This document shows positions 1-64,000 of a stretch of 64,000 nt of DNA, piece by piece. How positions within the stretch are numbered: the first letter of the stretch is position 1; every line of letters begins with the position of its first letter. Origin of the DNA: Flavobacteriaceae bacterium (GTDB taxonomy: Bacteria > Bacteroidota > Bacteroidia > Flavobacteriales > Weeksellaceae); the NCBI GenBank assembly GCA_018260565.1, contig JAGLAZ010000004.1, positions 1-64,000 of the forward strand, given 5' to 3'. The notes beneath the pieces were generated by a model. The model searched no databases. It had not been told where the DNA came from and saw only the letters and a list, made by a program, of their open reading frames with translations. The position numbers and the translations under genes are program-made.

Positions 1-83
1 TGTTGCATTATTAAATATACGAATTTACTCTCGTATTATTGAAATAATTATGCTCTTTTTGAAAGAAATAAACGGAGGTTTTT

Positions 84-177
84 TCACAGACTGGCGTGAC
101 CGGGCTTACGCCTTTATCTTGTTCTGTTCGTTCCTAACAATACAAGGATATCGGCTCTATCCCTGGCGCATTCCACG
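84..177. ncRNA. Unassigned GC-rich structured block (candidate RNA)
   Basis: This block is visibly richer in G+C than its AT-rich surroundings and folds into consecutive hairpins: GGCGT/ACGCC at 93-97/108-112, CTTGT/ACAAG at 118-122/142-146 with an inner TGTT/AACA at 125-128/136-139, and GGATA/TATCC at 146-150/158-162 with a 7-nt loop. In low-GC genomes GC-rich islands are often structural RNAs, and rnpB and the 6S-like RNA in this window look the same way. I cannot assign a family or strand. A long frame is open across it (2-238, + strand) but also runs through the terminator at 178-202, so I do not regard it as coding. It could instead be the edge of an element lying outside the window. Confidence 0.25.
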
Positions 178-202
178 AAAAAAGTCCTGCTATCGCAGGA
201 CT
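178..202 (-). terminator. Rho-independent terminator of the T9SS-sorted protein gene
   Basis: A perfect 8-bp stem (AGTCCTGC at 183-190 with GCAGGACT at 195-202, loop TATC) is followed on the minus strand by six T residues (A-run at 178-183). It lies 26 bases downstream of the stop codon of the minus-strand secreted-protein gene. The plus-strand side has no T-run, so it works in one direction. Confidence 0.85.
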
Positions 203-227
203 CTTGGAAGTTACATTAAAATAGAAC

Positions 228-1091
228 TTATTTTTTGATAAAACGGTATGTGCCTTCTTTTGAAGAAATGGTATACACTCCGGAATTTAAATTTGAAATA
301 TCTGCTGAAACACCATTGATTTGACCAACTACACGCCCTTCTGAAGTAAGGATAGTTCCGTGCAAGGATTTAGTTGCCCGTATTTCATTGCTTGCAGGAT
401 TGGGAAATACCAATATTGTTTTAGCAGCAGTATTTTCCTGCGTACCTAGAGCTAAAGGAGTACCACTTACATTTACCATATCAAATCGAGAAGTTCCCGT
501 GGTACTGTATGTGCTAGTAGATCTTGCAGCTAAGTAATCTCCTGTCGTTGGATCAAAAGCAGCTACAACTCTAAATTTTACCTCATTTTGATTAATAACA
601 TTTGGAATGGTAGAAAAGTTTACACTTCTATTAAGATACCATGTATCCCCTGTTCCTGTAGCAGCTGGCGTAAAGGTAAAAGTTTGTGCATCTGTAAATC
701 CTGAACCGTTTACTGCATATTGCACCACCCATGTATTTGCAGTACTATTAGAAAGCCTTTGGTCAAATTTAAATACTATATCCTTATATCCTAGCGTGGA
801 AACTGTAAACTCTACCCCTCTTTGTTTATTTTCTGTTCCTGCAGCTGCATAAGTAGAAGTTTGAAATGCGATATTAGTTGATGAAGTGTCAGATGATCCT
901 GTTCCTGAAGCTGTTGTTGCTGGCGTAGTTGTTCCTCCAACAAGTGCCACGCTTCCGTTCCCGGTAGATGGTGTAACCGCAGCAGCACTACCCCCAGTAA
1001 AAGAGTTGAAATTCCATTCCGTAATGGTTGTTTGCGCACTTAGACTGGCCGAAGTGGCGAGTAAGCAAACTGAAAGTAAAAAAGATTTCAT
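228..1091 (-). CDS. Secreted protein with T9SS C-terminal sorting domain
   Basis: A 287-residue exported protein of unknown function. The N-terminus (MKSFLLSVCLLATSASLSAQ) is a signal peptide. The middle is Ser/Thr/Gly-rich and beta-predicted, as in cell-surface adhesin-like or lectin-like domains. The last ~70 residues (VFPNPASNEI..., ending in YRFIKK) match the Por secretion tail that directs export through the type IX secretion system and surface attachment. I chose the ATG at 1091 over a TTG 18 bases upstream because a good promoter (1107-1134) overlaps the TTG and would leave it untranscribed. The gene stands alone with its own promoter and terminator. The T9SS tail is recognised with confidence; the cargo's function is unknown. 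Confidence 0.85.
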   Translation of the reverse strand: MKSFLLSVCLLATSASLSAQTTITEWNFNSFTGGSAAAVTPSTGNGSVALVGGTTTPATTASGTGSSDTSSTNIAFQTSTYAAAGTENKQRGVEFTVSTLGYKDIVFKFDQRLSNSTANTWVVQYAVNGSGFTDAQTFTFTPAATGTGDTWYLNRSVNFSTIPNVINQNEVKFRVVAAFDPTTGDYLAARSTSTYSTTGTSRFDMVNVSGTPLALGTQENTAAKTILVFPNPASNEIRATKSLHGTILTSEGRVVGQINGVSADISNLNSGVYTISSKEGTYRFIKK

Positions 1092-1106
1092 AAATTTTTG
1101 TTTCCA

Positions 1107-1134
1107 CAAAAATAGTTTCGCATTGTTACTACAA
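1107..1134 (-). promoter_or_regulatory. Promoter of the T9SS-sorted protein gene
   Basis: On the minus strand, TTG (1132-1134), a 17-nt spacer and TATTTTTG (1107-1114) match the Bacteroidota TTG-N17-23-TAnnTTTG consensus. The -7 box ends 15 nt before the ATG at 1091. Confidence 0.65.
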
Positions 1135-1173
1135 CATTACGAGTGTATGAATGGAATGTGAACAATTAAACAT

Positions 1174-1194
1174 AAAAAAACCTCCATTAGGAGG
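1174..1194 (-). terminator. Terminator of the 58-codon gene
   Basis: The stem CCTCC (1181-1185)/GGAGG (1190-1194) with loop ATTA is followed on the minus strand by seven T residues (1174-1180). It lies about 33 bases past the stop codon at 1227. Its orientation rules it out as a terminator for any plus-strand gene. Confidence 0.75.
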
Positions 1195-1226
1195 CTAATT
1201 TTATTGTTCCCATTCGTACTGCTTTT

Positions 1227-1403
1227 CTAAGCCGTATCGATTAAATTTATTTTAACATCTTGAATATTTGAACCTGGTATATATATTGACCTATACTTCC
1301 TTTGGGTCGTTACATTATTTTCAATTAATAGAGCAACAAAACCCTTGATATCCAGTCTATTATATATAGAGGGCTGTTCTCTCTTAATTTCTATCAGCAT
1401 CAT
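1227..1403 (-). CDS. Small protein, 58 aa, unknown function (possibly a gene remnant)
   Basis: I do not recognise this protein. The frame begins with two ATGs (1403 and 1400) and encodes a basic, charged product starting MMLIEIKREQPSIYNRLDIK, with a hydrophobic patch GFVALLIEN and the end KINLIDTA. The composition looks like real protein rather than random AT-rich translation, and a terminator follows on the same strand. The frame stays open upstream for 12 more codons without an ATG, so it may be the C-terminal stub of a decayed gene. I see no signal peptide or membrane segment, and no strong promoter before the ATG. It sits in an otherwise gene-free stretch between the T9SS-cargo gene and asnS. 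Reality as an expressed gene is uncertain. Confidence 0.45.
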   Translation of the reverse strand: MMLIEIKREQPSIYNRLDIKGFVALLIENNVTTQRKYRSIYIPGSNIQDVKINLIDTA

Positions 1404-1697
1404 AATAGTCCACCATAAATCCAGAAAATTGTTAAGGTTTCAAAACAATTATATAATAATTACCATTAATGTTTTTAGCTATTAAGTTTTGGCAAACTTA
1501 TGATTGTTACATCAAAACCTAAAATGGACTATTTCCTTTTCTATAAAATTATTGTGTAGTCCCGTACAAGTAAAACTATGCAATAAGATTTTATATAAAA
1601 CTTTTTTAACGAATTTTTAACATAATCTATAATTCTATCAAAAAACATTCCAATTTTAATAATTCTTTTGTAATTTTACCTTTACTTAAGTATACGC

Positions 1698-3146
1698 ATG
1701 ACGCAATTGACAATTAAAAATTTACTTTCTCAATATACCCCATTACTACATCACGAAATCAAAATTTCCGGATGGGTAAGAGCTTTTCGTTCCAATCGTT
1801 TTATTGCTCTGAACGACGGTTCTACATTGGAAAATTTACAAATAGTGGTAGATTTTGAAAAATTTGATGCAGATACCCTTTCCAAAATATCAACTGCAGC
1901 TTCTTTAGAAATCGTCGGGGAATTGGTAGAAAGTGCCGGAGCAGGACAGAAAATAGAGCTTGTTGCAAAAGAAATCCATATACTGGGTGATAATTTTACG
2001 GAAGATCGGGACAAAACCATCCTTCAACCCAAAAAACACAGTCTTGAAACCCTTCGGGAGCAAGCACATTTACGTTTTCGTACCAATTTATTTGGGGCTG
2101 TTTTTAGAATCCGGAGTGCCGTAAGTTTTGCTATCCATCAATTTTTTAATGAAAATGGTTTTGTATATATCAACACCCCAATAATTACTGGCGCAGATGC
2201 AGAAGGCGCTGGTGAAATGTTTGGCGTAAGTGCTTTAAATTTAGAAAATTTACCTAAAACTGAAAATGGGGAGGTAGATTATTCCCAAGATTTCTTCGGC
2301 AAAAAAACCAATCTTACAGTTTCTGGCCAGCTAGAAGCGGAGTGTGCTGCCATGGGGCTTGGGAAAGTATATACATTCGGACCCACTTTCCGAGCTGAAA
2401 ATAGCAATACAACACGCCATTTAGCGGAGTTTTGGATGGTAGAGCCGGAGGTCGCTTTCAATAATTTAGATCAAAACATAGATTTAGCAGAAGATTTCCT
2501 TCAATATGTGATAGAATATGTGCTAAAAAATTGTGAAAAAGATCTGGCATTTCTTAACGACCGCCAAGCTGAGGAACAAAAACAAAAACCGAAGGAAGAG
2601 CGGCTGGAACTCAACCTTATAGATAAACTGAAGCAAGTTACCGAGGGAAGGTTTGTACGCCTATCCTATACAGAAGCGATAGATATCCTCAAAAATTCAA
2701 ACCCCAATAAAAAAGGTAAATTCCAGTATCCTATCGAAGAATGGGGCGCAGATTTACAAAGCGAGCATGAGCGTTATTTGGTAGAAAAACATTTTAAAAA
2801 ACCCGTAGTTATTTTTGATTATCCTAAAGAAATTAAGGCTTTTTATATGAAGCTGAATGAGGATGGGAAAACTGTAGCTGCAATGGATGTACTATTTCCA
2901 GGGATTGGAGAAATTATAGGAGGAAGCCAAAGAGAAGATTCCTATAGTATATTATTAGAAAAAATGAAAGCCGGAAATATTTCGGAAGAAGAACTGTGGT
3001 GGTATTTAGATTTGAGAAAATTCGGTTCCGTGCCGCATGCAGGATTTGGTCTTGGGCTGGAAAGATTGGTTCTGTTTGTCACAGGAATGACCAATATTCG
3101 TGATGTAATCCCCTTCCCTCGTACCCCCAGAAATGCGGAATTTTAA
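1698..3146 (+). CDS. asnS: Asparagine--tRNA ligase
   Basis: A 482-residue class II aminoacyl-tRNA synthetase that charges tRNA-Asn with asparagine in the cytoplasm. The N-terminal OB-fold anticodon-binding domain (about 1-115, [13 protein letters not shown]) is followed by the catalytic domain. Motif 2 is seen as [15 protein letters not shown] and motif 3 as [16 protein letters not shown] near the C-terminus, both typical of AsnRS rather than AspRS, which is normally longer. Length fits the family. Start is the ATG at 1698. About 290 AT-rich bases precede it, in which I find no strong two-element promoter. rpoN starts 19 bases downstream on the same strand, so the two are probably co-transcribed up to the terminator at 4634. 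Confidence 0.95.
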
Positions 3147-3165
3147 TTTTTAAAAACAAAGCCTT

Positions 3166-4629
3166 ATGCTAAAACAGAATCTCCAAATGCGGCTTGGGCA
3201 AAAACTCGCACCTCAGCAAATCCAGTTAATGAAGCTCATTCAGCTTCACACTATGGAATTTGAAGAGGAGCTAGAAAGAGAACTGGAGGAAAACCCTGCG
3301 CTGGAAAAAGCAACTCAAGAGACCACAGAAGAAGATTTTGGGAGTGCTGATGTTTTAGAAAATGAAGGCACAGAGAGCATTGACACAGATTTTGATGTTA
3401 ATGAATATTTATACGATGATGGTGAACCAGGCTACAAGACAGCTAGCAGCAATTATTCCCCTGACGATGAAGAATTCGATAATCAATTACTTCTTACTGA
3501 GGGAAAGACGCTTTATGATCATCTTGTAGAACAACTTCATTTTTTGGATTTAGACGAAAATGAACTGATCATAGCAGAATATCTGGTAGGAAATCTAGAT
3601 AATGATGGGTATCTACGCCGGCCCATTAAAGCCTTGGTAGATGATTTGGCATTTTCCTTTGGAATAGAAACTGATACAAAGACTGTAGAAGATATCCTTA
3701 AAAACTATCTTCAAAAGATGGATCCGCCTGGTGTGGCTGCGCGCAACTTGCAAGAATGCCTCATCCTTCAAATAGAAAATAAAGTAACTAATAATAAATA
3801 TGTAGTCTTAGCGGCAGATATCCTTAAAAATAATTTTGATGCAATTAGCAATAAACATTATCAAAAATTAATAAATAAATACGATATTTCTGAAGCCGAT
3901 CTGAAGCTCGCTGTGGAAGAAATTGAGAAACTTTCCCCACGTGTAGGAGGTAATTTTGAAACTCAAACTTTGACTTTAAATCAGGAAATTATTCCAGATT
4001 TTACTATCCAGATTATCAATAGGGAACCTGTAGCATTTTTAAACAGTAGAAATGCACCTCAACTAAAGGTTTCCAGTGAATATAAGGACATCCTTTCTAC
4101 CTATTCTCATGACAAACAGTCTCCAGAACATAAACAGGCAGCACTTTTTATCAAACAAAAATTAGACTCTGCTAAATGGTATATAGAGGCAATCAATCAA
4201 AGGCAAAACACATTGATGAAGACTATAAATGCCATTATGAGCCTCCAAAAGGAGTACTTTCTAACCGGAGAGGAACGCAGCCTGAAGCCCATGATTTTAA
4301 AGGATGTTGCTGATATTACAGGTTTTGATATTTCTACAATTTCGCGCGTGGTAAAAAGTAAATATGCTGATACTCCTAATGGTGTAATTTATTTAAAAAA
4401 TCTATTTTCTGATAGTCTCACTAATGATGATGGTGATGAAGTAAGCACGATAGAAATCAAAAATCACCTAAAAGAAATTATTGAAAAAGAGAGTAAAATT
4501 AAGCCCTATACAGATGATGCATTGGTAAAGATGCTTAAAGAAAAAGGCTTTAATATTGCGAGAAGAACTATCGCCAAGTACCGAGACCAGCTGGATATTC
4601 CAGTAGCAAGACTTCGTAAAGAATTATAA
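3166..4629 (+). CDS. rpoN: RNA polymerase sigma-54 factor
   Basis: A 487-residue sigma-54 that directs RNA polymerase to -24/-12 promoters and needs an AAA+ activator to melt DNA. Region I (residues 1-50) has the Gln/Leu-rich pattern and the LEENPALE signature. A strongly acidic linker (about 50-115) follows, then the core-binding domain, and the C-terminal RpoN box ARRTIAKYRD lies at about residues 465-474. It follows asnS by 19 bases and ends in a strong terminator. No enhancer-binding activator is encoded in this window. Length and both diagnostic regions are intact, so it should be functional. Confidence 0.96.
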   Translation: MLKQNLQMRLGQKLAPQQIQLMKLIQLHTMEFEEELERELEENPALEKATQETTEEDFGSADVLENEGTESIDTDFDVNEYLYDDGEPGYKTASSNYSPDDEEFDNQLLLTEGKTLYDHLVEQLHFLDLDENELIIAEYLVGNLDNDGYLRRPIKALVDDLAFSFGIETDTKTVEDILKNYLQKMDPPGVAARNLQECLILQIENKVTNNKYVVLAADILKNNFDAISNKHYQKLINKYDISEADLKLAVEEIEKLSPRVGGNFETQTLTLNQEIIPDFTIQIINREPVAFLNSRNAPQLKVSSEYKDILSTYSHDKQSPEHKQAALFIKQKLDSAKWYIEAINQRQNTLMKTINAIMSLQKEYFLTGEERSLKPMILKDVADITGFDISTISRVVKSKYADTPNGVIYLKNLFSDSLTNDDGDEVSTIEIKNHLKEIIEKESKIKPYTDDALVKMLKEKGFNIARRTIAKYRDQLDIPVARLRKEL

Positions 4630-4633
4630 CTAA

Positions 4634-4657
4634 ATCCCGCTAATTGCGGGATTTTTT
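4634..4657 (+). terminator. Terminator of asnS-rpoN
   Basis: A 7-bp stem ATCCCGC (4634-4640)/GCGGGAT (4646-4652) with a 5-nt loop is followed by a T-run to 4657. It lies 5 bases after the rpoN stop and overlaps the last codon region of the convergent membrane-protein gene. Confidence 0.85.
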
Positions 4658-5315
4658 ATTTAGGATTTTGAAGACTTTTTAGTTGCTTACCTAGCGTCTT
4701 ATTAATTTTTCCGTATGTGAAATGAAGGTAGGCCCACATAATTCCCACTGAAATAATGAGTGCACAAAAAACGGAAGTATACAGAACACCTACAGCTTGA
4801 GGAGGCGAACCTGCAAGAAGATTTCTGTGCATAAGCCATAAAAAACTGACGCCGAAAGAACTTATTAAAAAGAGATTGGCCCAAATAAAAAATTTCACTT
4901 GTTTACGAAATTGTATAATGCTCTTTATAAAAGTTGTCACATCATTTTGAATTCTTATTTTAAGATAAGACCGAATAAAAATCCAGCAATATAATATACT
5001 TATTACCAGTGAAATGATTTGGAGTATACTATATAGAGTATGATACTCCTTATTAATATTAGGATTAAAATGAAGATTCATATGAGTGAAACCTTTAGAC
5101 AAAAACATGGGATCATCAACATAAAGAACATTATAGACGCTTAAGAAAAGGAATAAAAAAAGCTCAGCAAAACTTAATAAAACTATGAGTCTTACAGAAC
5201 TCCTGCTTTTTTTACTTAAAATTTTTTCTATTTCTCCGGCGGAATAGCGCAATGATTCTCCCTTCGGATTTTTTTTCCAGTCATTTTTATATGAATCTAG
5301 ATCAAAGTTACTCAT
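4656..5315 (-). CDS. Four-helix membrane protein, possible anti-sigma factor
   Basis: A 219-residue protein with a soluble N-terminus (about 1-38, Lys/Asp-rich, MSNFDLDSYKNDWKKNPKGE) and four predicted transmembrane helices (around 42-62, 90-112, 140-160 and 175-198). It begins 8 bases inside the 3' end of the upstream ECF sigma gene, so the two are translationally coupled. A membrane protein coupled directly downstream of an ECF sigma factor is the classic position of an anti-sigma factor, and the short cytosolic N-terminus could be the sigma-binding part. I see no zinc-finger HxxxCxxC motif, so this is inferred from context only. Family not recognised with certainty. Confidence 0.7.
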   Translation of the reverse strand: MSNFDLDSYKNDWKKNPKGESLRYSAGEIEKILSKKSRSSVRLIVLLSFAELFLFLFLSVYNVLYVDDPMFLSKGFTHMNLHFNPNINKEYHTLYSILQIISLVISILYCWIFIRSYLKIRIQNDVTTFIKSIIQFRKQVKFFIWANLFLISSFGVSFLWLMHRNLLAGSPPQAVGVLYTSVFCALIISVGIMWAYLHFTYGKINKTLGKQLKSLQNPK

Positions 5316-5805
5316 CGCTTTCCATTAAAATTTTTAGCATTTTTTTTAATCTATTCATTTTCACTCGGGCATTTACTTCAGATATTCCTAAGTTTTCAGA
5401 AATCTCTCGGTAAGATAAATCATCCAAGTACATACTCACTATTGCACGCTCTATATCTGGAAGTTTTTTAATGTTTCGGTACAGTTTATCTATCCTTTCC
5501 TGCAGTTGGTTATCTTCTGTTTCAGGAATTTTAGCGAAAGCTATCTCATCACCTGTATCATGAAGGCCTTCATTTTTTTTAAATTTCCTTAGGCTTGTTA
5601 TAGCAGTATTCAGTGCAACACGATACATCCAGGTGGTGATTTTAGAATCGCCATTAAAACTTGAATAACTTCGCCAAAGCTGTAACACTATTTCCTGAAA
5701 AAGATCTTCCTCGTCTTCTAAACAATTGGTATACAGCCGTGAAATTTTGATAATCAATCCTTGATTTTCATGAATTAGAGCTGTAAACTGTGTTTTTCTT
5801 TCCAA
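5308..5805 (-). CDS. ECF-family RNA polymerase sigma factor
   Basis: A 165-residue sigma-70-family factor of the extracytoplasmic-function type. Region 2 (about 15-85) carries DEEDLFQEIVLQLWRSY, TTWMYRVALNTA and other core-binding/-10 recognition hallmarks. Region 4 (about 110-160) carries the helix-turn-helix LSYREISENLGISEVNARVK. Region 3 is missing, as expected for ECF factors. No ATG occurs in the first 80 codons; the frame upstream reaches a TAA 10 codons before, so the TTG at 5805 is the best start. The downstream overlapping membrane gene is the probable regulator. Which stress it answers cannot be told from sequence. Confidence 0.9.
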   Translation of the reverse strand: MERKTQFTALIHENQGLIIKISRLYTNCLEDEEDLFQEIVLQLWRSYSSFNGDSKITTWMYRVALNTAITSLRKFKKNEGLHDTGDEIAFAKIPETEDNQLQERIDKLYRNIKKLPDIERAIVSMYLDDLSYREISENLGISEVNARVKMNRLKKMLKILMESDE

Positions 5806-5970
5806 AAAAAATATTTTTGCTTGGACTAAAATTTAATTTCGAATAAAGATACTCTAAGAAAATTTGTACGAAGGTAAATTATCTTTTTAATAGTCTAGTA
5901 TCCAAGTACAATATATATAAGATATTAAATCCATTATCTCTTAATTTCTACCAAAGGATAAGATATTGAC

Positions 5971-5978
5971 TATCTTTG
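5971..5978 (+). promoter_or_regulatory. -7 element of rnpB
   Basis: TATCTTTG matches TAnnTTTG and ends 6 nt before the expected 5' end of RNase P RNA. No TTG occurs at the matching upstream distance. It serves as an internal ruler for the distance between this box and the transcription start in this genome. Confidence 0.6.
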
Positions 5979-5984
5979 TAACAA

Positions 5985-6281
5985 GACAGCTGGCCTGCCG
6001 CACTCCTTTTTGGAATGAGGAAAGTCCGGACACCAAAGAGCAGCATGAGGGCTAACGGCCCTACACCGTGAGGTGATGACAAGTGCAACAGAAAGCAAGT
6101 ACAGTTCGGCTGTAGTGAAACCAGGTAAACTCCATGCGGTGCAATGCTAAGTATACCGGCAGTGGGGCGCGGCTCGTGCTTTGCCGGGGGGTAAGCAGCT
6201 ACATTTTGCAGGCAACTGTAAAGGCAGATAAATGGTAGGCACTCCTTTTGGGGAACAGAATCCGGCTTACAGGCTGTCTTT
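5985..6281 (+). ncRNA. rnpB: RNase P RNA component (class A)
   Basis: The catalytic RNA that removes 5' leaders from pre-tRNAs. The conserved 5' segment GAGGAAAGTCCGGAC lies at about 6016-6031 and its 3' partner ACAGAATCCGGCTTAC at about 6255-6270. The ends pair (GACAGC at 5985 with GCTGTC at 6273-6278) to close helix P1, followed by a short T-run. The protein subunit gene (rnpA) is not in this window. The RNA lies alone between the divergent ECF sigma gene and the convergent DUF1573 gene. Ends are placed from the P1 helix and may be off by a few bases. Confidence 0.95.
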
Positions 6282-6336
6282 TTATTCTAAAAAAAATCCA
6301 ATTTTGAATTGACCTAAATTATATCCTTAACAAAAA

Positions 6337-6365
6337 TAAAAATCCCGAAACTAAGGTTTCGGGAT
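6337..6365 (-). terminator. Terminator of the DUF1573 gene
   Basis: A 10-bp perfect stem ATCCCGAAAC (6342-6351)/GTTTCGGGAT (6356-6365) is followed on the minus strand by a T-rich tail (6331-6341). It lies 23 bases after the stop codon. Confidence 0.88.
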
Positions 6366-6387
6366 GGTATAAATTCTAATTTATTGT

Positions 6388-6759
6388 TTATTTGGAAGCA
6401 AGAACATTTCCTTTAATGTGAATTACTGTTCTACCGTTTACTGGATCGTTCGAAAGAACTTCGATATCCTTACTAAAAGGTCCTACTAATGCTGTATTAT
6501 AACCTACCTTTATTTTACCGGATTTTCCAGGTTTAATAGGATCCTTACTCCATACCGGTGTAGTACAACCACAAGTAGGTTTTACTTCAGCAATTATCAA
6601 AGGCTTTTTACCAGTATTTTTAACTGTAAAAAATCTCTGTCCATCAGCATTTTGAGCAACAGTACCGTAATCAACAGTAGTTTTATCGAAAGTTATGGTT
6701 TGACCATATGCAAGTGTTCCCATAGCTGCGAAAAGGCCTAATGCGAATATTTTTTTCAT
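6388..6759 (-). CDS. DUF1573-family exported protein
   Basis: A 123-residue protein with a signal peptide (MKKIFALGLFAAMGTLAYGQ) and one immunoglobulin-like DUF1573 domain filling the rest. The diagnostic motif KPTCGCTTPVW is present around residues 60-70. The family is abundant in Bacteroidota as single domains or repeats in envelope proteins; its molecular role is not established. A -7 box TACATTTG at 6791-6798 (minus strand) precedes the ATG at 6759 by 31 nt. The gene is monocistronic and divergent from valS, with a strong terminator. Confidence 0.88.
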   Translation of the reverse strand: MKKIFALGLFAAMGTLAYGQTITFDKTTVDYGTVAQNADGQRFFTVKNTGKKPLIIAEVKPTCGCTTPVWSKDPIKPGKSGKIKVGYNTALVGPFSKDIEVLSNDPVNGRTVIHIKGNVLASK

Positions 6760-6816
6760 AATGAAAATTTTAAATGTTATAATTATAAATCAAATGTACA
6801 AATCATTTCCTAAAAA

Positions 6817-6848
6817 TTGAAAATTCCATTATACAATCTTTAATTTTG
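6817..6848 (+). promoter_or_regulatory. Promoter of valS
   Basis: TTG at 6817-6819, a 21-nt spacer and TAATTTTG at 6841-6848 fit the Bacteroidota consensus. The leader before the ATG at 6869 would be about 15 nt. Confidence 0.7.
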
Positions 6849-6868
6849 CAAATCTTAAGCCAAAAATA

Positions 6869-9508
6869 ATGAGCACAAGCTCCCCAGTTCAAACATACAA
6901 CCCGAACGAAGCCGAAAACAAGTGGTATTCTTATTGGGAAGAAAATAATTGTTTCAAGTCTACACCAGACGACCGACCAGCCTACACTATAGTAATACCA
7001 CCACCTAATGTTACGGGTATTCTCCATATGGGGCATATGCTAAACAATACGATCCAAGATGTACTCATTCGTCGTGCAAGGATGACGGGAAAAAATGCAT
7101 GCTGGGTTCCTGGGACTGACCATGCCTCTATTGCAACTGAAGCGAAAGTGGTAGCCCGTCTTAAAGAAAAAGGTATTAACAAAAGTGAGATCACTCGTGA
7201 AGAATTCTTACAGCATGCTTGGCATTGGAAAGAAGAATTTGGAGATACTATTTTAAAACAACTTAAAAAATTAGGTTGTAGTTGCGATTGGTCTCGAACT
7301 CGCTTCACTATGGAGGATGATCTTTCTAAGCAGGTAATAAAGGCATTTATAAAGCTGCATAAAGAAGGCCTAATTTACCGTGGAAAGCGTATTATCAATT
7401 GGGATCCTGAAGCACAAACCAATATCTCTGATGAGGAGGTTATTTATAAAGAAATCACCTCAGAATTATATCATTTGCACTATGTAGCGGAAGATGGGAC
7501 TCCAGGCTTGGTAGTAGCTACTACTCGGCCGGAGACTATTTTTGCCGATGTAGCACTCTGTGTAAACCCTACTGATGAAAGATATACCGAATGGATAGGG
7601 AAAAAAGTACATATACCAATATCCGGGAAACTTATACCTATTATTTCTGATGAATATGTGGATAAAGATTTCGGAACTGGTGTATTAAAAATTACACCTG
7701 CACATCATGTAAATGATTATGCTCTGGGCGAGAAATATGGATTACCTATCATTTCTTGTATTGATAAAAAAGGAAAACTTACAGATATAGCTGGTGAATT
7801 CAGCGGGCAAGATCGTTTTTTAGCCCGTAAAAATATTAGGAAAAAACTGGAAGAGATTGGCCTCTTGCTCACAATTACTCAATACCCTGGTAGCATAGGA
7901 ACCAGTGAAAGAACTGGATCCGTCATAGAACCCATGATTTCAAAACAGTGGTTTCTACAAATGGAAAAATTCGCTTTGGATGCTCAAAAGGCGGTAGACA
8001 ATGGCGAAGTAAAATTTCACCCTGAAAAATATATCAATACATTCAGACATTGGATGGAGAATATCCGTGACTGGAATATCTCTCGGCAATTATGGTGGGG
8101 ACAGCAGATTCCTGCTTATTACATTAAAAATACAGATGAATATGTGGTGGCAGAATCCTTAGAGGAAGCACTTGATATAGCCAAGGAAAAAAATACAGAT
8201 ATAAGTCTATCCCACGAAGATCTTCATCAGGATGAGGATGTTTTAGATACTTGGTTCAGCTCTTGGTTATGGCCATTTTCCGTATTTAATGGATTAAATG
8301 ACCCTAATAATCCAGATTTTTTATACTATTACCCTACACAGGATTTGGTTACGGGTCCTGATATCATATTTTTTTGGGTAGCCAGAATGATCATGGCTGG
8401 TCAGCATTTTACAGGCAAAGCACCATTTAAGGATGTATATTTTACAGGAATAGTACGTGATGCACAGCGGAGGAAGATGAGCAAGTCTTTGGGGAATTCA
8501 CCTGATCCATTAGAACTGATTGATAAATATGGTGCTGATTCTGTTCGGGTAGGTATTTTAATGAGCTCTGCCGCAGGAAATGATCTTTTATTTGATGAAG
8601 ATCTTATGCTCCAGGGAAGAAATTTCGGCACAAAAATCTGGAATGCTTATCGGCTTATTTCAGGATGGGAAACAGAGGAAATCTCTATGAAATCTCACGA
8701 AAAATACGCTTCAGACTGGTTTTTGGAGCGTATGAATGTCGTTTATGAAGAAGTGATAGAACATTTTACAGCATATAGGATTTCTGATGCCTTAAAATCT
8801 ATTTACAGCTTGATATGGGATGATTTCTGCGCTTGGTATTTAGAGTTAATCAAACCAGGATTTCAGCAAAAAATATCTGTAGAAACTAAAAAGCAGGCAG
8901 TGCAGTTCTTGGAGAAATTGATGGAAATTTTACACCCATTTATGCCATTTTTGACGGAAGAAATTTGGCAAACTTTAAGTAAAAGAACACCTGGTGAAAG
9001 TATAATGCTACACCAAATACAAATTCCTGAATATAATGGAAAATCTTTACTAAATGAATTTCAAACTTTAAAAAGCCTCACGACTGCTGTACGAAATATC
9101 AGACAAAAAGCTGGTATTTCCCCAAGAGAGGAGTTACAACTAATTACTACGAATGAACCTGAAACGGATGTTTTTTCATTGGAGAAATTATCAGGGATAC
9201 GATTAATCATTTCTGAAAAAAAACCTGAAGGATTTTCGGAAAGTTTTGTGAACGGTATCGTGGAATATCATATTCCAATGACTCAAAAGATAGATGTAGA
9301 AGAAGAACTACGAAAGGCTATAGAGGCTCTAGAATATCAAAAAGGATTTTTACAATCGGTACAGAAAAAATTAAGCAATGAAAAGTTTGTTGCTGGCGCA
9401 CCTGAAGCAGTTATTAGCGCTGAAAGAAAAAAAGAGGCTGACGCTTTAGAAAAGATTACCCTTTTTACCGCTAAAATTAATGAGCTAAAAAGCCTCCAAA
9501 AAGAGTAG
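6869..9508 (+). CDS. valS: Valine--tRNA ligase
   Basis: An 879-residue class I aminoacyl-tRNA synthetase that attaches valine to tRNA-Val and edits mischarged threonine. The HIGH-type motif appears as PPPNVTGILHMGH (about residues 44-56) and the KMSKS loop lies at residues 536-540. The connective-peptide editing domain lies between (TTRPETIF). The C-terminus (about 805-879) is a charged coiled coil, the usual tRNA-binding arm of ValRS. Length is normal for bacteria. It is transcribed from its own promoter, divergent from the DUF1573 gene; the sugar-kinase gene follows 81 bases later. Confidence 0.97.
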   Translation: MSTSSPVQTYNPNEAENKWYSYWEENNCFKSTPDDRPAYTIVIPPPNVTGILHMGHMLNNTIQDVLIRRARMTGKNACWVPGTDHASIATEAKVVARLKEKGINKSEITREEFLQHAWHWKEEFGDTILKQLKKLGCSCDWSRTRFTMEDDLSKQVIKAFIKLHKEGLIYRGKRIINWDPEAQTNISDEEVIYKEITSELYHLHYVAEDGTPGLVVATTRPETIFADVALCVNPTDERYTEWIGKKVHIPISGKLIPIISDEYVDKDFGTGVLKITPAHHVNDYALGEKYGLPIISCIDKKGKLTDIAGEFSGQDRFLARKNIRKKLEEIGLLLTITQYPGSIGTSERTGSVIEPMISKQWFLQMEKFALDAQKAVDNGEVKFHPEKYINTFRHWMENIRDWNISRQLWWGQQIPAYYIKNTDEYVVAESLEEALDIAKEKNTDISLSHEDLHQDEDVLDTWFSSWLWPFSVFNGLNDPNNPDFLYYYPTQDLVTGPDIIFFWVARMIMAGQHFTGKAPFKDVYFTGIVRDAQRRKMSKSLGNSPDPLELIDKYGADSVRVGILMSSAAGNDLLFDEDLMLQGRNFGTKIWNAYRLISGWETEEISMKSHEKYASDWFLERMNVVYEEVIEHFTAYRISDALKSIYSLIWDDFCAWYLELIKPGFQQKISVETKKQAVQFLEKLMEILHPFMPFLTEEIWQTLSKRTPGESIMLHQIQIPEYNGKSLLNEFQTLKSLTTAVRNIRQKAGISPREELQLITTNEPETDVFSLEKLSGIRLIISEKKPEGFSESFVNGIVEYHIPMTQKIDVEEELRKAIEALEYQKGFLQSVQKKLSNEKFVAGAPEAVISAERKKEADALEKITLFTAKINELKSLQKE

Positions 9509-9589
9509 AAAACTCAATAAATTATAGTACCTTAGAATCATCTTTTTTCCAAAAAGCAAACTACTTATTAAATATCATCTTAGCAGCAT

Positions 9590-10522
9590 ATGAACTTTAT
9601 AAATAAGGATTTTCATCCCAAAATCATTGTGGTGGGGAGCTGCTCAATAGATGAAATTATCAGCCTACCTAGCTTCCCTACAGCTGGTTCTACTATTATA
9701 TCACAAAACTTCGGTTTTACCTATGGTGGAAAAGGTGCTAATCAAGCTGTGGGGACGGCACGTTTAGGAGCAAAGTCTTATTTTATGGGGGCAGTAGGTC
9801 AAGATCCTAATGGACAACAAATTTTAAGACATCTTAAAAAGGATGATGTAAATATTGCTTATGTTATTGAAAGTCAGGATCTTCCAACAGGTAACGCACT
9901 GGTTTTGGAAAGTCCAGAAGGAAACTCTGTTTTAGTAGAGCCTGGTGCAAATAAAAACCTGACACCACACATTTTACGAGAGTTTAAAAAAGCTTTTTAT
10001 GATACAGATTTTATTCTGTGTCAGTCAGAAATTTCTAATAAAACTATAATAGAAACTTTTTCTATAGCTGAAAATTTTAATATTCCCATAGGATTTTATG
10101 CTTCCCCTTTGCAACAGCCTTACTTAGACTTTATATCAAAGAGCAGATTTTTCTTGTTAAAGGAGAAAGATTTTAAAGATTTATATTTTAATACGCATAA
10201 GGGTTTTCAGGGTTATGAATCTGAATTGGAAAATTTACTAGTACGCCATCCAGAAAAACTTGTCTTATTACTGGGGAATTCAGGAAAAATGTTTGCTTCT
10301 AAAAATGGTATAATTCAGCACCTTAAACCAAGCCGAGTCCCCTTATATAGCCTTGGAATGGGAGATGCATTTGCATCCGGACTTGCAGTAGCCCTTTCTC
10401 ATGGCCATATTTTTTATGATGCCTGTTCATTTGCCCAAGAAGTTTCCTTTTTGGCATCACGTGATAAAGGTGCCCAGGATTCATTGCCTAAACTTCGAGA
10501 TTTACTGGCCTTACCAAAATGA
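9590..10522 (+). CDS. PfkB-family sugar kinase (ribokinase-like)
   Basis: A 310-residue kinase of the ribokinase/PfkB fold, which phosphorylates a sugar or nucleoside with ATP. PfkB signature 1 is visible as GGKGANQAVGTARLG near residue 43. Signature 2 is GMGDAFASG, with the catalytic base Asp259. It lacks other domains. RbsK is the closest by pattern, but no ribose transport or pentose operon is nearby, so the substrate is open. The stop codon overlaps the start of the next gene by 4 bases (ATGA), giving an operon of kinase, membrane protein and M3 peptidase. Confidence 0.85.
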   Translation: MNFINKDFHPKIIVVGSCSIDEIISLPSFPTAGSTIISQNFGFTYGGKGANQAVGTARLGAKSYFMGAVGQDPNGQQILRHLKKDDVNIAYVIESQDLPTGNALVLESPEGNSVLVEPGANKNLTPHILREFKKAFYDTDFILCQSEISNKTIIETFSIAENFNIPIGFYASPLQQPYLDFISKSRFFLLKEKDFKDLYFNTHKGFQGYESELENLLVRHPEKLVLLLGNSGKMFASKNGIIQHLKPSRVPLYSLGMGDAFASGLAVALSHGHIFYDACSFAQEVSFLASRDKGAQDSLPKLRDLLALPK

Positions 10523-11121
10523 TTTTCGCATTTCAACTCGGATTTTGGCTGCTATTTGCGGCCCTTTTACTTCAAATATTTATTGGAAAAAATAATTTAG
10601 GAAGAATATATCTACAGATTCGTACCGCGTTGGTTATAATTTTCGCTGGTGTAGGCTTTTATTTTTGTCTGCAAAAATCCTTGCCTGCAAATGATGGAAA
10701 GTATCCAATAGCCATAAAAAATCTAACCCCTAAAGGAATAAAGATTTTCGCCCTTGCCTATGATAGTAACAATCAGTTGCTATCTAATCCAGAAAATATG
10801 TTTTTTGGTACCATAAGACCAGACTATTACCGTAAAATATTCTTACCAGGGAAAAATCCAGAATACGCAGTTATAGGTGCTTACCAGGAAGATTCCTTGT
10901 ATAGCTTACATCAAGTCTCACTTTCTGAGCTCAATAAAGATATTATTCTCGATATTAGAGAACCTTTTATCCAGAGCCAAACTTTGGCAAATTCTTTAGA
11001 GAGCCATTATAAGGACTATTTAGAAGTTAAAAATGGCTGGCTTATCCTATTCTGCTTTTATGTTTTAATCCTTATAATCCATATTTCTGATATGGTTTCA
11101 AATTCTAATAAATTATCATGA
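10519..11121 (+). CDS. Hypothetical membrane protein
   Basis: A 200-residue protein of unrecognised family. Two hydrophobic segments open it (about 3-22 and 30-52), a soluble region follows (about 55-170), and a third hydrophobic segment closes it (about 173-192). This suggests a membrane-anchored domain facing one compartment. It overlaps the kinase upstream by 4 bases and the M3 peptidase downstream by 4 bases, so all three are translationally coupled. The coupling suggests common expression more than a proven shared pathway. Confidence 0.75.
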   Translation: MIFAFQLGFWLLFAALLLQIFIGKNNLGRIYLQIRTALVIIFAGVGFYFCLQKSLPANDGKYPIAIKNLTPKGIKIFALAYDSNNQLLSNPENMFFGTIRPDYYRKIFLPGKNPEYAVIGAYQEDSLYSLHQVSLSELNKDIILDIREPFIQSQTLANSLESHYKDYLEVKNGWLILFCFYVLILIIHISDMVSNSNKLS

Positions 11122-13217
11122 GTTCTTCTAATACCAATTCTATTCTTCAACTCCTTCAGTCTCCAAATGACTATCCGGATTTTTATCTGATCCAAGATGA
11201 TGATTTTGCAGATGCTATTCGTCACATAATTCAACAGTTTAGATTAAATATTGAAAGTATTATTGCTAACGAGGAAGAGCCTGATTTTTTTAATACAATA
11301 GAGGCATTAGAAATAGCAGAAATCCCATTGGAAAAAATTACAGGTGTATTTTTCAATCTTCATTCCGCTGAAACCAATGATAAAAGGGAGGAGATAGCTG
11401 AGGAAATTACACCGATTTTAAGTGAAATTAATTCTTGGGTAAGTTTGAATCCACAGCTGTATGAAAAAGTTAAACAAGCTTCCAAAAATACTTCAAAAGA
11501 GAAACTTTTGCCTGAACAGAACCTTTTACTTACAGAAACCCTAAAAGGTTTCTCTAGAAGCGGTGCCGATTTAGGTAATGAAGATAAAAAAACTCTTGAA
11601 AAAATAAATGAAGAACTTTCTTTGGCTCAACTAAAATTTGGACAAAATGTTTTACATGCTACTAATGCGTATCATAAAAAAATATATAATATATCCCTAT
11701 TAAAAGGTGTTCCCGAATCTACACTCGAACTTTTCCGAAACGCGGCAAAAGCCTATTATGAAAATAACCCAGAAGAGGACCTAGCAAATCAAGCGCCCTA
11801 TATCATCAGTTTGCAACAGCCTAGCTACATTGCGGCTCTTACATATCTAGAAAATAGAGAACTTAGAAAAGAACTGTATATAGCGCAGCAAAGTAAAAAT
11901 GCTACTGATAATGAGTGGAATAATAACGAAATAATTCTCACGATTATTAAACTTAGAAATGCTAAAGCAAAATTGCTAGGTTACCCATCTTATGCGGAAT
12001 TTGTCTTAGAGGAAAGAATGGCTAAAAGCTCTCAAAAAGTAATTCAATTTTTGGAGGACTTAGCAAGAGAAGCTCGCCCGTACGCTGAAAAGGACATGGA
12101 AAGACTGCAGAATTTTGCATTGGAATATGATCCATCTTACACTCAGCTTATGCCTTGGGATCATATGTTTTTTGAAGAAAAACTTAGACAGAAAGAATAT
12201 GCTTTAGACGAGGAAAGAATACGAGCCTATTTTCCAATAGAGGCGGTACAAAAGGCCGCATTTGATCTTGCAGAAAAACTGTTTGGTTTACATTTTCAGT
12301 CCGCCAATATTCCTGTGTATCACCCTGATGTAAAAGTATTTTATGTTCTTAAAAATAAAGAATGTATGGGTATTTTCTATGTAGATTATTTCCCTCGTGA
12401 GGGTAAAAGACCTGGCGCATGGATGACTCATTTTTATCCTCAATATAATTTAAAATTTCAGGAAATTCTCCCTGAAGGGCTTAGTTCCAAACAAATCCCT
12501 GTAGTTTCTATTGTTTGTAATTTCAATCCACCTCAAGAAAGTAAAGGAATTCCAGCTTTGTTATCCTTTAATGATGTAACTACTTTATTTCATGAATTCG
12601 GGCATGCTTTACATGGTCTTTTAGCAAATACGGTATATCCATCTTTTTCAGGAACCTCCGTTAAGTGGGATTTTGTAGAACTCCCCTCACAGTTTTTTGA
12701 AAATTATTGTTTAGAAGAAGATTTTTTATCTCAATTTGCCAAACATTATGCTACCAATGAAGCTTTACCTACAGAAGATATAGAAGCTATTAGCAAGCTA
12801 AAAAGTTTCATGCAGGGATATCAAACGATGAGGCAGATAAGTTTTGGTGTGCTGGATATGGCTTACCACGGAGACCATCCTGAAGCAATTCATAATGTTA
12901 AAGAATTTGAAACTCATATTATATACAAATATTCCATGTATCCTACAGTGAAGGAAAGTAGCCTAAGTACTTCTTTTTCACACATATTTCAAGGTGGATA
13001 CGCTGCAGGATATTACTCCTATAAATGGGCTGAAGTATTGGATGCGGATGCATTCTATTATTTTAAAACCAGTGGAATTTATAACCCAAATATTGCTAAA
13101 AAATTCGAAAAATTATTATCCTCAGGCGGAACCATCCCTCCCATGGATTTATATAAAGAATTTCGGGGAGAAGAACCTAAAGCGGAATACTTACTAAAGC
13201 GAGCTTTCGGCAACTAA
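11118..13217 (+). CDS. M3-family oligopeptidase, cytoplasmic
   Basis: A 699-residue zinc metallopeptidase of the thimet/oligopeptidase A (M3) family, which degrades short peptides. The zinc site is HEFGHALHG, with His492, Glu493 and His496, followed by the third ligand in the helix that begins near FVELPSQFFENYCLEE. There is no signal peptide, in contrast to the second M3 peptidase at 33663, so this copy should be cytoplasmic. Its length fits OpdA/Dcp. It ends the kinase operon; its 3' end overlaps the convergent flippase-like gene by 24 bases, with no separate terminator between them. Confidence 0.93.
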   Translation: MSSSNTNSILQLLQSPNDYPDFYLIQDDDFADAIRHIIQQFRLNIESIIANEEEPDFFNTIEALEIAEIPLEKITGVFFNLHSAETNDKREEIAEEITPILSEINSWVSLNPQLYEKVKQASKNTSKEKLLPEQNLLLTETLKGFSRSGADLGNEDKKTLEKINEELSLAQLKFGQNVLHATNAYHKKIYNISLLKGVPESTLELFRNAAKAYYENNPEEDLANQAPYIISLQQPSYIAALTYLENRELRKELYIAQQSKNATDNEWNNNEIILTIIKLRNAKAKLLGYPSYAEFVLEERMAKSSQKVIQFLEDLAREARPYAEKDMERLQNFALEYDPSYTQLMPWDHMFFEEKLRQKEYALDEERIRAYFPIEAVQKAAFDLAEKLFGLHFQSANIPVYHPDVKVFYVLKNKECMGIFYVDYFPREGKRPGAWMTHFYPQYNLKFQEILPEGLSSKQIPVVSIVCNFNPPQESKGIPALLSFNDVTTLFHEFGHALHGLLANTVYPSFSGTSVKWDFVELPSQFFENYCLEEDFLSQFAKHYATNEALPTEDIEAISKLKSFMQGYQTMRQISFGVLDMAYHGDHPEAIHNVKEFETHIIYKYSMYPTVKESSLSTSFSHIFQGGYAAGYYSYKWAEVLDADAFYYFKTSGIYNPNIAKKFEKLLSSGGTIPPMDLYKEFRGEEPKAEYLLKRAFGN

Positions 13218-14240
13218 CTTTTTGTTGAAAGTTATTGCTTTGATAATACTCCATATACCGAAAATTAGAGTGACTAGCGTCTGGATCCCGTGAGATATTA
13301 AGGCATACGAAAGGCCTATACTTGCAGCACTGGACTCTATGAGGTGTATCCCATACATAGTAAATAGTGCAGCGATTCCCATTTTTACTGCTATATGATA
13401 AGTACCCACTCCTCCACTAGCGGGCATAAGCATACCGAAAGTCCCCATTACCAATAGAAAATTGGCATCCCAGATGGATAGAAATTGAGTTTCAGGGATA
13501 GCCAGTATAACAAAATAAGCTGCACAAAAATAACTGGCCCAAATACCAAGACTTAAAAAGATAAATAATCCTAAATTTTGAATATGTTTTAGGGAAAATA
13601 AACCTTTTCTAATTCCTTGAAAAATTTCCACTATTTTAGGTCTAAATTTTCTAACTAAAAGAAATGCCAGACCGGAAAGTAGAAGAATGGAAAGTATCCC
13701 AAAAAAAAACCAAGGTGTATAAATAAAGTTTTTCGTATTATAATGTCCTTGAATTTTTTTTAAATTTTCGGTTACAAAATTTAATAAAATTGAATAGTGA
13801 CTTATAAAAGCTACTCCTAATAAGATAAGCGTAAAAAAAAGGTCTATTAGACGCTCCAGCACAATAGTCCCAATGGAGATGCTAACAGGTATAGATTTTT
13901 TTCGGAATAAATAGGTTGCTCTTGCTACTTCACCACTTCTTGGAATGGTATAGTTAAGTAAATATCCAAAGGAAACAGCTTCCAGTGCGTCGATTAAACT
14001 CACAGAAGATTGTTTAGTAGAAGGTAAATCCTTAAAGATTTGTTTCCAGCGTATACCTCTTATAATATAGGCTGTTACAGCAGCATTACCACTTAACAAA
14101 AGCCAAATTTTATTAGAATTTTGCCATGTTTCAGCAAATTCAGTAAAATGATAATTTCTGAATCCAAAGTAAATAAAAATTGCCGCTATAAGAACGGCGA
14201 TTAGTATTGTGAATGCAGTTTTTATCTTCTTACTATTCAT
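13194..14240 (-). CDS. YbhN/UPF0104-family membrane protein (lysylphosphatidylglycerol synthase TM-like)
   Basis: A 348-residue polytopic membrane protein with about eight hydrophobic helices. The motifs PRSGEVARATYLFRK (around residues 99-113) and MPASGGVGTYHIAVKMG (around 275-290) are typical of the flippase-like domain found in MprF and in stand-alone UPF0104 proteins. Such proteins are thought to move or modify lipids, but the substrate here is unknown, and the MprF aminoacyl-transferase domain is absent. It follows panD by 5 bases and is almost certainly co-transcribed with it. Confidence 0.85.
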   Translation of the reverse strand: MNSKKIKTAFTILIAVLIAAIFIYFGFRNYHFTEFAETWQNSNKIWLLLSGNAAVTAYIIRGIRWKQIFKDLPSTKQSSVSLIDALEAVSFGYLLNYTIPRSGEVARATYLFRKKSIPVSISIGTIVLERLIDLFFTLILLGVAFISHYSILLNFVTENLKKIQGHYNTKNFIYTPWFFFGILSILLLSGLAFLLVRKFRPKIVEIFQGIRKGLFSLKHIQNLGLFIFLSLGIWASYFCAAYFVILAIPETQFLSIWDANFLLVMGTFGMLMPASGGVGTYHIAVKMGIAALFTMYGIHLIESSAASIGLSYALISHGIQTLVTLIFGIWSIIKAITFNKKLVAESSL

Positions 14241-14245
14241 TTTAT

Positions 14246-14596
14246 TTATGAAAGAAGATTTGTTATTTCATCGGGAAATATAATTTTTGGGGTAAATTTT
14301 TTAGCCTCTTCAATATCCATTCTGGCGTATGCGATGATGATAATGATATCTCCGCGTTGCACTTTTCTTGCGGCAGGACCGTTAAGGCATATTTCACCAC
14401 CTCTCCTAGCACCTGGGATGGCATAGGTATCAAACCTTTCTCCATTAGCGATATTTACTATGTAAACCCTTTCACCGGAAACAATGTTGGAAGCTTCCAG
14501 CAAGTCTTCATCTATCGTAATACTACCAATATAATTAAGATCAGAGGCCGTTACTTGAACACGGTGAATTTTTGATTTTAAAACTTCAATGAGCAT
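14246..14596 (-). CDS. panD: Aspartate 1-decarboxylase
   Basis: A 116-residue pyruvoyl enzyme that makes beta-alanine for pantothenate and CoA. The proenzyme self-cleaves between Gly24 and Ser25 (YIGSIT) to generate the pyruvoyl group. Other conserved parts are [20 protein letters not shown] and LNGPAARKV. Length is normal. Its promoter puts the transcription start at or next to the ATG (see separate entry). The window also holds coaD, a later CoA step, but panB and panC are not here. The YbhN-like gene follows 5 bases downstream. Confidence 0.97.
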
Positions 14597-14600
14597 ATCG

Positions 14601-14631
14601 CAAAAGTAATTAAAAGGACCGGTAAGTACAA
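14601..14631 (-). promoter_or_regulatory. Promoter of panD, leaderless arrangement
   Basis: Minus strand: TTG (14629-14631), a 20-nt spacer and TACTTTTG (14601-14608). Only four bases (CGAT) separate the -7 box from the panD ATG, so the mRNA should begin at, or within a base or two of, the start codon. Confidence 0.7.
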
Positions 14632-14838
14632 TTAATTTTTTTCCAAGAGCTTATATTTGATAAGTAAAAAACAAAAACAGAAAAAACTAAAAGAAAATCC
14701 ACAATAAGTATCTAAATATGAACCATTTACCGATTTAAATGATTAATTGGAAGTAGTTTATTAGGAAAATATTCTATTTATAGAATTCACATTAGAATCT
14801 TTTTATTTTTAATTTAATATATAAAAATTATGAATTAT

Positions 14839-14868
14839 TTGTATATGTTGAATCTTTTTTTATATTTG
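14839..14868 (+). promoter_or_regulatory. Promoter of the HU gene
   Basis: TTG (14839-14841), a 19-nt spacer and TATATTTG (14861-14868) are a very good consensus match inside a 300-base AT-rich intergenic region between panD and the HU gene. The leader to the ATG at 14897 is about 25 nt. The rest of that intergenic region shows no gene. Confidence 0.75.
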
Positions 14869-14896
14869 CTTTACTAACATAAAATTATTTACCGTT

Positions 14897-15205
14897 ATGA
14901 ATAAAACAGAACTTGTGGAGGCAATGGCAAACGATGCCCAAATCTCAAAAATTCAAGCTAAAGCTGCTCTAGAATCTTTTATCTCTAATGTTTCTAATGC
15001 ACTGGCTGAAAAAGAAGGAAAAGTTTCTCTAGTTGGCTTTGGAACTTTCTCTCGTCATGAAAGAGCTGCTAAGAAAGGGCACAATCCATCAACAGGGAAA
15101 CCTATGGATATTGCTGCTAAAAGCGTAGCTAAATTTAAGCCCGGTGCTGAATTGGCTCGTGCTGTTCACCCAGAAAAAGCTGCTCCAGCTAAGAAAAAGA
15201 AATAA
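14897..15205 (+). CDS. HU-family DNA-binding protein
   Basis: A 102-residue nucleoid protein that bends and compacts DNA as a dimer. The N-terminal helices (MNKTELVEAMANDAQISKIQ) and the DNA-binding arm (FGTFSRHERAAKKGHNPSTG) are standard HU/IHF. The body ends near residue 90, and a short Lys/Ala tail (EKAAPAKKKK) follows, as in several Bacteroidota HU proteins. The strong promoter and terminator fit a highly expressed single gene. HU rather than IHF is inferred from its generic form. Confidence 0.95.
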   Translation: MNKTELVEAMANDAQISKIQAKAALESFISNVSNALAEKEGKVSLVGFGTFSRHERAAKKGHNPSTGKPMDIAAKSVAKFKPGAELARAVHPEKAAPAKKKK

Positions 15206-15229
15206 TCTTCACAGGTTTTTCCTATATAC

Positions 15230-15257
15230 AAAATGCCGCCTATTTTGCGGCATTTTT
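15230..15257. terminator. Bidirectional terminator between HU and pdxH
   Basis: Stem AATGCCGC (15232-15239)/GCGGCATT (15247-15254) with a 7-nt loop has a T-run on the plus side (15253-15257) and a short one on the minus side. It serves the HU gene and the convergent pdxH, whose stop codon lies immediately beside it. Confidence 0.8.
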
Positions 15258-15905
15258 CTATGGAGACAGCCTACCGAAATTCCATCTGTTATCATCCTGA
15301 AGTTGATATAAAACCCTATCATGTAAACGGCTTGGTCTACCTTGCCAAAATTCCATGGCATAAGGAAGTACCGTAAATCCCCCCCAATACTCCGGCATAG
15401 GAACTTCATGGTGGCCCGAAAAATTTTCAATTTCTTCCTTTAATTTATGCTCTAAATATTCTCTATTGGGAACAGAACTGCTTTGCCGAGAAACACGTGC
15501 ACCTAGCTGGCTCATAAGCGGTCTGCTATGAAAGTATTTTTCGCTCTTTTCTTTAGTTATTTTATAGGCTTTTCCAGAAATAATGACCTGACGTTCTAGC
15601 TCAGGCCAAAAAAAACTAAGACATACCAAAGGATTTTCAGCAATTGCGGAGGCTTTTTGACTTTCATAATTGGTATAAAAAACAAAACCTTCATCATCAA
15701 AATTCTTGAGTAAAACCACTCTAGATAAGGGCCTTCCAGTAGCATCCGCCGTAGCGACGGTCATAGCATTGGCTTCCAAAATATCCTGACATGCTTCAGC
15801 TTCCTGATACCATGTTGTAAATAAACTAAGTGGATCTAAAGGCAAATTCTCTTCTACAAGTTCGTTTTTATGATAATTTTTTCGTCTATCGCTAAGGTTG
15901 GACAT
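15258..15905 (-). CDS. pdxH: Pyridoxamine 5'-phosphate oxidase
   Basis: A 215-residue FMN-dependent oxidase that converts pyridoxamine/pyridoxine 5'-phosphate to PLP. The FMN-binding barrel shows SRVVLLKNFDDEGFVFYTNY and RQVIISGKAYKI. The C-terminal dimerisation signature ends RWNFGRLSP, with the conserved Trp/Arg/Pro. Length is right for the family. It starts 30 bases from the divergent YqgE gene, so the two promoters face each other in a very short interval. Confidence 0.95.
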   Translation of the reverse strand: MSNLSDRRKNYHKNELVEENLPLDPLSLFTTWYQEAEACQDILEANAMTVATADATGRPLSRVVLLKNFDDEGFVFYTNYESQKASAIAENPLVCLSFFWPELERQVIISGKAYKITKEKSEKYFHSRPLMSQLGARVSRQSSSVPNREYLEHKLKEEIENFSGHHEVPMPEYWGGFTVLPYAMEFWQGRPSRLHDRVLYQLQDDNRWNFGRLSP

Positions 15906-15935
15906 TTTTATTATATTTGAATAAAGGAATTAAAA

Positions 15936-16487
15936 ATGAAGTCTTACAAAGGTAGCCTTTTGCTTTCAACCCCTTCCCGTGGAGAAGACTTTTTTGCAAG
16001 GAGTGTCGTTCTTATTGCAGAACATACAGAAGAGGGCGCATTCGGTTTTATATTAAATAAACCAGATTATCAAGCGTCCGTTATGCTTCGAGAATTTTTG
16101 GAGCCTACGCTAACAATTTATGAGGGCGGACCAGTAGAGAAAGCTAGGTTTTCTTTCATTATTAAGGATAAACTACCACAGTTGGATGAAGGTTATCATC
16201 GCATTAACCAAAATTATCAGCTAACTCAAGATGTAGAATCTGTAATAAAGGCTGTAGTAGAGAATGATTTTCCTCTCCAAAATATAAAGGTACTTAGTGG
16301 CTACAGCGGTTGGTCAGCAGGGCAATTGGAGGAGGAAATCCACAATAAATCTTGGATATTAGCAAAAAATATTTTGCTGGATATCACCCAAGAAGCAGGA
16401 CCTTCTTTATGGAAAAAAATTATGCAAAATATGGGTGGTGAACATCTTCTTTTTGCGAATGCTCCTGTGGATGTTAGTCTAAACTAA
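15936..16487 (+). CDS. YqgE/AlgH family protein
   Basis: A 183-residue protein of the widely conserved YqgE/AlgH family. The opening GSLLLSTPSRGEDFFARSVV and the GFILNKP, YEGGPVE and GYSGWSAGQLEEE motifs are characteristic. Biochemical function is not settled; AlgH was once linked to alginate regulation in Pseudomonas. A -7 box TATATTTG (15912-15919) lies 16 nt before the ATG. It is convergent with the aminotransferase-like gene, with two bases between their stops. Confidence 0.92.
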   Translation: MKSYKGSLLLSTPSRGEDFFARSVVLIAEHTEEGAFGFILNKPDYQASVMLREFLEPTLTIYEGGPVEKARFSFIIKDKLPQLDEGYHRINQNYQLTQDVESVIKAVVENDFPLQNIKVLSGYSGWSAGQLEEEIHNKSWILAKNILLDITQEAGPSLWKKIMQNMGGEHLLFANAPVDVSLN

Positions 16488-16489
16488 CT

Positions 16490-17263
16490 TTATAGAGAGT
16501 TATACCATGCTTGTACTATTTCTCTACTCCTTTCGGTAGGGAAATATTTATTTCTTATACCAGTAACATAGCTTATTCCTTGCGCATCTGAAAGTAAGAA
16601 TACCTCATCAGCTGTTTGGGTTTCATATGGGCTATATCCTCCCGGCAAAAGTTCCAAAAGACCTTGATGATGGATAAATCCTAGTAAAGATTCCATTAGC
16701 ACACTTATTTTAGATCCTTGCTGGTGAGATGGAAATTTTAATTGATTCTGCTGTAGCAAAAAGATATTATATGGTCCGCAGCGAGCAATTTTATTTTCTT
16801 GATTTAGCAAAATACAGTTGCTAAGTTCATTTTCAAATGCATACCGAAAGCCAAATTCTTCTTCTGCGGAATGTATAGCTATCCCCGTGAGCAATCCTGG
16901 AAGAATCCTTACTTCCTTTATAACTTCCACCTCATAAGATGAAAATGTATTATCCGAAGGTACTATAGAGGTATTTTTTGCAGATATATAAAGTCCTAGT
17001 TCTATACTTTGAAACTGCTCTTCACTTTCCTCATATACTAAGATTGATATTATTGAATCACCTTGAGATATGAAAAAGCTAAGTTTTTCTTCAAAAAATT
17101 CTTGCGTAAAATGTAACGGTATTTTAATTTTTAGCTTCCGCATAGAGGCCATTAATAAAAAATAAGACTCTTCTGTAAGGATGAGTCTGTTATTTTGTAT
17201 ATACCAATGGGACCAAATAGATCTACCATAAAGGAAGCCAAGATTTGTTCCTAAATCTTGCAT
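16490..17263 (-). CDS. Class-IV aminotransferase homologue, active site degenerate
   Basis: A 257-residue protein with the layout of class-IV PLP enzymes (branched-chain aminotransferase, aminodeoxychorismate lyase). The N-terminal NLGFLYGRSIW and the ILLNQENKIARCGPYNIFLL segment line up by eye with NRGFLYGD and LLLN...G.V.E...N.FL. The PLP lysine should lie about 20 residues before the ILLN segment, but there is no lysine between residues 117 and 157; the aligned stretch is IAIHS (128-132). The Arg that binds the PLP phosphate also appears to be replaced (YFLLMASM in place of a Rxx-type motif). It is probably not a working PLP enzyme, or it binds the cofactor differently. It follows the SRPBCC-domain gene by 11 bases, on the same strand. 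Confidence 0.75.
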   Translation of the reverse strand: MQDLGTNLGFLYGRSIWSHWYIQNNRLILTEESYFLLMASMRKLKIKIPLHFTQEFFEEKLSFFISQGDSIISILVYEESEEQFQSIELGLYISAKNTSIVPSDNTFSSYEVEVIKEVRILPGLLTGIAIHSAEEEFGFRYAFENELSNCILLNQENKIARCGPYNIFLLQQNQLKFPSHQQGSKISVLMESLLGFIHHQGLLELLPGGYSPYETQTADEVFLLSDAQGISYVTGIRNKYFPTERSREIVQAWYNSL

Positions 17264-17274
17264 ATCAATGTAGC

Positions 17275-17661
17275 TTAGGCAGCGCCCAATTTTATTTGAA
17301 GATTTTCAATAAGATTTTCCCAATATAAAGCATTTTCATCTTGTTCATCTTCATCACAAAAATCTGTAATTATTAGAGAGAGATCTTCTGTAATTTCATC
17401 TATTATAATACTAAGCTCGAAATAATTCTTTGTACCTTCATCTTCTTCCCATCGAAATCTTACAAAGCTCTCTGGCTTATAACGTATCAAGGTAGCTTTC
17501 TCCTCTGAGCCATGTTCCCAGCTGAAATAAAAATCATCACCTTTCTCCTCTACTTCATTTGCAAACCATTCCTGTAGACCTTCTGCAGTAGCGAGGTATT
17601 CATACAGTATTTCAGCTTGGCAATGCATGGAATATTCATACTGCACTTTTATTTTAGACAT
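17275..17661 (-). CDS. START-like/SRPBCC-domain protein
   Basis: A 128-residue, very acidic protein with an SRPBCC (Bet v 1-like) ligand-binding fold. The opening KVQYEYSMHCQAEILYEYLA, the WFANEVEEKGDDFYFSW segment and the ENLQIKLG C-terminal helix are typical of the START-like family conserved in Bacteroidota. It is expected to be cytosolic and to bind a hydrophobic ligand, but no ligand or reaction is known. It lies directly upstream of the degenerate aminotransferase gene, which probably shares its transcript. Confidence 0.85.
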   Translation of the reverse strand: MSKIKVQYEYSMHCQAEILYEYLATAEGLQEWFANEVEEKGDDFYFSWEHGSEEKATLIRYKPESFVRFRWEEDEGTKNYFELSIIIDEITEDLSLIITDFCDEDEQDENALYWENLIENLQIKLGAA

Positions 17662-17734
17662 GCGCCCTTAATTCTTAATTTAATTATTTGCGCAATATAA
17701 AAAATTAACTTTATAAAAAGCTATTTAATAGAAA

Positions 17735-19465
17735 TTAATCTTTTGATTGTAAAAATTCCTGACTATTATACAGCACATGGTATTGTCCCTTTTTCTCCAA
17801 AAGCTCCTTATGAGTACCAATCTCCAAAATCCTTCCTTGGTGCATTACTATGATTTTATTGGCATTTTCTATAGTGGAAAGCCGGTGTGCAATAATGATA
17901 GATGTTCTCCCCTGCGTAATTTTTTCTGTAGCGCGTTGAATTAATTTTTCAGATTCCATATCAATGCTGCTGGTGGCCTCGTCCAGCACCAGCATATCTG
18001 GCTTAGTAACCATCACACGAAGAAAGGAGATCAGCTGTCTTTGTCCCATTGAAAGGCTCGCACCACGCTCACTTACGATATAATCATATTCACCTGGAAG
18101 CTGCATTATCATATCATCCACTCCAATATCTTGTGCTGCCTTACGAATTTCTTTTAGAGAGATATCGGAGTCCATCCGTATATTATCCAAAACACTTCCT
18201 TGAAATAAAAATACATCCTGAATAACTACGCCTATTTTCCTTCTAAGGGCAAACATGTCATACTCGCGTATATCATGATTATCGATTAGAATTTTTCCTG
18301 ATTGAATATCATACAACCGAGTAACTAAACTGATGATTGTAGTTTTACCAGCACCAGTAGCGCCCACAATGGCTGTAGTTTCACCCGGCTGTACAAGAAA
18401 ACTTACCCCTTTTAGTACATCTGTTTTTTCTTCATAGCTGAACACCACATCCTGAAATTCTAATTTTCCTTCCAATCTATCCGTACGAAGCTGCCCCTCA
18501 TTAGGTAAAGCCTGGACATCGTCTATTAAACCAAAAACACGTTCTGCACCTACTAAGCCTCTTTGAATATTATTAAATCTATCTGCAATTTGGCGCAATG
18601 GTCTTACAAGCATATTTATATACTGAATAAAGGCGATAATAACACCAGCTGACACTTTTACAAATCCACCATAAAATAAAATTAGCCCTAAAAATACTGA
18701 TGAGACCAACTCTACAACTGGAAAAAACAAGGAAAAAATAAATACCGTTCTAAGTAATGCAGATTCTAATTTTTTATTAATAGTTTCAAATTTAGCAAAC
18801 TCCGCCTCTTGTCTGTTAAATACCTGAATGATAGACATTCCGGCCAATCTTTCCTGAACAAACGAATTTTGCTGAGCGGTAAAATTCCTTTCATCTCCAA
18901 ATGCTTTTTTTAATCTTTTTTGAAAATATCGGGTAACAAGAAGCATTATTGGCATGAGTAGAAGTGATATCAAGGATAACTTAATATCCATGGCAAACAT
19001 CATGATTAAAACAAAAACAATCTTTAATACATCTCCGAAAAGCATTAAAAATCCATCTTTATAAACGGTAGAGATGGTCTCCACATCACCTACTGCACGA
19101 GTAACAAGCTGTCCCACAGGCGTTTTATCAAAAAAGGCAGTGCGGAAATAAAGAAGCTTTTGAAAAAGTCGTTCCCTTAACTTTTTAATTACTTCTTGGC
19201 TAATAAGATTAGAAGCATATACAAAAACAAGATTTAACACTGTTTCGAAAAGGACCAAAGCCGTAAGGATAAGAACATCATGCAAAACCAAATCTTTATC
19301 CCGAAGTTTTGTAATATCCTGATCTACAATAATCATTGTAAGGTAGGGCCTGTAGGTAGTAGCACAGGCCAAAAACACAGACAGAATTACTATGATGGTA
19401 AACCATTTTTTATTTTCCATTCCTAAACGGAATAGGCGAGATATAAGGGGTGTGGTTTTTTTCAT
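17735..19465 (-). CDS. ABC transporter, fused permease and ATPase (MsbA/MDR type)
   Basis: A 576-residue half-transporter of the lipid/multidrug exporter type that works as a homodimer or heterodimer in the inner membrane. Six membrane helices (about 15-310) are followed by the nucleotide-binding domain (about 335-576). The Walker A is GATGAGKTT, the signature LSMGQRQ, the Walker B MLVLDEATSSID, and the H-loop lies in IIAHRLST. Substrate is unknown; lipid A precursor export is possible but a general multidrug exporter is just as likely. The gene starts 2 bases after truA. Confidence 0.93.
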   Translation of the reverse strand: MKKTTPLISRLFRLGMENKKWFTIIVILSVFLACATTYRPYLTMIIVDQDITKLRDKDLVLHDVLILTALVLFETVLNLVFVYASNLISQEVIKKLRERLFQKLLYFRTAFFDKTPVGQLVTRAVGDVETISTVYKDGFLMLFGDVLKIVFVLIMMFAMDIKLSLISLLLMPIMLLVTRYFQKRLKKAFGDERNFTAQQNSFVQERLAGMSIIQVFNRQEAEFAKFETINKKLESALLRTVFIFSLFFPVVELVSSVFLGLILFYGGFVKVSAGVIIAFIQYINMLVRPLRQIADRFNNIQRGLVGAERVFGLIDDVQALPNEGQLRTDRLEGKLEFQDVVFSYEEKTDVLKGVSFLVQPGETTAIVGATGAGKTTIISLVTRLYDIQSGKILIDNHDIREYDMFALRRKIGVVIQDVFLFQGSVLDNIRMDSDISLKEIRKAAQDIGVDDMIMQLPGEYDYIVSERGASLSMGQRQLISFLRVMVTKPDMLVLDEATSSIDMESEKLIQRATEKITQGRTSIIIAHRLSTIENANKIIVMHQGRILEIGTHKELLEKKGQYHVLYNSQEFLQSKD

Positions 19466-19467
19466 GA

Positions 19468-20214
19468 TTATATAAAAATATCCTCAGGATATAGTATTTT
19501 ACAAAGATACAGTCCTTCTGCCGGTGCTGAGGCTCCCGCATTAGATCTTTTTTTCGACATTAATACCTCCTGCATATGCTGTGGGGGATATTTCCCCAAG
19601 CCAATAGACACCAAAGTACCCACTGTAGCACGAACCATATTTCGTAAAAATCTATCCGCCGTTATCGTAAATTTTAATACAAATTCATCCTCATGGGACC
19701 ATTCTGCTTTAGAAACACTGCATATATCCGTCTTATTATCGCTTCCTTCCTTGGCCAAAGCTTTAAAATTTTGCGTACCTATTAGATAGAGGCTTGCCTT
19801 ATTCATACTCTCCAAATCAGGTTTTTGACGGTACATTTGCCAAGAAAAATTTATTTTAAAAGGATCCTTTTGAAGCGAAATGTAATACTCATACGATCTT
19901 TCCAATGCGTGAAAACGCGCATGGGCATCATCCCGAACCATTTTAATACTAATAATTGCAATATCTTTAGGAAGTAGAGAATTCACTCTATAAACGATAT
20001 CCTCGGGAAGCGTAGTAGGATAATCAAAATGGGCAAACATTTCTTTAGCATGCACACCTGTATCTGTGCGTCCTGCCCCTATAATAGCTACCGGCGCTCG
20101 TAAATAAATAGATAAAGCCTCCTCCAGTTTCTGCTGAATGCTTACCTGATGCACCTGCTTTTGGAAACCGCTGTAGGATGTGCCTACATAACTGAAGTGA
20201 AGGAAAAATCTCAA
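19468..20214 (-). CDS. truA: tRNA pseudouridine(38-40) synthase
   Basis: A 248-residue TruA that isomerises uridines 38-40 in the anticodon arm. The catalytic Asp51 lies in GAGRTDTGVHA. The N-terminus MRFFLHFSYVGTSYSGFQ is the family's usual beginning, which fixes a TTG start at 20214; a longer GTG-started version would run across the divergent gene's start. A -7 box TACCTTTG (minus strand, 20233-20240) lies 18 nt upstream of the TTG. No ATG is available near here. The ABC exporter follows by 2 bases. Confidence 0.93.
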   Translation of the reverse strand: MRFFLHFSYVGTSYSGFQKQVHQVSIQQKLEEALSIYLRAPVAIIGAGRTDTGVHAKEMFAHFDYPTTLPEDIVYRVNSLLPKDIAIISIKMVRDDAHARFHALERSYEYYISLQKDPFKINFSWQMYRQKPDLESMNKASLYLIGTQNFKALAKEGSDNKTDICSVSKAEWSHEDEFVLKFTITADRFLRNMVRATVGTLVSIGLGKYPPQHMQEVLMSKKRSNAGASAPAEGLYLCKILYPEDIFI

Positions 20215-20245
20215 TCCGTAAATTTGGGAACTCAAAGGTAAACAA

Positions 20246-20740
20246 TTGAAAAAAATTCTGCTCCTCTCTGACACGCATGGATACGTGGACGAAGCTATAA
20301 AATCCCACTGTGCCGCCGCAGATGAGGTATGGCATGCCGGAGATATTGGTGAAGCATGTTTTGATTATTTTAAAAATTTACCACATTGTAAAGCTGTTTA
20401 TGGAAATATTGATGGCCCTCAAATCCAGTCCTATTTTCCGGAATATCAGTTTATTCAGGAAGGAGAATGTAAAATCGTTATCCTCCATATAGCAAACCGA
20501 ACTGGTAAATATTCTTCTTTAGCTAAAAAATTAGTAATAGAACATAGCCCTCAAATTCTTATAACGGGACATAGCCATATCCTTTTAGCTAAAAATGATA
20601 CTAGCTTGGGAAGCTCTCATCTTCATTTAAATCCTGGAGCAATAGGCAAACATGGATGGCATAAAAAGAGAACTATGATGAGATTTTTGCTCTCTTCGGA
20701 TGGTATATCTGAATTGGAAGTCATAGAATATCCTCGATAG
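20246..20740 (+). CDS. YfcE/MJ0936-family metallophosphoesterase
   Basis: A 164-residue calcineurin-like phosphodiesterase. The motifs are DTHG (residues 9-12), GDIGE, GNIDG, and GHSH near residue 110, and they coordinate two metals. Start is TTG at 20246, because the family begins exactly MKKILLLSDTHG and no ATG lies near. The family hydrolyses phosphodiesters in vitro; physiological substrate is unknown. It is divergent from truA and overlaps the Smr gene by one base (GTG start in the stop codon). Confidence 0.9.
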   Translation: MKKILLLSDTHGYVDEAIKSHCAAADEVWHAGDIGEACFDYFKNLPHCKAVYGNIDGPQIQSYFPEYQFIQEGECKIVILHIANRTGKYSSLAKKLVIEHSPQILITGHSHILLAKNDTSLGSSHLHLNPGAIGKHGWHKKRTMMRFLLSSDGISELEVIEYPR

Positions 20741-21252
20741 TGAATCAATTTAATATTGGCGACCGTGTTTCACCATTGGACGAGGATTGGAAGGGTAATA
20801 TTATTTCTTTTAAAACGGATTATATAGCAGTAGTAGAAGATGATAATGGGTTTCGACACAATATTCCTTGCCAAAATTTAATTCAATATCCCCATGAGAA
20901 CCTGCTAGATAATGCACCGATTTTTAATAAGGAAATTTCAAAATTAAACAAGAGTAAAAAGAAGAATCTCATTAGCCGAATAGACCTTCACAAAGAAAAA
21001 TTACCAGAAAAGTATATTTCCCGGCTTCACCCAACTATACTATCCTCACAGGAACATTATCTAAAAGAAATCCTACAATTTCATGAAAAACAAGGCACAC
21101 AGCGATTGCAAATAATTCATGGAATAGGCGATGGTATATTGCAAAAAGTAATTTTAAATGTTATTCGTTCGTCTTCTTATTGGGAGGCGGAGGAACAGGA
21201 TTTTTTCTACCATGAATTGGGTTTAATAGAAATTAAAAGAAGGAAATTTTAA
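20740..21252 (+). CDS. Smr-domain protein
   Basis: A 170-residue protein with an N-terminal SH3-like segment (about 1-50, FNIGDRVSPLDEDWKGNI), a basic linker and a C-terminal Smr domain (about 80-170, RIDLHKEKL and IIHGIGDGIL). Smr domains nick or bind branched or structured nucleic acids; full MutS2 proteins carry this domain with a MutS ATPase, which is absent here. Bacteroidota often encode such short DUF2027/Smr proteins. The start is GTG at 20740, overlapping the previous stop codon. Confidence 0.85.
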   Translation: MNQFNIGDRVSPLDEDWKGNIISFKTDYIAVVEDDNGFRHNIPCQNLIQYPHENLLDNAPIFNKEISKLNKSKKKNLISRIDLHKEKLPEKYISRLHPTILSSQEHYLKEILQFHEKQGTQRLQIIHGIGDGILQKVILNVIRSSSYWEAEEQDFFYHELGLIEIKRRKF

Positions 21253-21286
21253 TGTGTAATTTTGCAGGTACTGCATCTTGCTTCGT

Positions 21287-21982
21287 ATGGGAAAACTTTT
21301 TATTCTTTATTCACACCACGGTTTCTTTTATCAGCATATCCACAACCGCAGGATTTTAAGTGAAAAATCTTTGGAAAATAGCATCGATAAAAATTGGGTG
21401 GATATATTTCCATCAACTCTTACGTTACAAGAAGTAGAAATTATTTGTTCAGTACCACAATTTAGCATATTTCCATACGGATATGAGGATGATGTTATAG
21501 GAGCTGAAAGTATAGCCTGGAATGCATCCCATGAATTGCCTCAGGAAGCAATGCTAAGTATGCATCCTAAATTTGCGTTGCAATGGTATTTTTCAATCAT
21601 TAAAGAAGATTATAATTTATTAAAAAATAAATTTCCAAATGCGACATTTGAATTTTCAGGAGGAAAGTTTCTTCAATCCATTTCTATTGGTAAAGGAAAA
21701 GAATGTCATATTCATTTAGAAGAAAACACTTGTGAATTTTTGATGCTTTCCCATAAAAAATTGGTACTCTATAATTTTCTAGAGGCATCAGAAGAGATAG
21801 ATTTTCTTTATTTCATCATGTTCAGTCTTAAAAAAGTACATTTTGAGATAAGCCGGACACGTTTTAGTATTTATGGTAACACAAAACTGAATATTACATT
21901 TATAGAGGAATTAAAGCGTTTTGGTGCTAAAGTATCTATCAAACCGGAGCATGCCAACGGCCGCCATTTTTTATTTAATTAA
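21287..21982 (+). CDS. DUF3822-family protein
   Basis: A 231-residue protein of the DUF3822 family, found in Bacteroidota directly upstream of rsmD, exactly as here (12 bases away). The actin/ASKHA-like elements (GGKFLQSISI, NGNTK-type beta strands) are only weak. Role unknown; the pairing suggests ribosome assembly or a housekeeping partner. I chose ATG 21287 over the TTG 9 bases earlier; a -7 box TAATTTTG at 21257-21264 lies 22 nt ahead. Confidence 0.8.
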   Translation: MGKLFILYSHHGFFYQHIHNRRILSEKSLENSIDKNWVDIFPSTLTLQEVEIICSVPQFSIFPYGYEDDVIGAESIAWNASHELPQEAMLSMHPKFALQWYFSIIKEDYNLLKNKFPNATFEFSGGKFLQSISIGKGKECHIHLEENTCEFLMLSHKKLVLYNFLEASEEIDFLYFIMFSLKKVHFEISRTRFSIYGNTKLNITFIEELKRFGAKVSIKPEHANGRHFLFN

Positions 21983-21994
21983 AACTAGAAAAGT

Positions 21995-22600
21995 ATGATC
22001 ATGAGTTTTAGGGTAGTTTCCGGTATCTGGAAATCCAGAAGAGTTTCAGCACCTAAACATTTTACCGTACGCCCCACCACAGATTTTGCTAAGGAGGCTC
22101 TATTTAGTATTATAGAAAATAAAAAGAAAATTTCTGGAGCTTCAGTATTAGATTTATTTTCTGGTTTGGGAAGTATCAGTTTAGAGTTTGCTTCTAGGGG
22201 TGCAACCCAAATTACAGCCGTTGATTTAGAAATCAGGCATATAAAATTTCTGGAAAGCCTAACCAAAGATTGGGGCTATGAATCTATCACCTGTATAAAA
22301 CAAGATGCCATCAAGTATTTACAGAAACTTGAATTAATAGAAGAAAATAAGTTAGATTTTATTTTTGCTGATCCCCCTTTTGACATTGATAAAGATGTGT
22401 TTCACCAACTACTCAAACTTGTAATTGAAAAAAATATTTTAGTAAAAAATGGTCTCTTAATTATAGAGCATAACGCAAATGAGACTATTTTTAACCAAGA
22501 GATTTTGCTAGAGTCCTATCCTCAGTATGAATTTCAGAAGAGAACTTATGGAAATATCGCATTTTGTATATTTCAATATTTAGGATCTGCCGGATTATAA
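21995..22600 (+). CDS. rsmD: 16S rRNA (guanine(966)-N(2))-methyltransferase
   Basis: A 201-residue SAM-dependent methyltransferase that modifies guanine 966 of 16S rRNA in the 30S subunit. The SAM motif is LDLFSGLGSISLEFASRGA and the catalytic motif is FADPPFD, the N6/N2-methyltransferase signature. Two ATGs six bases apart (21995 and 22001) are possible starts. The 3' end overlaps the convergent murI by 28 bases. Confidence 0.93.
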   Translation: MIMSFRVVSGIWKSRRVSAPKHFTVRPTTDFAKEALFSIIENKKKISGASVLDLFSGLGSISLEFASRGATQITAVDLEIRHIKFLESLTKDWGYESITCIKQDAIKYLQKLELIEENKLDFIFADPPFDIDKDVFHQLLKLVIEKNILVKNGLLIIEHNANETIFNQEILLESYPQYEFQKRTYGNIAFCIFQYLGSAGL

Positions 22601-23442
22601 CTTGCATCTAAAGTTTTAAGACTGAAATGAAGACTTTTTCCGAAGAACTTCTTTGCAGTTTTTTTAAAATTAGGCGTAATATCAGACAAATAAAATTGCA
22701 TTTTTCCAGCAACACCATCTTGTTTTAATAAACTGGCTGCCCTAAGCCTTTCCCGGACTTCATGTGATACTATGCTAGGACTGTCTATCACCTCTACATG
22801 AGCCTTTCCATTATAAAATTTACGAATTTCTTGACTTACTAATGGATAATGAGTACAACCTAAAATAAGAGCGTCTATATGCTGCAGTTTTTTGGAATCC
22901 AAGTAATGATGAAGTAGAGCTTCACTAATGTTGGATTCGCTTAGGCCTTCCTCTATGACGGGCACTAAAAGCGGTGTTGCTAATTGCCGAACTTCAATTT
23001 TTTTATTTTTTTTGTTGATACTTTTCTTGTAAAGGTTCGATCCTACAGTCGCCTTAGTGGCTATTACACCTACTCTGTGATGGATGCTGCACGAAACTAG
23101 TTCTGCAACTGGGGATATTACATCCACTAAAATAATGGAGTCTTGTATCCTCTTTTGTATTACATTAAAAGCCGCTGCGGTAGCGCTGTTACAGGCTACT
23201 ACAATGCATTTACATTCTTCCTGAAGAAGGAAATTTACAATTCTTATTGCATATTCCTGGATAGCTTCCACACTTTTATCGCCATATGGTAAGTGTTTGG
23301 TATCACCATAATAGATCATATTTTCTTGAGGAAGCATTTGGCGAAGGGTCTTAGCAACTGTAAGCCCGCCTACTCCACTATCAAAAATCCCAATAGGGGC
23401 GTTAGGGTCTAAATGGGAATAGGATGTTTTACTCTTAGCCAT
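22573..23442 (-). CDS. murI: Glutamate racemase
   Basis: A 289-residue racemase that makes D-glutamate for peptidoglycan. The two catalytic cysteines lie in VVACNSATAAA and LGCTHYPL, and IFDSGVGGLTVAK opens the fold. A -7 box TATCTTTG (23448-23455, minus strand) lies only 5 nt before the ATG at 23442, implying a near-leaderless transcript. With ddl in the same window, both D-amino-acid branches of peptidoglycan precursor synthesis are represented, but not as one operon. Confidence 0.95.
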   Translation of the reverse strand: MAKSKTSYSHLDPNAPIGIFDSGVGGLTVAKTLRQMLPQENMIYYGDTKHLPYGDKSVEAIQEYAIRIVNFLLQEECKCIVVACNSATAAAFNVIQKRIQDSIILVDVISPVAELVSCSIHHRVGVIATKATVGSNLYKKSINKKNKKIEVRQLATPLLVPVIEEGLSESNISEALLHHYLDSKKLQHIDALILGCTHYPLVSQEIRKFYNGKAHVEVIDSPSIVSHEVRERLRAASLLKQDGVAGKMQFYLSDITPNFKKTAKKFFGKSLHFSLKTLDASYNPADPKY

Positions 23443-23471
23443 AGGTACAAAGATATTCCTTACAGGTCAGT

Positions 23472-24596
23472 TTAAAAAAATAATTCCGCAGCAATACCAT
23501 CTGCATGAAACCAATGCTGTTTGTTTAAGCTAATAGTATCATTATTAATGTTAAAATAGTCTGGGTTTAACTTTTCAATCTTATCCAATACGGTTTCTAA
23601 AAGAGAATCATCACTAATTTCCTTTAGCTTTTCTAAAGATATTCCCTCTATCGTTCGCAGACCCAGCATAATGATTTCGTTGATTCTTTGAGTATCACTT
23701 AGCATTTCTTCCTCAAAAAATACTTCTCCATTTTTTACTTTTTTATTATAAACTTGATTATTCGCGATATTCCATCTTCTTGTACGGAAACCATCAAAAG
23801 AGTGTGCTGAAGGCCCTATTCCCAAGTATAGTTTTCCCTGCCAATAGCCAGTGTTATGTTTAGAGAATTGGCCAGGTAAGCCAAAATTGGAAATCTCATA
23901 TTGAATAAATCCTCTTTTTTGAGCTAAATCTCGAATAGCGAAAAACGCTTCAGCCTGTAGATCTTCATCAGGTGCCAGTATTTTTTTGGTATTTATCCAA
24001 TGTTGTAGAACCGTATTGGGCTCCACTGTTAGCGCATATGCAGAAAAATGAGTAATTCCCATTGCAATCATTACTTCCAAATCATCTAGGGCCTCACCAA
24101 TACTTTGTTGAGGGAAGCCGTACATAAGATCTGTACTTACATTTTGAAATCCAGCGTCAGCTGCATAGAAAAGAGCTGCTTTTGCTTGCTCGGAGTTATG
24201 AGCTCTATTGGAAATAGCTAAGTATGAATCTGAAAAGGTTTGAATACCCATACTCAATCTATTTACTCCCATATTTTTTAATTTTAAAAGATAATCAGGA
24301 CTAACATCTTCAGGATTAACTTCTACTGTAATCTCAATGGTAGGTTTTATCTTTTTATAAATTGAAATTATTTCTAATGCCTTTGAGATGAATTTTACAG
24401 ATGCCAATGAGGGCGTTCCACCACCAAAATAAACACTGGAAATATCTTTTGAAATTATGTGGTTATCAAGTAATCTGGAATCTAATTCTTTTAACATATT
24501 TTCTTCCATATCTTCTCGTCCCAAGTGGGAAGTAGAGAAATGGAAATTACAATAACTGCAGCGTTTTCTGCAGTAGGGATAATGGAAATAGATCAT
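23472..24596 (-). CDS. hemW: Radical SAM heme chaperone
   Basis: A 374-residue HemW, formerly annotated as an oxygen-independent coproporphyrinogen oxidase. The radical-SAM cysteines are Cys9, Cys13 and Cys16 (CRKRCSYC), and GGGTPS follows. The C-terminal HemN-like domain is present. HemW delivers heme to respiratory enzymes and lacks the oxidase activity of HemN. The start codon lies directly after the U-tract of the upstream PorP/SprF terminator, so readthrough or a promoter hidden in that gene is needed for expression. No other heme genes are nearby. Confidence 0.9.
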   Translation of the reverse strand: MIYFHYPYCRKRCSYCNFHFSTSHLGREDMEENMLKELDSRLLDNHIISKDISSVYFGGGTPSLASVKFISKALEIISIYKKIKPTIEITVEVNPEDVSPDYLLKLKNMGVNRLSMGIQTFSDSYLAISNRAHNSEQAKAALFYAADAGFQNVSTDLMYGFPQQSIGEALDDLEVMIAMGITHFSAYALTVEPNTVLQHWINTKKILAPDEDLQAEAFFAIRDLAQKRGFIQYEISNFGLPGQFSKHNTGYWQGKLYLGIGPSAHSFDGFRTRRWNIANNQVYNKKVKNGEVFFEEEMLSDTQRINEIIMLGLRTIEGISLEKLKEISDDSLLETVLDKIEKLNPDYFNINNDTISLNKQHWFHADGIAAELFF

Positions 24597-24622
24597 AAAA
24601 AAAGCTCTGAAATACAGAGCTT
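24597..24622 (-). terminator. Terminator of the PorP/SprF gene, abutting hemW
   Basis: An 8-bp stem AAGCTCTG (24602-24609)/CAGAGCTT (24615-24622) is followed on the minus strand by seven T residues, and the hemW ATG begins on the very next base. It could act as an attenuator or as a 5' structure that hides the hemW start. Confidence 0.8.
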
Positions 24623-24641
24623 AAACATTTTATTATGTAAT

Positions 24642-25613
24642 TTAATATCTGAATCCTCTAGTATTGATAAAATTATCAAAATTATAGCCTAAAGATACCA
24701 TAAAGGAATTTCCACCATAGGCCTGGATATCACTCATTCCGATATTATATGCACCACCAATAGTAATGCCACCCATATGGACTTTTACAATAGGAGTGAT
24801 ACTTAAATTTTGATTTCCAAAGCGATTTTGCTCTGTCCTAAAACTGGCACCTACAGAAAACATATTGTTTTCATTATGAAAAGTTCCCATTAAGTTAAAA
24901 TCTGTAAGTCGTTGAGAATTTGTATTTAAATTAATTAAGGCAGATGGCGTAATCCTAATATTTTCTGTAATGTTATAATTATATCCAGCATTAAGAAAAA
25001 CTTTTATAGGAGATGGCTCTATACCGTTTACAATGGACTTGTCATTGGTAAGCGCAATATCATTTACAGAGACATTAGCAAAAATATTTTTGTAGTCTGC
25101 GGCTAAACCAAAATTAGCGTACACTAAAAATATATTATCCGTATCGGCTTTTAGCAATGGGTCATTAGGATTTTGTGCATTGATTTTTGAAAAGTCAAAA
25201 TTCATATTATATGCACTTACACTGGTACCAAAAGAAAATTGATCTTTTCTCTCATCGCTTTCCCCAATAGGAATAGTGTAACTAGCTCCTCCCGTAAGTC
25301 CATTTGCTGAAATAGGTCCATTAGAATCACGGAAAAAAGAAAGACCAGCACCTACCCTATCTACAACATTAGCATGGATACCTATAGACTGTACATTAGG
25401 AGAGTCTTCAAAATTAGCATACTGTTTTTGATAGTTTAAGTTTACTGCTACTTTATCTGTGTTTCCATATAAGGCAGGATTGAACAAAAACCCACCATCC
25501 ATGAGATATTGCTGGTAGTAAGGTAAAGTTTCTTGAGCTTGTAAGCCACTCAATGCAGCTATTCCGAAGCTTAAGAAAAAGTATAATCTTCTCATACGGT
25601 TTTTGGTTTTCAT
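24642..25613 (-). CDS. PorP/SprF-family outer-membrane protein
   Basis: A 323-residue predicted outer-membrane beta-barrel with a signal peptide ending SGLQAQ. The family motifs PYYQQYLMDGGFLFNPALYG and GGASYTIPIG, and the repeated amphipathic strands, mark a PorP/SprF protein. These occur with the type IX secretion/gliding system or, in many copies, beside large adhesins. No adhesin neighbour occurs here, so its partner is elsewhere. A -7 box TATATTTG (25619-25626) lies 5 nt before the ATG at 25613; an alternative ATG at 25595 would leave about 20 nt of leader. Confidence 0.88.
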   Translation of the reverse strand: MKTKNRMRRLYFFLSFGIAALSGLQAQETLPYYQQYLMDGGFLFNPALYGNTDKVAVNLNYQKQYANFEDSPNVQSIGIHANVVDRVGAGLSFFRDSNGPISANGLTGGASYTIPIGESDERKDQFSFGTSVSAYNMNFDFSKINAQNPNDPLLKADTDNIFLVYANFGLAADYKNIFANVSVNDIALTNDKSIVNGIEPSPIKVFLNAGYNYNITENIRITPSALINLNTNSQRLTDFNLMGTFHNENNMFSVGASFRTEQNRFGNQNLSITPIVKVHMGGITIGGAYNIGMSDIQAYGGNSFMVSLGYNFDNFINTRGFRY

Positions 25614-25636
25614 TTGAACAAATATAAAAACTTTTT

Positions 25637-26722
25637 TCAACTACTTATATTTCCGTTAAGGTAATTTCTGATTTTATCCAAAGTTTTAGAAATATCATCG
25701 GGTAAAGCTACTTCAAAATGCATCTGTTCCATTGTGGTAGGATGCTGAAAACCAAGACTCTCGGCATGTAATGCTTGTCGAGGTAGATTTTTCTTTAAAT
25801 TTTCGACAAATGTTTTATATTTTGGTAAATTTTCTCCTTTTATGATTTCGTCCCCTCCATATCGTTCATCATTAAATATAGGCTGACCTAATGATTTAAA
25901 ATGTGCACGGATCTGATGGGTCCTTCCTGTTTCCAGACGGCATGAGATAAATGAAAAAAACCGTAGATCTTCTAAAAGTTTCCAATGTGTAAGAGAATAT
26001 TTCCCGAATTCTACTGCTTCTGGTGTCTCTTCCTCCTTGTATAATTTCATCTGCAGTCGGTTCCCAGGATTTCGTGCCAAATATCCTTCTATACTTCCTT
26101 CAGCTGCATCCATTCTTCCCCAAACAAGAGCTTTATATTCCCTTTTGGTGGTTTTTTCAAAAAATTGCTTGGCTAAAAAAGAAAGGGAATATTCATTTTT
26201 GGCTAAAACGAGAAGGCCACTGGTATCCTTATCTATCCGATGAACTAAGCCTATCCTTTCTAAGTCGCTTGTAAGGTTTTGTTTCTCATAATGATATGCG
26301 ATACCGTTTATCAATGTTCCATCCCAATTTCCGTGTCCTGGATGCACCACAAGGCCAGGCGGTTTATTGATAACTAACACATCATCATCCTCAAAAATTA
26401 TATCCAATGGAATTTCTTGCGGAACTATTACCTGTGATCTTGGCGGTCTTGCTAAAAGTACAGCTATTTCATCGTGTGGTTTTACTCTATAGTTTTGCTT
26501 TACAGGAATACCATTTACCCAAACATTTCCTGCTCTACATGCATTAGAAATTTTGTTTCTAGTGGCATTTTGCCGGTGGTTCATTAGGAATTTATCTATC
26601 CGTAATGGCTGCTGTCCCGGGTCTACAGTAAATCTAAAATGCTCGAATAAATCTGCGTCCTGCTCAGAAGATTCATCAAATAAAATTTCTTCTGTGTGAA
26701 GATCTTCTTCTTTATTACTCAA
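25637..26722 (-). CDS. RluA-family pseudouridine synthase
   Basis: A 361-residue pseudouridine synthase with an acidic N-terminal extension (about 1-35), an S4 RNA-binding domain (about 38-95, RIDKFLMNH) and the RluA catalytic core. The catalytic Asp lies in VHRIDKDTSGL. RluD, which modifies 23S helix 69, is the nearest guess, but RluC-type specificity cannot be excluded. The frame has no ATG before the S4 domain; TTG 26722 overlaps the stop of the upstream PASTA gene by 8 bases and is the likely start. Confidence 0.9.
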   Translation of the reverse strand: MSNKEEDLHTEEILFDESSEQDADLFEHFRFTVDPGQQPLRIDKFLMNHRQNATRNKISNACRAGNVWVNGIPVKQNYRVKPHDEIAVLLARPPRSQVIVPQEIPLDIIFEDDDVLVINKPPGLVVHPGHGNWDGTLINGIAYHYEKQNLTSDLERIGLVHRIDKDTSGLLVLAKNEYSLSFLAKQFFEKTTKREYKALVWGRMDAAEGSIEGYLARNPGNRLQMKLYKEEETPEAVEFGKYSLTHWKLLEDLRFFSFISCRLETGRTHQIRAHFKSLGQPIFNDERYGGDEIIKGENLPKYKTFVENLKKNLPRQALHAESLGFQHPTTMEQMHFEVALPDDISKTLDKIRNYLNGNISS

Positions 26723-27809
26723 TGATTATTTTTTTCTTAGGTTTCTCTTGTGTGGGTGGTGTTACCGAAGTTTTTGTATTGGATTTTACCGTTGTCTTTT
26801 GATTTTTTGCCGGACTAGTTGATTTCGTTCCTCCAGTATTTGGTTTTTCGGCTTGTGCTTTAGGCGTCGGTTTCGGTACTGGCTTAGGTGCAGGTATAGG
26901 TGTCTCTACCTCCGGAACCGTTGGTTCATTACCAGATTCTGCAGGAGGTGCATAATTTTCATCTGGGTAGACTACATCATCATAAGTGACAGGTGGTAAA
27001 CTCTCGTCTATTTTTACCCTGTACATAGAGGTTAAAGAGTTAATTTTAGCTTGAAGCTGGGAAACAGGCCTTTTGCTTGCCCAGAGATCTATCTGCATTC
27101 CTTGGTCTCTTATATCCATTCCTGCAGGATCTTGGAAATATACTACTGCACTCCCATCTACTTTTCCATCCTCAAATTCTATTCTACCTACCTCAAAGAA
27201 CGCTCTGGTAATCTCAGCTTTTGCTTGGTCTACAGTCATGCCGGTAACATTGGGCACGTTTATATTTCGCAAAGGTCCTGTACCGATAACCAAACTTAGT
27301 TTAGTGAATCTTGGCACCGACATTCCTGGTTTTACTACACTTCCATTAATTAACATTCGTATTACTGCATCCTTTTGAATTGATGGCTCATATAAAGTAT
27401 CTGCTACAGAAAGTCCAGTTCTTTCTAACTGTTGAAATGCTGTTCCTTTATATCTATCTAAAATATCTGGGATGATAACTTTGGCCCACGTTTTAGGATT
27501 TACTTTTAAGATAATACTTCTCCCAGCTTTTACTCGAGAACCAGGAGCAGGGAAAATTTGTAGTACTTGAAAACTTTTATATTTAGGATCATATTTAAAA
27601 CTATCTACCTCATATTCCAAACCATAATCGTCCAAGATTTTTATAGCTTCATGTACTTTTTTATTAAGCAAATTTGGGACAGGTATCTCCTGCCCATGGC
27701 GTGTGTGATAATCCAACCACTGAAAGGTAAGAAAAATAAGACCGGTAAATACCCCTATTGCAAGAAGTAGATTTACGAGTACTTTCCAATGAAAAATAGA
27801 TTTCAGCAT
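26715..27809 (-). CDS. PASTA-domain membrane protein, no kinase domain
   Basis: A 364-residue protein with a short cytosolic end, one membrane helix (about 10-31) and an extracytoplasmic part holding three PASTA domains (about 43-108, 110-178, 182-250), which bind peptidoglycan or lipid II. A Pro/Thr/Lys-rich low-complexity tail (about 285-364) ends it. The Ser/Thr kinase domain that PASTA usually accompanies is absent. It overlaps the pseudouridine synthase downstream by 8 bases and is divergent from ddl, sharing the intergenic region; it may be a cell-wall sensor or scaffold. Confidence 0.88.
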   Translation of the reverse strand: MLKSIFHWKVLVNLLLAIGVFTGLIFLTFQWLDYHTRHGQEIPVPNLLNKKVHEAIKILDDYGLEYEVDSFKYDPKYKSFQVLQIFPAPGSRVKAGRSIILKVNPKTWAKVIIPDILDRYKGTAFQQLERTGLSVADTLYEPSIQKDAVIRMLINGSVVKPGMSVPRFTKLSLVIGTGPLRNINVPNVTGMTVDQAKAEITRAFFEVGRIEFEDGKVDGSAVVYFQDPAGMDIRDQGMQIDLWASKRPVSQLQAKINSLTSMYRVKIDESLPPVTYDDVVYPDENYAPPAESGNEPTVPEVETPIPAPKPVPKPTPKAQAEKPNTGGTKSTSPAKNQKTTVKSNTKTSVTPPTQEKPKKKIIIE

Positions 27810-27826
27810 AGTCCTAATATGGTACG

Positions 27827-27854
27827 CAAAGATATAAATTCAAGAGTATCTCAA
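27827..27854 (-). promoter_or_regulatory. Promoter of the PASTA gene
   Basis: Minus strand: TTG (27852-27854), a 17-nt spacer, TATCTTTG (27827-27834). It faces the ddl -7 box (TATTTTTG, 27864-27871), so the two divergent cell-wall genes have nearly overlapping promoters. Confidence 0.65.
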
Positions 27855-27886
27855 TCATTTTAATATTTTTGTACAAAACGAAAACT

Positions 27887-28876
27887 ATGGGACGGAAGAA
27901 TGTAGCGGTTGTAATGGGTGGATATTCTGGTGAATACGAGGTTTCTATCAAAAGCGGCCAAACGATTTATGAGAACCTGGATAAGAGTATCTACAACGTT
28001 TACCGCATCATAATAACTAAAGACAATTGGTGTTTTTTAGATGATAGAGGGCAAAAAACGCTCCTTGAAAAAGGAAATTTCCATGTACAATTATCAAGCG
28101 GGTATATAATAAAATTTGATGTCTGTTTTAACACCATCCATGGAATTCCAGGTGAAAATGGCCAGATCCAAGCATTTTGGGACATCCTCGGTATTCGGTA
28201 CACCGGCTGTAGTAGTTACCTTAGTGCTTTAACATTTAACAAAAAAGATCTTCTAAGTATTGCTACGCAATATGGTATTCCAACGGCAGGTAGAATAACG
28301 CTCCAAAAGGGCAAAGGATATGATACAAAGGGAATTATTGAAAAATTGGGATTACCACTTTTTGTCAAACCAAATCAATCCGGTTCATCCTTAGGTGCAA
28401 GTAAAGTAACAGATGCTGAACAACTTCCCAGTGCAGTAGAAGAAGCTTTCCGGGAGGATGAGGTAGTTTTGGTAGAAGAATATATTGTTGGAACTGAGGT
28501 TTCTGTTGGTGTAGTAGATATTATGGGAACACCTAAAGTTCTGGGTATTACTGAAATTGTTAGCCAGAATGAATTTTTTGATTTTGATGCCAAATACAAA
28601 GGAGAGTCAGAGGAAATAACTCCAGCAAGATTGGACGAAAATACGGCCAAAAAAGTAGAAGAATTAACAATAAAGTTGTACACCATGTTAGGAATGACAG
28701 GATTTTCTAGAAGTGAATTTATCATCCGGGATGGGCAACCCTATTTTCTTGAAATGAATACCAATCCAGGTTTTTCCACATCTAGCATTTTACCACAGCA
28801 GGCGGCCCATGCAGGCATTTCTTTGGTAGATCTGTGCGGTTGGGAAGTAGAAAAAGCTTTAGCAAAAAATATTTAA
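27887..28876 (+). CDS. ddl: D-alanine--D-alanine ligase
   Basis: A 329-residue ATP-grasp ligase that joins two D-alanines for peptidoglycan. The opening VAVVMGGYSGEYEVSIKSG, the ATP-binding LPLFVKPNQSGSSLGASKV and the metal-binding EMNTNPGFSTSS are hallmarks. ATG 27887 (MGRKNVAVVMGG) is preferred over an upstream TTG that would sit inside the -7 box at 27864-27871. The stop TAA overlaps the coaD ATG by one base (TAATG), so ddl, coaD and the TRIC-like gene form one operon. Confidence 0.95.
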   Translation: MGRKNVAVVMGGYSGEYEVSIKSGQTIYENLDKSIYNVYRIIITKDNWCFLDDRGQKTLLEKGNFHVQLSSGYIIKFDVCFNTIHGIPGENGQIQAFWDILGIRYTGCSSYLSALTFNKKDLLSIATQYGIPTAGRITLQKGKGYDTKGIIEKLGLPLFVKPNQSGSSLGASKVTDAEQLPSAVEEAFREDEVVLVEEYIVGTEVSVGVVDIMGTPKVLGITEIVSQNEFFDFDAKYKGESEEITPARLDENTAKKVEELTIKLYTMLGMTGFSRSEFIIRDGQPYFLEMNTNPGFSTSSILPQQAAHAGISLVDLCGWEVEKALAKNI

Positions 28877-29364
28877 TGAGACGCGCAATTTTCCCTGGAT
28901 CCTTTGATCCTCTCACCTTAGGTCATCTAGATATTATAGAGCGCGCAGTCGCTTTATTTGATGAACTTATTATATCAATTGGACAAAATTCATCAAAAAA
29001 CTATATGTTTCCTTTAGAAAAAAGGATAGAATTTATAGAAAAATCTACTGCTCATTTTGATAATGTCAGAGTTGCATACTTTGAAGGTCTTACCGTGGAT
29101 TTCTGCCTGGAACAGGAAGCACAATTTTTGCTCCGGGGCCTTAGAAATCCAGCAGATTTTGAATTTGAAAAAGCGATAGCACACACCAACAGAACTTTAG
29201 CTCATAAAAAGATAGAAACGGTATTTCTTCTTACCTCTTCTGGAAAGAGTTTTATTTCCAGCAGCATTGTCCGGGAGATTATCACCCATGGAGGAGAATA
29301 TGAACTATTAGTGCCGGAAGCAGTCCGAGTAGATGTTCCCTCCGCCTCTCGCAAATTGCATTAA
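28876..29364 (+). CDS. coaD: Phosphopantetheine adenylyltransferase
   Basis: A 162-residue nucleotidyltransferase that makes dephospho-CoA from phosphopantetheine and ATP. Motif GSFDPLTLGH (TxGH) and the C-terminal ISSSIVREI are the family signatures. I start it at the ATG at 28876, which gives the canonical MRRAIFPGSFDP; an earlier in-frame start would read through ddl. It is embedded in the ddl operon; the next gene starts in its stop codon. Confidence 0.96.
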   Translation: MRRAIFPGSFDPLTLGHLDIIERAVALFDELIISIGQNSSKNYMFPLEKRIEFIEKSTAHFDNVRVAYFEGLTVDFCLEQEAQFLLRGLRNPADFEFEKAIAHTNRTLAHKKIETVFLLTSSGKSFISSSIVREIITHGGEYELLVPEAVRVDVPSASRKLH

Positions 29365-29990
29365 TGGAGTTTGCTAAAACCATTGAAATATTAGGAACCC
29401 TTAGTTTTGCTATGTCTGGAAGTTTCGCAGCCATGCAAAAAAGGTTGGATCCTTTTGGTGTAATAATTATCGCCTTCGTAACCTCCATTGGTGGTGGTAC
29501 TTTGCGCGATATATTATTAAACAGACCCATTCAATGGATGATTTCCACAGACACTATTTACTGGATATCTGCAGCGGCCCTATTTTCTATGTTGTTTAAA
29601 TCAATAGAGAATAATTTTAAAGTTACATTATTTATATTTGACAGTCTAGGTTTAGGATTATTTACCATTGCTGGTATAGATAAAGGTCTTTCCATGGGTT
29701 ATCCATCGGATATTTGTCTTATATTAGGTACTATAACAGGATGCGCAGGTGGAATTTTTCGGGATATGTTACTTACAAAAATCCCACTGATATTTCAGCG
29801 GGAAATTTATGCAACGGCCTGTATTCTTGGAGGAGTTGTTTATTTTAGTTTACGAAAGTGGGGAGGCATTCCTATGGAAATTATACAAATAATTGCTACA
29901 GGAGTTGTAGTAACTACAAGGGTATTGGCCGTTAAGCTTAACTGGCAAATTCCAAAATTTTACGATGGAAATTCCAAGGGAGATTATTAA
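29364..29990 (+). CDS. TRIC-type cation channel family protein (UPF0126/YadS)
   Basis: A 208-residue membrane protein with about seven hydrophobic helices and two repeated UPF0126 units, each carrying the GG-G-RD motif (SIGGGTLRDILLNR near 45 and GCAGGIFRDMLL near 128). Prokaryotic TRIC proteins form trimeric potassium channels. Whether it conducts K+ here is inferred. Its ATG overlaps the coaD stop (TAATG); it ends the operon, overlapping the convergent gene by 4 bases. Confidence 0.88.
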   Translation: MEFAKTIEILGTLSFAMSGSFAAMQKRLDPFGVIIIAFVTSIGGGTLRDILLNRPIQWMISTDTIYWISAAALFSMLFKSIENNFKVTLFIFDSLGLGLFTIAGIDKGLSMGYPSDICLILGTITGCAGGIFRDMLLTKIPLIFQREIYATACILGGVVYFSLRKWGGIPMEIIQIIATGVVVTTRVLAVKLNWQIPKFYDGNSKGDY

Positions 29991-30553
29991 TTAAATTTCC
30001 CTCGAATACGCATATTGGGATTGTGTGCATGTTTTCTCATATTAGGCACTTTTAGCTGGTCTTTAAGCATTTTTATTTGATCCGTAAGCATACCCGCAGT
30101 GTCTAAACGCTTGGTTTCTTCCAATAAACGGGTAGCCTCAGTTTTGTTTCCTCTGGTAAGGGCTCCAGCCGCTAAATTTAAAGTTGCCATGGCACGATCA
30201 GGCTTCATATTTAATCCATATTCCATTGCTTTTTTCATAAAAGCCTCTACTTGTTTAGGAGAATCCTGAGCAATACACAATCCTTGAAGATAATGAAAAT
30301 AACCCCATTGGGAACGATGAAGTTGAGTCTTAAAATTTTTAATGTGATGTAACCAATCTAAAGCTTTTTGGAAATTTTGCTTTCTAAGTTGCCAAAAGCT
30401 TAATAAACTGTATTCATTTTTAAAAAATAAAGCAACAGGCAGGGCAGATAGAATTACTACTACTAATCCCCATCCAATATTTCTGTTCATCATTAAGTAA
30501 ATCCCGCAGGCCACCATCAATGCGGCGATTACCAGTTTAACAAATTTGTTCAT
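29987..30553 (-). CDS. Membrane-anchored TPR-like protein
   Basis: A 188-residue protein with two N-terminal hydrophobic helices (about 5-22, 27-44) and a helical, TPR-like soluble region (about 50-165; FQKALDWLHHIK, KQVEAFMKKAMEYGLNMKPDRAMATLNLAAGAL). The C-terminus is basic (NMRKHAHNPNMRIRGKFN). Family not confidently recognised; the gene follows the dihydrofolate reductase gene with a one-base overlap, so they share a transcript. Likely a scaffold protein; no enzymatic motif is seen. Confidence 0.75.
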   Translation of the reverse strand: MNKFVKLVIAALMVACGIYLMMNRNIGWGLVVVILSALPVALFFKNEYSLLSFWQLRKQNFQKALDWLHHIKNFKTQLHRSQWGYFHYLQGLCIAQDSPKQVEAFMKKAMEYGLNMKPDRAMATLNLAAGALTRGNKTEATRLLEETKRLDTAGMLTDQIKMLKDQLKVPNMRKHAHNPNMRIRGKFN

Positions 30554-31050
30554 TATATTTCTTCTTCTTTTATTCTATCTAATATTAAAATGCTGTAGCT
30601 AGGAGTCTCAGATGATTCTGGATATGGTGTTTCTGAAACTAATTTAAATGCAGACTCCTCTATTTCAGGAAAAAATGTATCACCCTCTGGCTGAAAATGA
30701 ATTTTCGTTAATACTATTCTATCTGCTTTTGGAAGACATTCTGTAAATATAGTGGCTCCACCGATAACACAAACTTCTTCTTCTATTTTTTGCCCAAACT
30801 TTAAAGCGTCTTTTACATTACTTACTACCAAAGCTCCTTCTTTGAAATAATCCTCCTGGCGAGTAATAATTATATTCGTACGACCAGGCAATACTTTACC
30901 TATACTATCAAAGGTTTTGCGTCCCATTATGATGGGTTTTCCCATTGTATATTCTTTAAAGTGCTTTAGCTCTGCAGGAATATGCCATGGCATCTTTCCA
31001 TCCTTCCCTATTACACGATTATCTGCCATAGCAACTACCAGCGTAACCAT
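30553..31050 (-). CDS. folA: Dihydrofolate reductase
   Basis: A 165-residue DHFR that makes tetrahydrofolate with NADPH. Signatures are VIGKDGKMPWHIPAELKHFK, the IIMGRKTFDSIG NADPH motif and VCVIGGATIF. I choose ATG 31050 (MVTLVVAMADNRVIG); the longer GTG start at 31062 would begin inside the -7 box TAAATTTG (31062-31069). It is divergent from lemA, whose -7 box (TACATTTG, 31082-31089) lies 12 bases away. Confidence 0.95.
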   Translation of the reverse strand: MVTLVVAMADNRVIGKDGKMPWHIPAELKHFKEYTMGKPIIMGRKTFDSIGKVLPGRTNIIITRQEDYFKEGALVVSNVKDALKFGQKIEEEVCVIGGATIFTECLPKADRIVLTKIHFQPEGDTFFPEIEESAFKLVSETPYPESSETPSYSILILDRIKEEEI

Positions 31051-31111
31051 ATTTTTTTTCACAAATTTAAGTTTTTAATACTACATTTGATGCCAAATAA
31101 ATTCCATCTCA

Positions 31112-31723
31112 ATGAATAAAAAAGGTCTATTCGGTGTAAGTACCGTATTGTTAATCCTCGGATCCTTAGTAGCTATTTTTAGTTTAGTAAGTTGTAATTC
31201 TTATAATAGCTTTCAAAGACTAGATAGTGAAGTGAGTGAAAAATGGTCCAATGTGGAAACGATTTATCAAAAAAGAGCTAACCTGATCCCAAATCTTGAG
31301 CGTGCCGTAAAATCTTATGCAAAATTTGAAAAAGGGACCCTAGTAGAAGTAGTAGAAGCGAGAAGTAAAGCTACCTCTATCAACCTAGACCCTAAAAATA
31401 TGACGGCCCAAGATATGGAGCGTTTTCAAGCTGCACAAGGACAATTATCCGGAGCATTGAGCAGATTGATGGTTGTAGTAGAAAAATATCCTGAGTTAAA
31501 AGCTGATTTACAGTATTCCAATTTTCAGAGAGAATATATTGCTATTGAGAATTCTATTCGCGCTGAAACTGTAAATTATAATGCTGCGGTAAAAGATTAT
31601 AACAATGCTATCCGTACATTCCCGAATAATGTTTTAGCGAAAATTATGAATTTCCATGAGAAGCCTTACTACAAAGCTGAGGCAGGAGCTAAAAATGCTC
31701 CGGATGTTTTTAAAGAAGACTAA
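31112..31723 (+). CDS. lemA: LemA-family protein
   Basis: A 203-residue LemA protein: an N-terminal hydrophobic segment (about 7-28) followed by a long helical bundle. The segment ends in LVSC, which also reads as a lipobox with Cys28, so it may be lipid-anchored. The core motif SEKWSNVETIYQKRANLIPNL is diagnostic. Function is uncertain; LemA genes nearly always sit beside TPM-domain genes, and two follow here. A -7 box TACATTTG (31082-31089) precedes it. The terminator at 33002 ends the three-gene operon. Confidence 0.93.
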   Translation: MNKKGLFGVSTVLLILGSLVAIFSLVSCNSYNSFQRLDSEVSEKWSNVETIYQKRANLIPNLERAVKSYAKFEKGTLVEVVEARSKATSINLDPKNMTAQDMERFQAAQGQLSGALSRLMVVVEKYPELKADLQYSNFQREYIAIENSIRAETVNYNAAVKDYNNAIRTFPNNVLAKIMNFHEKPYYKAEAGAKNAPDVFKED

Positions 31724-31737
31724 GATTTAATCAAACC

Positions 31738-32175
31738 ATGATTCCTTTAACCGAACAGGAACAGAAGCTTATAATAAAGGCTATTTCTCTTGCAGAAGAA
31801 AAATCCAGTGGTGAAATCCGGGTCCACATAGATAATGGGAGCAAAGACGAATCTTCTTCGTCTTTGGCAAAGATAGCTTTAGATGTATTTCATTCTTTTA
31901 AAATGACTGAAACGAAAGATAGGAACGGAGTGCTTTTTTATCTCAATTTTGATCAAAAATATCTAACTATTATTGGTGATGAAGGAATTCATAAACATGT
32001 TTCCCAACAATTTTGGAACAAGCTCCATGAAGAAATGACATACTTATTTCGTGATGGAGAAATTGCAAAAGGTATAATCCATGGTATTGATAGGGCAGGA
32101 AATGAACTTATACGTTATTTTCCGGAACATGACATTCCTACCAACGAACTCCCGAATGACATTAGTTTTTCATAA
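31738..32175 (+). CDS. TPM-domain protein, soluble
   Basis: A 145-residue protein consisting essentially of one TPM (TLP18.3/Psb32/MOLO-1) domain, with the motifs SGEIRVHIDNG and RNGVLFYLNFDQKYLTIIGDEGI. It has no signal peptide or membrane helix, so it is probably cytosolic, in contrast to the following copy. Plant and bacterial relatives have weak phosphatase activity. It lies 14 bases after lemA; its 3' end overlaps the next TPM gene by 20 bases. Confidence 0.88.
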   Translation: MIPLTEQEQKLIIKAISLAEEKSSGEIRVHIDNGSKDESSSSLAKIALDVFHSFKMTETKDRNGVLFYLNFDQKYLTIIGDEGIHKHVSQQFWNKLHEEMTYLFRDGEIAKGIIHGIDRAGNELIRYFPEHDIPTNELPNDISFS

Positions 32176-32983
32176 ATTTTTTAGGCTTGTTTTTTTTCTG
32201 CTACTCGGTGTAGTGGAAATATCTGCGCAGTTTAAGGTACCCGCAAAACCGGCAGTGCTTTATCCTGTGTATGATGTTACTAATACTCTTACTGCTGCTG
32301 AACAAAAATTACTAAATGACAAACTTATTCGGTACAATGATTCCACCTCAGTCCAAATCCAAGTGGTCATTTTGCCCACTACCAATGGCGAGGATATCAA
32401 CCATGCTACATGGATGATAGGGGAACAGTGGGGAATCCGGAATAAAGACCAAAAAAATGGAATTGTGTTTCTTATAGCCAAGGAGGACAGACAACTATCT
32501 ATTCAGCAAGGTAGAGATGCAGAAGGAGCACTTACGGCATCAGTAGCAGGCCAGATTATAGATTTTATCATCACACCCCAATTTAAAAATGGTAATTTTT
32601 ATAAAGGTATAGATGCTGGTACTACAAGCATTATGGAGGTTTTAGCAGGAAAATTTAAAGCCATTGCTAAACCCAAACAAGAAAGAAAAAGCAGTAGTGG
32701 GATGCCTTTGTGGGTAAAAATATTACTAATCATTGTCATATTTAATATTATTCGATCCTTTTTTGGAGGAGGTAGAAATAAAAATGATGACGATGATATG
32801 ACGCTCTCCGGCAGAGGCCGGCGACGATATCGTGGAGGATTCTTCCCTATCCCTTTTCCATTCCCTGGCGGTGGATTTGGTGGCGGAGGAGGCTTTGGCG
32901 GCGGCGGTGGCGGCGGCTTTGGCGGATTCGGAGGCGGTGGAAGTGGCGGTTTTGGAGGCGGTGGTGCTTCAGGAAGCTGGTAA
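32156..32983 (+). CDS. TPM-domain protein with signal peptide and glycine-rich tail (YgcG-like)
   Basis: A 275-residue membrane protein: a signal peptide (about 1-22, MTLVFHKFFRLVFFLLLG), one TPM domain (about 35-170), a membrane helix (about 183-200, LWVKILLIIVIFNIIRS) and a tail of about 60 residues made of FGGGG repeats, ending GGASGSW. This architecture is the YgcG type. The tail's GGC/GGT repeats make the DNA unusually GC-rich and are coding, not a separate element. The ATG at 32156 is preferred because longer N-terminal extensions lack a signal-like start. Confidence 0.9.
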   Translation: MTLVFHKFFRLVFFLLLGVVEISAQFKVPAKPAVLYPVYDVTNTLTAAEQKLLNDKLIRYNDSTSVQIQVVILPTTNGEDINHATWMIGEQWGIRNKDQKNGIVFLIAKEDRQLSIQQGRDAEGALTASVAGQIIDFIITPQFKNGNFYKGIDAGTTSIMEVLAGKFKAIAKPKQERKSSSGMPLWVKILLIIVIFNIIRSFFGGGRNKNDDDDMTLSGRGRRRYRGGFFPIPFPFPGGGFGGGGGFGGGGGGGFGGFGGGGSGGFGGGGASGSW

Positions 32984-33662
32984 AATTTTAAGTTCAAATA
33001 AAAAAACTTCCGTTGATTCGGAAGTTTTTTTTTAAAATAGAAATTTTTCAAAATTATTTTTATCCAAATTTGATTTTGATATTAGCCAATCTGATTTTTT
33101 CTCTTCTCCTTAAATTGCCTTGTTTACTAGTTTTTTCTTACATCTTTCGAAGAAAATATATGAGGATTTGAATAATTTTTATGGGAAATTATTTCAAAAA
33201 GTGTCACGGAACTTTAGTAAAAAACATGTTCCAAATGATTAGTTGGAATGCAATGGGTATTCTTTTTAAATCAATTTTTAAAAGATCAAGGGAGCGCAAT
33301 TATTTTGATTGTAGATTAGGGTTTCCTTTAGTAAAATCAAAATCCAACTTTTCACTTGTTACGCTGTAGCCATCTATATTATACCACATTTTTCCAAAAT
33401 TATTCATCGCAACGAGCCAATTTAGCACCTTATTTTACGCTGAAATTCAAGTTGCCAAAAAATATAAGAACAATTCTTAAATACTTTATTTTGATAAATT
33501 TAGATTGAAACTTAATGAGGAATTTTATTTTAAAGTCCATTTTTAATTATGATATTTTTGGCAAGATTTCAAGGTAGTATTTCTTCTAAAATTCTAATTT
33601 TATAATGATTTTACCCTTACAATTGATGAAAATTCTTACATTGTACTATCAATTATTACTAA
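32984..33662 (+). other. Gene-free AT-rich region of 679 bases
   Basis: After the terminator at 33002-33033 I see no convincing gene on either strand. A plus-strand frame at 33181-33369 has no homology I can recognise. A short minus-strand open run (about 33303-33425, with text such as FGKMWYNIDGYSV) looks protein-like but is too short for confidence and may be a decayed fragment. No repeats or clear promoter pair found; the promoter of the downstream M3 gene should lie at the end of it. Confidence 0.5.
33002..33033 (+). terminator. Terminator of the lemA-TPM-TPM operon
   Basis: Stem ACTTCCG (33006-33012)/CGGAAGT (33019-33025) with a 6-nt loop is followed by nine T residues. The A-run on the left also gives it weak minus-strand ability. 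Confidence 0.85.
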
Positions 33663-35834
33663 ATGAAAAAGATACGCCTCCCATTATCCATAGCCTGCCT
33701 AGCTTTATTAGGATTGGCATCATGTGATTCCCAAAAAGTAATACCATCACTATCTAAAACTGATACACTCCCACCTCCTATGAAACATGAGGAACTTGCA
33801 AACCATACTGATAACGTTTTATTAAGACCATCCACTCTGCAATTTCAAGCACCTGAATTTGATAAAATAAAAGATTCAGATTTTGAGGAAGCTTTTAATA
33901 TAGGCCTTTCAGAAGCTAGAGCAGATATCAATAAAATTGTTGAAAACACTGCTGCACCTACCTTAGAAAACACTTTAGAAGCTATAGAAAAGTCTGGTAT
34001 TAACCTAAAACGTGCACAGACTATTTTTTATAATCTTACGAGTGCTAATACTAACCCTACATTACAAGCTTTACAAGAAAAGTATGCTCCCATCTTTTCT
34101 GCATTTACGGATGAGATGTACCTTAACTCTAAACTGTATCAAAGAATAAAGGATATACCAACGAGTAATCTTTCCTCCGAGGATTTGAGATTGAAGGAAT
34201 ATTATCTTGAAAATTTCGAGATTGCTGGAGCAGCACTACCTGATGCTAAAAAAGAAGAACTAAAAAAGCTTAATCAAGAATTGGCAATTGCATCTACTCA
34301 ATTTGGTAACATTTTGTTGGAATCACGTAAAAATGCTGCTGTGGTGGTAGATACACCATCAGAACTTGCCGGTCTTTCAGCAGAGGAGATAGCTGCTGCT
34401 GCAGATCTTGCTAAGAAACAAGGGTCTCCGGGTAAATACATGATAGCTATACAAAATACTACTCAGCAGCCTGTAATTTCATCTTTAGAAAACAGAGCCC
34501 TTAGAGAAAAGATCTTTAAAGCTAGTATTAATAGAGCAAGTAAAGGAGATGCGAATGATACAAGGCAATTGGTTTTAAAACTTGCCAATCTTCGTCAACA
34601 AAAAGCAGCTTTATTAGGTCAAGAAAGTTATGCTGCATGGAAGCTTCAAGACCAAATGGCAAAAACAGTAGATGCAGCGCAAGGACTTCTTAAAAAGCTT
34701 GCCCAACCTGCTATAAAACAGGCTAAGGAAGAAGAAAAGGTAATTAATTCTTATATCAAAAAAGAAGGGAAAAAATTCAGCGTCCAACCGTGGGATTGGA
34801 GTTATTATTCTGAAAAAGTGAGGAAGGAAAAATACGATTTGGATGAGGCTGAAATCAAACCTTATTTTGAGGTGATTAATGTTTTAGAAAATGGTGTTTT
34901 TTATGCAGCGGAACAATTTTATGGAATTAGCTTTAAAAAACGGCCGGATCTTCCTGTATACCATCCAGATGTAGTTGCCTATGAAGTTTTTGACAGAGAG
35001 GGTAAATCCTTGGCGATATATTATTTAGATTTTTATACAAGATCAAGTAAAAATGGTGGTGCTTGGATGAGTAATTTTGTGGAACAAAGTCATTTATCAG
35101 GTACCAAACCAGTTATTGTTAACTGTTTCAATTATCAAAAACCTGCACCAGGAAAACCATCTCTTATAGCATATGATGATGTGGAAACTATGTTTCATGA
35201 ATTCGGGCACAGTATTCATGGAATGTTTGCGGACCAAAAGTATCCAAGCCTATCTGGAACTAATGTACCACGGGACTTTGTAGAATTCCCTTCACAAATC
35301 AACGAACACTTTGCTTTAGAGCCTACCGTATTAAGAAATTATGCGAAACATTTTCAGACTGGAGCTCCTATGCCAGAGGTATTAATTCAGAAAATCAAAG
35401 CAGCCAAAAATTTCAACCAAGGCTTCATGACTACTGAGATAGTTTCTGCTGCTCAGCTGGATATGGACTGGCATAGTATGAAAAATATTCCGGCTTCTAT
35501 TACAGTGGAAGGTATGGAAAAACAATCTTTAGATAGCAATGGTTTTTCTGCTACCGCAGTCCCTCCGAGGTACTCTACCCCTTATTTTGCTCACATCTGG
35601 GGTGGTGGATATTCCGCAGGATATTATGCTTATTTATGGTCGGAGACTTTAGATTCTGACGCCTGGGAATGGATAAAGCAAAATGGTGGTCTTACGCGTG
35701 AAAATGGAGACCGCTTCCGAAAATATATATTATCTGTAGGTAATTCCAAGAATTTGAATGATGCATATAAAGAATTTAGCGGGAGAAATCCCAGTGTAGA
35801 TCCTTTATTAAGAATGAGAGGGTTTATAAAATAA
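33663..35834 (+). CDS. M3-family peptidase, lipoprotein (Dcp type)
   Basis: A 723-residue zinc metallopeptidase, second M3 member in the window. The N-terminus is a lipoprotein signal (LLGLASC, Cys at residue 22), so it acts in the periplasm or at the outer membrane. The zinc site HEFGHSIHG has His512, Glu513 and His516. Family similarity favours the dipeptidyl carboxypeptidase (Dcp) branch. It probably processes peptides outside the cytoplasm, complementing the cytosolic enzyme at 11118. It is monocistronic with a bidirectional terminator downstream. Confidence 0.93.
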   Translation: MKKIRLPLSIACLALLGLASCDSQKVIPSLSKTDTLPPPMKHEELANHTDNVLLRPSTLQFQAPEFDKIKDSDFEEAFNIGLSEARADINKIVENTAAPTLENTLEAIEKSGINLKRAQTIFYNLTSANTNPTLQALQEKYAPIFSAFTDEMYLNSKLYQRIKDIPTSNLSSEDLRLKEYYLENFEIAGAALPDAKKEELKKLNQELAIASTQFGNILLESRKNAAVVVDTPSELAGLSAEEIAAAADLAKKQGSPGKYMIAIQNTTQQPVISSLENRALREKIFKASINRASKGDANDTRQLVLKLANLRQQKAALLGQESYAAWKLQDQMAKTVDAAQGLLKKLAQPAIKQAKEEEKVINSYIKKEGKKFSVQPWDWSYYSEKVRKEKYDLDEAEIKPYFEVINVLENGVFYAAEQFYGISFKKRPDLPVYHPDVVAYEVFDREGKSLAIYYLDFYTRSSKNGGAWMSNFVEQSHLSGTKPVIVNCFNYQKPAPGKPSLIAYDDVETMFHEFGHSIHGMFADQKYPSLSGTNVPRDFVEFPSQINEHFALEPTVLRNYAKHFQTGAPMPEVLIQKIKAAKNFNQGFMTTEIVSAAQLDMDWHSMKNIPASITVEGMEKQSLDSNGFSATAVPPRYSTPYFAHIWGGGYSAGYYAYLWSETLDSDAWEWIKQNGGLTRENGDRFRKYILSVGNSKNLNDAYKEFSGRNPSVDPLLRMRGFIK

Positions 35835-35884
35835 ATTCCAAAGTATTATTTTAAACTGGCTCATTTGTAAAGAGCAAATTGCAT

Positions 35885-35918
35885 AAAAAACTCCCGAAAG
35901 ATTTGGGAGTTTTTTTTG
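35885..35918. terminator. Bidirectional terminator, M3 peptidase and DUF2382 genes
   Basis: Stem ACTCCC (35890-35895)/GGGAGT (35905-35910) with a 9-nt loop, extended by A/T pairs, with T-runs on both strands. It serves the M3 gene on plus and the DUF2382 genes on minus. Confidence 0.8.
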
Positions 35919-35947
35919 TCTTTAATTTGTCTAAAGATTCAGTAATC

Positions 35948-36754
35948 TTAATTGTGGTGATTATTGGATGTAGTGTCTTCGATATCTACTTTCGTTTCGC
36001 GTACAGTTTCAGCAACAGTATGTTCCACATTTTCTACATTTTTTCCAATTGAAATTTCTTCCACTACTCGTGCAGTTTTTTCCACAACAGGCACTTCTTT
36101 AGATTCAGTCATTTCAATAGTTTTGTTTTGGAAAACTTCATCAGCATCGGTAATTGCTTTGTTTACTGGCTGCCGCTTAATGTAAACTCGCTCTTCTTTC
36201 AGTCTTAAATTTTCTTCTACTGGTTTTTCTATTACTCTAGAATGAACTCTTACACCACCAGTTTCTACCTCTTTTTTGCCTACATTAACTTCCTCATTTA
36301 CCACTTGGATTTTGTCATCTGCATAGTTAGCATTATCTCCAAGATTTGTATCAGCAATACCCATCACTTTTTTGTCAGAATACTGTGGATTTTTGGTGTA
36401 AAAATCATCAGATAATTGGTCATCTACAGAGATTGCCCCTGCTTCGTCCATAATTCTGGAAGCCTCTTCTGCTCTTTCTTTGTCTTCTGTATAGACTGTT
36501 ACCACATTACTTTTAGATCCCGCATAACTATATGCCTTACGGTCATAATTGTCATCAGATCCAAATAATTTATCCCAAAAACCACGGGTAGATTCATCTT
36601 CTTCATAGTCGTAATCATCATTAGCATACTCGCCTTCCGAACGGAATTTTGAAACTCTGTAATCGGTTTCAGGAAAACCAGCGGATGATAATTTTTTTGA
36701 AGCCTCATTTGCTAATTCATTGTTTGGGAACATCCCTACTACTGTGTAGCTCAT
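35948..36754 (-). CDS. DUF2382 stress-response protein with an N-terminal general-stress domain
   Basis: A 268-residue, highly charged protein. The N-terminal ~120 residues (MSYTVVGMFPNNELANEASKKL, then an acidic YANDDYDYEEDES stretch) resemble the YflT-type heat-induced domain. The C-terminal half (about 150-255) is the YsnF/AvaK DUF2382 domain (VNVGKKEVETGGVRV, ENLRLKEERVYIKRQPVN). Such proteins are stress-linked in many bacteria and usually cytosolic. The role is inferred from family. It lies 29 bases after a second DUF2382 gene and is most likely co-transcribed with it. Confidence 0.87.
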   Translation of the reverse strand: MSYTVVGMFPNNELANEASKKLSSAGFPETDYRVSKFRSEGEYANDDYDYEEDESTRGFWDKLFGSDDNYDRKAYSYAGSKSNVVTVYTEDKERAEEASRIMDEAGAISVDDQLSDDFYTKNPQYSDKKVMGIADTNLGDNANYADDKIQVVNEEVNVGKKEVETGGVRVHSRVIEKPVEENLRLKEERVYIKRQPVNKAITDADEVFQNKTIEMTESKEVPVVEKTARVVEEISIGKNVENVEHTVAETVRETKVDIEDTTSNNHHN

Positions 36755-36783
36755 AATACTAAATTTTTTTGGGTTAATATTGA

Positions 36784-37242
36784 TTAAAGTTTGTTGTTTG
36801 TTGAATGATCATCTTCATTAAATACCTCCTTGCGCACGGTATCTTGTACGAATTGTGTTTCTGTAGAGGATTTTTTCGTTAGTTTTATTTCTTCTACAAG
36901 AATTAATTTTTTAACAATAACTGCCTCTTCACGTACGATTGGAATAATTGTCACATCTCCTTCATGCCTTATTTCCGGAAAAGAATCAACCTCCATATTT
37001 ATTGGAACTCTTTGGATTTCAATATTTTCTTGTAAAAGTTCAACCGGAATATTTACTTGCTCTTCTACAACCTCTTTTTTGAATATTCGGGTGTGAGTAT
37101 CGACTTTTTTAGATATATTTAATTCTTCGCTAACAAGCTCAATTTTTTTATCAGAGTTTTCCTCGGAATTATTTATATCCTTATTGGAATTAAATTGATT
37201 TATATTGTTTTCCGATAAAGGTTCCTCAAAAGGTGCGTTCAT
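36784..37242 (-). CDS. DUF2382-domain protein, short
   Basis: A 152-residue, strongly charged protein with a Ser/Asn/Glu-rich N-terminus (about 1-35) and one DUF2382 domain (about 36-140; ELNISKKVDTHTRIFKKEVV, VPVELLQENIEIQRVPIN-like text). A -7 box TATATTTG (37263-37270) lies 20 nt before the ATG. It lacks the N-terminal YflT-like domain of the next gene. It is probably the first gene of a two-gene stress operon. Confidence 0.85.
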   Translation of the reverse strand: MNAPFEEPLSENNINQFNSNKDINNSEENSDKKIELVSEELNISKKVDTHTRIFKKEVVEEQVNIPVELLQENIEIQRVPINMEVDSFPEIRHEGDVTIIPIVREEAVIVKKLILVEEIKLTKKSSTETQFVQDTVRKEVFNEDDHSTNNKL

Positions 37243-37404
37243 TACTCTTCATTTATAGTATTCAAATATAGGCATAAAACCTTTTTTTACATAGGAAAAA
37301 TAGCCTTTTAACATTAATTTAATATAAATTTTATATTTTTAATTTAAAGTAAAATTAAAGCAGGATGTAAGGGAATGGCATATTATTATTTTTATTCATT
37401 TACC

Positions 37405-37438
37405 AAAAAAAATGTCCCGCTATATAGCGAGACTTTTT
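37405..37438. terminator. Terminator of the 78-aa membrane protein gene
   Basis: Stem GTCCCGCT (37414-37421)/AGCGAGAC (37426-37433), with one G-T pair, loop ATAT, and A- and T-runs on both sides. On the minus strand it follows the small membrane-protein gene by 24 bases. Confidence 0.78.
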
Positions 37439-37456
37439 AATATTATTAATCAATAT

Positions 37457-37693
37457 TTAAGAATTTTTTCTTTTATTAATGGTAGGATCATAATATTGGA
37501 ATTTTCCTTCAGTAGGAGAATAGTATTCCTTATCCTTGTTATTTCCTAGTTTTTTAACAAGAACCCAACACCAATATGAGAATAAGGCAGAGGCTGCAAA
37601 GAAAAGGATCCAATTTAATATATAACCAAAAGTGTCATAAAAACCAAAAGATGCCTTAAAAAGTTTGGATAAAGTAAGCCAGAGCCAAGTCAT
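37457..37693 (-). CDS. Small membrane protein, 78 aa
   Basis: A 78-residue protein with an amphipathic start (MTWLWLTLSKLFKASF), one or two membrane helices (about 20-48) and a basic, Tyr-rich tail (DKEYYSPTEGKFQYYDP). Related uncharacterised proteins are common in Flavobacteriales. A -7 box TATCTTTG (37713-37720) is followed 19 nt later by the ATG, and a terminator follows the stop, so it is an independent unit. No function recognised. Confidence 0.8.
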   Translation of the reverse strand: MTWLWLTLSKLFKASFGFYDTFGYILNWILFFAASALFSYWCWVLVKKLGNNKDKEYYSPTEGKFQYYDPTINKRKNS

Positions 37694-37810
37694 ATTAATC
37701 TGTTTATAGGTACAAAGATAATAAAACCTAGTAAAAACCTAAGGCTTTTCCCAGATTATATTCACATATAATACACTTTACTTTTATCTTTGAATACTGA
37801 AAATTTATAG

Positions 37811-38395
37811 ATGGTAGAGATAAGCGGTACACTGGTAAGCGAAGATATATTTGAAAAGAAATTTCTTTGCGATTTACAGCGCTGCAAAGGAGCGTGCTGT
37901 GTGGAAGGAGATGCTGGTGCACCTTTAGAACAAAACGAAAAAGCTATTTTAGAAGAGATTTATCCTAAAATAAAATCGTTCCTTCGTCCTGAAGGTATTA
38001 TAGCTATAGAATCTCAGCACCCTTGGGTAACTGATGAGCAAGATGGAGAGCCTGTAACTCCTTTAGTACATAATAAGGAATGTGCCTATGTGATATTTGA
38101 TGATAAAAATATCGCAAAATGCGGAATAGAATACGCTTATAATGCTGGTGTTATAGAATGGAAAAAGCCTATCAGCTGCCACCTCTATCCGATACGGGTG
38201 AAAGAGTATACCAAATTTACCGCCCTTAACTATGATAGATGGCCCATCTGTGCTCCTGCCTGTACTTTAGGCGAAGCAATGAACCTTAGGGTATATCAAT
38301 TTCTTAAGGATCCCATCATTAGAAAATTCGGAGCTGCATACTATAACGAGTTGGAAACAGCCGCCGAAGAGTGGGTACAGTGGTATGAAAAATAA
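37811..38395 (+). CDS. DUF3109-family cysteine-rich protein
   Basis: A 194-residue protein typical of DUF3109, conserved across Bacteroidota. The cysteines CDLQRCKGACC (around 20-30), the NKECAYVIF, KCGIEY and ISCHLYPIRV positions and the CAPACTLG motif probably bind a metal or an iron-sulfur cluster, as in the related YkgJ/zinc-chelating families. Function unknown. A -7 box TATCTTTG (37785-37792) precedes the ATG by 18 nt. It is convergent with tig across a shared terminator. Confidence 0.88.
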   Translation: MVEISGTLVSEDIFEKKFLCDLQRCKGACCVEGDAGAPLEQNEKAILEEIYPKIKSFLRPEGIIAIESQHPWVTDEQDGEPVTPLVHNKECAYVIFDDKNIAKCGIEYAYNAGVIEWKKPISCHLYPIRVKEYTKFTALNYDRWPICAPACTLGEAMNLRVYQFLKDPIIRKFGAAYYNELETAAEEWVQWYEK

Positions 38396-38424
38396 AAAAG
38401 GCCGCAATGATTTGCGACCTTTTT
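38394..38424. terminator. Bidirectional terminator between DUF3109 and tig
   Basis: Stem GGCCGCAA (38400-38407)/TTGCGACC (38412-38419), with one C-A mismatch, loop TGAT, extended by A/T pairs with T-runs on both strands. Confidence 0.82.
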
Positions 38425-38438
38425 AAGTATAATTAAAT

Positions 38439-39782
38439 TTAAGCGTTTGCTTCGTTTTCTTTTTTGATAATTTTTTGGAATTCATCATGACTCACTACTT
38501 GATCCTCTTTTTGAGCTTTTTCCATTATAGCTTCTTTAAGTTTCATCATAGCAACTTCTTTTCCCATTTGCTGGGCGCGCTCCTCATCTTTAAGGTGCTC
38601 CACCGCATATTTACGAACTTCTTCTTCTGGAAGATCATGCATACCGTACATGGCAAGTTGATTTTTAATCATCAATTCTGCCTGTTGTAAAACATCCTCA
38701 AACTCTAATTGAATACCATTGCTATTAAGTAGCATACCTTCAATGATTTGAGCCTTGATGATTTCTTTTTCTTTAGCTAAGATTTCTCTTGCATTATCTT
38801 CAGAAATGGTTCCTTCTTTACTGAATATAAGCCACTTTACTAGGAATTCTTCTGGTAATTTTACCTCAGTTTCCTTAACGATTTTTTCAATTACTTTATT
38901 AACGAAAAGTACATCTGCACTTTGCTGGAAATATTCGTCAAGCTCAGTTTTTACTCTTTCTTTAAGATTTTCCTCCGATGTAATTACATCCTTACCATAT
39001 ACCTTATCAAATAAATCCTGATTAATTTCTGCAGGTATAGCTTTGTGAAAATCTGAAACTTCCACTAGGATAGTACCATCTGGTGAATCTGTAATCTTTG
39101 AAGGAAGACTGAACTCTTTGGATAATTCTTCCGAGTCAAGAATTTCTTGAATAGAAATCTCTTTCTTTTCGTTCATTTTAAGATCTTGAATCAGACCAAA
39201 AATGTGGGGAAATTTTTCTTTACCAATCAATAATTGAAGTGGTTCCTCATTTTCAGCGGTTTCTTCGTCAGTTTTATTAATTGTAAGAGTTACAAAAGAT
39301 TCATCAGTTATAGTATCCTGTGCTTCCTGAGTGGCGAAACGCTTTTGCATATTTTCTATGCTTTTAGCAACTTCCTTATCTGATGCTTCTACAACGTAAT
39401 GTGTGGCCGAAAATTTCTCTACTTCTATTTCAATTTCTGGCTCATAGCCTATTTCAAAACCTACTTGAAGAGAATCGGCTTCATAATTTAGCTCATTACT
39501 TGGTACTGGCACTGGTCTACCTATAAGACGGAGTTTATTATCCGTAATATATTGATTAAGTGCATCGGAAATAATCTTGTTAATTTCTTCAAAAGCCACA
39601 CCAGCCTCATATTTTCTTTTAACAATGCTTAATGGCACTTTTCCTTTTCGGAAACCTGGCATTTGTGCAGTTTTAGCATAATTGATAAGTGTTTTATCAA
39701 TTTTTTCTTTATAATCGGCTTTATCAAGATTGATGTTCACCAAAGCGCTCACATCATCGTGCTGGGTAGCAGTAATATTCAT
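38439..39782 (-). CDS. tig: Trigger factor
   Basis: A 447-residue ribosome-associated chaperone. The N-terminal ribosome-binding domain (about 1-115) contains the signature GFRKGKVPLSIV. The middle (about 155-245) is where the FKBP-type PPIase domain lies, but it is poorly conserved here. The C-terminal arms (about 250-430) are helical. Trigger factors of Bacteroidota commonly have diverged PPIase domains, so chaperone activity is likely without reliable prolyl isomerase activity. It has its own promoter; clpP/clpX, frequent neighbours in other bacteria, are absent. Confidence 0.93.
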   Translation of the reverse strand: MNITATQHDDVSALVNINLDKADYKEKIDKTLINYAKTAQMPGFRKGKVPLSIVKRKYEAGVAFEEINKIISDALNQYITDNKLRLIGRPVPVPSNELNYEADSLQVGFEIGYEPEIEIEVEKFSATHYVVEASDKEVAKSIENMQKRFATQEAQDTITDESFVTLTINKTDEETAENEEPLQLLIGKEKFPHIFGLIQDLKMNEKKEISIQEILDSEELSKEFSLPSKITDSPDGTILVEVSDFHKAIPAEINQDLFDKVYGKDVITSEENLKERVKTELDEYFQQSADVLFVNKVIEKIVKETEVKLPEEFLVKWLIFSKEGTISEDNAREILAKEKEIIKAQIIEGMLLNSNGIQLEFEDVLQQAELMIKNQLAMYGMHDLPEEEVRKYAVEHLKDEERAQQMGKEVAMMKLKEAIMEKAQKEDQVVSHDEFQKIIKKENEANA

Positions 39783-39806
39783 TTTAAGATGAAATTTTTA
39801 AGTCTG

Positions 39807-39836
39807 CAAAAATAGGCTTTTAAAATCTATTCCCAA
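39807..39836 (-). promoter_or_regulatory. Promoter of tig
   Basis: Minus strand: TTG (39834-39836), a 19-nt spacer, TATTTTTG (39807-39814). The leader to the ATG at 39782 is about 20 nt. Confidence 0.7.
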
Positions 39837-39854
39837 AAGATTAGACCAAGAAAT

Positions 39855-39886
39855 AAAAAAGCACTCCTAATATAGGGGGTGCTTTT
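39855..39886 (-). terminator. Terminator of the TonB-receptor/lipoprotein operon
   Basis: Stem GCACTCC (39861-39867)/GGGGTGC (39876-39882), with one G-T pair, followed on the minus strand by a T-rich tail (39851-39860). It lies just after the lipoprotein gene and is the natural end of the operon. Confidence 0.75.
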
Positions 39887-39902
39887 ACCAAATTTAAGAA
39901 AT

Positions 39903-40475
39903 TTATTGCAGAGTAAACGTTAGTTCTATATCTGTTTCACCTCCAGTGGTACTACCTTGCTGATTATCCACGGATGGTGTATTCATAACGACACTGGTAG
40001 GTTGGTGAATTAACTTTATTTTTCCAAATGCTCCTGAAGCCGCTGTGGAAGTTGGCTTCCAAATACTGGAAAGACCTACTATATTGCCATCTGTTCGTTG
40101 ATCTCCAGCAATTACTCTTTTAACCTCTATACTTTGACCAACAAACTGAAAAACCATAAAATGATCGTTTTTTTCAGCGATTATTTCAGAATTCATGGAG
40201 GTGTACGTATTGTCTTTCTCTTTTTGGAAATATTCAATGTTTACGGCATAGCTTTTATCCTTGGATAGAACAACCGGGAGTACCATGGATCCGTTTATAA
40301 AATCGGCATTTTGCACTGTCTGGTTTGCCAGGTCTTTAAACTTGAGGCTCACCTTAGAGATCTCCTCATGTTCTTTTAAATCCGCTGGATCATCCCGTTT
40401 ATTACATGATAATGCTGCTGCTACTCCTACTATAGGAAGTACTTTTCTGGAAATTGATTTGATGCTTGTCATCAT
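39903..40475 (-). CDS. Putative lipoprotein linked to the TonB receptor
   Basis: A 190-residue protein with a lipoprotein signal: hydrophobic segment followed by AALSC, Cys around residue 24. The rest is a beta-rich domain ending GGETDIELTFTLQ. I do not recognise the family. It lies 21 bases after the TonB receptor gene and before the operon terminator, so it is probably a surface or periplasmic binding partner of the receptor, such as a substrate-capturing lipoprotein. This function is inferred from position only. Confidence 0.7.
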   Translation of the reverse strand: MMTSIKSISRKVLPIVGVAAALSCNKRDDPADLKEHEEISKVSLKFKDLANQTVQNADFINGSMVLPVVLSKDKSYAVNIEYFQKEKDNTYTSMNSEIIAEKNDHFMVFQFVGQSIEVKRVIAGDQRTDGNIVGLSSIWKPTSTAASGAFGKIKLIHQPTSVVMNTPSVDNQQGSTTGGETDIELTFTLQ

Positions 40476-40496
40476 ATTAAATGAATTTTAAGGTTA

Positions 40497-42869
40497 TTAA
40501 AAGTTGTATTGATATCCAATGCCGATATTCCTCCCCATCTCCGGAGAAAAATATCGCCATCTATTGTTATAATCTCTATAATTAGTGTTCAAAATATTGT
40601 GAGCACTTAGGCTTAAGGTGGAATTTTTATTAAATGTATAATCTACTGAAGCATGCCACAAGGAATAGGCCTTTGTAGGAACATTAAGATCTAAATTTTT
40701 AGTACTGAGCGTGTTATTTTCTATGACATCCACAGGGATTTTCCAATCAGGATAATGTCTGGGAATATCTACATATACAGAGGTTATAGAACCAGAAAAT
40801 TTAGTATGAGGTATTTTAAAATCAAGTTCAGATCTCACTTGTAATGGAGGGAGAAATGGTAATGCCTCTGTCGTATTATTATCAAGCTGGATTCTCCCAT
40901 TTTCATAGGATATGTTTCCTAAAAGCGAGATATATGGTGAAAATTTTACATTGTAAAGCATCTGAAGGCCCCACATTTCAGCTTTATTTTGTTGAAATTC
41001 CCATACTGGGAACGTGCCATTAATACCGGATACACTTCCTGTTGGAATTTGTATTAAATAATTAGTCCAATAAGAATAATGTGGATGAATACTGAATTCC
41101 ACAGGAATCGTTTCACCGAATTTCCAATTTAAATTTGTTTCTACATGAATACCTTTTTCGGGTTTTGCCGTGAGCAATCCTCGCTCAATCACCGCCGCAG
41201 AGAAATGCAAACCATCGGCAAATAATTCAGCAGGATTGGGTTCGCGGGCGCTCAGTTTCATTACTATGTCGGCATTAAAGTGAGATCCAAATCTTCTACT
41301 TGCTTCTAAACTGGCACTCAAAAGGCTAAAATCAAGTTGGGGACGAGTATAAATTCTATTATTATTAACCTCTTTTACAAAATTTGGAAAAATATCTGCA
41401 TATTTTGCCCAGTCTGAGCTATTGTAGTATTTCTGCGCGGATACTGTACTGTAATCATACCGTATTGCTGTCTCTATTTTGGTAGCATTCACATAAAATG
41501 ATGTGCCCGCAAAACCTCCGAATTTGTATTTAACATAATCCGGAATTAGCGGTGTTTTTCCTGTCTCAGGATTACTGTAATTAGACTGATATAAGCCTGA
41601 TGCACCAGTAGTAAAAGAATATTTTCCTCTTTTAAAATTATATTGGATATTGCCATCATGCGACTGTAAGGAAAGATCTATCGCTGGTTTACCTTGATAC
41701 ATGCCAATACGGTTTTCATATTCCTTTCGCAAGTTTAATTGAGAAGAGACAATAATATCCAGATGGTCACCCGAAGCGAAATCACGATGTATTTTAGCAT
41801 CGGCTGCGGAATGAAATATTTCTTGACGAGGATTTTTTATTTCAAAATTTCTTTTATTATTAAGTACTGCACCTCCGGAAGAAATTACTTTATAGAAATC
41901 TTCTGGAGTTTTAAGATATGCTCCTCGGAATATTCCAAGTTCTTGGCCGTAAAGTGTAAGAGAAAAAACAGCATCCCAGGATCCTATTTTTTTTCCAGCA
42001 TACAATCTAAAATTATTACGGGTGGCAGCAGTATTTTCCATAAAACCTTCCGGAGTTTTGATGTCTCCAGACATGGATGAGGAGCCGCTTACTTTAACAA
42101 AATGCGAATCTTTTTTTGATATTAAAATCTCAGCACTTAGACTTCCTGCTGTATTTGAAGAATAATAATGTCCAGAAATTTGACCGCCAAGACTGTCTTT
42201 TTTTAAATAATCATCTTCCAATAATACCAGTGAACCTAAACTAGAATCTCCGGCAGCAGCTAAGGATTGAGCCCCTTTTAAAACCACTACTTTAGAAAAA
42301 TCTTGAGGAGAAATGGGTGGTGCATGTTCTTGTCCCCAGTCTTGCTCTCTAAGTCGTGTATTCCCAAATAAAACAGGCAATCTGCTTCCTGTAATGCCCC
42401 GAAATACAGGTTTTCCGATTTCAGATCCTGATTTTAAAATGCTGAAACCGGCTATCTTTTCTAGACTTTCAGCGAGATTTTGAGTCTTTTGCTCTTTATC
42501 TAATCTCTGAGGACTCCATGCGGAGGCTTTATTAACACCATTGGGGGCGTAAGTGATATGAACTTCCTTCAAATTTTTCACCGATGGTGGCAAAATAATA
42601 AGAACTTCACTTTTGTTTTTCGGAATTTTTATCGAAGTATTATTATATCCAAAGGCTTTCACCTGTAAAAGTGTAAGCCCATCCGAAATAGAACATGAAT
42701 ATAAATTAGTTGATTGTTTTTGGCAAGCCTTAGAGCCTGCATAAAGTGTTGCGTTAGATACTGGTAATTGAGTTTCAGAATCTATTATTTTCGCGGTGAA
42801 CTCGATGACCTGTGCACCTAGTGTGTGTACGAAAATGAGTAACACTACTGCATAAATTTTTCGCAGCAT
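40497..42869 (-). CDS. TonB-dependent outer-membrane receptor
   Basis: A 790-residue TonB receptor. The signal peptide (about 1-19, ending GAQ) is followed by a carboxypeptidase D regulatory-like domain (about 20-95), the plug (about 115-225) and a 22-strand barrel that ends with the aromatic residue Phe (GYQYNF). Ligand is unknown. The upstream Cys/His-rich small protein hints at a metal, possibly zinc or copper. It belongs to a minus-strand run with the small protein upstream (43 bases) and the lipoprotein downstream (21 bases). Confidence 0.93.
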   Translation of the reverse strand: MLRKIYAVVLLIFVHTLGAQVIEFTAKIIDSETQLPVSNATLYAGSKACQKQSTNLYSCSISDGLTLLQVKAFGYNNTSIKIPKNKSEVLIILPPSVKNLKEVHITYAPNGVNKASAWSPQRLDKEQKTQNLAESLEKIAGFSILKSGSEIGKPVFRGITGSRLPVLFGNTRLREQDWGQEHAPPISPQDFSKVVVLKGAQSLAAAGDSSLGSLVLLEDDYLKKDSLGGQISGHYYSSNTAGSLSAEILISKKDSHFVKVSGSSSMSGDIKTPEGFMENTAATRNNFRLYAGKKIGSWDAVFSLTLYGQELGIFRGAYLKTPEDFYKVISSGGAVLNNKRNFEIKNPRQEIFHSAADAKIHRDFASGDHLDIIVSSQLNLRKEYENRIGMYQGKPAIDLSLQSHDGNIQYNFKRGKYSFTTGASGLYQSNYSNPETGKTPLIPDYVKYKFGGFAGTSFYVNATKIETAIRYDYSTVSAQKYYNSSDWAKYADIFPNFVKEVNNNRIYTRPQLDFSLLSASLEASRRFGSHFNADIVMKLSAREPNPAELFADGLHFSAAVIERGLLTAKPEKGIHVETNLNWKFGETIPVEFSIHPHYSYWTNYLIQIPTGSVSGINGTFPVWEFQQNKAEMWGLQMLYNVKFSPYISLLGNISYENGRIQLDNNTTEALPFLPPLQVRSELDFKIPHTKFSGSITSVYVDIPRHYPDWKIPVDVIENNTLSTKNLDLNVPTKAYSLWHASVDYTFNKNSTLSLSAHNILNTNYRDYNNRWRYFSPEMGRNIGIGYQYNF

Positions 42870-42912
42870 GTAATATTTTTTATATCAATAAAAGGGTGAG
42901 TAGAACTTAATA

Positions 42913-43284
42913 TCAGGCTATGGGAGGGCCTCGAAGATATTCCGTACATACTGTACCTATTCGATATAAAATAGTAAAAAATCCTACACTTTTATACTCT
43001 GGTACTACTAAATAAGTAGTAAGAAAATTAGTTGGATGATATTCACCATAAAAATGTGCTAAAAAATCACATGAATGGCAATGATTAAGAAGTTCTAACT
43101 GGTTATTATTCTTTCCGGAATTATCTAATTTTAATGATATTTTTTTGGAGAATTCAGTGGAATGAGTAGGTAGACTGTGTTGGTGAAAAAGACCACTGCT
43201 GCATATCACAAGAAGCATCATATAGCCCATAAATAGGCTAAAGAAGGTTTTGCTTTTGCGAATATGAGTAATTGTTTTATTCAC
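42913..43284 (-). CDS. Small membrane protein with a HCHSCD motif
   Basis: A 123-residue protein with one N-terminal membrane helix (about 14-33) and a short exposed domain containing HQHSLPTHS (around 34-42), the motif HCHSCDF (around 68-74) and a C-terminal RGPPIA. Such Cys/His clusters usually bind copper or zinc, and the RGPP-type end recalls the small proteins found beside metal-related TonB receptors. The start is GTG at 43284, 7 bases after the ABC-F gene. Metal binding is inferred, not demonstrated. Confidence 0.65.
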   Translation of the reverse strand: MNKTITHIRKSKTFFSLFMGYMMLLVICSSGLFHQHSLPTHSTEFSKKISLKLDNSGKNNNQLELLNHCHSCDFLAHFYGEYHPTNFLTTYLVVPEYKSVGFFTILYRIGTVCTEYLRGPPIA

Positions 43285-43290
43285 GCTTTG

Positions 43291-45219
43291 TTAGGCTTTG
43301 GCCGAAATATTTTGTTCCTTTTCCATTTCAGCAGCTTCCCAATTTTTAATTATTTCAGCTAACTTTTTTTGCTTGATTTGATATCGTTCTAATTCCTCAG
43401 TAGATGGATTTTGTGATTCAAAACTTTGTTCAAAGGTATGAATATCTTTTTCAAGCAATTCAATTTCTTTTTCTAAACTCTCTATTTGGGAAAGCAACTT
43501 TTTAGGCACGGTAACTCTCACAATCTTTTGCTCGCTAGGTGAAACAAGCTTTTTGTTAGTAACTTCCTGATGCTGTACAGGTTTTTCCACTGAAATTTCT
43601 GCGATGCTGGCTCTCTGTCTTTCTTCCAAATATTCATCAATTGTCCCAAGAAATTCCCGCATTTTTCCGTTTCTAAATTCAAAAACTTTATCTACCAGAC
43701 CCTGTAAAAATTCTCTATCGTGCGATATTAAAATCACGGTACCATCAAAATTTTGTAGAGCAAGTTTTATAATTTCTTTAGACTGAATATCCAAGTGATT
43801 AGTAGGTTCATCTAAAATTAAAGTGTTAAACGGTTTTAATAACAGTTTACATAAAGCGAGACGGTTACGCTCGCCACCTGAGAGCACCTTTGTTTTTTTC
43901 TGAACATCTTCTCCAGAGAATAGAAAAGATCCCAAGAGATCTCTTACACGAGGGCGAGTCTCTTCCGTAGCTGCATCTTCCGCCTCCTGAAGGACGGTTT
44001 TATCTGGGCTAAGAACCTCCTCTTGATTTTGAGCAAAATATCCAATTTTAACATTGTGCCCCAACTCCCAGCTACCATCATATGTAGTGATCTCTCCCGA
44101 CAATATTTTAGCTAGAGTAGTTTTACCTTGTCCGTTTTGTCCTAAAAGTGCTACTCTATCCCCTCGCTCAATATCAAAATTGACATCAGAAAATATTCTT
44201 TTTTCACCGAAACTTTTACCTAAATTTTCGGCTTTAAAAATCACCTTACCTGGTTGCTGACTTTGGATAAACCGGATATTAAATTTTGAAACGTCATCAT
44301 TTTCAATCTCTATTCTAGTAATCTTCTCTAATTTTTTCATTAAAGATTGTGCAAAACTGGCCTTAGTAGCAGAGGCTCGGAAACGATTGATATTTTCCTC
44401 CATCTGCTTTATTTCTGCATCCTGATTCTTTTTGGCCTGCTTCAATTTTTCCTTCCTATCTTGGCTTAATTCTAAATATTTGGTATAATTCGCTTTATAA
44501 TCCTCAATTTTTTTATTGGCAATATCAAATGTACGGTTGCAGACAGCGGTCATAAATTTTTTATCGTGACTTACCAACACAATACCGCCTACATAGGTTT
44601 TTAGAAAATTTTCCAACCAAATTATTGATTCCATATCAAGGTGGTTGGTAGGCTCATCAAGCAAAAGCAAATCGTTTTTTTGCAAAAGAAGTTTAGCCAA
44701 TTCGATTCGCATTCTCCATCCGCCAGAAAATTCATCTGTTAATCTGTGGAAATCCTCCTCACTAAATCCCAAACCTTTTAATACCTTTTCTACCTCACCC
44801 TCCATATTATAGGCATCAAACTGATGAAGAATATCATGCAGTTCCGTCATGCGCTGGATAAGATCAGAATATCCATCAGACTCATAATCCGTACGAATAC
44901 TCATCTGATTATCAATCTCTTCCAGCTCATTCTTCCAGGCATTAATCTGAACAAAGGCTTGCATAGTTTCTTCCCAAACCGAACGACCTTTTACAAACTC
45001 TAAATCTTGTCGCAGAAAACCGATGCTAATATTACCATCTGGTACTATACTGCCTTCATAGAAGCCTATATCTCCCGCCAACAGCTTAAGTAAAGTAGAT
45101 TTTCCAGCACCGTTTTTTCCAACAAGGCCGACCTTATCTTCCTTTTTTATAGTAAAGCTAACGTTCTGAAAAAGGTAATTACCTCCGTGATGAAGGCCTA
45201 TATTTTGAGCAGAGATCAT
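43291..45219 (-). CDS. ABC-F family ATPase
   Basis: A 642-residue ABC-F protein: two ABC ATPase domains in one chain and no membrane helices. Walker A motifs are GKNGAGKST (about 39) and GQNGQGKTT; signatures are FSGGWRMR and LSGGERNR; Walker B motifs read LLLDEPTNHLD and LILDEPTNHLD. The C-terminal coiled coil (about 560-640) and the interdomain linker are ABC-F features. These proteins act on the ribosome. Uup-type is my guess, from the C-terminal coiled coil. A -7 box TATCTTTG (45237-45244) lies 17 nt before the ATG. Confidence 0.93.
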   Translation of the reverse strand: MISAQNIGLHHGGNYLFQNVSFTIKKEDKVGLVGKNGAGKSTLLKLLAGDIGFYEGSIVPDGNISIGFLRQDLEFVKGRSVWEETMQAFVQINAWKNELEEIDNQMSIRTDYESDGYSDLIQRMTELHDILHQFDAYNMEGEVEKVLKGLGFSEEDFHRLTDEFSGGWRMRIELAKLLLQKNDLLLLDEPTNHLDMESIIWLENFLKTYVGGIVLVSHDKKFMTAVCNRTFDIANKKIEDYKANYTKYLELSQDRKEKLKQAKKNQDAEIKQMEENINRFRASATKASFAQSLMKKLEKITRIEIENDDVSKFNIRFIQSQQPGKVIFKAENLGKSFGEKRIFSDVNFDIERGDRVALLGQNGQGKTTLAKILSGEITTYDGSWELGHNVKIGYFAQNQEEVLSPDKTVLQEAEDAATEETRPRVRDLLGSFLFSGEDVQKKTKVLSGGERNRLALCKLLLKPFNTLILDEPTNHLDIQSKEIIKLALQNFDGTVILISHDREFLQGLVDKVFEFRNGKMREFLGTIDEYLEERQRASIAEISVEKPVQHQEVTNKKLVSPSEQKIVRVTVPKKLLSQIESLEKEIELLEKDIHTFEQSFESQNPSTEELERYQIKQKKLAEIIKNWEAAEMEKEQNISAKA

Positions 45220-45247
45220 AGAAATTTTTTGGGCTGCAAAGATATTG

Positions 45248-45997
45248 TTAAAGTACGGAAGAATGTGCGTCTGGAAAATGCTTAACAGGATTTTCCGCTA
45301 ATTTATATTCCAAGGCCTTTTGCTCGATACTAGCGGAATTCTCTAATTGAAAATTTTTATTTTCAATAAATTCCGTTAATAAAGTTCTCATTTGTTCGGC
45401 AGCTACTTGAGGCAAATGTGATTTTTTGGCCGCTTCTATAACTTGTAATTTTGCATTGGTTTGAATTTTAGCCAAATCATCGCGGCTAAGAAGGTTATAG
45501 AATTGTTCTTCTATATTGTAATATTTATAATCTGTTTCTGTACTTAGAATTTCTGGGGCTGGAAAATCTATAAGTCTAACTTTTTTAGTAATCTCATCTA
45601 CTTCCCATTTTAATTTTTGAAAATCATAGCCTATTAATACCTTAGCTTGTACTATAACTAAAGCACTCTTTTTAGAGGGAATAAAGTTAAATAATTTGCT
45701 TGACTGTTCGTAATTATAGATTTCACTAAAATGTCCTTCGGCAGATACTATTTTAAATACTTTTCGCATACTTTCCGCGATGGTATGAGAAGATTCTGTT
45801 ATAGTAACAGGAGGTGTAGAATTCCTGCTTAACAAATAAGCTATAATGCCACCCATTCCCAGACCAAGCAGAAGCATTACCACCATCATCATCATACCAG
45901 AATTACCAGCATTTTGAGACATATTATATAAGAGCAAAAGAAAAAATGCGAGAAATAATATCCCGACGCCTATCGCAATATTTTTTATATTTTTCAT
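45248..45997 (-). CDS. DUF4230-family membrane protein
   Basis: A 249-residue protein with two N-terminal membrane helices (about 8-26, 35-60) and a DUF4230 domain (about 70-220, VFKIVSAEGHFSEIYNY) on the other side of the membrane. DUF4230 is widespread and of unknown function. It overlaps the nuclease-like gene upstream by one base and ends the queD operon. Confidence 0.85.
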   Translation of the reverse strand: MKNIKNIAIGVGILFLAFFLLLLYNMSQNAGNSGMMMMVVMLLLGLGMGGIIAYLLSRNSTPPVTITESSHTIAESMRKVFKIVSAEGHFSEIYNYEQSSKLFNFIPSKKSALVIVQAKVLIGYDFQKLKWEVDEITKKVRLIDFPAPEILSTETDYKYYNIEEQFYNLLSRDDLAKIQTNAKLQVIEAAKKSHLPQVAAEQMRTLLTEFIENKNFQLENSASIEQKALEYKLAENPVKHFPDAHSSVL

Positions 45998-46533
45998 TAT
46001 AAAAATTTTTGATTTTTTAGGATCAATTCCCGTGTTCGGGATTTAAGTTCAAATTTACGATATAATAGCTGCATTGCCATTTTTCTAAAAAAACTGTCTT
46101 TATCAGTAAGCTCCCATAAATTTTTAGAATGTAATAAAGTAGGCTTACGGATGCTATAAAAGTCTGTTCGCCAATCATCTACATTATGATAATATTCTAT
46201 GATTCCGCAATGTTTAGGGATTTCATCATGCGAGATCATTCCCATAGGTAAAAGAAAACTAAAATGATTATAGGGATAATCACCCTTTGCTATTCTGTCA
46301 TGCTTGTAATGAGAAATTTTGGTTTGATCATCCACAAATGATTTTTTAAAATCGTTTTTGAAATCTGACTTAGAACACTTTACCTCAATTTCGTGTGTAA
46401 TACCTTCAGGATTAATACATAAAAAGTCCGCTTCCCATCCTCCGTGGTAATGATTGGTAAGGAGTATATCACGCTCGGAACTGCATTGGGTAGTGATATA
46501 GGCATATAGTATTTCTTCTTCGCGTAAATTCAT
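45997..46533 (-). CDS. PD-(D/E)XK nuclease-like protein (MmcB-related)
   Basis: A 178-residue protein that reads like a PD-(D/E)XK-fold nuclease: WEADFLCINPEGITHEIEV with the D...ExK pattern (AD at about 36-37, HEIEVKCSKSDF at about 48-59), followed by H and K residues. MmcB-type DNA repair nucleases share this form. I place the start at ATG 46533 because it overlaps the LuxE stop (ATGA); a TTG 18 bases upstream is less likely. No SOS or repair gene lies nearby. Nuclease activity is inferred by motif. Confidence 0.7.
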   Translation of the reverse strand: MNLREEEILYAYITTQCSSERDILLTNHYHGGWEADFLCINPEGITHEIEVKCSKSDFKNDFKKSFVDDQTKISHYKHDRIAKGDYPYNHFSFLLPMGMISHDEIPKHCGIIEYYHNVDDWRTDFYSIRKPTLLHSKNLWELTDKDSFFRKMAMQLLYRKFELKSRTRELILKNQKFL

Positions 46534-47540
46534 ACTACCAACTGGCTGCAACCCCGGATTTCAGAATGATCTATTCTTCCCAATACCTCAAATCCTGGAT
46601 GAAGATATTTCTGGTTCTCGAGTGCGTTAATTTTACCCAAATCTTCTGTTGCAATAAAACTACAAGTATGATAATTAGCCAGATCTATAATATTAATACC
46701 TCCTTGTCTTTCATCTTTAACAAACGAAAAAGGATCGTCCAACTCCCGAACTAAAATACGCATCCACGATGGTGAATAATACGTCATATCCCCTATTGTG
46801 TAAGCCTGGGAAAACAATTCTGTCATAGAATATTCCGATAAAATAGTTGTTCCTGGAAAAGCATGTTGTAATACTTTCAGCATTTCTAATTTGGTAATCT
46901 CCTTTTTCCTACCTTTCATACCTCCAGTCTCAATTATTTTAATAGTGTTACGAGCTGAGAATGCAATATTTTCCTCTTCACAATAAGCAGCAAAATCCAA
47001 TAAAGCAAACGAAACTCCGAATAAAATAATATCTTGCTCTTGAGGCTGAGTTAAAATGGAAGCCAATTCCTCAAAATTATTTAAAAAATAGCCTGTATTA
47101 TGATGACGAGATTTTTTCATTAGATAATCTGTCATAAATATTAAGGAGGAATGTGGGTTTTCCTGATAGTTGGGAAGTAAACCAAGAATTATTTGATCCT
47201 CTGGATTTCCAACAAATTGCCGGTAGGCATATTCCAAACTTTGTGTGTACCAATAAATATCCTGGATATAATGTCGAGATCTCGATTCTATATTACCAGT
47301 CCCTGAACTCTGAAAAAATAATGCAGATTCTTTCCCGTAGGCCGAAACAACATAATTCTTCCACATAGAAATTGGCAAAAAAGGTATCTCTACTAAGGAA
47401 GATACTTCATTTGGATTAATGTGCAATAAAGATATGTACTGTTTATATATGGGTACATTTTGTACTTGATACTGAAATATTTTAAGCGCGTGCGCCTCGA
47501 ACTCCGCTAAAGTCTTGATAGAAAAAATGTGATCCATCAT
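46530..47540 (-). CDS. LuxE-like acyl-protein synthetase
   Basis: A 336-residue enzyme of the LuxE family within the ANL (acyl-CoA/AMP-ligase) fold. The adenylate-binding motif appears as FFQSSGTGN (about 74-82) and the conserved ILSEYSMTE (about 235-243) supplies the ANL core. LuxE activates a fatty acid as acyl-AMP and passes it to a Cys of the enzyme; here no luxC/D partner is present, so the acceptor is unknown. It is translationally coupled to lpxH (4-base overlap) and to the nuclease-like gene (4-base overlap). Confidence 0.85.
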   Translation of the reverse strand: MMDHIFSIKTLAEFEAHALKIFQYQVQNVPIYKQYISLLHINPNEVSSLVEIPFLPISMWKNYVVSAYGKESALFFQSSGTGNIESRSRHYIQDIYWYTQSLEYAYRQFVGNPEDQIILGLLPNYQENPHSSLIFMTDYLMKKSRHHNTGYFLNNFEELASILTQPQEQDIILFGVSFALLDFAAYCEEENIAFSARNTIKIIETGGMKGRKKEITKLEMLKVLQHAFPGTTILSEYSMTELFSQAYTIGDMTYYSPSWMRILVRELDDPFSFVKDERQGGINIIDLANYHTCSFIATEDLGKINALENQKYLHPGFEVLGRIDHSEIRGCSQLVV

Positions 47541-48346
47541 TTCAAGGGAAAATAAGATAATTTAATTTCTCCAGTATGATCCATTTCAGCATAGGAAAAA
47601 TAGGATATCCAGTCTCCTAAATTGATATATTTTCCACCATTTTTTAAATCTCGCATTAGAGGTAAATGCCTATGTCCGTATATAAAATAATCTATATTGT
47701 AGAGTGATGCCTTTTTTTCTGAATATAACAGTAAATATTCTTTATCCTCGCCTAAAAAGTGAACATCTTCTTTTCCAGAAATAAGTTTATTTTTCTTGCT
47801 CAAATAATCTGCAAAACGAAAGGAAATATCAGGATGAATCCATCTGAAAGCAAATTGTGCCAAAGGATTAGTGAAAAGCTTTTTCATTCTTTTGTATCCC
47901 GTATCTCCAGGGCCTAAACCATCACCATGGGCCAGAAATAGGATTTTGTTATTGATGCTTATGATTTTTTTGGAGTGAAAGACAGGGATGTTTAATTGAT
48001 TTTGAAAATAATCTTTCATCCAAATGTCATGATTGCCTGTGAAAAAGTAAATCTCCTTTCCGTTATCCCTAAGTTCAGCCAATTTTCCTAACACACGGAC
48101 AAATCCTTTAGGTATTACAAATTTCCACTCATGCCAAAAATCAAATAAATCACCCATTAAAAAAAGACATGAGGCATCTTTTTCTATTTGAATGAGCCAT
48201 TGGACAAAATGTTTTTCTCGGTTCAGACTACTTTCTAGGTCCTTCTCTGCACTAAAATGCTGATCTGAAGCGAAATATATCTTTTTATTACTAGAGATTT
48301 CTAATTTAATGTCTGGGATAGGATTAGTTTTAAGCATTTCATCCAT
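47537..48346 (-). CDS. lpxH: UDP-2,3-diacylglucosamine diphosphatase
   Basis: A 269-residue calcineurin-like metallophosphatase of the LpxH branch, which makes lipid X in lipid A synthesis at the inner membrane. The metal motifs are ASDQHF (around 25-30), GDLFDF, GNHDIW and GHRHLP. Start is placed at ATG 48346, which overlaps the queD stop by 8 bases; ATGs at 48355 and 48337 are alternatives. The overlap with queD and with the LuxE-like gene implies one operon. Confidence 0.9.
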   Translation of the reverse strand: MDEMLKTNPIPDIKLEISSNKKIYFASDQHFSAEKDLESSLNREKHFVQWLIQIEKDASCLFLMGDLFDFWHEWKFVIPKGFVRVLGKLAELRDNGKEIYFFTGNHDIWMKDYFQNQLNIPVFHSKKIISINNKILFLAHGDGLGPGDTGYKRMKKLFTNPLAQFAFRWIHPDISFRFADYLSKKNKLISGKEDVHFLGEDKEYLLLYSEKKASLYNIDYFIYGHRHLPLMRDLKNGGKYINLGDWISYFSYAEMDHTGEIKLSYFPLK

Positions 48347-48788
48347 TTTGATCATCAGCAAACCACTCCGCGTAAGATGTTTCCGTTTCGTATAATTTTA
48401 AAGAGGCTAATGTAATATGAGCTGGTAGTCGGAAATTTATTTTTTCTGCAATGGCGTAAAGCATCATCTCACAAGTAGGTTGAAAATCACAAAATACTAC
48501 TTGATGCCCTTGACTCTTAAGCTGCTCACCTAGCTGAAGGTGAGGAGTTTTAGCATTTATTAAAACTGCGTGATCCCATTGGCTAACGATTTCTTCATTA
48601 ACTATCAATTTTAATTCTCCGAAATCCATCAACATCCCATTTTTACTATGGGTGATATCCTCTAAAGGAATACCTTTTACCGTAACAAATAGGCGATAGG
48701 AGTGTCCGTGCAGATTTTTACATTTACCATCATATCCATAAAGAACATGGGCAGTCTCAAAGGTGAATATTTTGGTAAGGCGGATCAT
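48339..48788 (-). CDS. queD: 6-carboxytetrahydropterin synthase (PTPS family)
   Basis: A 149-residue protein of the PTPS/QueD family, which makes 6-carboxy-tetrahydropterin for queuosine. Zinc and catalytic motifs are CKNLHGHSYRLFV and FDCQPTCE-type (CDFQPTCEMM). The start at ATG 48788 gives the family's usual MIRLTKIFTFETAH opening; a longer version would add 30 residues from a promoter region. A full promoter lies just upstream. It heads the five-gene operon to DUF4230. Confidence 0.9.
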   Translation of the reverse strand: MIRLTKIFTFETAHVLYGYDGKCKNLHGHSYRLFVTVKGIPLEDITHSKNGMLMDFGELKLIVNEEIVSQWDHAVLINAKTPHLQLGEQLKSQGHQVVFCDFQPTCEMMLYAIAEKINFRLPAHITLASLKLYETETSYAEWFADDQNG

Positions 48789-48792
48789 TTTG

Positions 48793-48821
48793 CAAAGATA
48801 ATCTTTGCGTTTTAGATTCAA
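48793..48821 (-). promoter_or_regulatory. Promoter of the queD operon, leaderless arrangement
   Basis: Minus strand: TTG (48819-48821), an 18-nt spacer, TATCTTTG (48793-48800). Only CAAA separates the -7 box from the queD ATG. Confidence 0.7.
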
Positions 48822-48975
48822 TTCTAATCGTTTAATTTTATATATAATGATAAACAAACCGAGATTACATAAGTTCAATACTTAGATAAAAAGTCATAAT
48901 ATTTTTAATATATACCACTTTCATTGCGGCTATTAAGGAACTATAGAATTACCGTAATACCAATAATTAAATCTC

Positions 48976-48983
48976 TAATTTTG
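48976..48983 (+). promoter_or_regulatory. -7 element of der
   Basis: TAATTTTG ends 4 bases (CAGC) before the der ATG at 48988, as at panD and queD. No TTG lies at the usual upstream distance, so only the -7 box is supported. Confidence 0.5.
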
Positions 48984-48987
48984 CAGC

Positions 48988-50295
48988 ATGTCAAATATCG
49001 TTGCAATTGTTGGTCGTCCCAATGTAGGAAAATCCACACTCTTTAATAGGCTTCTGGAGCGTCGCGAAGCAATCGTGGATGCCACAGCTGGTGTTACACG
49101 AGATAGACACTATGGAAAATCTGAGTGGAGCGGCACGGAATTTACGGTAATTGATACGGGTGGTTATGATATTGGTACAGAGGATATCTTCGAAACTGAA
49201 ATACGCAAACAAGTACAATTGGCCATTGATGAAGCCACTTCCATCATCTTTATGGTAAGTGTAGAGGAAGGGCTTACGGATACCGATATTGAGATTTTCC
49301 ACATTTTAAGGAAATCTGGGAAAATGTTTTTTGTAGTTGTTAATAAAGTAGATTCTTCCAAAGAAATGCTACCTGCAACAGAATTTTACCAGCTCGGGAT
49401 TGAAAAATATTATACTTTATCTTCTGCTACAGGATCTGGAACAGGCGAGCTATTAGATGATATTATTAAATCTTTACCTGATGAAGAATATGAAGACCCG
49501 TTTGAAGGTCTTCCAAAGTTTACTATAGCAGGTCGACCTAATGTAGGCAAGTCTACCTTTACTAACGCACTTTTAGGTGACGAAAGAAATATTGTTACTG
49601 AAATTGCAGGTACTACGCGGGACAGCATTCAAACTTTATATAAAAAATTCGGACATGAATTCGTACTTATAGACACAGCAGGAATTCGGAAAAAAAATAA
49701 AGTAAATGAAGATTTAGAGTTTTATTCTGTAATGCGAAGTGTACGTGCAATAGAGAATGCGGACATTGTCTTGCTTATTATAGACGCTACCCAAGGCTGG
49801 GAATCACAAGATATGAACATCTTTGGAATAGCACAGCGCAATAGAAAAGGCATCGTAATTTTGGTAAATAAATGGGATTTGGTGGAAAAAGACAGTCACA
49901 CCATGAAAGAATTTGAGGCAGGAATAAAACAAAAAATTGCGCAATTTTCCGATGTTCCTGTGTTATTTATATCAGCATTGACGAAACAAAGAATTTTAAA
50001 AGCGGTAGAAATAGCAGTAGAAGTTTTTGAGAATAGAAAGAAAAAAATTAAAACTTCAAAACTCAATGAGGTAATGCTCCCAGTTTTTCAAGAAATACCG
50101 CCGCCAGCAATTAAAGGAAAGTATATTAAAATCAAATATTGCGTTCAGCTTCCTACACCTTCTCCACAGTTCGTATTTTTCTGTAATCTGCCTCAATATA
50201 TTAAGGAACCCTATAAAAGATTTACAGAAAATAGGCTCCGAAAACTCTTTAATTTTACCGGTGTACCTATTGAGATTTATTTTAGAAAGAAATAA
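48988..50295 (+). CDS. der: GTPase Der (EngA)
   Basis: A 435-residue double GTPase needed for 50S ribosome assembly. Two G domains in tandem each show GRPNVGKST (about 8-16 and 181-189), with DTGGYD and DTAGIRKKNK for G3 and NKVD/NKWD for G4. The KH-like C-terminal domain (about 350-435) completes it. Length is right. It stands alone with a promoter that leaves almost no leader; ComF is convergent, 11 bases downstream. Confidence 0.97.
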   Translation: MSNIVAIVGRPNVGKSTLFNRLLERREAIVDATAGVTRDRHYGKSEWSGTEFTVIDTGGYDIGTEDIFETEIRKQVQLAIDEATSIIFMVSVEEGLTDTDIEIFHILRKSGKMFFVVVNKVDSSKEMLPATEFYQLGIEKYYTLSSATGSGTGELLDDIIKSLPDEEYEDPFEGLPKFTIAGRPNVGKSTFTNALLGDERNIVTEIAGTTRDSIQTLYKKFGHEFVLIDTAGIRKKNKVNEDLEFYSVMRSVRAIENADIVLLIIDATQGWESQDMNIFGIAQRNRKGIVILVNKWDLVEKDSHTMKEFEAGIKQKIAQFSDVPVLFISALTKQRILKAVEIAVEVFENRKKKIKTSKLNEVMLPVFQEIPPPAIKGKYIKIKYCVQLPTPSPQFVFFCNLPQYIKEPYKRFTENRLRKLFNFTGVPIEIYFRKK

Positions 50296-50306
50296 AAATA
50301 ACTTTA

Positions 50307-50984
50307 TTAAATATCGGAGGCAATGGTCAATATACTGATATTTTTAAATCCAGCCAGGTGTAGAGTATAGTACGCATCACTAAGGGTATTACCAGTGGTG
50401 AATACGTCATCCACCAATAAAATTTTTCCATAAACATCCCTTGATAGTTCAGAAGAAAACCTGGATTTTTCTTGGCGCATTTCTCTGTCCCATTTGCTTC
50501 TCCCTGCCTGTGCCCGTGAATCTGATATCCGCACCAAGCCTTCCGGGAAATAATCACATTGCAAAATTTTTGAAAGATTTTTGCTGAAAATATCCAATTG
50601 ATTATATCCTCTTTTTTTTAATTTTTTAGAATGTAAAGGGATAGGAACAATAGCAGATATCGGAGTCTTAAATCGTATTTTTTCAGAGACAAAATAGGAT
50701 AAATGAAATCCTATAATAGGCCTGTTTTTGTATTTTAATGCATGGATAAGCTTTTGTCCTACACCCCCTTTTTCAAACTTAAATAAGGCATAAACTTCAG
50801 TCTCTTCATTGAATATTAGGGCACATTTGGCTTTAAATTCAATCATCTCTAAAGAATCTTCTTCCATAAATGCAATCTTAGTTTCACAGGCTTTGCACAA
50901 AGCATTATCAGAAGGAATCATACAGCCACAACCAATACATAGTTGAGGAAAAACATCCTGCAATATGAATGAAAGTACACCCAT
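50307..50984 (-). CDS. ComF-family phosphoribosyltransferase-like protein
   Basis: A 225-residue protein with an N-terminal zinc ribbon (CIGCGCMIPSDNALCKAC) and a C-terminal type I PRTase fold carrying the PRPP loop ILLVDDVFTTGNT. ComF is required for late steps of competence in Bacillus and Helicobacter; a role in DNA uptake here is only inferred. ATG 50984 is preferred over a TTG 36 bases upstream, since it lies one base after the DUF3817 stop. It ends the OsmC-nadD-DUF3817-ComF operon. Confidence 0.9.
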   Translation of the reverse strand: MGVLSFILQDVFPQLCIGCGCMIPSDNALCKACETKIAFMEEDSLEMIEFKAKCALIFNEETEVYALFKFEKGGVGQKLIHALKYKNRPIIGFHLSYFVSEKIRFKTPISAIVPIPLHSKKLKKRGYNQLDIFSKNLSKILQCDYFPEGLVRISDSRAQAGRSKWDREMRQEKSRFSSELSRDVYGKILLVDDVFTTGNTLSDAYYTLHLAGFKNISILTIASDI

Positions 50985-50985
50985 C

Positions 50986-51327
50986 TTATTCCCTATTATG
51001 ACGAGCAAGCCTTTTATCAACCCAAACAGTTGCGAAAGGAAAAAAAGCAGCTAAGAGTGCGAATATGCTATCCTCATCATCCCATTGATAGATTTTTCTG
51101 ATAGGAATACACAGCAATAAATATGCGCTGAAGAATAAGCCGTGAATATTACCCACTAAAATTATAAAAATGGTAGGATATAGTCCTTCCGGGTCGGTTC
51201 TTTTCCACACCATCGCTATTCCATACAGGAGTAAACAAGTAATGGCCTCTATAATACACACCTTCTTAAACCAGCTTATAACACGGGTATCAGGATATTT
51301 AGAAAAGAAATTTTCTATTTTTTTCAT
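50986..51327 (-). CDS. DUF3817-family membrane protein
   Basis: A 113-residue membrane protein with three hydrophobic helices (about 22-40, 52-73, 86-102) of the DUF3817/YdzA type. Motifs GLYPTIFIILVGNIHGLFFSAYLL and WDDEDSIFALLAAFFPFATVW match the family. Function unknown. It overlaps nadD upstream by 4 bases. Confidence 0.87.
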   Translation of the reverse strand: MKKIENFFSKYPDTRVISWFKKVCIIEAITCLLLYGIAMVWKRTDPEGLYPTIFIILVGNIHGLFFSAYLLLCIPIRKIYQWDDEDSIFALLAAFFPFATVWVDKRLARHNRE

Positions 51328-51911
51328 GAGCGATATAGATGGCTACCTTGTAAATAATTATATACTTCTGGTGGAAGCATAGGGCGGAAATTTTTCCCTT
51401 GCGCTATCATTTCACGTACCATAGTGGCAGAAAGTTCAAGTTTAGGCGCTGAAATAGTATGTACATTCGGGTGAGAAGCTATGCTAGGAAAATCATCATT
51501 TTTCTCATAGAAATTCCGAGGATATACTACTACTTCATGTTTATCTAAGATGTCTTCGGCACGCTTCCACTTGTGTAATGATGCCAAATTATCTTCCCCC
51601 ATTATTAAAGAAAATATCCTTGTAGGATGTTTTGTGGTAAGAAATTCCAAAGTATCTATGGTGTAGGATGGCTGAGGAAGATGAAATTCTATATCGTTGG
51701 CGGCCATTTCTGGATAGGGCTCTAGTGCTAAACGAACCATCTCTAGCCGATGATGAGAATCTAGCAAGGATTTTTTTTCTTTAAAAGGATTTTGGGGACT
51801 TACTATAAACCATATTTCACCCAAATTGGAGTATTCCAGCAGATAATTAGCAAGAATCACATGGCCAATATGGATAGGGTTAAAACTCCCGAAATACAAT
51901 CCTGTTTTCAT
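51324..51911 (-). CDS. nadD: Nicotinate-nucleotide adenylyltransferase
   Basis: A 195-residue nucleotidyltransferase that makes deamido-NAD from NaMN and ATP. GSFNPIHIGH near the N-terminus is the (H/T)IGH signature and the SxTxxR-type motif is seen near the C-terminus as LSATMVREM. Length fits. It overlaps the OsmC gene upstream and DUF3817 downstream by 4 bases each, so all four are one transcript. Confidence 0.95.
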   Translation of the reverse strand: MKTGLYFGSFNPIHIGHVILANYLLEYSNLGEIWFIVSPQNPFKEKKSLLDSHHRLEMVRLALEPYPEMAANDIEFHLPQPSYTIDTLEFLTTKHPTRIFSLIMGEDNLASLHKWKRAEDILDKHEVVVYPRNFYEKNDDFPSIASHPNVHTISAPKLELSATMVREMIAQGKNFRPMLPPEVYNYLQGSHLYRS

Positions 51912-52357
51912 TTTTTTACTCCTTTTTGAGAAGAATTTATTAGGGCGTCTTGAATAAATAACGCGTAAGTTACTTCACAGTCTGGGCGTAAAGTTTCCAT
52001 TACGGAACAATATTTTTCAATAGAAAGACTGAGCGCTTTCCAAGAGAGAGCGGGATCTGGAGTTCCTGTTACATGATATTCTATATGAATAGATTTAAAG
52101 GGTTTATGGTATTCAAAATCAAACCTTTCTCCTTTAGCTATTGCAGTAAAATCTGAATATTCTTGTTGCATTTTTTCCATAATAGATACGAAGTCCATCG
52201 CTGCACATGCAGCCGAGGACATCAGCAATGCCTCCATTGGTGAAACTCCCATTGGTGTATAATCAGCTGTCTGCCTATCAAAAAATACTTGCTGTCCTCT
52301 ACCATTTTCTGCTGTAAATCTAAGATCTGAGTCTCCTTTTTTAAGTTTAATTTCCAT
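51908..52357 (-). CDS. OsmC-family peroxiredoxin-like protein
   Basis: A 149-residue OsmC/Ohr protein, which reduces organic peroxides with two cysteines. Cys51 (SAACAAMD) and Cys117 (EKYCSVME) are the conserved pair. YhfA-type rather than Ohr-type is my guess. First gene of the operon OsmC-nadD-DUF3817-ComF; the 74-base gap to the plus-strand GNAT gene contains its promoter, not resolved by me. Confidence 0.9.
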   Translation of the reverse strand: MEIKLKKGDSDLRFTAENGRGQQVFFDRQTADYTPMGVSPMEALLMSSAACAAMDFVSIMEKMQQEYSDFTAIAKGERFDFEYHKPFKSIHIEYHVTGTPDPALSWKALSLSIEKYCSVMETLRPDCEVTYALFIQDALINSSQKGVKK

Positions 52358-52431
52358 ACTAACTACAATAATACTTTAAATTTAAGCGAAAAAGTAGTAG
52401 TTTTAGGATATTGAATTCAAAAAGTTAACAA

Positions 52432-52725
52432 ATGGAAATAAGAACAGAGGAGCAAGATAGCGGAGGTATTATTTTTCTGGAAAACGAAGAAAAAAAAGAA
52501 GTGGGTAGATTAACTTTTAGCTTAAATAATGAAGATAAAATTTTTATCATAAGTTATGTTATGGTTCATAATCAATATGAAAGCCAGGGATTAGGAAAAA
52601 TTCTTGTACGTGAAGCTTTAAAAATGGCATTAGACAAAAACTATAAAATATACCCTCACTGCAGCTACGCAAATTCTATCTTAAAAAAAATGCCTGAAGC
52701 AGAAAGCTTTTTGGTAGGAAGATAG
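52432..52725 (+). CDS. Short GNAT-type N-acetyltransferase (YjdJ-like)
   Basis: A 97-residue single-domain protein of the YjdJ-type GNAT class. The acetyl-CoA loop is seen as YESQGLGKILVREALKMA, and IYPHCSYANSILKK is the typical C-terminal motif. Substrate unknown. It is monocistronic, divergent from the OsmC operon, and convergent with the GNAT-like gene, with one base between stops. Confidence 0.87.
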   Translation: MEIRTEEQDSGGIIFLENEEKKEVGRLTFSLNNEDKIFIISYVMVHNQYESQGLGKILVREALKMALDKNYKIYPHCSYANSILKKMPEAESFLVGR

Positions 52726-52726
52726 T

Positions 52727-53806
52727 TTAGGTAAATACAGGGTCTCCATCCCACGCGTCTACTTTTAAAGTGAATGGAGTGCCTATTTCACTTAAAAGAT
52801 CCTTATGAATAAAAAACTTCCTAGTCCTTGCCTTTTTATACAAGGCTAATTTTTTTGATAATAAATGGTTAATATCTTCTTCAAAACAAATAAGATTTGC
52901 AATCTTCCAGGATAAACAAAATTGATATAAGACCTCAGTAACTTCTTTAATATCCCCTTTTCCGAAAATCCAAAATATTTTGGCTTTTGTATTTCTTACA
53001 CTTAAAAAAACGACTTGAGAAAGACCTTCCGTATTATAAATTTTAATAAATAAATTTTGGAAAACGGAATCATAATCAGAAAAATGATACCTCCCATCAC
53101 TTTTCCTTCCGGAAAGTATCCACGGATATCTCACGATCCAATCTATTGTATTTTCCCCTCGTAAAAAGGTATATTTAGGTTTATTTTTTTCAAAAAAGTC
53201 TTTTATCTCATCATCAAAATTAAAATTGATATAATATTTGCAATTCTTTTTCCTTTGTCCCAAATAAAACAGAGGTGTTAAGGAATTTATACAAAAATCT
53301 ACAATACGCAAAACCTTAACCCATTTTTTCCATGAAAGGTTTCGTGATGGCAGATTGTTTTTTAAATCCGAATAATAATGATACGAAATACCATGAAGGG
53401 GTGGCAAGTAGGAGAACTGACCACTTTTAATATAAATTTTTTCTGCTTCGGAAGTAAATTCCGTCATCAAAATTCTATTTTCATAGGCTTCACAGGCTTT
53501 TGCTAGGAGTTGTTGTGATAATTTATTTCCTCTATAATCAGAATGAACATAAATTGTGCTTAGCCATCCTACTGGGATTTCTCGGGTTTCGGTACAGATA
53601 GTATCTGGGAGTACCCCAATGTAACCAGCCAAATTTTCTTCCACAAAGGCTAAAATTAACAAAACCGAATCGGGTTTTACATTAGGATTTTGCAAAAAAG
53701 ATTCACCTCTATGGCGACTTATGGGAAGAAATGGAAAGTTCTGAAATCGCTTAGAGTTAATTAATTCCTTTAATGATTTTGCATTAAAATTTTCAAATCG
53801 AATCAT
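52727..53806 (-). CDS. GNAT-domain protein linked to a polysaccharide deacetylase
   Basis: A 359-residue protein with a GNAT-like domain in the first half (VGWLSTIYVHSDYRGNKLSQQLL at about 78-100 is the acetyl-CoA loop) and a second, divergent half (about 190-350) that looks like another acyltransferase fold. This recalls two-domain enzymes that modify surface polysaccharides or peptides. It overlaps the deacetylase by 4 bases, which supports joint action on a surface glycan. Function is inferred from context. Confidence 0.78.
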   Translation of the reverse strand: MIRFENFNAKSLKELINSKRFQNFPFLPISRHRGESFLQNPNVKPDSVLLILAFVEENLAGYIGVLPDTICTETREIPVGWLSTIYVHSDYRGNKLSQQLLAKACEAYENRILMTEFTSEAEKIYIKSGQFSYLPPLHGISYHYYSDLKNNLPSRNLSWKKWVKVLRIVDFCINSLTPLFYLGQRKKNCKYYINFNFDDEIKDFFEKNKPKYTFLRGENTIDWIVRYPWILSGRKSDGRYHFSDYDSVFQNLFIKIYNTEGLSQVVFLSVRNTKAKIFWIFGKGDIKEVTEVLYQFCLSWKIANLICFEEDINHLLSKKLALYKKARTRKFFIHKDLLSEIGTPFTLKVDAWDGDPVFT

Positions 53807-54795
53807 TGCCTAATGTATTTTGTTTTACCCAAGATTTTTTTGATATAAAACGCATTTGTTTCGTATAATAGCTCTTTTTCAGCGGTAATTTCTCGCTCCA
53901 TTGCTATTCTGTGAAGATTTTTAGGAAATGTGTCTAATTTTAAACCCGAGGTTCCAAAACTTATTTTCATTTCTGGAATGACGGCGAATAATTCCGTAAA
54001 GAAGTCCAAGGATACATCTACATCTGTAAATGGAAATGCAAATGTATCTCCTAAGTATCCTTCTCTTTTACAATATTCTATAGATTTAATGGCAGATTCC
54101 AATTGTTTTTCTTTTGGTATATCATAGAAATACGGATGATCCCAACTGTGAGCCGCTATGCCGAAGCCTTGATTCTTACTATATTGCAAATCAGCTTCAT
54201 CCATATAGACTTTTCTGTTCAGAATATATTCTTGAAAGTCCACCTCTAATACTTTAGATATATTTTTTAAAATATCTTTTGAATTGTAATTAATATTCAA
54301 AATGAAGGAAGCAAAATCGTATATTTCTAGCTTTTCCTTTTTTAATTCATCTAAGAAAAACTTTTTTTTCTTTTCTTTTAACTTATTAAATCTTTCCAGA
54401 AAAATGCTAGCTTGCAACCGGAACATAATTTCTTTTTGACTCACGAAAGCCGGATTTACAAAATTGATTGCGTATATTCCTTTCTCCAGAAGAATAGGTA
54501 GAATAATTTCTCGAAATTCTATAAAACCATCATCAAAGGTGAGTAGTGCTACTGGTTTTTTCCGGCTAGTATGATAGTTATTTTTAAAATAATCCCAATC
54601 CACAAATTCAAATTTCTTTGAAAGGAATTCAAGGTCAGTCTTAAATGATTTTATTGATTTATACTTAATAATATGCGCTAAGTGAGGCAGATAATCATCC
54701 GATACTGAATGATAAACCGGTACTATATAGGGGAAAGGAAATGCTAATCCTGACGAAAAACTGGTGAGGCATTTTTGTGCCAAAGGATTGCGCAT
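53803..54795 (-). CDS. Polysaccharide deacetylase (NodB homology)
   Basis: A 330-residue carbohydrate-esterase-4 type deacetylase. VYHSVSDD, LLTFDDGFIEFR (the Asp pair around 88-89) and HSWDHPYFYDI (the His pair) supply the metal and catalytic residues. It lacks a signal peptide, so it acts on a cytosolic or membrane-bound glycan intermediate. It is coupled to the GNAT-domain gene downstream; the two may form a small surface-glycan modification unit. No glycosyltransferases are nearby. Confidence 0.87.
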   Translation of the reverse strand: MRNPLAQKCLTSFSSGLAFPFPYIVPVYHSVSDDYLPHLAHIIKYKSIKSFKTDLEFLSKKFEFVDWDYFKNNYHTSRKKPVALLTFDDGFIEFREIILPILLEKGIYAINFVNPAFVSQKEIMFRLQASIFLERFNKLKEKKKKFFLDELKKEKLEIYDFASFILNINYNSKDILKNISKVLEVDFQEYILNRKVYMDEADLQYSKNQGFGIAAHSWDHPYFYDIPKEKQLESAIKSIEYCKREGYLGDTFAFPFTDVDVSLDFFTELFAVIPEMKISFGTSGLKLDTFPKNLHRIAMEREITAEKELLYETNAFYIKKILGKTKYIRQ

Positions 54796-54848
54796 ATTGA
54801 TATAAGTTTAATCAAAACGTCTGAATCATTTTTCTAAAAAATAACTAA

Positions 54849-55595
54849 TTAGATGAGTTCCATTTGAGAGTCGTTCAACTCCATGTTATGGAAAACATTC
54901 TGAACATCATCATCCTCTTCGAATTTATCTAACATTTTCATATTCGCAATGAATTGCTCGTCATTTACAGCGGTAGAGGTATTAGGAATTCTCTGTAATT
55001 CAGCACTCTGAACATCAATTTTTAGCTCATCCAAACGATGACTCATACTCCCGAAATCCTCAAATGCGGTAGTAATCATTACTATATTTTCAACATCATC
55101 TACTTCTATTTCTTCTGCGCCTGCATCTATCATTTCCATTTCAAAATCATCCCAAGGTAAAGCAATTGCACTTTTGGCGAGTGTAAATATCCCTTTTCTA
55201 TCAAATATGAAAGCGAGTTCACCATTTTTTCCGAGGTTACCATTAAATTTGTTAAAAATCGCCCGTACATTTGCCACTGTACGCGTGGGATTATTGGTAG
55301 TACATTCTACAAAGATGGCTACACCACCTTGTCCATAGCCTTCATAGGTGATTTCCTCATAATTCTCTGCATCCGCACCACTGGCTTTTTTGATGGCTCT
55401 TTCTACATTATCTTTAGGCATATTAGCACCCTTTGCATTTTGGATGCAACGGCGCAGTGCAGGATTGGCCTCAGGGTCTGAACCTCCAGCCTTTACAGCA
55501 AGGGCTATATCTTTCCCTATTTTGCTAAAAGTTTTGGCCATTTTATCCCACCGTGCCATTTTTGAAGCTTTTCTATATTCAAACGCTCTTCCCAT
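54849..55595 (-). CDS. YebC/PmpR-family regulator
   Basis: A 248-residue YebC protein, whose family was long annotated as transcriptional regulators and has recently been tied to translation of proline stretches. The N-terminal AFEYRKASKMARWDKMAKTFSK and the GGSDPEANPALRRCIQNAKGANMPKDNVERAI region are diagnostic. Length and domains intact. It lies 27 bases after ctlX on the same strand; ruvC, a frequent neighbour elsewhere, is absent. Confidence 0.94.
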   Translation of the reverse strand: MGRAFEYRKASKMARWDKMAKTFSKIGKDIALAVKAGGSDPEANPALRRCIQNAKGANMPKDNVERAIKKASGADAENYEEITYEGYGQGGVAIFVECTTNNPTRTVANVRAIFNKFNGNLGKNGELAFIFDRKGIFTLAKSAIALPWDDFEMEMIDAGAEEIEVDDVENIVMITTAFEDFGSMSHRLDELKIDVQSAELQRIPNTSTAVNDEQFIANMKMLDKFEEDDDVQNVFHNMELNDSQMELI

Positions 55596-55622
55596 GAAGT
55601 ATTACTATTTTAAAATTACAAT

Positions 55623-56549
55623 TTAAGCTTTTTTCGGTAAAAAGACCTCCGCAAGCATACATCGCGCACTGCCACCTCCGTTGGTCTCTATCGTGGAAAG
55701 GTCGGAGGACAAAATCTCAGAATATTTTTTTATGTTCTCGATTTGATCTTGCCTTAAAGATGCATGTGCAGTGGCGCTCATCACGAGAAATTTTTCACCC
55801 TTAGTATTATGGACTTGTAGCATATTTCCTGCAAAATTTTGCATTTGGTCCTCGGTAATTTCAATAATTTCTTTGTGGGTGGATGTTATTAGCTCACGGA
55901 CATTATTTCTTTCTACTTCATCATCTATACAATCCAAACAAATGATAACAAATTGGTCTGCAACACACATCATTACATTGGTATGGTATATGGGCAATCT
56001 CTGTGTTCCAGCATTTTGGTAACTGTGGAATATTATGGGGCGATATCCTATTTCTTGGCAATACTCTGTAAATAGGTTTTCATCCAAACGTAGAGAAACC
56101 GAACCATATGCCAACTTATAATCATGATCAAAAATGATACTGCCAGTACCTTCCAAGAAAAGATTATCTTTTTCTGAGCCGGAAAGATCTTGGATATTTT
56201 TAATATCAAATCCAGCGTCCTTCACTGCCTCTAGGACCTCCATCCTTCGCTCGTCTCTTCTGTTTGGAGCGAACATAGGGTATAAATAAACCTTTCCTTC
56301 TGGAGTAAAACTTACCCAATTATTTGGAAAAATGGAATCCGGGGTATGTGGCTCCAAGGTATCTGTTACTACTATTACTTGTATGCCTTTAGAGCGAAGT
56401 TTATTCACAAATTGTGTGAATTCCTGATGTGCTTTTTGTTGTGTTTCTTGATTTTCAGAATTGATTTGGAAATAATTATTTTCTGCTGTTTGTGCATTAA
56501 ATCCAAAAGCCACAGGTTCTATCATTAGAACAGTATCTGTTGATTGCAT
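55623..56549 (-). CDS. ctlX: Citrulline hydrolase-like protein CtlX
   Basis: A 308-residue member of the guanidino-group modifying superfamily. Motifs MIEPVAFGFNAQTAENNYFQ, PNNWVSF and the C-terminal catalytic Cys region (GGGSARCMLAEVF) are present. CtlX enzymes hydrolyse citrulline to ornithine. A -7 box TAATTTTG (56563-56570) precedes the ATG by 13 nt. It is divergent from cutC and followed by YebC. A second superfamily member lies at 57298. Confidence 0.88.
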   Translation of the reverse strand: MQSTDTVLMIEPVAFGFNAQTAENNYFQINSENQETQQKAHQEFTQFVNKLRSKGIQVIVVTDTLEPHTPDSIFPNNWVSFTPEGKVYLYPMFAPNRRDERRMEVLEAVKDAGFDIKNIQDLSGSEKDNLFLEGTGSIIFDHDYKLAYGSVSLRLDENLFTEYCQEIGYRPIIFHSYQNAGTQRLPIYHTNVMMCVADQFVIICLDCIDDEVERNNVRELITSTHKEIIEITEDQMQNFAGNMLQVHNTKGEKFLVMSATAHASLRQDQIENIKKYSEILSSDLSTIETNGGGSARCMLAEVFLPKKA

Positions 56550-56591
56550 GTTGTTATTTTGCCAAAATTACTTAAATTTAAAGAAAAAAGA

Positions 56592-57251
56592 ATGTTAGAG
56601 ATTGCTTGTTTTGATATTAATTCGGCAGAAATTGCCTTACAATCCGACGCGGATAGAATAGAGTTTTGCAGTTCTCTAGAACAGGGAGGACTTACACCTG
56701 ATATAAATGATTTTCAATATTTAAAAAGAAACTATTTAAAACCTATCTATGTAATGATACGCCCTGTAGGTGGGGGTTTCACCTATTCAGAATCTGAAAT
56801 CAATCAGATGAAAAATGATGTTATCCAGTTCAGAAATGCTGGAGCAGACGGTTTTGTTTTTGGAATACTCCAGAATAATAATGAGGTAGATATAAATAAA
56901 AATGCTGAATTAGTATTATTAGCTCAAGGATTGCCTTGCACATTTCATAAAGCTGTAGATAGAACACCGGATATTTTTTCTAGTATTTCTCAAATAATTG
57001 ATTTAGGTTTCAATTCACTCCTTACATCTGGTGGTGCTCGCACCGCTTTGGAAGGGGTTGCAACTTTATCACAAATTATAGCTCAATATGGAAATGTAAT
57101 CGAGATTTTAGTGGGGGGCGGCGTTCGATCTGAAAATATTCTAGACCTAAAAACCTTGACCCAAGCAATGCATTTTCATTCCTCTGCAATACGGAAATAT
57201 GAACATTATACGAGCGCGGAAGAAATAAAATTACTTAAAGCAGGAATGTAA
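56592..57251 (+). CDS. cutC: CutC-family protein
   Basis: A 219-residue TIM-barrel CutC protein. MLEIACFDINSAEIAL, RIEFCSSLEQGGLTP and IRPVGGGFTY are family hallmarks. It was named for copper homeostasis in E. coli, but this role is disputed and no copper genes flank it here. Start is the ATG at 56592. It lies between two minus-strand guanidino-modifying enzymes, divergent from one and convergent with the other. Confidence 0.88.
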   Translation: MLEIACFDINSAEIALQSDADRIEFCSSLEQGGLTPDINDFQYLKRNYLKPIYVMIRPVGGGFTYSESEINQMKNDVIQFRNAGADGFVFGILQNNNEVDINKNAELVLLAQGLPCTFHKAVDRTPDIFSSISQIIDLGFNSLLTSGGARTALEGVATLSQIIAQYGNVIEILVGGGVRSENILDLKTLTQAMHFHSSAIRKYEHYTSAEEIKLLKAGM

Positions 57252-57297
57252 AAAGCTTCTTCTAAAAAATTATACTATTTAAAACGATAGTCTTTAT

Positions 57298-58212
57298 TTA
57301 TTCTCGAACCAGCGGCATAGTAGAACATCTTAATAATCCTCCCATTTTGGAAATCTCGCGGTAGCCAATTTCCTCCACAGTAAAGCCCCATTCGTTTCGT
57401 AAATGATTATTCATACGGGTAAAAGAACTATCAGATACAATGATTTCTGGTGAAATGGAGAAAATATTAGGGTTCATCTCAAACATTTCTTCTCTAGTAA
57501 CATGAAAACAATTTTCGTCTCCGAAAATGTCTAGTATTAATCGGTAATCGCTCTCATCTACAAATCCATCTTTGTAAATAATACATTTATCTGTCCCAAC
57601 AGGATTAAAGGTACAGTCGAGATGCAGAATACCTTCATATGCCACGGTATCATTTTTCTTTAATTCTAAATCGATAATTCTTTTTTTAGGGAAATATTCT
57701 TTTAAAATCTCAATAGCGTATTCATTGGTTCGGGCTGTTTTATAATTGCGGTAATCTTCTGAAAAACAAGTTCCTATAAAAAGGAAATCATTCCAAACGA
57801 TTACATCCCCACCTTCAATATGTGCAGATTCTGGTAGATTGATAATTTTACGCCATTCCAAATTTTCGTAAATTTTGGAATAGGCTTCTTGTTCATCGGC
57901 ACGGTCTGGAAGAAGATTTGCTAAAATCAATTTGTCTTCTATAACAAAGGCAACATCTCTTGCAAATACTTGGTTATAATTTTCTATCACCTCTGGCCTA
58001 AATACTTCTACATTATATTTATTTAAAATTTCTTCAAAGGCGTTCATTTCCTTAATAATATCGGCCTCTGTTGGATAAATATTTTTCAGTATACTATCAT
58101 AAGACTTAGCATCATAGCTCTCTTCTAAAGTGGGTACAGGTCCTATAGATTCTGGCTGACCAAGAACTACAGCTTTCAGTATTCCTGTTTCGTTTTTTAC
58201 ATTCAGATTCAT
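57298..58212 (-). CDS. Amidinotransferase/arginine-deiminase-related protein (DDAH-like)
   Basis: A 304-residue member of the guanidino-group modifying superfamily. The catalytic residues fit HIEGGDV (about 132-138, His/Glu/Asp), LHLDC, and the C-terminal Cys in LRCSTMPLVRE (about 294-304). Dimethylarginine or arginine may be the substrate; the annotation is by superfamily only. A -7 box TATCTTTG (58227-58234) lies 14 nt before the ATG. Confidence 0.87.
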   Translation of the reverse strand: MNLNVKNETGILKAVVLGQPESIGPVPTLEESYDAKSYDSILKNIYPTEADIIKEMNAFEEILNKYNVEVFRPEVIENYNQVFARDVAFVIEDKLILANLLPDRADEQEAYSKIYENLEWRKIINLPESAHIEGGDVIVWNDFLFIGTCFSEDYRNYKTARTNEYAIEILKEYFPKKRIIDLELKKNDTVAYEGILHLDCTFNPVGTDKCIIYKDGFVDESDYRLILDIFGDENCFHVTREEMFEMNPNIFSISPEIIVSDSSFTRMNNHLRNEWGFTVEEIGYREISKMGGLLRCSTMPLVRE

Positions 58213-58315
58213 GAACTTTTTTACTGCAAAGATAAGGTTTTGGCCTCTGGAAAACTTTTTATTGAGTTAAGATAGTTCGGCATACATTTGGTTATAATTT
58301 TATAAAATTTAAAGT

Positions 58316-59011
58316 ATGAAAAATTTAATTGGAGCACTATTCCTTTTGCTTAGCATGAGCCTTTTTGGGCAAAAAAACTTTTTAGACCAGCCATATATTG
58401 AGACCTCAGGTTCTACCGATACTTTAGTAGTACCCGATAAAATTTATATGGAAATAAATCTTCGTGAAATAGATTCCAAAAATAAAAAATCTGTAGAAGA
58501 ACAAGAGCGAATTTTAGAAGCTACATTAAAAAAATTAGGAATAAATACACAAAAAGACTTACAGCTACAAGATGCAGGATCTAATTTTAAAAAATATTTT
58601 TTAAATGGTCAGCAAGTAGTTAAAAATAAGGTTTACCAGTTAACAGTTAACTCAGCAGTTTTAGCAGGACGGGTTTTAGCGAATCTAGAAGCTGAAGATA
58701 TTGCTAATGTAAATATCACAAAATCTGAATATACAAAATCTGATGAAATGCTTTTAGAACTAAAAGGTATTGCTATGCGTAAAGCAAAAAGAAATGCCGA
58801 AAGGTTAGCTGCAAGTATTGGGCAAAAATCCGGAAAAGCATTATTAATTACTGATTCTTATAATTCTTATCCTATAGAATATGCAAGACCAACTTCTTAT
58901 ATGGTAAAAACACAATCATTGGAGGATAGTGCAGGAAATATGCCTATTCAAACCGAATTCAAAAACATTAAATTAGAATCTCGAGTAGAAGTAAAATTTG
59001 CAATTGAGTAA
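58316..59011 (+). CDS. SIMPL (DUF541) domain exported protein
   Basis: A 231-residue protein with a signal peptide (MKNLIGALFLLLSMSLFGQ) and a SIMPL/DUF541 domain over the rest. Motifs such as YIETSGSTDTLVVPDKIYMEI and AMRKAKRNAERLAASIGQ fit the family. Relatives are periplasmic, often with oxidative-stress phenotypes. A strong terminator follows at 59032-59061, so it is a single gene. Confidence 0.87.
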   Translation: MKNLIGALFLLLSMSLFGQKNFLDQPYIETSGSTDTLVVPDKIYMEINLREIDSKNKKSVEEQERILEATLKKLGINTQKDLQLQDAGSNFKKYFLNGQQVVKNKVYQLTVNSAVLAGRVLANLEAEDIANVNITKSEYTKSDEMLLELKGIAMRKAKRNAERLAASIGQKSGKALLITDSYNSYPIEYARPTSYMVKTQSLEDSAGNMPIQTEFKNIKLESRVEVKFAIE

Positions 59012-59031
59012 AAACAGTTTTCAATTATACT

Positions 59032-59061
59032 AATGCAGGCAATTAAAGCCTGCATTTTTTG
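59032..59061 (+). terminator. Terminator of the SIMPL gene
   Basis: A 9-bp stem AATGCAGGC (59032-59040)/GCCTGCATT (59048-59056) with a 7-nt loop is followed by a T-run to 59060. Confidence 0.88.
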
Positions 59062-59099
59062 TGTAAAAAATTGTACATTTCTACTCAATTTTAAAAAAA

Positions 59100-60248
59100 A
59101 TGGCTTCAAATACCAAAGAACGATTTTATTCCTTAGACGTATTTCGAGGAATGACGGTTGCCCTCATGATTTTAGTAAATAATCCTGGAACTTGGGATGC
59201 CATATATACACCTTTGGAGCATGCCAAATGGAATGGGTGTACTGCTGCAGATTTAGTTTTTCCATTTTTTTTGTTTGCAGTAGGTAATGCAATGGCATTT
59301 GTGATTCCTGCAATGGAAAAAGCTGGAACCGCTTTTTTTCTCCGAAAAATTCTTAAACGCTTTTGTATCATATTTTTGATTGGTCTCACATTAAATTGGC
59401 TACCTTTTTTCAAATGGGAAGACGATCATTTAATTTTTATGAAGTGGGAAAATGTGCGTATCATGGGTGTGCTTCAGCGAATTGCAATTGCCAATTTATT
59501 TGCTGCTCTTCTAATTTACTTTTTAAAAATACGGTGGGCTGCTATAATTAGTGTCCTTATTCTTATCATTTATTCTGGAATTACCATTTATTTTCATGCT
59601 CACATACCGGAAAACAGATTCGGAGCCGCGGTAGATGCAGCCATTTTAGGAGAAAGCCATATGTATAAAGGTCTGGGTTACGCTTTTGATCCGGAAGGTT
59701 TAGTTACTGGTATAACTCCAATCGTACAAATAGTATTTGGCTATGTGGCCGGCTGGTATATTAGAAAAATGGGCAAAAATATGCGAATGATTTCAGGATT
59801 ATGGATTGCCGGTATCGCAGCAATGGTTTTAGGTTATGCATGGAATCTTTTTTCCCCAATGAGTAAAAATATTTGGAGCAGCAGCTATGTTGTATTTACT
59901 ACTGGTTTTGCCATGGTAATCATTGGGCTACTGGTATATTTAATAGAAATTCTTGGTATTAAAGGCTTCCTTGCGAAGTTTTTTGATACGTTTGGGAAAA
60001 ATCCCTTGTTTATTTTTGTGTTAAGCGGGTTTTTACCGAGAGTTTTACGCTTATTCAGGATAGAGGGCGGTATAGAAGATGGGAAAATGAAATATTATAC
60101 CCCTTTCGAAGCACTATACCATCATTTCATTCAGCCCCTGTTTGTTGATGAAAGGAATGCATCACTATTATATGCGGTTTTATTTATACTCTTTATGTGG
60201 GCTATCGCATGGTGGATGGATAAAAAGAAAATTTATGTGAAAGTTTAA
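59100..60248 (+). CDS. NagX/HGSNAT-like acyltransferase, membrane
   Basis: A 382-residue membrane protein with about ten helices, of the DUF5009/heparan-alpha-glucosaminide N-acetyltransferase family. RFYSLDVFRGMTVALMILVNNPG (about 8-30) and WNGCTAADLVFPFFLFAVGNAM (about 41-62) are diagnostic. These enzymes transfer acetyl across a membrane to an amino sugar. The substrate here is probably a cell-wall or glycan sugar, but unproven. It starts 39 bases past the SIMPL terminator. Confidence 0.88.
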   Translation: MASNTKERFYSLDVFRGMTVALMILVNNPGTWDAIYTPLEHAKWNGCTAADLVFPFFLFAVGNAMAFVIPAMEKAGTAFFLRKILKRFCIIFLIGLTLNWLPFFKWEDDHLIFMKWENVRIMGVLQRIAIANLFAALLIYFLKIRWAAIISVLILIIYSGITIYFHAHIPENRFGAAVDAAILGESHMYKGLGYAFDPEGLVTGITPIVQIVFGYVAGWYIRKMGKNMRMISGLWIAGIAAMVLGYAWNLFSPMSKNIWSSSYVVFTTGFAMVIIGLLVYLIEILGIKGFLAKFFDTFGKNPLFIFVLSGFLPRVLRLFRIEGGIEDGKMKYYTPFEALYHHFIQPLFVDERNASLLYAVLFILFMWAIAWWMDKKKIYVKV

Positions 60249-60327
60249 ATTTATGGCCGTACTATTAATCATCCTTGAAATTTTCAACATTTGATGTTAC
60301 TAATATGATTATAATTGGATCATTCTA

Positions 60328-60477
60328 AAGAGCCCCGGGCTGAGCGTATATCCTGTGGAACGATGCAGGCATTAGCGGCAGCAAAGGAAAAGAGCGACCA
60401 ACGGAAGCTTCTTTTCCAAGACTGCAAGCTGCCTGTCCCGTTCCACAGATAGTAGCGGAGCACGGAGAAGGCTCCCA
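60328..60477 (+). ncRNA. ssrS: 6S RNA-like regulatory RNA
   Basis: This GC-rich island folds into one long rod with a central bubble. The closing stem is GAGCC (60330-60334)/GGCTC (60470-60474). Above the bubble: CTGTGGAACG (60353-60362)/CGTTCCACAG (60439-60448) perfect, GCAGGCA (60365-60371)/TGCCTGT (60430-60436), and GGAAAAGA (60386-60393)/TCTTTTCC (60410-60417). The bubble edges CTGAGCGTATATC and AGCGGAGCACGGAGA resemble the matching segments of E. coli 6S RNA, which sets the strand. 6S RNA binds housekeeping RNA polymerase in stationary phase. The 6S-Flavo Rfam type is likely. The rest of the interval 60249-60609 shows no gene. Confidence 0.65.
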
Positions 60478-60553
60478 TTTATAAGACAATGGTAATAGTT
60501 AAACTTTAGTCAAGAAATTACATCATTTCATATGCTTATTCATTACTATTTTT

Positions 60554-60597
60554 AAATAAAAAATCCGCCTAGTTCTTCATAATAGGCGGATTTTTTC
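60554..60597. terminator. Bidirectional terminator between the 6S-like RNA and gltA
   Basis: A 12-bp stem AAAATCCGCCTA (60560-60571)/TAGGCGGATTTT (60583-60594), 11-nt loop, with T-runs on both strands. It ends gltA and may end read-through from the 6S side. Confidence 0.85.
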
Positions 60598-60609
60598 TCA
60601 ATATATATC

Positions 60610-61899
60610 TTATCTAGAACCGATATGTGTATATTCTCTATTGGCGACTCCTTGGTATACTTGTCTTGGTCTTCCAATAGGATCACCTTTCAGACGCATT
60701 TCTTTCCACTGAGAAATCCATCCTGGAAGGCGTCCTAAAGCGAACATTACAGTGAACATTTCAGTAGGAATTCCTAATGCACGGTAGATAATCCCGGAAT
60801 AGAAATCAACATTCGGGTACAATTTTTTGCTTACGAAATAATCATCCTCTAATGCTACTCGTTCTAGTTGCATAGCGATATCTAGCGCTTTATCATTAAT
60901 ACCCAACTGGTTTAAGATATCGTCCGCTGCTTTTTTGATAATTTTTGCACGAGGGTCGAAGTTTTTATACACTCTATGACCAAAGCCCATTAATCTGAAG
61001 TTATCTTCTTTGTTTTTGGCCTTCTCTACATATTTAGCAACATCCCCACCATCTTGTTCTATCAATTCTAGCATTTCTATAACGGCCTGATTTGCACCGC
61101 CATGAAGTGGTCCCCAAAGAGCAGAAACACCTGCAGAAATAGAAGCAAATAGGCCAGTATGAGCCGAACCTACCATTCTTACTGTGGATGTGGAGCAATT
61201 TTGCTCATGGTCTGCGTGAAGGATTAATAATTTATCTAAAGCTCCAACTACCACTGGATCTATCTCAAAATCTTCATTTGGCATACGAAATGCCATACGG
61301 TAGAAATTTTCTACATAATTAAGATTATTATCACCATGGTTTATAGATAGCCCTTTGGTCTTTCTATAAGTCCAAGCACAAAGGTGTGAGAATTTTGCCA
61401 ACATTAAAACACTCGCTTCATCCAATTCTTCAGGAGAATTTACATCTACTGCTTTTGGGTTAAAGGCAGTTAGTGCAGATGTTAAAGATGATAAAACACC
61501 CATTGGATGGGCATTTCTAGGAAAAACATCAAGAAGTTTTTTCATTTCCTCAGCAAGGAAATTGTATTTTTTAAGCCCTGTTTCAAAGCCAGTTAATTGT
61601 GTTTGGTCTGGTAGATTACCATTTAATAGAAGGTACATTACCTCAGTAAAATTGGAGTGTTCTGCAAGCTGTTCTATAGGATAACCTCTGTAAGATAACT
61701 CTCCTGCATCACCGTCTAGGTAAGTGATTTCTGATATGGTTGCACCAGTATTTTTATAACCTAAATCTAAGGTAATCAAGCCAGTCTGGTCCCGAAGTTT
61801 AGAAATATCAATACCTCTGTCTCCCATAGTAGAATCTACGATAGGGTATTCAAAGGTTTTGTCACCGTATTGAAGGCTTACTTTATTAATTTCTGACAT
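60610..61899 (-). CDS. gltA: Citrate synthase
   Basis: A 429-residue type I citrate synthase that starts the TCA cycle. Catalytic residues fit HADHEQNCSTSTVR (about 228-241), the FGHRVYK segment (GFGHRVYKNFDPRA), and an Asp in NVDFYSGIIYRAL. The N-terminal beta-strand domain (LITLDLGYKNTGATISEITY, DGDAGELSYRGYPIEQLAE) marks the NADH-sensitive hexameric type. It follows enolase by 94 bases on the same strand; a shared transcript is possible as no terminator lies between. Confidence 0.96.
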   Translation of the reverse strand: MSEINKVSLQYGDKTFEYPIVDSTMGDRGIDISKLRDQTGLITLDLGYKNTGATISEITYLDGDAGELSYRGYPIEQLAEHSNFTEVMYLLLNGNLPDQTQLTGFETGLKKYNFLAEEMKKLLDVFPRNAHPMGVLSSLTSALTAFNPKAVDVNSPEELDEASVLMLAKFSHLCAWTYRKTKGLSINHGDNNLNYVENFYRMAFRMPNEDFEIDPVVVGALDKLLILHADHEQNCSTSTVRMVGSAHTGLFASISAGVSALWGPLHGGANQAVIEMLELIEQDGGDVAKYVEKAKNKEDNFRLMGFGHRVYKNFDPRAKIIKKAADDILNQLGINDKALDIAMQLERVALEDDYFVSKKLYPNVDFYSGIIYRALGIPTEMFTVMFALGRLPGWISQWKEMRLKGDPIGRPRQVYQGVANREYTHIGSR

Positions 61900-61993
61900 T
61901 CTTTTTTTTGTTAAAAATAAGGTTTTGGTTTAAATTATACAAGGTAGGTAAGATTAAGATAGATATTATAAATTATATTCTTCTATCTGATAA

Positions 61994-63334
<1,341 letters not shown>

Positions 63335-63407
63335 TTAGTTGCTTGATTTTTAACTAATTTATCTATTTTGACTTGTATATCTCTATTTTTGCACTTAAAT
63401 ATTTATA

Positions 63408-64000
63408 ATGACTCAAAACGGCAAAATAGAACTCATGTGTCCTGCGGGAGATTTTACTTCCTTGCAAGCAGCTTTGGATAATGGCGCCGACTCAGTATAT
63501 TTTGGCGTAGAACAGCTGAATATGAGGGCGCGTGCTTCCCTTAATTTTACCCTTGAAGATTTACCCGAAATAGCCAGACGATGTGAGGAAAAAGGTGTGC
63601 GTACCTATCTTACCCTCAATACTATTATATATGACCATGATCTTAGCATTATTAAAATTTTATTAGATAAAGCAAAAGCAGCCAATCTTACTGCCGTGAT
63701 AGCTATGGATCAGGCTGTAATAGCTTATGCAAGACAGATAGGGATGGAAATTCATATATCTACTCAAATTAACATCACCAACATAGAGACGGTAAAATTC
63801 TACGCTATGTTTGCAGACACCATGGTAATGAGCAGAGAACTTTCCCTTTCTCAAATAAAAAAAATTACGGATCAAATTCAAAAAGAGCAAGTAAGAGGAC
63901 CTAATGGCAATTTAGTAGAGATTGAAATTTTCGGGCATGGTGCATTATGCATGGCTGTTAGCGGAAAATGTTATCTCAGTTTGCATTCTCAAAATTCTTC
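63408..64000 (+). CDS. Peptidase U32 family protein (5' part only)
   Basis: The first 197 codons of a U32-family protein; the window ends before the stop. MCPAGDFTSLQAALDNGADSVYFG and the MALNIS-type segment (YFGVEQLNMRARA) open the family, and GHGALCMAVSGKCYLS supplies Cys residues near the cut. Members such as RlhA and TrhP hydroxylate or modify rRNA/tRNA, while others were named collagenases, so peptidase activity should not be assumed. A -7 box TATTTTTG (63384-63391) precedes the ATG by 16 nt. It is divergent from eno. Confidence 0.93.
   Translation, partial: MTQNGKIELMCPAGDFTSLQAALDNGADSVYFGVEQLNMRARASLNFTLEDLPEIARRCEEKGVRTYLTLNTIIYDHDLSIIKILLDKAKAANLTAVIAMDQAVIAYARQIGMEIHISTQINITNIETVKFYAMFADTMVMSRELSLSQIKKITDQIQKEQVRGPNGNLVEIEIFGHGALCMAVSGKCYLSLHSQNS

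Follow-up and report, generated by a model that had tools for sequence, protein, structure and literature searches.

The gene block and its neighbourhood

The window, by which is meant the whole 64,000-nucleotide stretch analysed here from a Flavobacteriaceae genome assembly, carries at positions 45248-48788 five minus-strand genes that overlap by 1-8 bases, as the earlier note had described. The first is queD (48339..48788), encoding a 6-carboxytetrahydropterin synthase of 149 aa that matches PF01242 at 98.3 bits and falls slightly short of the TIGR03367 QueD cut-off (82.5 bits against 89.25). It is followed by a gene for an lpxH-like UDP-2,3-diacylglucosamine diphosphatase (47537..48346; NF003743, 93 bits with a cut-off of 134) and by a gene for a LuxE-like carboxylate-activating enzyme of 336 aa (46530..47540; PF04443, 54.7 bits with a cut-off of 24.9). 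The block is completed by genes for a PD-(D/E)XK-nuclease-like protein of 178 aa (45997..46533), with sub-threshold matches to both NERD and MmcB, and for a membrane-anchored DUF4230 protein of 249 aa (45248..45997; PF14014, 86.9 bits with a cut-off of 27). Pfam and NCBIfam matches back the names queD, LuxE-like and DUF4230 given earlier, and also an lpxH-like phosphoesterase, the last at a score below its NCBIfam cut-off. The queD gene is the informative neighbour in this block, and it had been taken as incidental at first reading.

Gene overlap in the block is not special, because 18 of the 41 adjacent same-strand pairs of open reading frames in the window (frames of at least 90 aa) overlap as well. 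The nuclease-like protein misses the cut-off of the MmcB-like family PF06319 (13.8 bits against 22), and its residues E34, D36 and E48-x-E50-x-K52 are invariant in 12/12 aligned sequences. A PDB search with it returned a single match at chance level, none of the five proteins matched PADLOC at E 1, and a PHROGs search gave no match.

Comparison with other genomes shows that the five-gene arrangement reflects local synteny in the Chryseobacterium/Kaistella group and not a functional unit. All five neighbours are present in Kaistella palustris, and the DUF4230 gene stands beside the block in three compared loci (L113, L125, which is the K. palustris locus, and L047). Wherever the nuclease-like gene occurs in the family (13 genomes), it shares the strand of the LuxE-like gene and stands no more than about 700 bp from it, and these 13 are also the only carriers among 119 genomes of the order, whereas the LuxE-like gene occurs in 104 of the 119, usually distant from lpxH (the order-level table scores the broken copies of one reduced genome, G086, as present). 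A survey of the LuxE/nuclease-like neighbourhood, as had been proposed, therefore finds it kept within the family and absent from the other genomes of the order compared here. Similarly, lpxH adjoins the LuxE-like gene in 5/5 family loci read, and neither lpxH nor queD was found beside it in 14 Flavobacteriales loci read outside the family. The five genes can no longer be regarded as one system, since their synteny is confined to the family level while the LuxE-like gene is order-wide and beyond, and the hint of envelope lipids or lipid A coupling drawn from lpxH finds no support, that neighbour being confined to one family in the loci read; lpxH has no place in the pathway proposed below. A defence pair of the LuxE-like and nuclease-like genes was also rejected, given the lack of a PADLOC match and the unequal distribution of the two genes.

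The LuxE-like enzyme

The sole sequence relative of the LuxE-like protein in the PDB is 7xc6_E, the LuxE of the luminous LuxE-LuxC fatty-acid reductase, a system that likewise joins an adenylating enzyme to a thioester reductase. The P-loop, E241, D300, R322 and an acceptor cysteine are common to both proteins: Cys331 aligns with Cys364 of 7xc6_E, which we take to be the acyl acceptor, and is kept in 20/20 and 35/35 relatives. By contrast, 35 of the 61 residues that are invariant in the family of the window protein are not shared by the 7xc6 chain. Pfam LuxE matches 20/20 members of alignment A1 at E 0.01, and the NCBIfam equivalog LCFA_lig_LuxE gives only 59 bits with a cut-off of 550. Judged by sequence, the window protein is a relative of LuxE acyl-protein synthetase and not LuxE itself.

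The AlphaFold2 model has a mean pLDDT of 89, with residues 325-336 disordered, and is devoid of a C-terminal domain. Cys331 sits at this flexible C-terminus. The nearest folds are PaaK-type aryl-acid ligases (Z 23-26), among which 2y27, 4rvo and 9s45 match the structure best (Z 24-26 across about 300 residues) at 11-15% identity. PaaK-type ligases have a C-terminal domain of their own, and most of them form CoA esters. The chain 7xc6_E was missing among the fold matches listed, which is uninformative in either direction. EhpF of phenazine synthesis (PDB 3hgu, 3hgv, 3l2k), an ANL adenylation domain without the C-terminal ANL domain, also matches the fold at Z about 20-21, a comparison made at the level of structure. 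For EhpF and EhpG together, reduction of an aromatic N-heterocyclic carboxylate to its aldehyde has reportedly been proposed; the two systems differ in that identity is about 11% and EhpF-EhpG serves secondary metabolism (D-alanylgriseoluteic acid) and not tRNA. A table in PMC11278526 assigns EhpG to the aldehyde dehydrogenase family.

The LuxC-like partner

A LuxC-like reductase is encoded elsewhere in the source genome (contig 5, 80409-81431), and LuxC is present in 106/106 genomes of the phylum with a strong LuxE. In other classes, luxE and luxC lie side by side in 39 of 47 genomes. By sequence, the PDB relates the LuxE-like and LuxC-like proteins to a single complex, 7xc6, each to one of its two subunits. 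Pfam LuxC (PF05893) is passed weakly by the protein of the source genome (22.4 bits against 21) and matches 18/18 members of alignment A2 at E 0.01, with the NCBIfam LuxC equivalog at 15.1 bits for a cut-off of 750. Cys209 is found in 17/18 members, with the 7xc6 alignment covering the N-terminal part only. In one genome (G012), which lacks LuxE, QueE and Tgt, a LuxC-like protein persists with asparagine in place of the conserved cysteine. In Flavobacteriales, luxC is found beside a ferredoxin gene, serC or serA; a role of these genes with the pair was set aside, as the neighbourhood is not conserved in distant operons. SerC may nevertheless be a candidate for an aminating enzyme.

These family matches, together with the catalytic residues and acceptor cysteine common to the LuxE of bioluminescence and the lpxH neighbour in one family, could be read as a fatty-acid reductase acting in envelope or other lipid metabolism, with LuxE activating fatty acids and LuxC reducing them to fatty aldehydes. 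This is improbable: both NCBIfam scores lie far below their cut-offs, the closest folds are aryl-acid ligases, and the exclusion of QueC and QueF, the que operons and the co-loss with queE and tgt described below would be left unexplained. The pair also differs from the luminous system in its shorter proteins, the lack of luxAB or luxD neighbours and its links to queuosine genes. Ether lipids or plasmalogens, considered by analogy with myxobacterial ElbD (PMC9131029), were discarded because nothing tied them to the LuxE-LuxC pair.

Distribution against QueC, QueF and the queuosine genes

The source genome encodes QueD (in the window), QueE (contig 26, 33852-34475) and Tgt (contig 12, 8253-9320), and QueC and QueF gave no match in it at E 0.001. 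It is because of this absence that a replacement by LuxE and LuxC is proposed. Across 247 genomes of the phylum (cut-offs stronger than 1e-55 for LuxE, 1e-15 for QueF and 1e-40 for QueC), QueF was found in none of the 106 genomes with both LuxE and LuxC and in 134 of the 141 others, and strong QueC in 1/106 and 130/141, respectively; genomes of one family are not independent in these counts, and kinship is handled by the family table only. In that table of 43 families, 18 have only LuxE-LuxC, 24 only QueF, none is mixed and one has neither. A QueC-family gene occurs in four genomes with the pair (G018, G188, G192, G289), all without QueF, and a fifth (G281) shows a weaker QueC-family match, again without QueF. 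Among the 141 others, seven lack both routes, and the three genomes of family f49, which have neither, also lack Tgt. A QueE match is retained in all 106 genomes with the pair, and Tgt is present in every such genome among the 80 selected for the Tgt search. No preQ1 riboswitch was found near the genes at gathering score in 14 sources scanned.

Gene order and gene loss point in the same direction. The operon queD-queE-luxE-luxC exists in a distant genome (G184) and queE-luxE-luxC in another (G135), with queD-lpxH-luxE as the order in the family of the window. Thirteen genomes of about 600 kb, which are probably Blattabacterium, retain or lose the set together: luxE, luxC, queE and tgt were detected in 10, are all broken in G086 and are all absent from G094 and G101. 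An unprompted comparison of the gene content of G108 and G094 likewise listed queE and tgt as lost. As an exception, G099 (92% complete) has QueE and Tgt without LuxE and LuxC.

Because the distribution tracks families, independent switches must be far fewer than 247, and the groups with the pair could simply have lost QueC and QueF and turned to preQ1 salvage, the function of LuxE-LuxC being unrelated. In agreement with this, a published COG survey places Bacteroidetes among the main queuosine salvagers (PMC10570037). Such a coincidence of lineage is nonetheless very improbable. QueE, retained throughout, is useless for preQ1 salvage, que-lux operons exist, and the genes decay in parallel in the 600-kb genomes; moreover, proteins of Chryseobacterium and Winogradskyella proposed as preQ1 transporters did not pass when tested for transport, according to the title of Figure S3 in PMC11130926. 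Membership of the LuxE-LuxC pair in the queuosine pathway is strongly supported, and the LuxE-like gene probably supplies one of the two enzymes of a queuosine set used by many Bacteroidota in place of QueC and QueF. The suggestion that the LuxE-like protein points to an uncharacterised system is borne out through these links; ATP-dependent carboxylate activation fits its sequence, while the evidence favours queuosine over the protein or envelope acylation envisaged before.

A proposed route to preQ1

The pairing, the exclusion of QueC and QueF, the operons and co-loss with queD, queE and tgt, and the conserved catalytic residues were all computed here, and there is a good probability that the LuxE-like and LuxC-like proteins act together as a carboxylate reductase of two enzymes, taking the place of QueC and QueF in preQ1 synthesis. 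From here on we infer the substrate, a thioester relay, an aldehyde intermediate and an amination step. QueD and QueE would provide 7-carboxy-7-deazaguanine (CDG), which LuxE would convert with ATP to CDG-AMP. The acyl group would then pass to Cys331 of LuxE as a thioester and on to LuxC, where reduction with NADPH would yield the 7-formyl compound. This would become preQ1 by amination, or by a second reduction of an imine, for insertion into tRNA by Tgt. The proposed overall conversion of CDG to preQ1, with QueD and QueE upstream and Tgt downstream, is that of the QueC-QueF route; the proteins are unrelated, and the two routes are mutually exclusive in the phylum.

The same pathway position could accommodate another chemistry, in which the CDG activated by LuxE ends up as an amide or a nitrile, and a nitrile or thioimide is reduced by LuxC in the manner of QueF, without a free aldehyde. 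The pair replaces QueC and QueF together as a unit, and no dedicated aminotransferase turned up beside it or in the set of co-lost genes, both of which would suit this chemistry. It is still unlikely, as both proteins lack any resemblance to amidotransferases and to QueF, and pairs of the LuxE/LuxC type, as in 7xc6, are known as carboxylate-to-aldehyde reductases. The aldehyde route is the likelier one: an independent second way for bacteria to make preQ1, leading from CDG through a thioester and 7-formyl-7-deazaguanine to amination and bypassing the nitrile preQ0, likely serves most sampled Bacteroidia and several other classes, so that many supposed Bacteroidota salvagers would be makers. 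No LuxE-LuxC route to queuosine was found in print among openly licensed PubMed Central papers.

Implications

Queuosine is a modified tRNA base with vitamin-like character for which animals depend entirely on bacteria, and its makers are called in surveys by the presence of queC and queF. Many Bacteroidota classed as salvagers are probably queuosine makers. If the proposal is true, the retention of QueD and QueE without QueC and QueF in Bacteroidota would cease to be a puzzle, LuxE- and LuxC-like proteins would have a role in primary metabolism outside luminous bacteria, and 7-formyl-7-deazaguanine would be a predicted metabolite open to direct search. A large part of the Bacteroidota would then shift from a “sink” to a “source” of queuosine.

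The five-gene block

The five genes singled out by the earlier note were confirmed at 45248-48788 (minus strand), each overlapping the next by 1 to 8 bases. Such overlaps are nothing special in a genome as compact as this one: 18 of the 41 pairs of neighbouring same-strand ORFs in the window show them. The genome itself measures 1.87 Mb at 99.8% completeness, and its nearest named relatives, judged by LuxE, are Chryseobacterium, Epilithonimonas, Kaistella and Riemerella. Domain searches upheld the assignments of QueD, LpxH, LuxE and DUF4230. For the nuclease-like protein (45997-46533, minus strand) they reached no known family, the only hits, to NERD and MmcB, falling below threshold; residues E34, D36 and E48-x-E50-x-K52 of this protein are invariant in 12 Weeksellaceae-type relatives. 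Elsewhere, the window carries a class A RNase P RNA (5982-6285, plus strand; RF00010, 211.6 bits).

Of the 119 genomes searched in the order, 104 have the LuxE-like gene, five of them as a fragment or broken copy; the nuclease-like gene occurs in 13, every one within the window's own family. In all 13 the nuclease-like gene lies downstream of LuxE on the same strand within about 700 bp. This pair, for which the earlier note had allowed a chance neighbourhood, is therefore a real family-level gene order and not one genome's accident, although it is kept in this family only while LuxE is found across the order. At 14 Flavobacteriales loci outside the family neither lpxH nor queD stands beside LuxE, and the block is a local arrangement. 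With LuxE order-wide and its neighbours family-bound, the LuxE-like gene predates the genes now beside it, is spread more widely and needs an explanation of its own.

The LuxE-like protein and its LuxC-like partner

The sole sequence relative of the LuxE-like protein among solved structures in the PDB is the LuxE of the LuxC-LuxE complex 7xc6. Their alignment reaches the last residues and pairs Cys331, kept in 20/20 and 35/35 aligned relatives, with Cys364, which we take to be the acyl acceptor of LuxE. The LuxE chain has 26 of the 61 invariant residues, including the S78-S79-G80-T81 loop, E241, D300, R322 and Cys331, and lacks the other 35. Against the NCBIfam LuxE model the window protein scores 59 bits, far under the cut-off of 550. 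The AlphaFold2 model (mean pLDDT 89, pTM 0.88) places Cys331 on a disordered C-terminus, and its best structural matches are PaaK-type aryl acid ligases (Z 23-26); EhpF of phenazine synthesis ranks next (Z about 20-21).

When the same 119 genomes were searched with Pfam LuxC, most yielded a single ORF about 340-365 aa long. A profile of 18 LuxC-like proteins, all of which match Pfam LuxC weakly, detects the partner in 104 of the 119 and matches only the LuxC of 7xc6 in the PDB. In a phylum sample of 247 genomes, LuxC is present in 106 of the 106 with strong LuxE (stronger than 1e-55); nine further genomes have a weak LuxC-profile match only and one (G275) a weak LuxE match only. At the Flavobacteriales loci read, the two genes are separate in the genome. 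In other classes, 39 of 47 genomes have LuxC directly behind LuxE on the same strand.

At nine loci (L073, L075-L079, L081, L085, L089) the luxC-like gene usually points away from a neighbouring 2[4Fe-4S] ferredoxin gene, and serC, serA and a gene for a DUF1015 protein come next in most; at L090 of genome G086 the ferredoxin gene is retained and luxC is broken. Genome G030 carries, besides its queuosine-type pair, a second, divergent LuxE-LuxC pair (contig 1, 1538974-1541130), the LuxC of which matches at 102 bits, much nearer true LuxC, and which is possibly a fatty-acid or pigment-related reductase.

Mutual exclusion with QueC and QueF

QueC and QueF convert 7-carboxy-7-deazaguanine (CDG), the product of QueE, to the queuosine precursor preQ1. 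At E < 1e-15 for QueF and E < 1e-40 for QueC, QueF was found in 0 of the 106 phylum genomes with LuxE and LuxC vs 134 of the 141 others, and QueC in 1 of 106 vs 130 of 141. By family, 18 have LuxCE only, 24 QueF only, none is mixed and one (f49) has neither. The sole members of the class that lack LuxCE in this sample belong to family f25 and possess QueC and QueF. The f49 genomes have neither route and no Tgt, and are apparently queuosine-free (G249, G297 and G301, about 3.6 Mb, lacking Tgt, strong LuxE, QueC and QueF). QueE is matched in 106 of 106 LuxE- and LuxC-containing genomes, in some weakly, and Tgt in all such genomes among the 80 chosen for the Tgt search (in two frames in G281). 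The window's own genome has QueE and Tgt, and neither QueC nor QueF. This distribution is the decisive pattern. The observation made in the earlier note holds; its envelope-lipid interpretation is not supported. The LuxE-like gene very probably belongs to queuosine synthesis, as one half of a LuxE-LuxC pair.

The pattern has exceptions. A QueC-family gene (1e-23 to 1e-42) accompanies LuxE and LuxC in G018, G188, G192 and G289, and a weaker one in G281, with QueF in none. Such genes may serve other pathways, in the first four genomes perhaps DNA 7-deazaguanine modification or defence. QueF occurs without strong QueC in G145, G202, G258 and G302, and seven genomes of the phylum sample have neither QueF nor LuxCE. 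Within the order, 69 genomes reach 98% completeness or more; LuxE, LuxC and QueE occur together in 65 of these and are all missing from three, which leaves one discordant genome, with the broken copies of G086 counted as present. The discordant genome, G012, has a LuxC-like protein (L091:7100-8131) with Asn at the conserved Cys, and lacks LuxE, QueE and Tgt; this protein is perhaps a relic or repurposed. At lower completeness, G099 (92%) has QueE and Tgt without LuxE and LuxC, and G037, G066 and G069 (94-97%) are also discordant.

Operons and joint loss

The first hint of a queuosine link came from que-lux gene neighbours in distant genomes, namely a tight four-gene operon queD-queE-luxE-luxC (L093, G184) and an operon queE-luxE-luxC (L103, G135). 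In an unbiased gene-content comparison of G108 (about 640 kb, both lux genes) with the related G094 (about 617 kb, neither), 58 of 575 G108 ORFs had no good intact G094 match, among them queE, tgt and amino-acid genes. Across all 13 sampled genomes of this genus, probably Blattabacterium, LuxE, LuxC, QueE and Tgt are all detected in 10, all stop-broken or remnants in G086, and all absent from G094 and G101. Within the ten, single genes are in places interrupted by a stop or a split frame: LuxC in G028, and QueE in G055, G063, G028 and G078. The LuxE-LuxC pairing, the exclusion of QueC and QueF, the que-lux operons and the joint loss were all obtained by computation.

A proposed route to preQ1

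The chemistry of the following route, from its substrate through the thioester relay to the aldehyde and its amination, is inferred by analogy with the LuxC-LuxE family and from where the pathway has its gap, after QueE and before Tgt. CDG made by QueD and QueE would be adenylated on its carboxylate by LuxE and then held on Cys331 as a thioester, which LuxC would reduce with NADPH to 7-formyl-7-deazaguanine; amination of this aldehyde would yield preQ1 for Tgt. A precedent is EhpF-EhpG, where a LuxE-sized adenylating enzyme and a reductase were proposed to act together on an aromatic N-heterocyclic acid.

The openly licensed papers searched contained no Bacteroidota LuxE experiment besides the deletion of AS87_03730 (LuxE) in Riemerella anatipestifer. 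In that study, the mutant grew more slowly and was attenuated in ducks, up-regulated genes were mostly ribosomal, and the authors suggested disturbed fatty-acid metabolism (PMC4772473); a role related to translation matches these expression data no worse than a fatty-acid one, though the fit is weak. Excerpts of a COG survey place Bacteroidetes among the main queuosine 'sinks', judged by queC/queF (PMC10570037), and passages of another paper name Capnocytophaga a precursor consumer and report no preQ1 transport by YgjP candidates of Chryseobacterium, Winogradskyella and Bacteroides dorei (PMC11130926). Passages of PMC6593275 and PMC13329287 do not mention a LuxE-LuxC queuosine route, and the openly licensed papers yielded nothing relevant that paired queuosine or CDG with LuxE or an acyl-CoA reductase, so that the route appears undescribed in the literature searched. 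Because its enzymes are members of a known superfamily and its product is known, it would be a variant of a known pathway, in which the LuxE-LuxC pair very probably takes the place of QueC-QueF across a large part of Bacteroidota.
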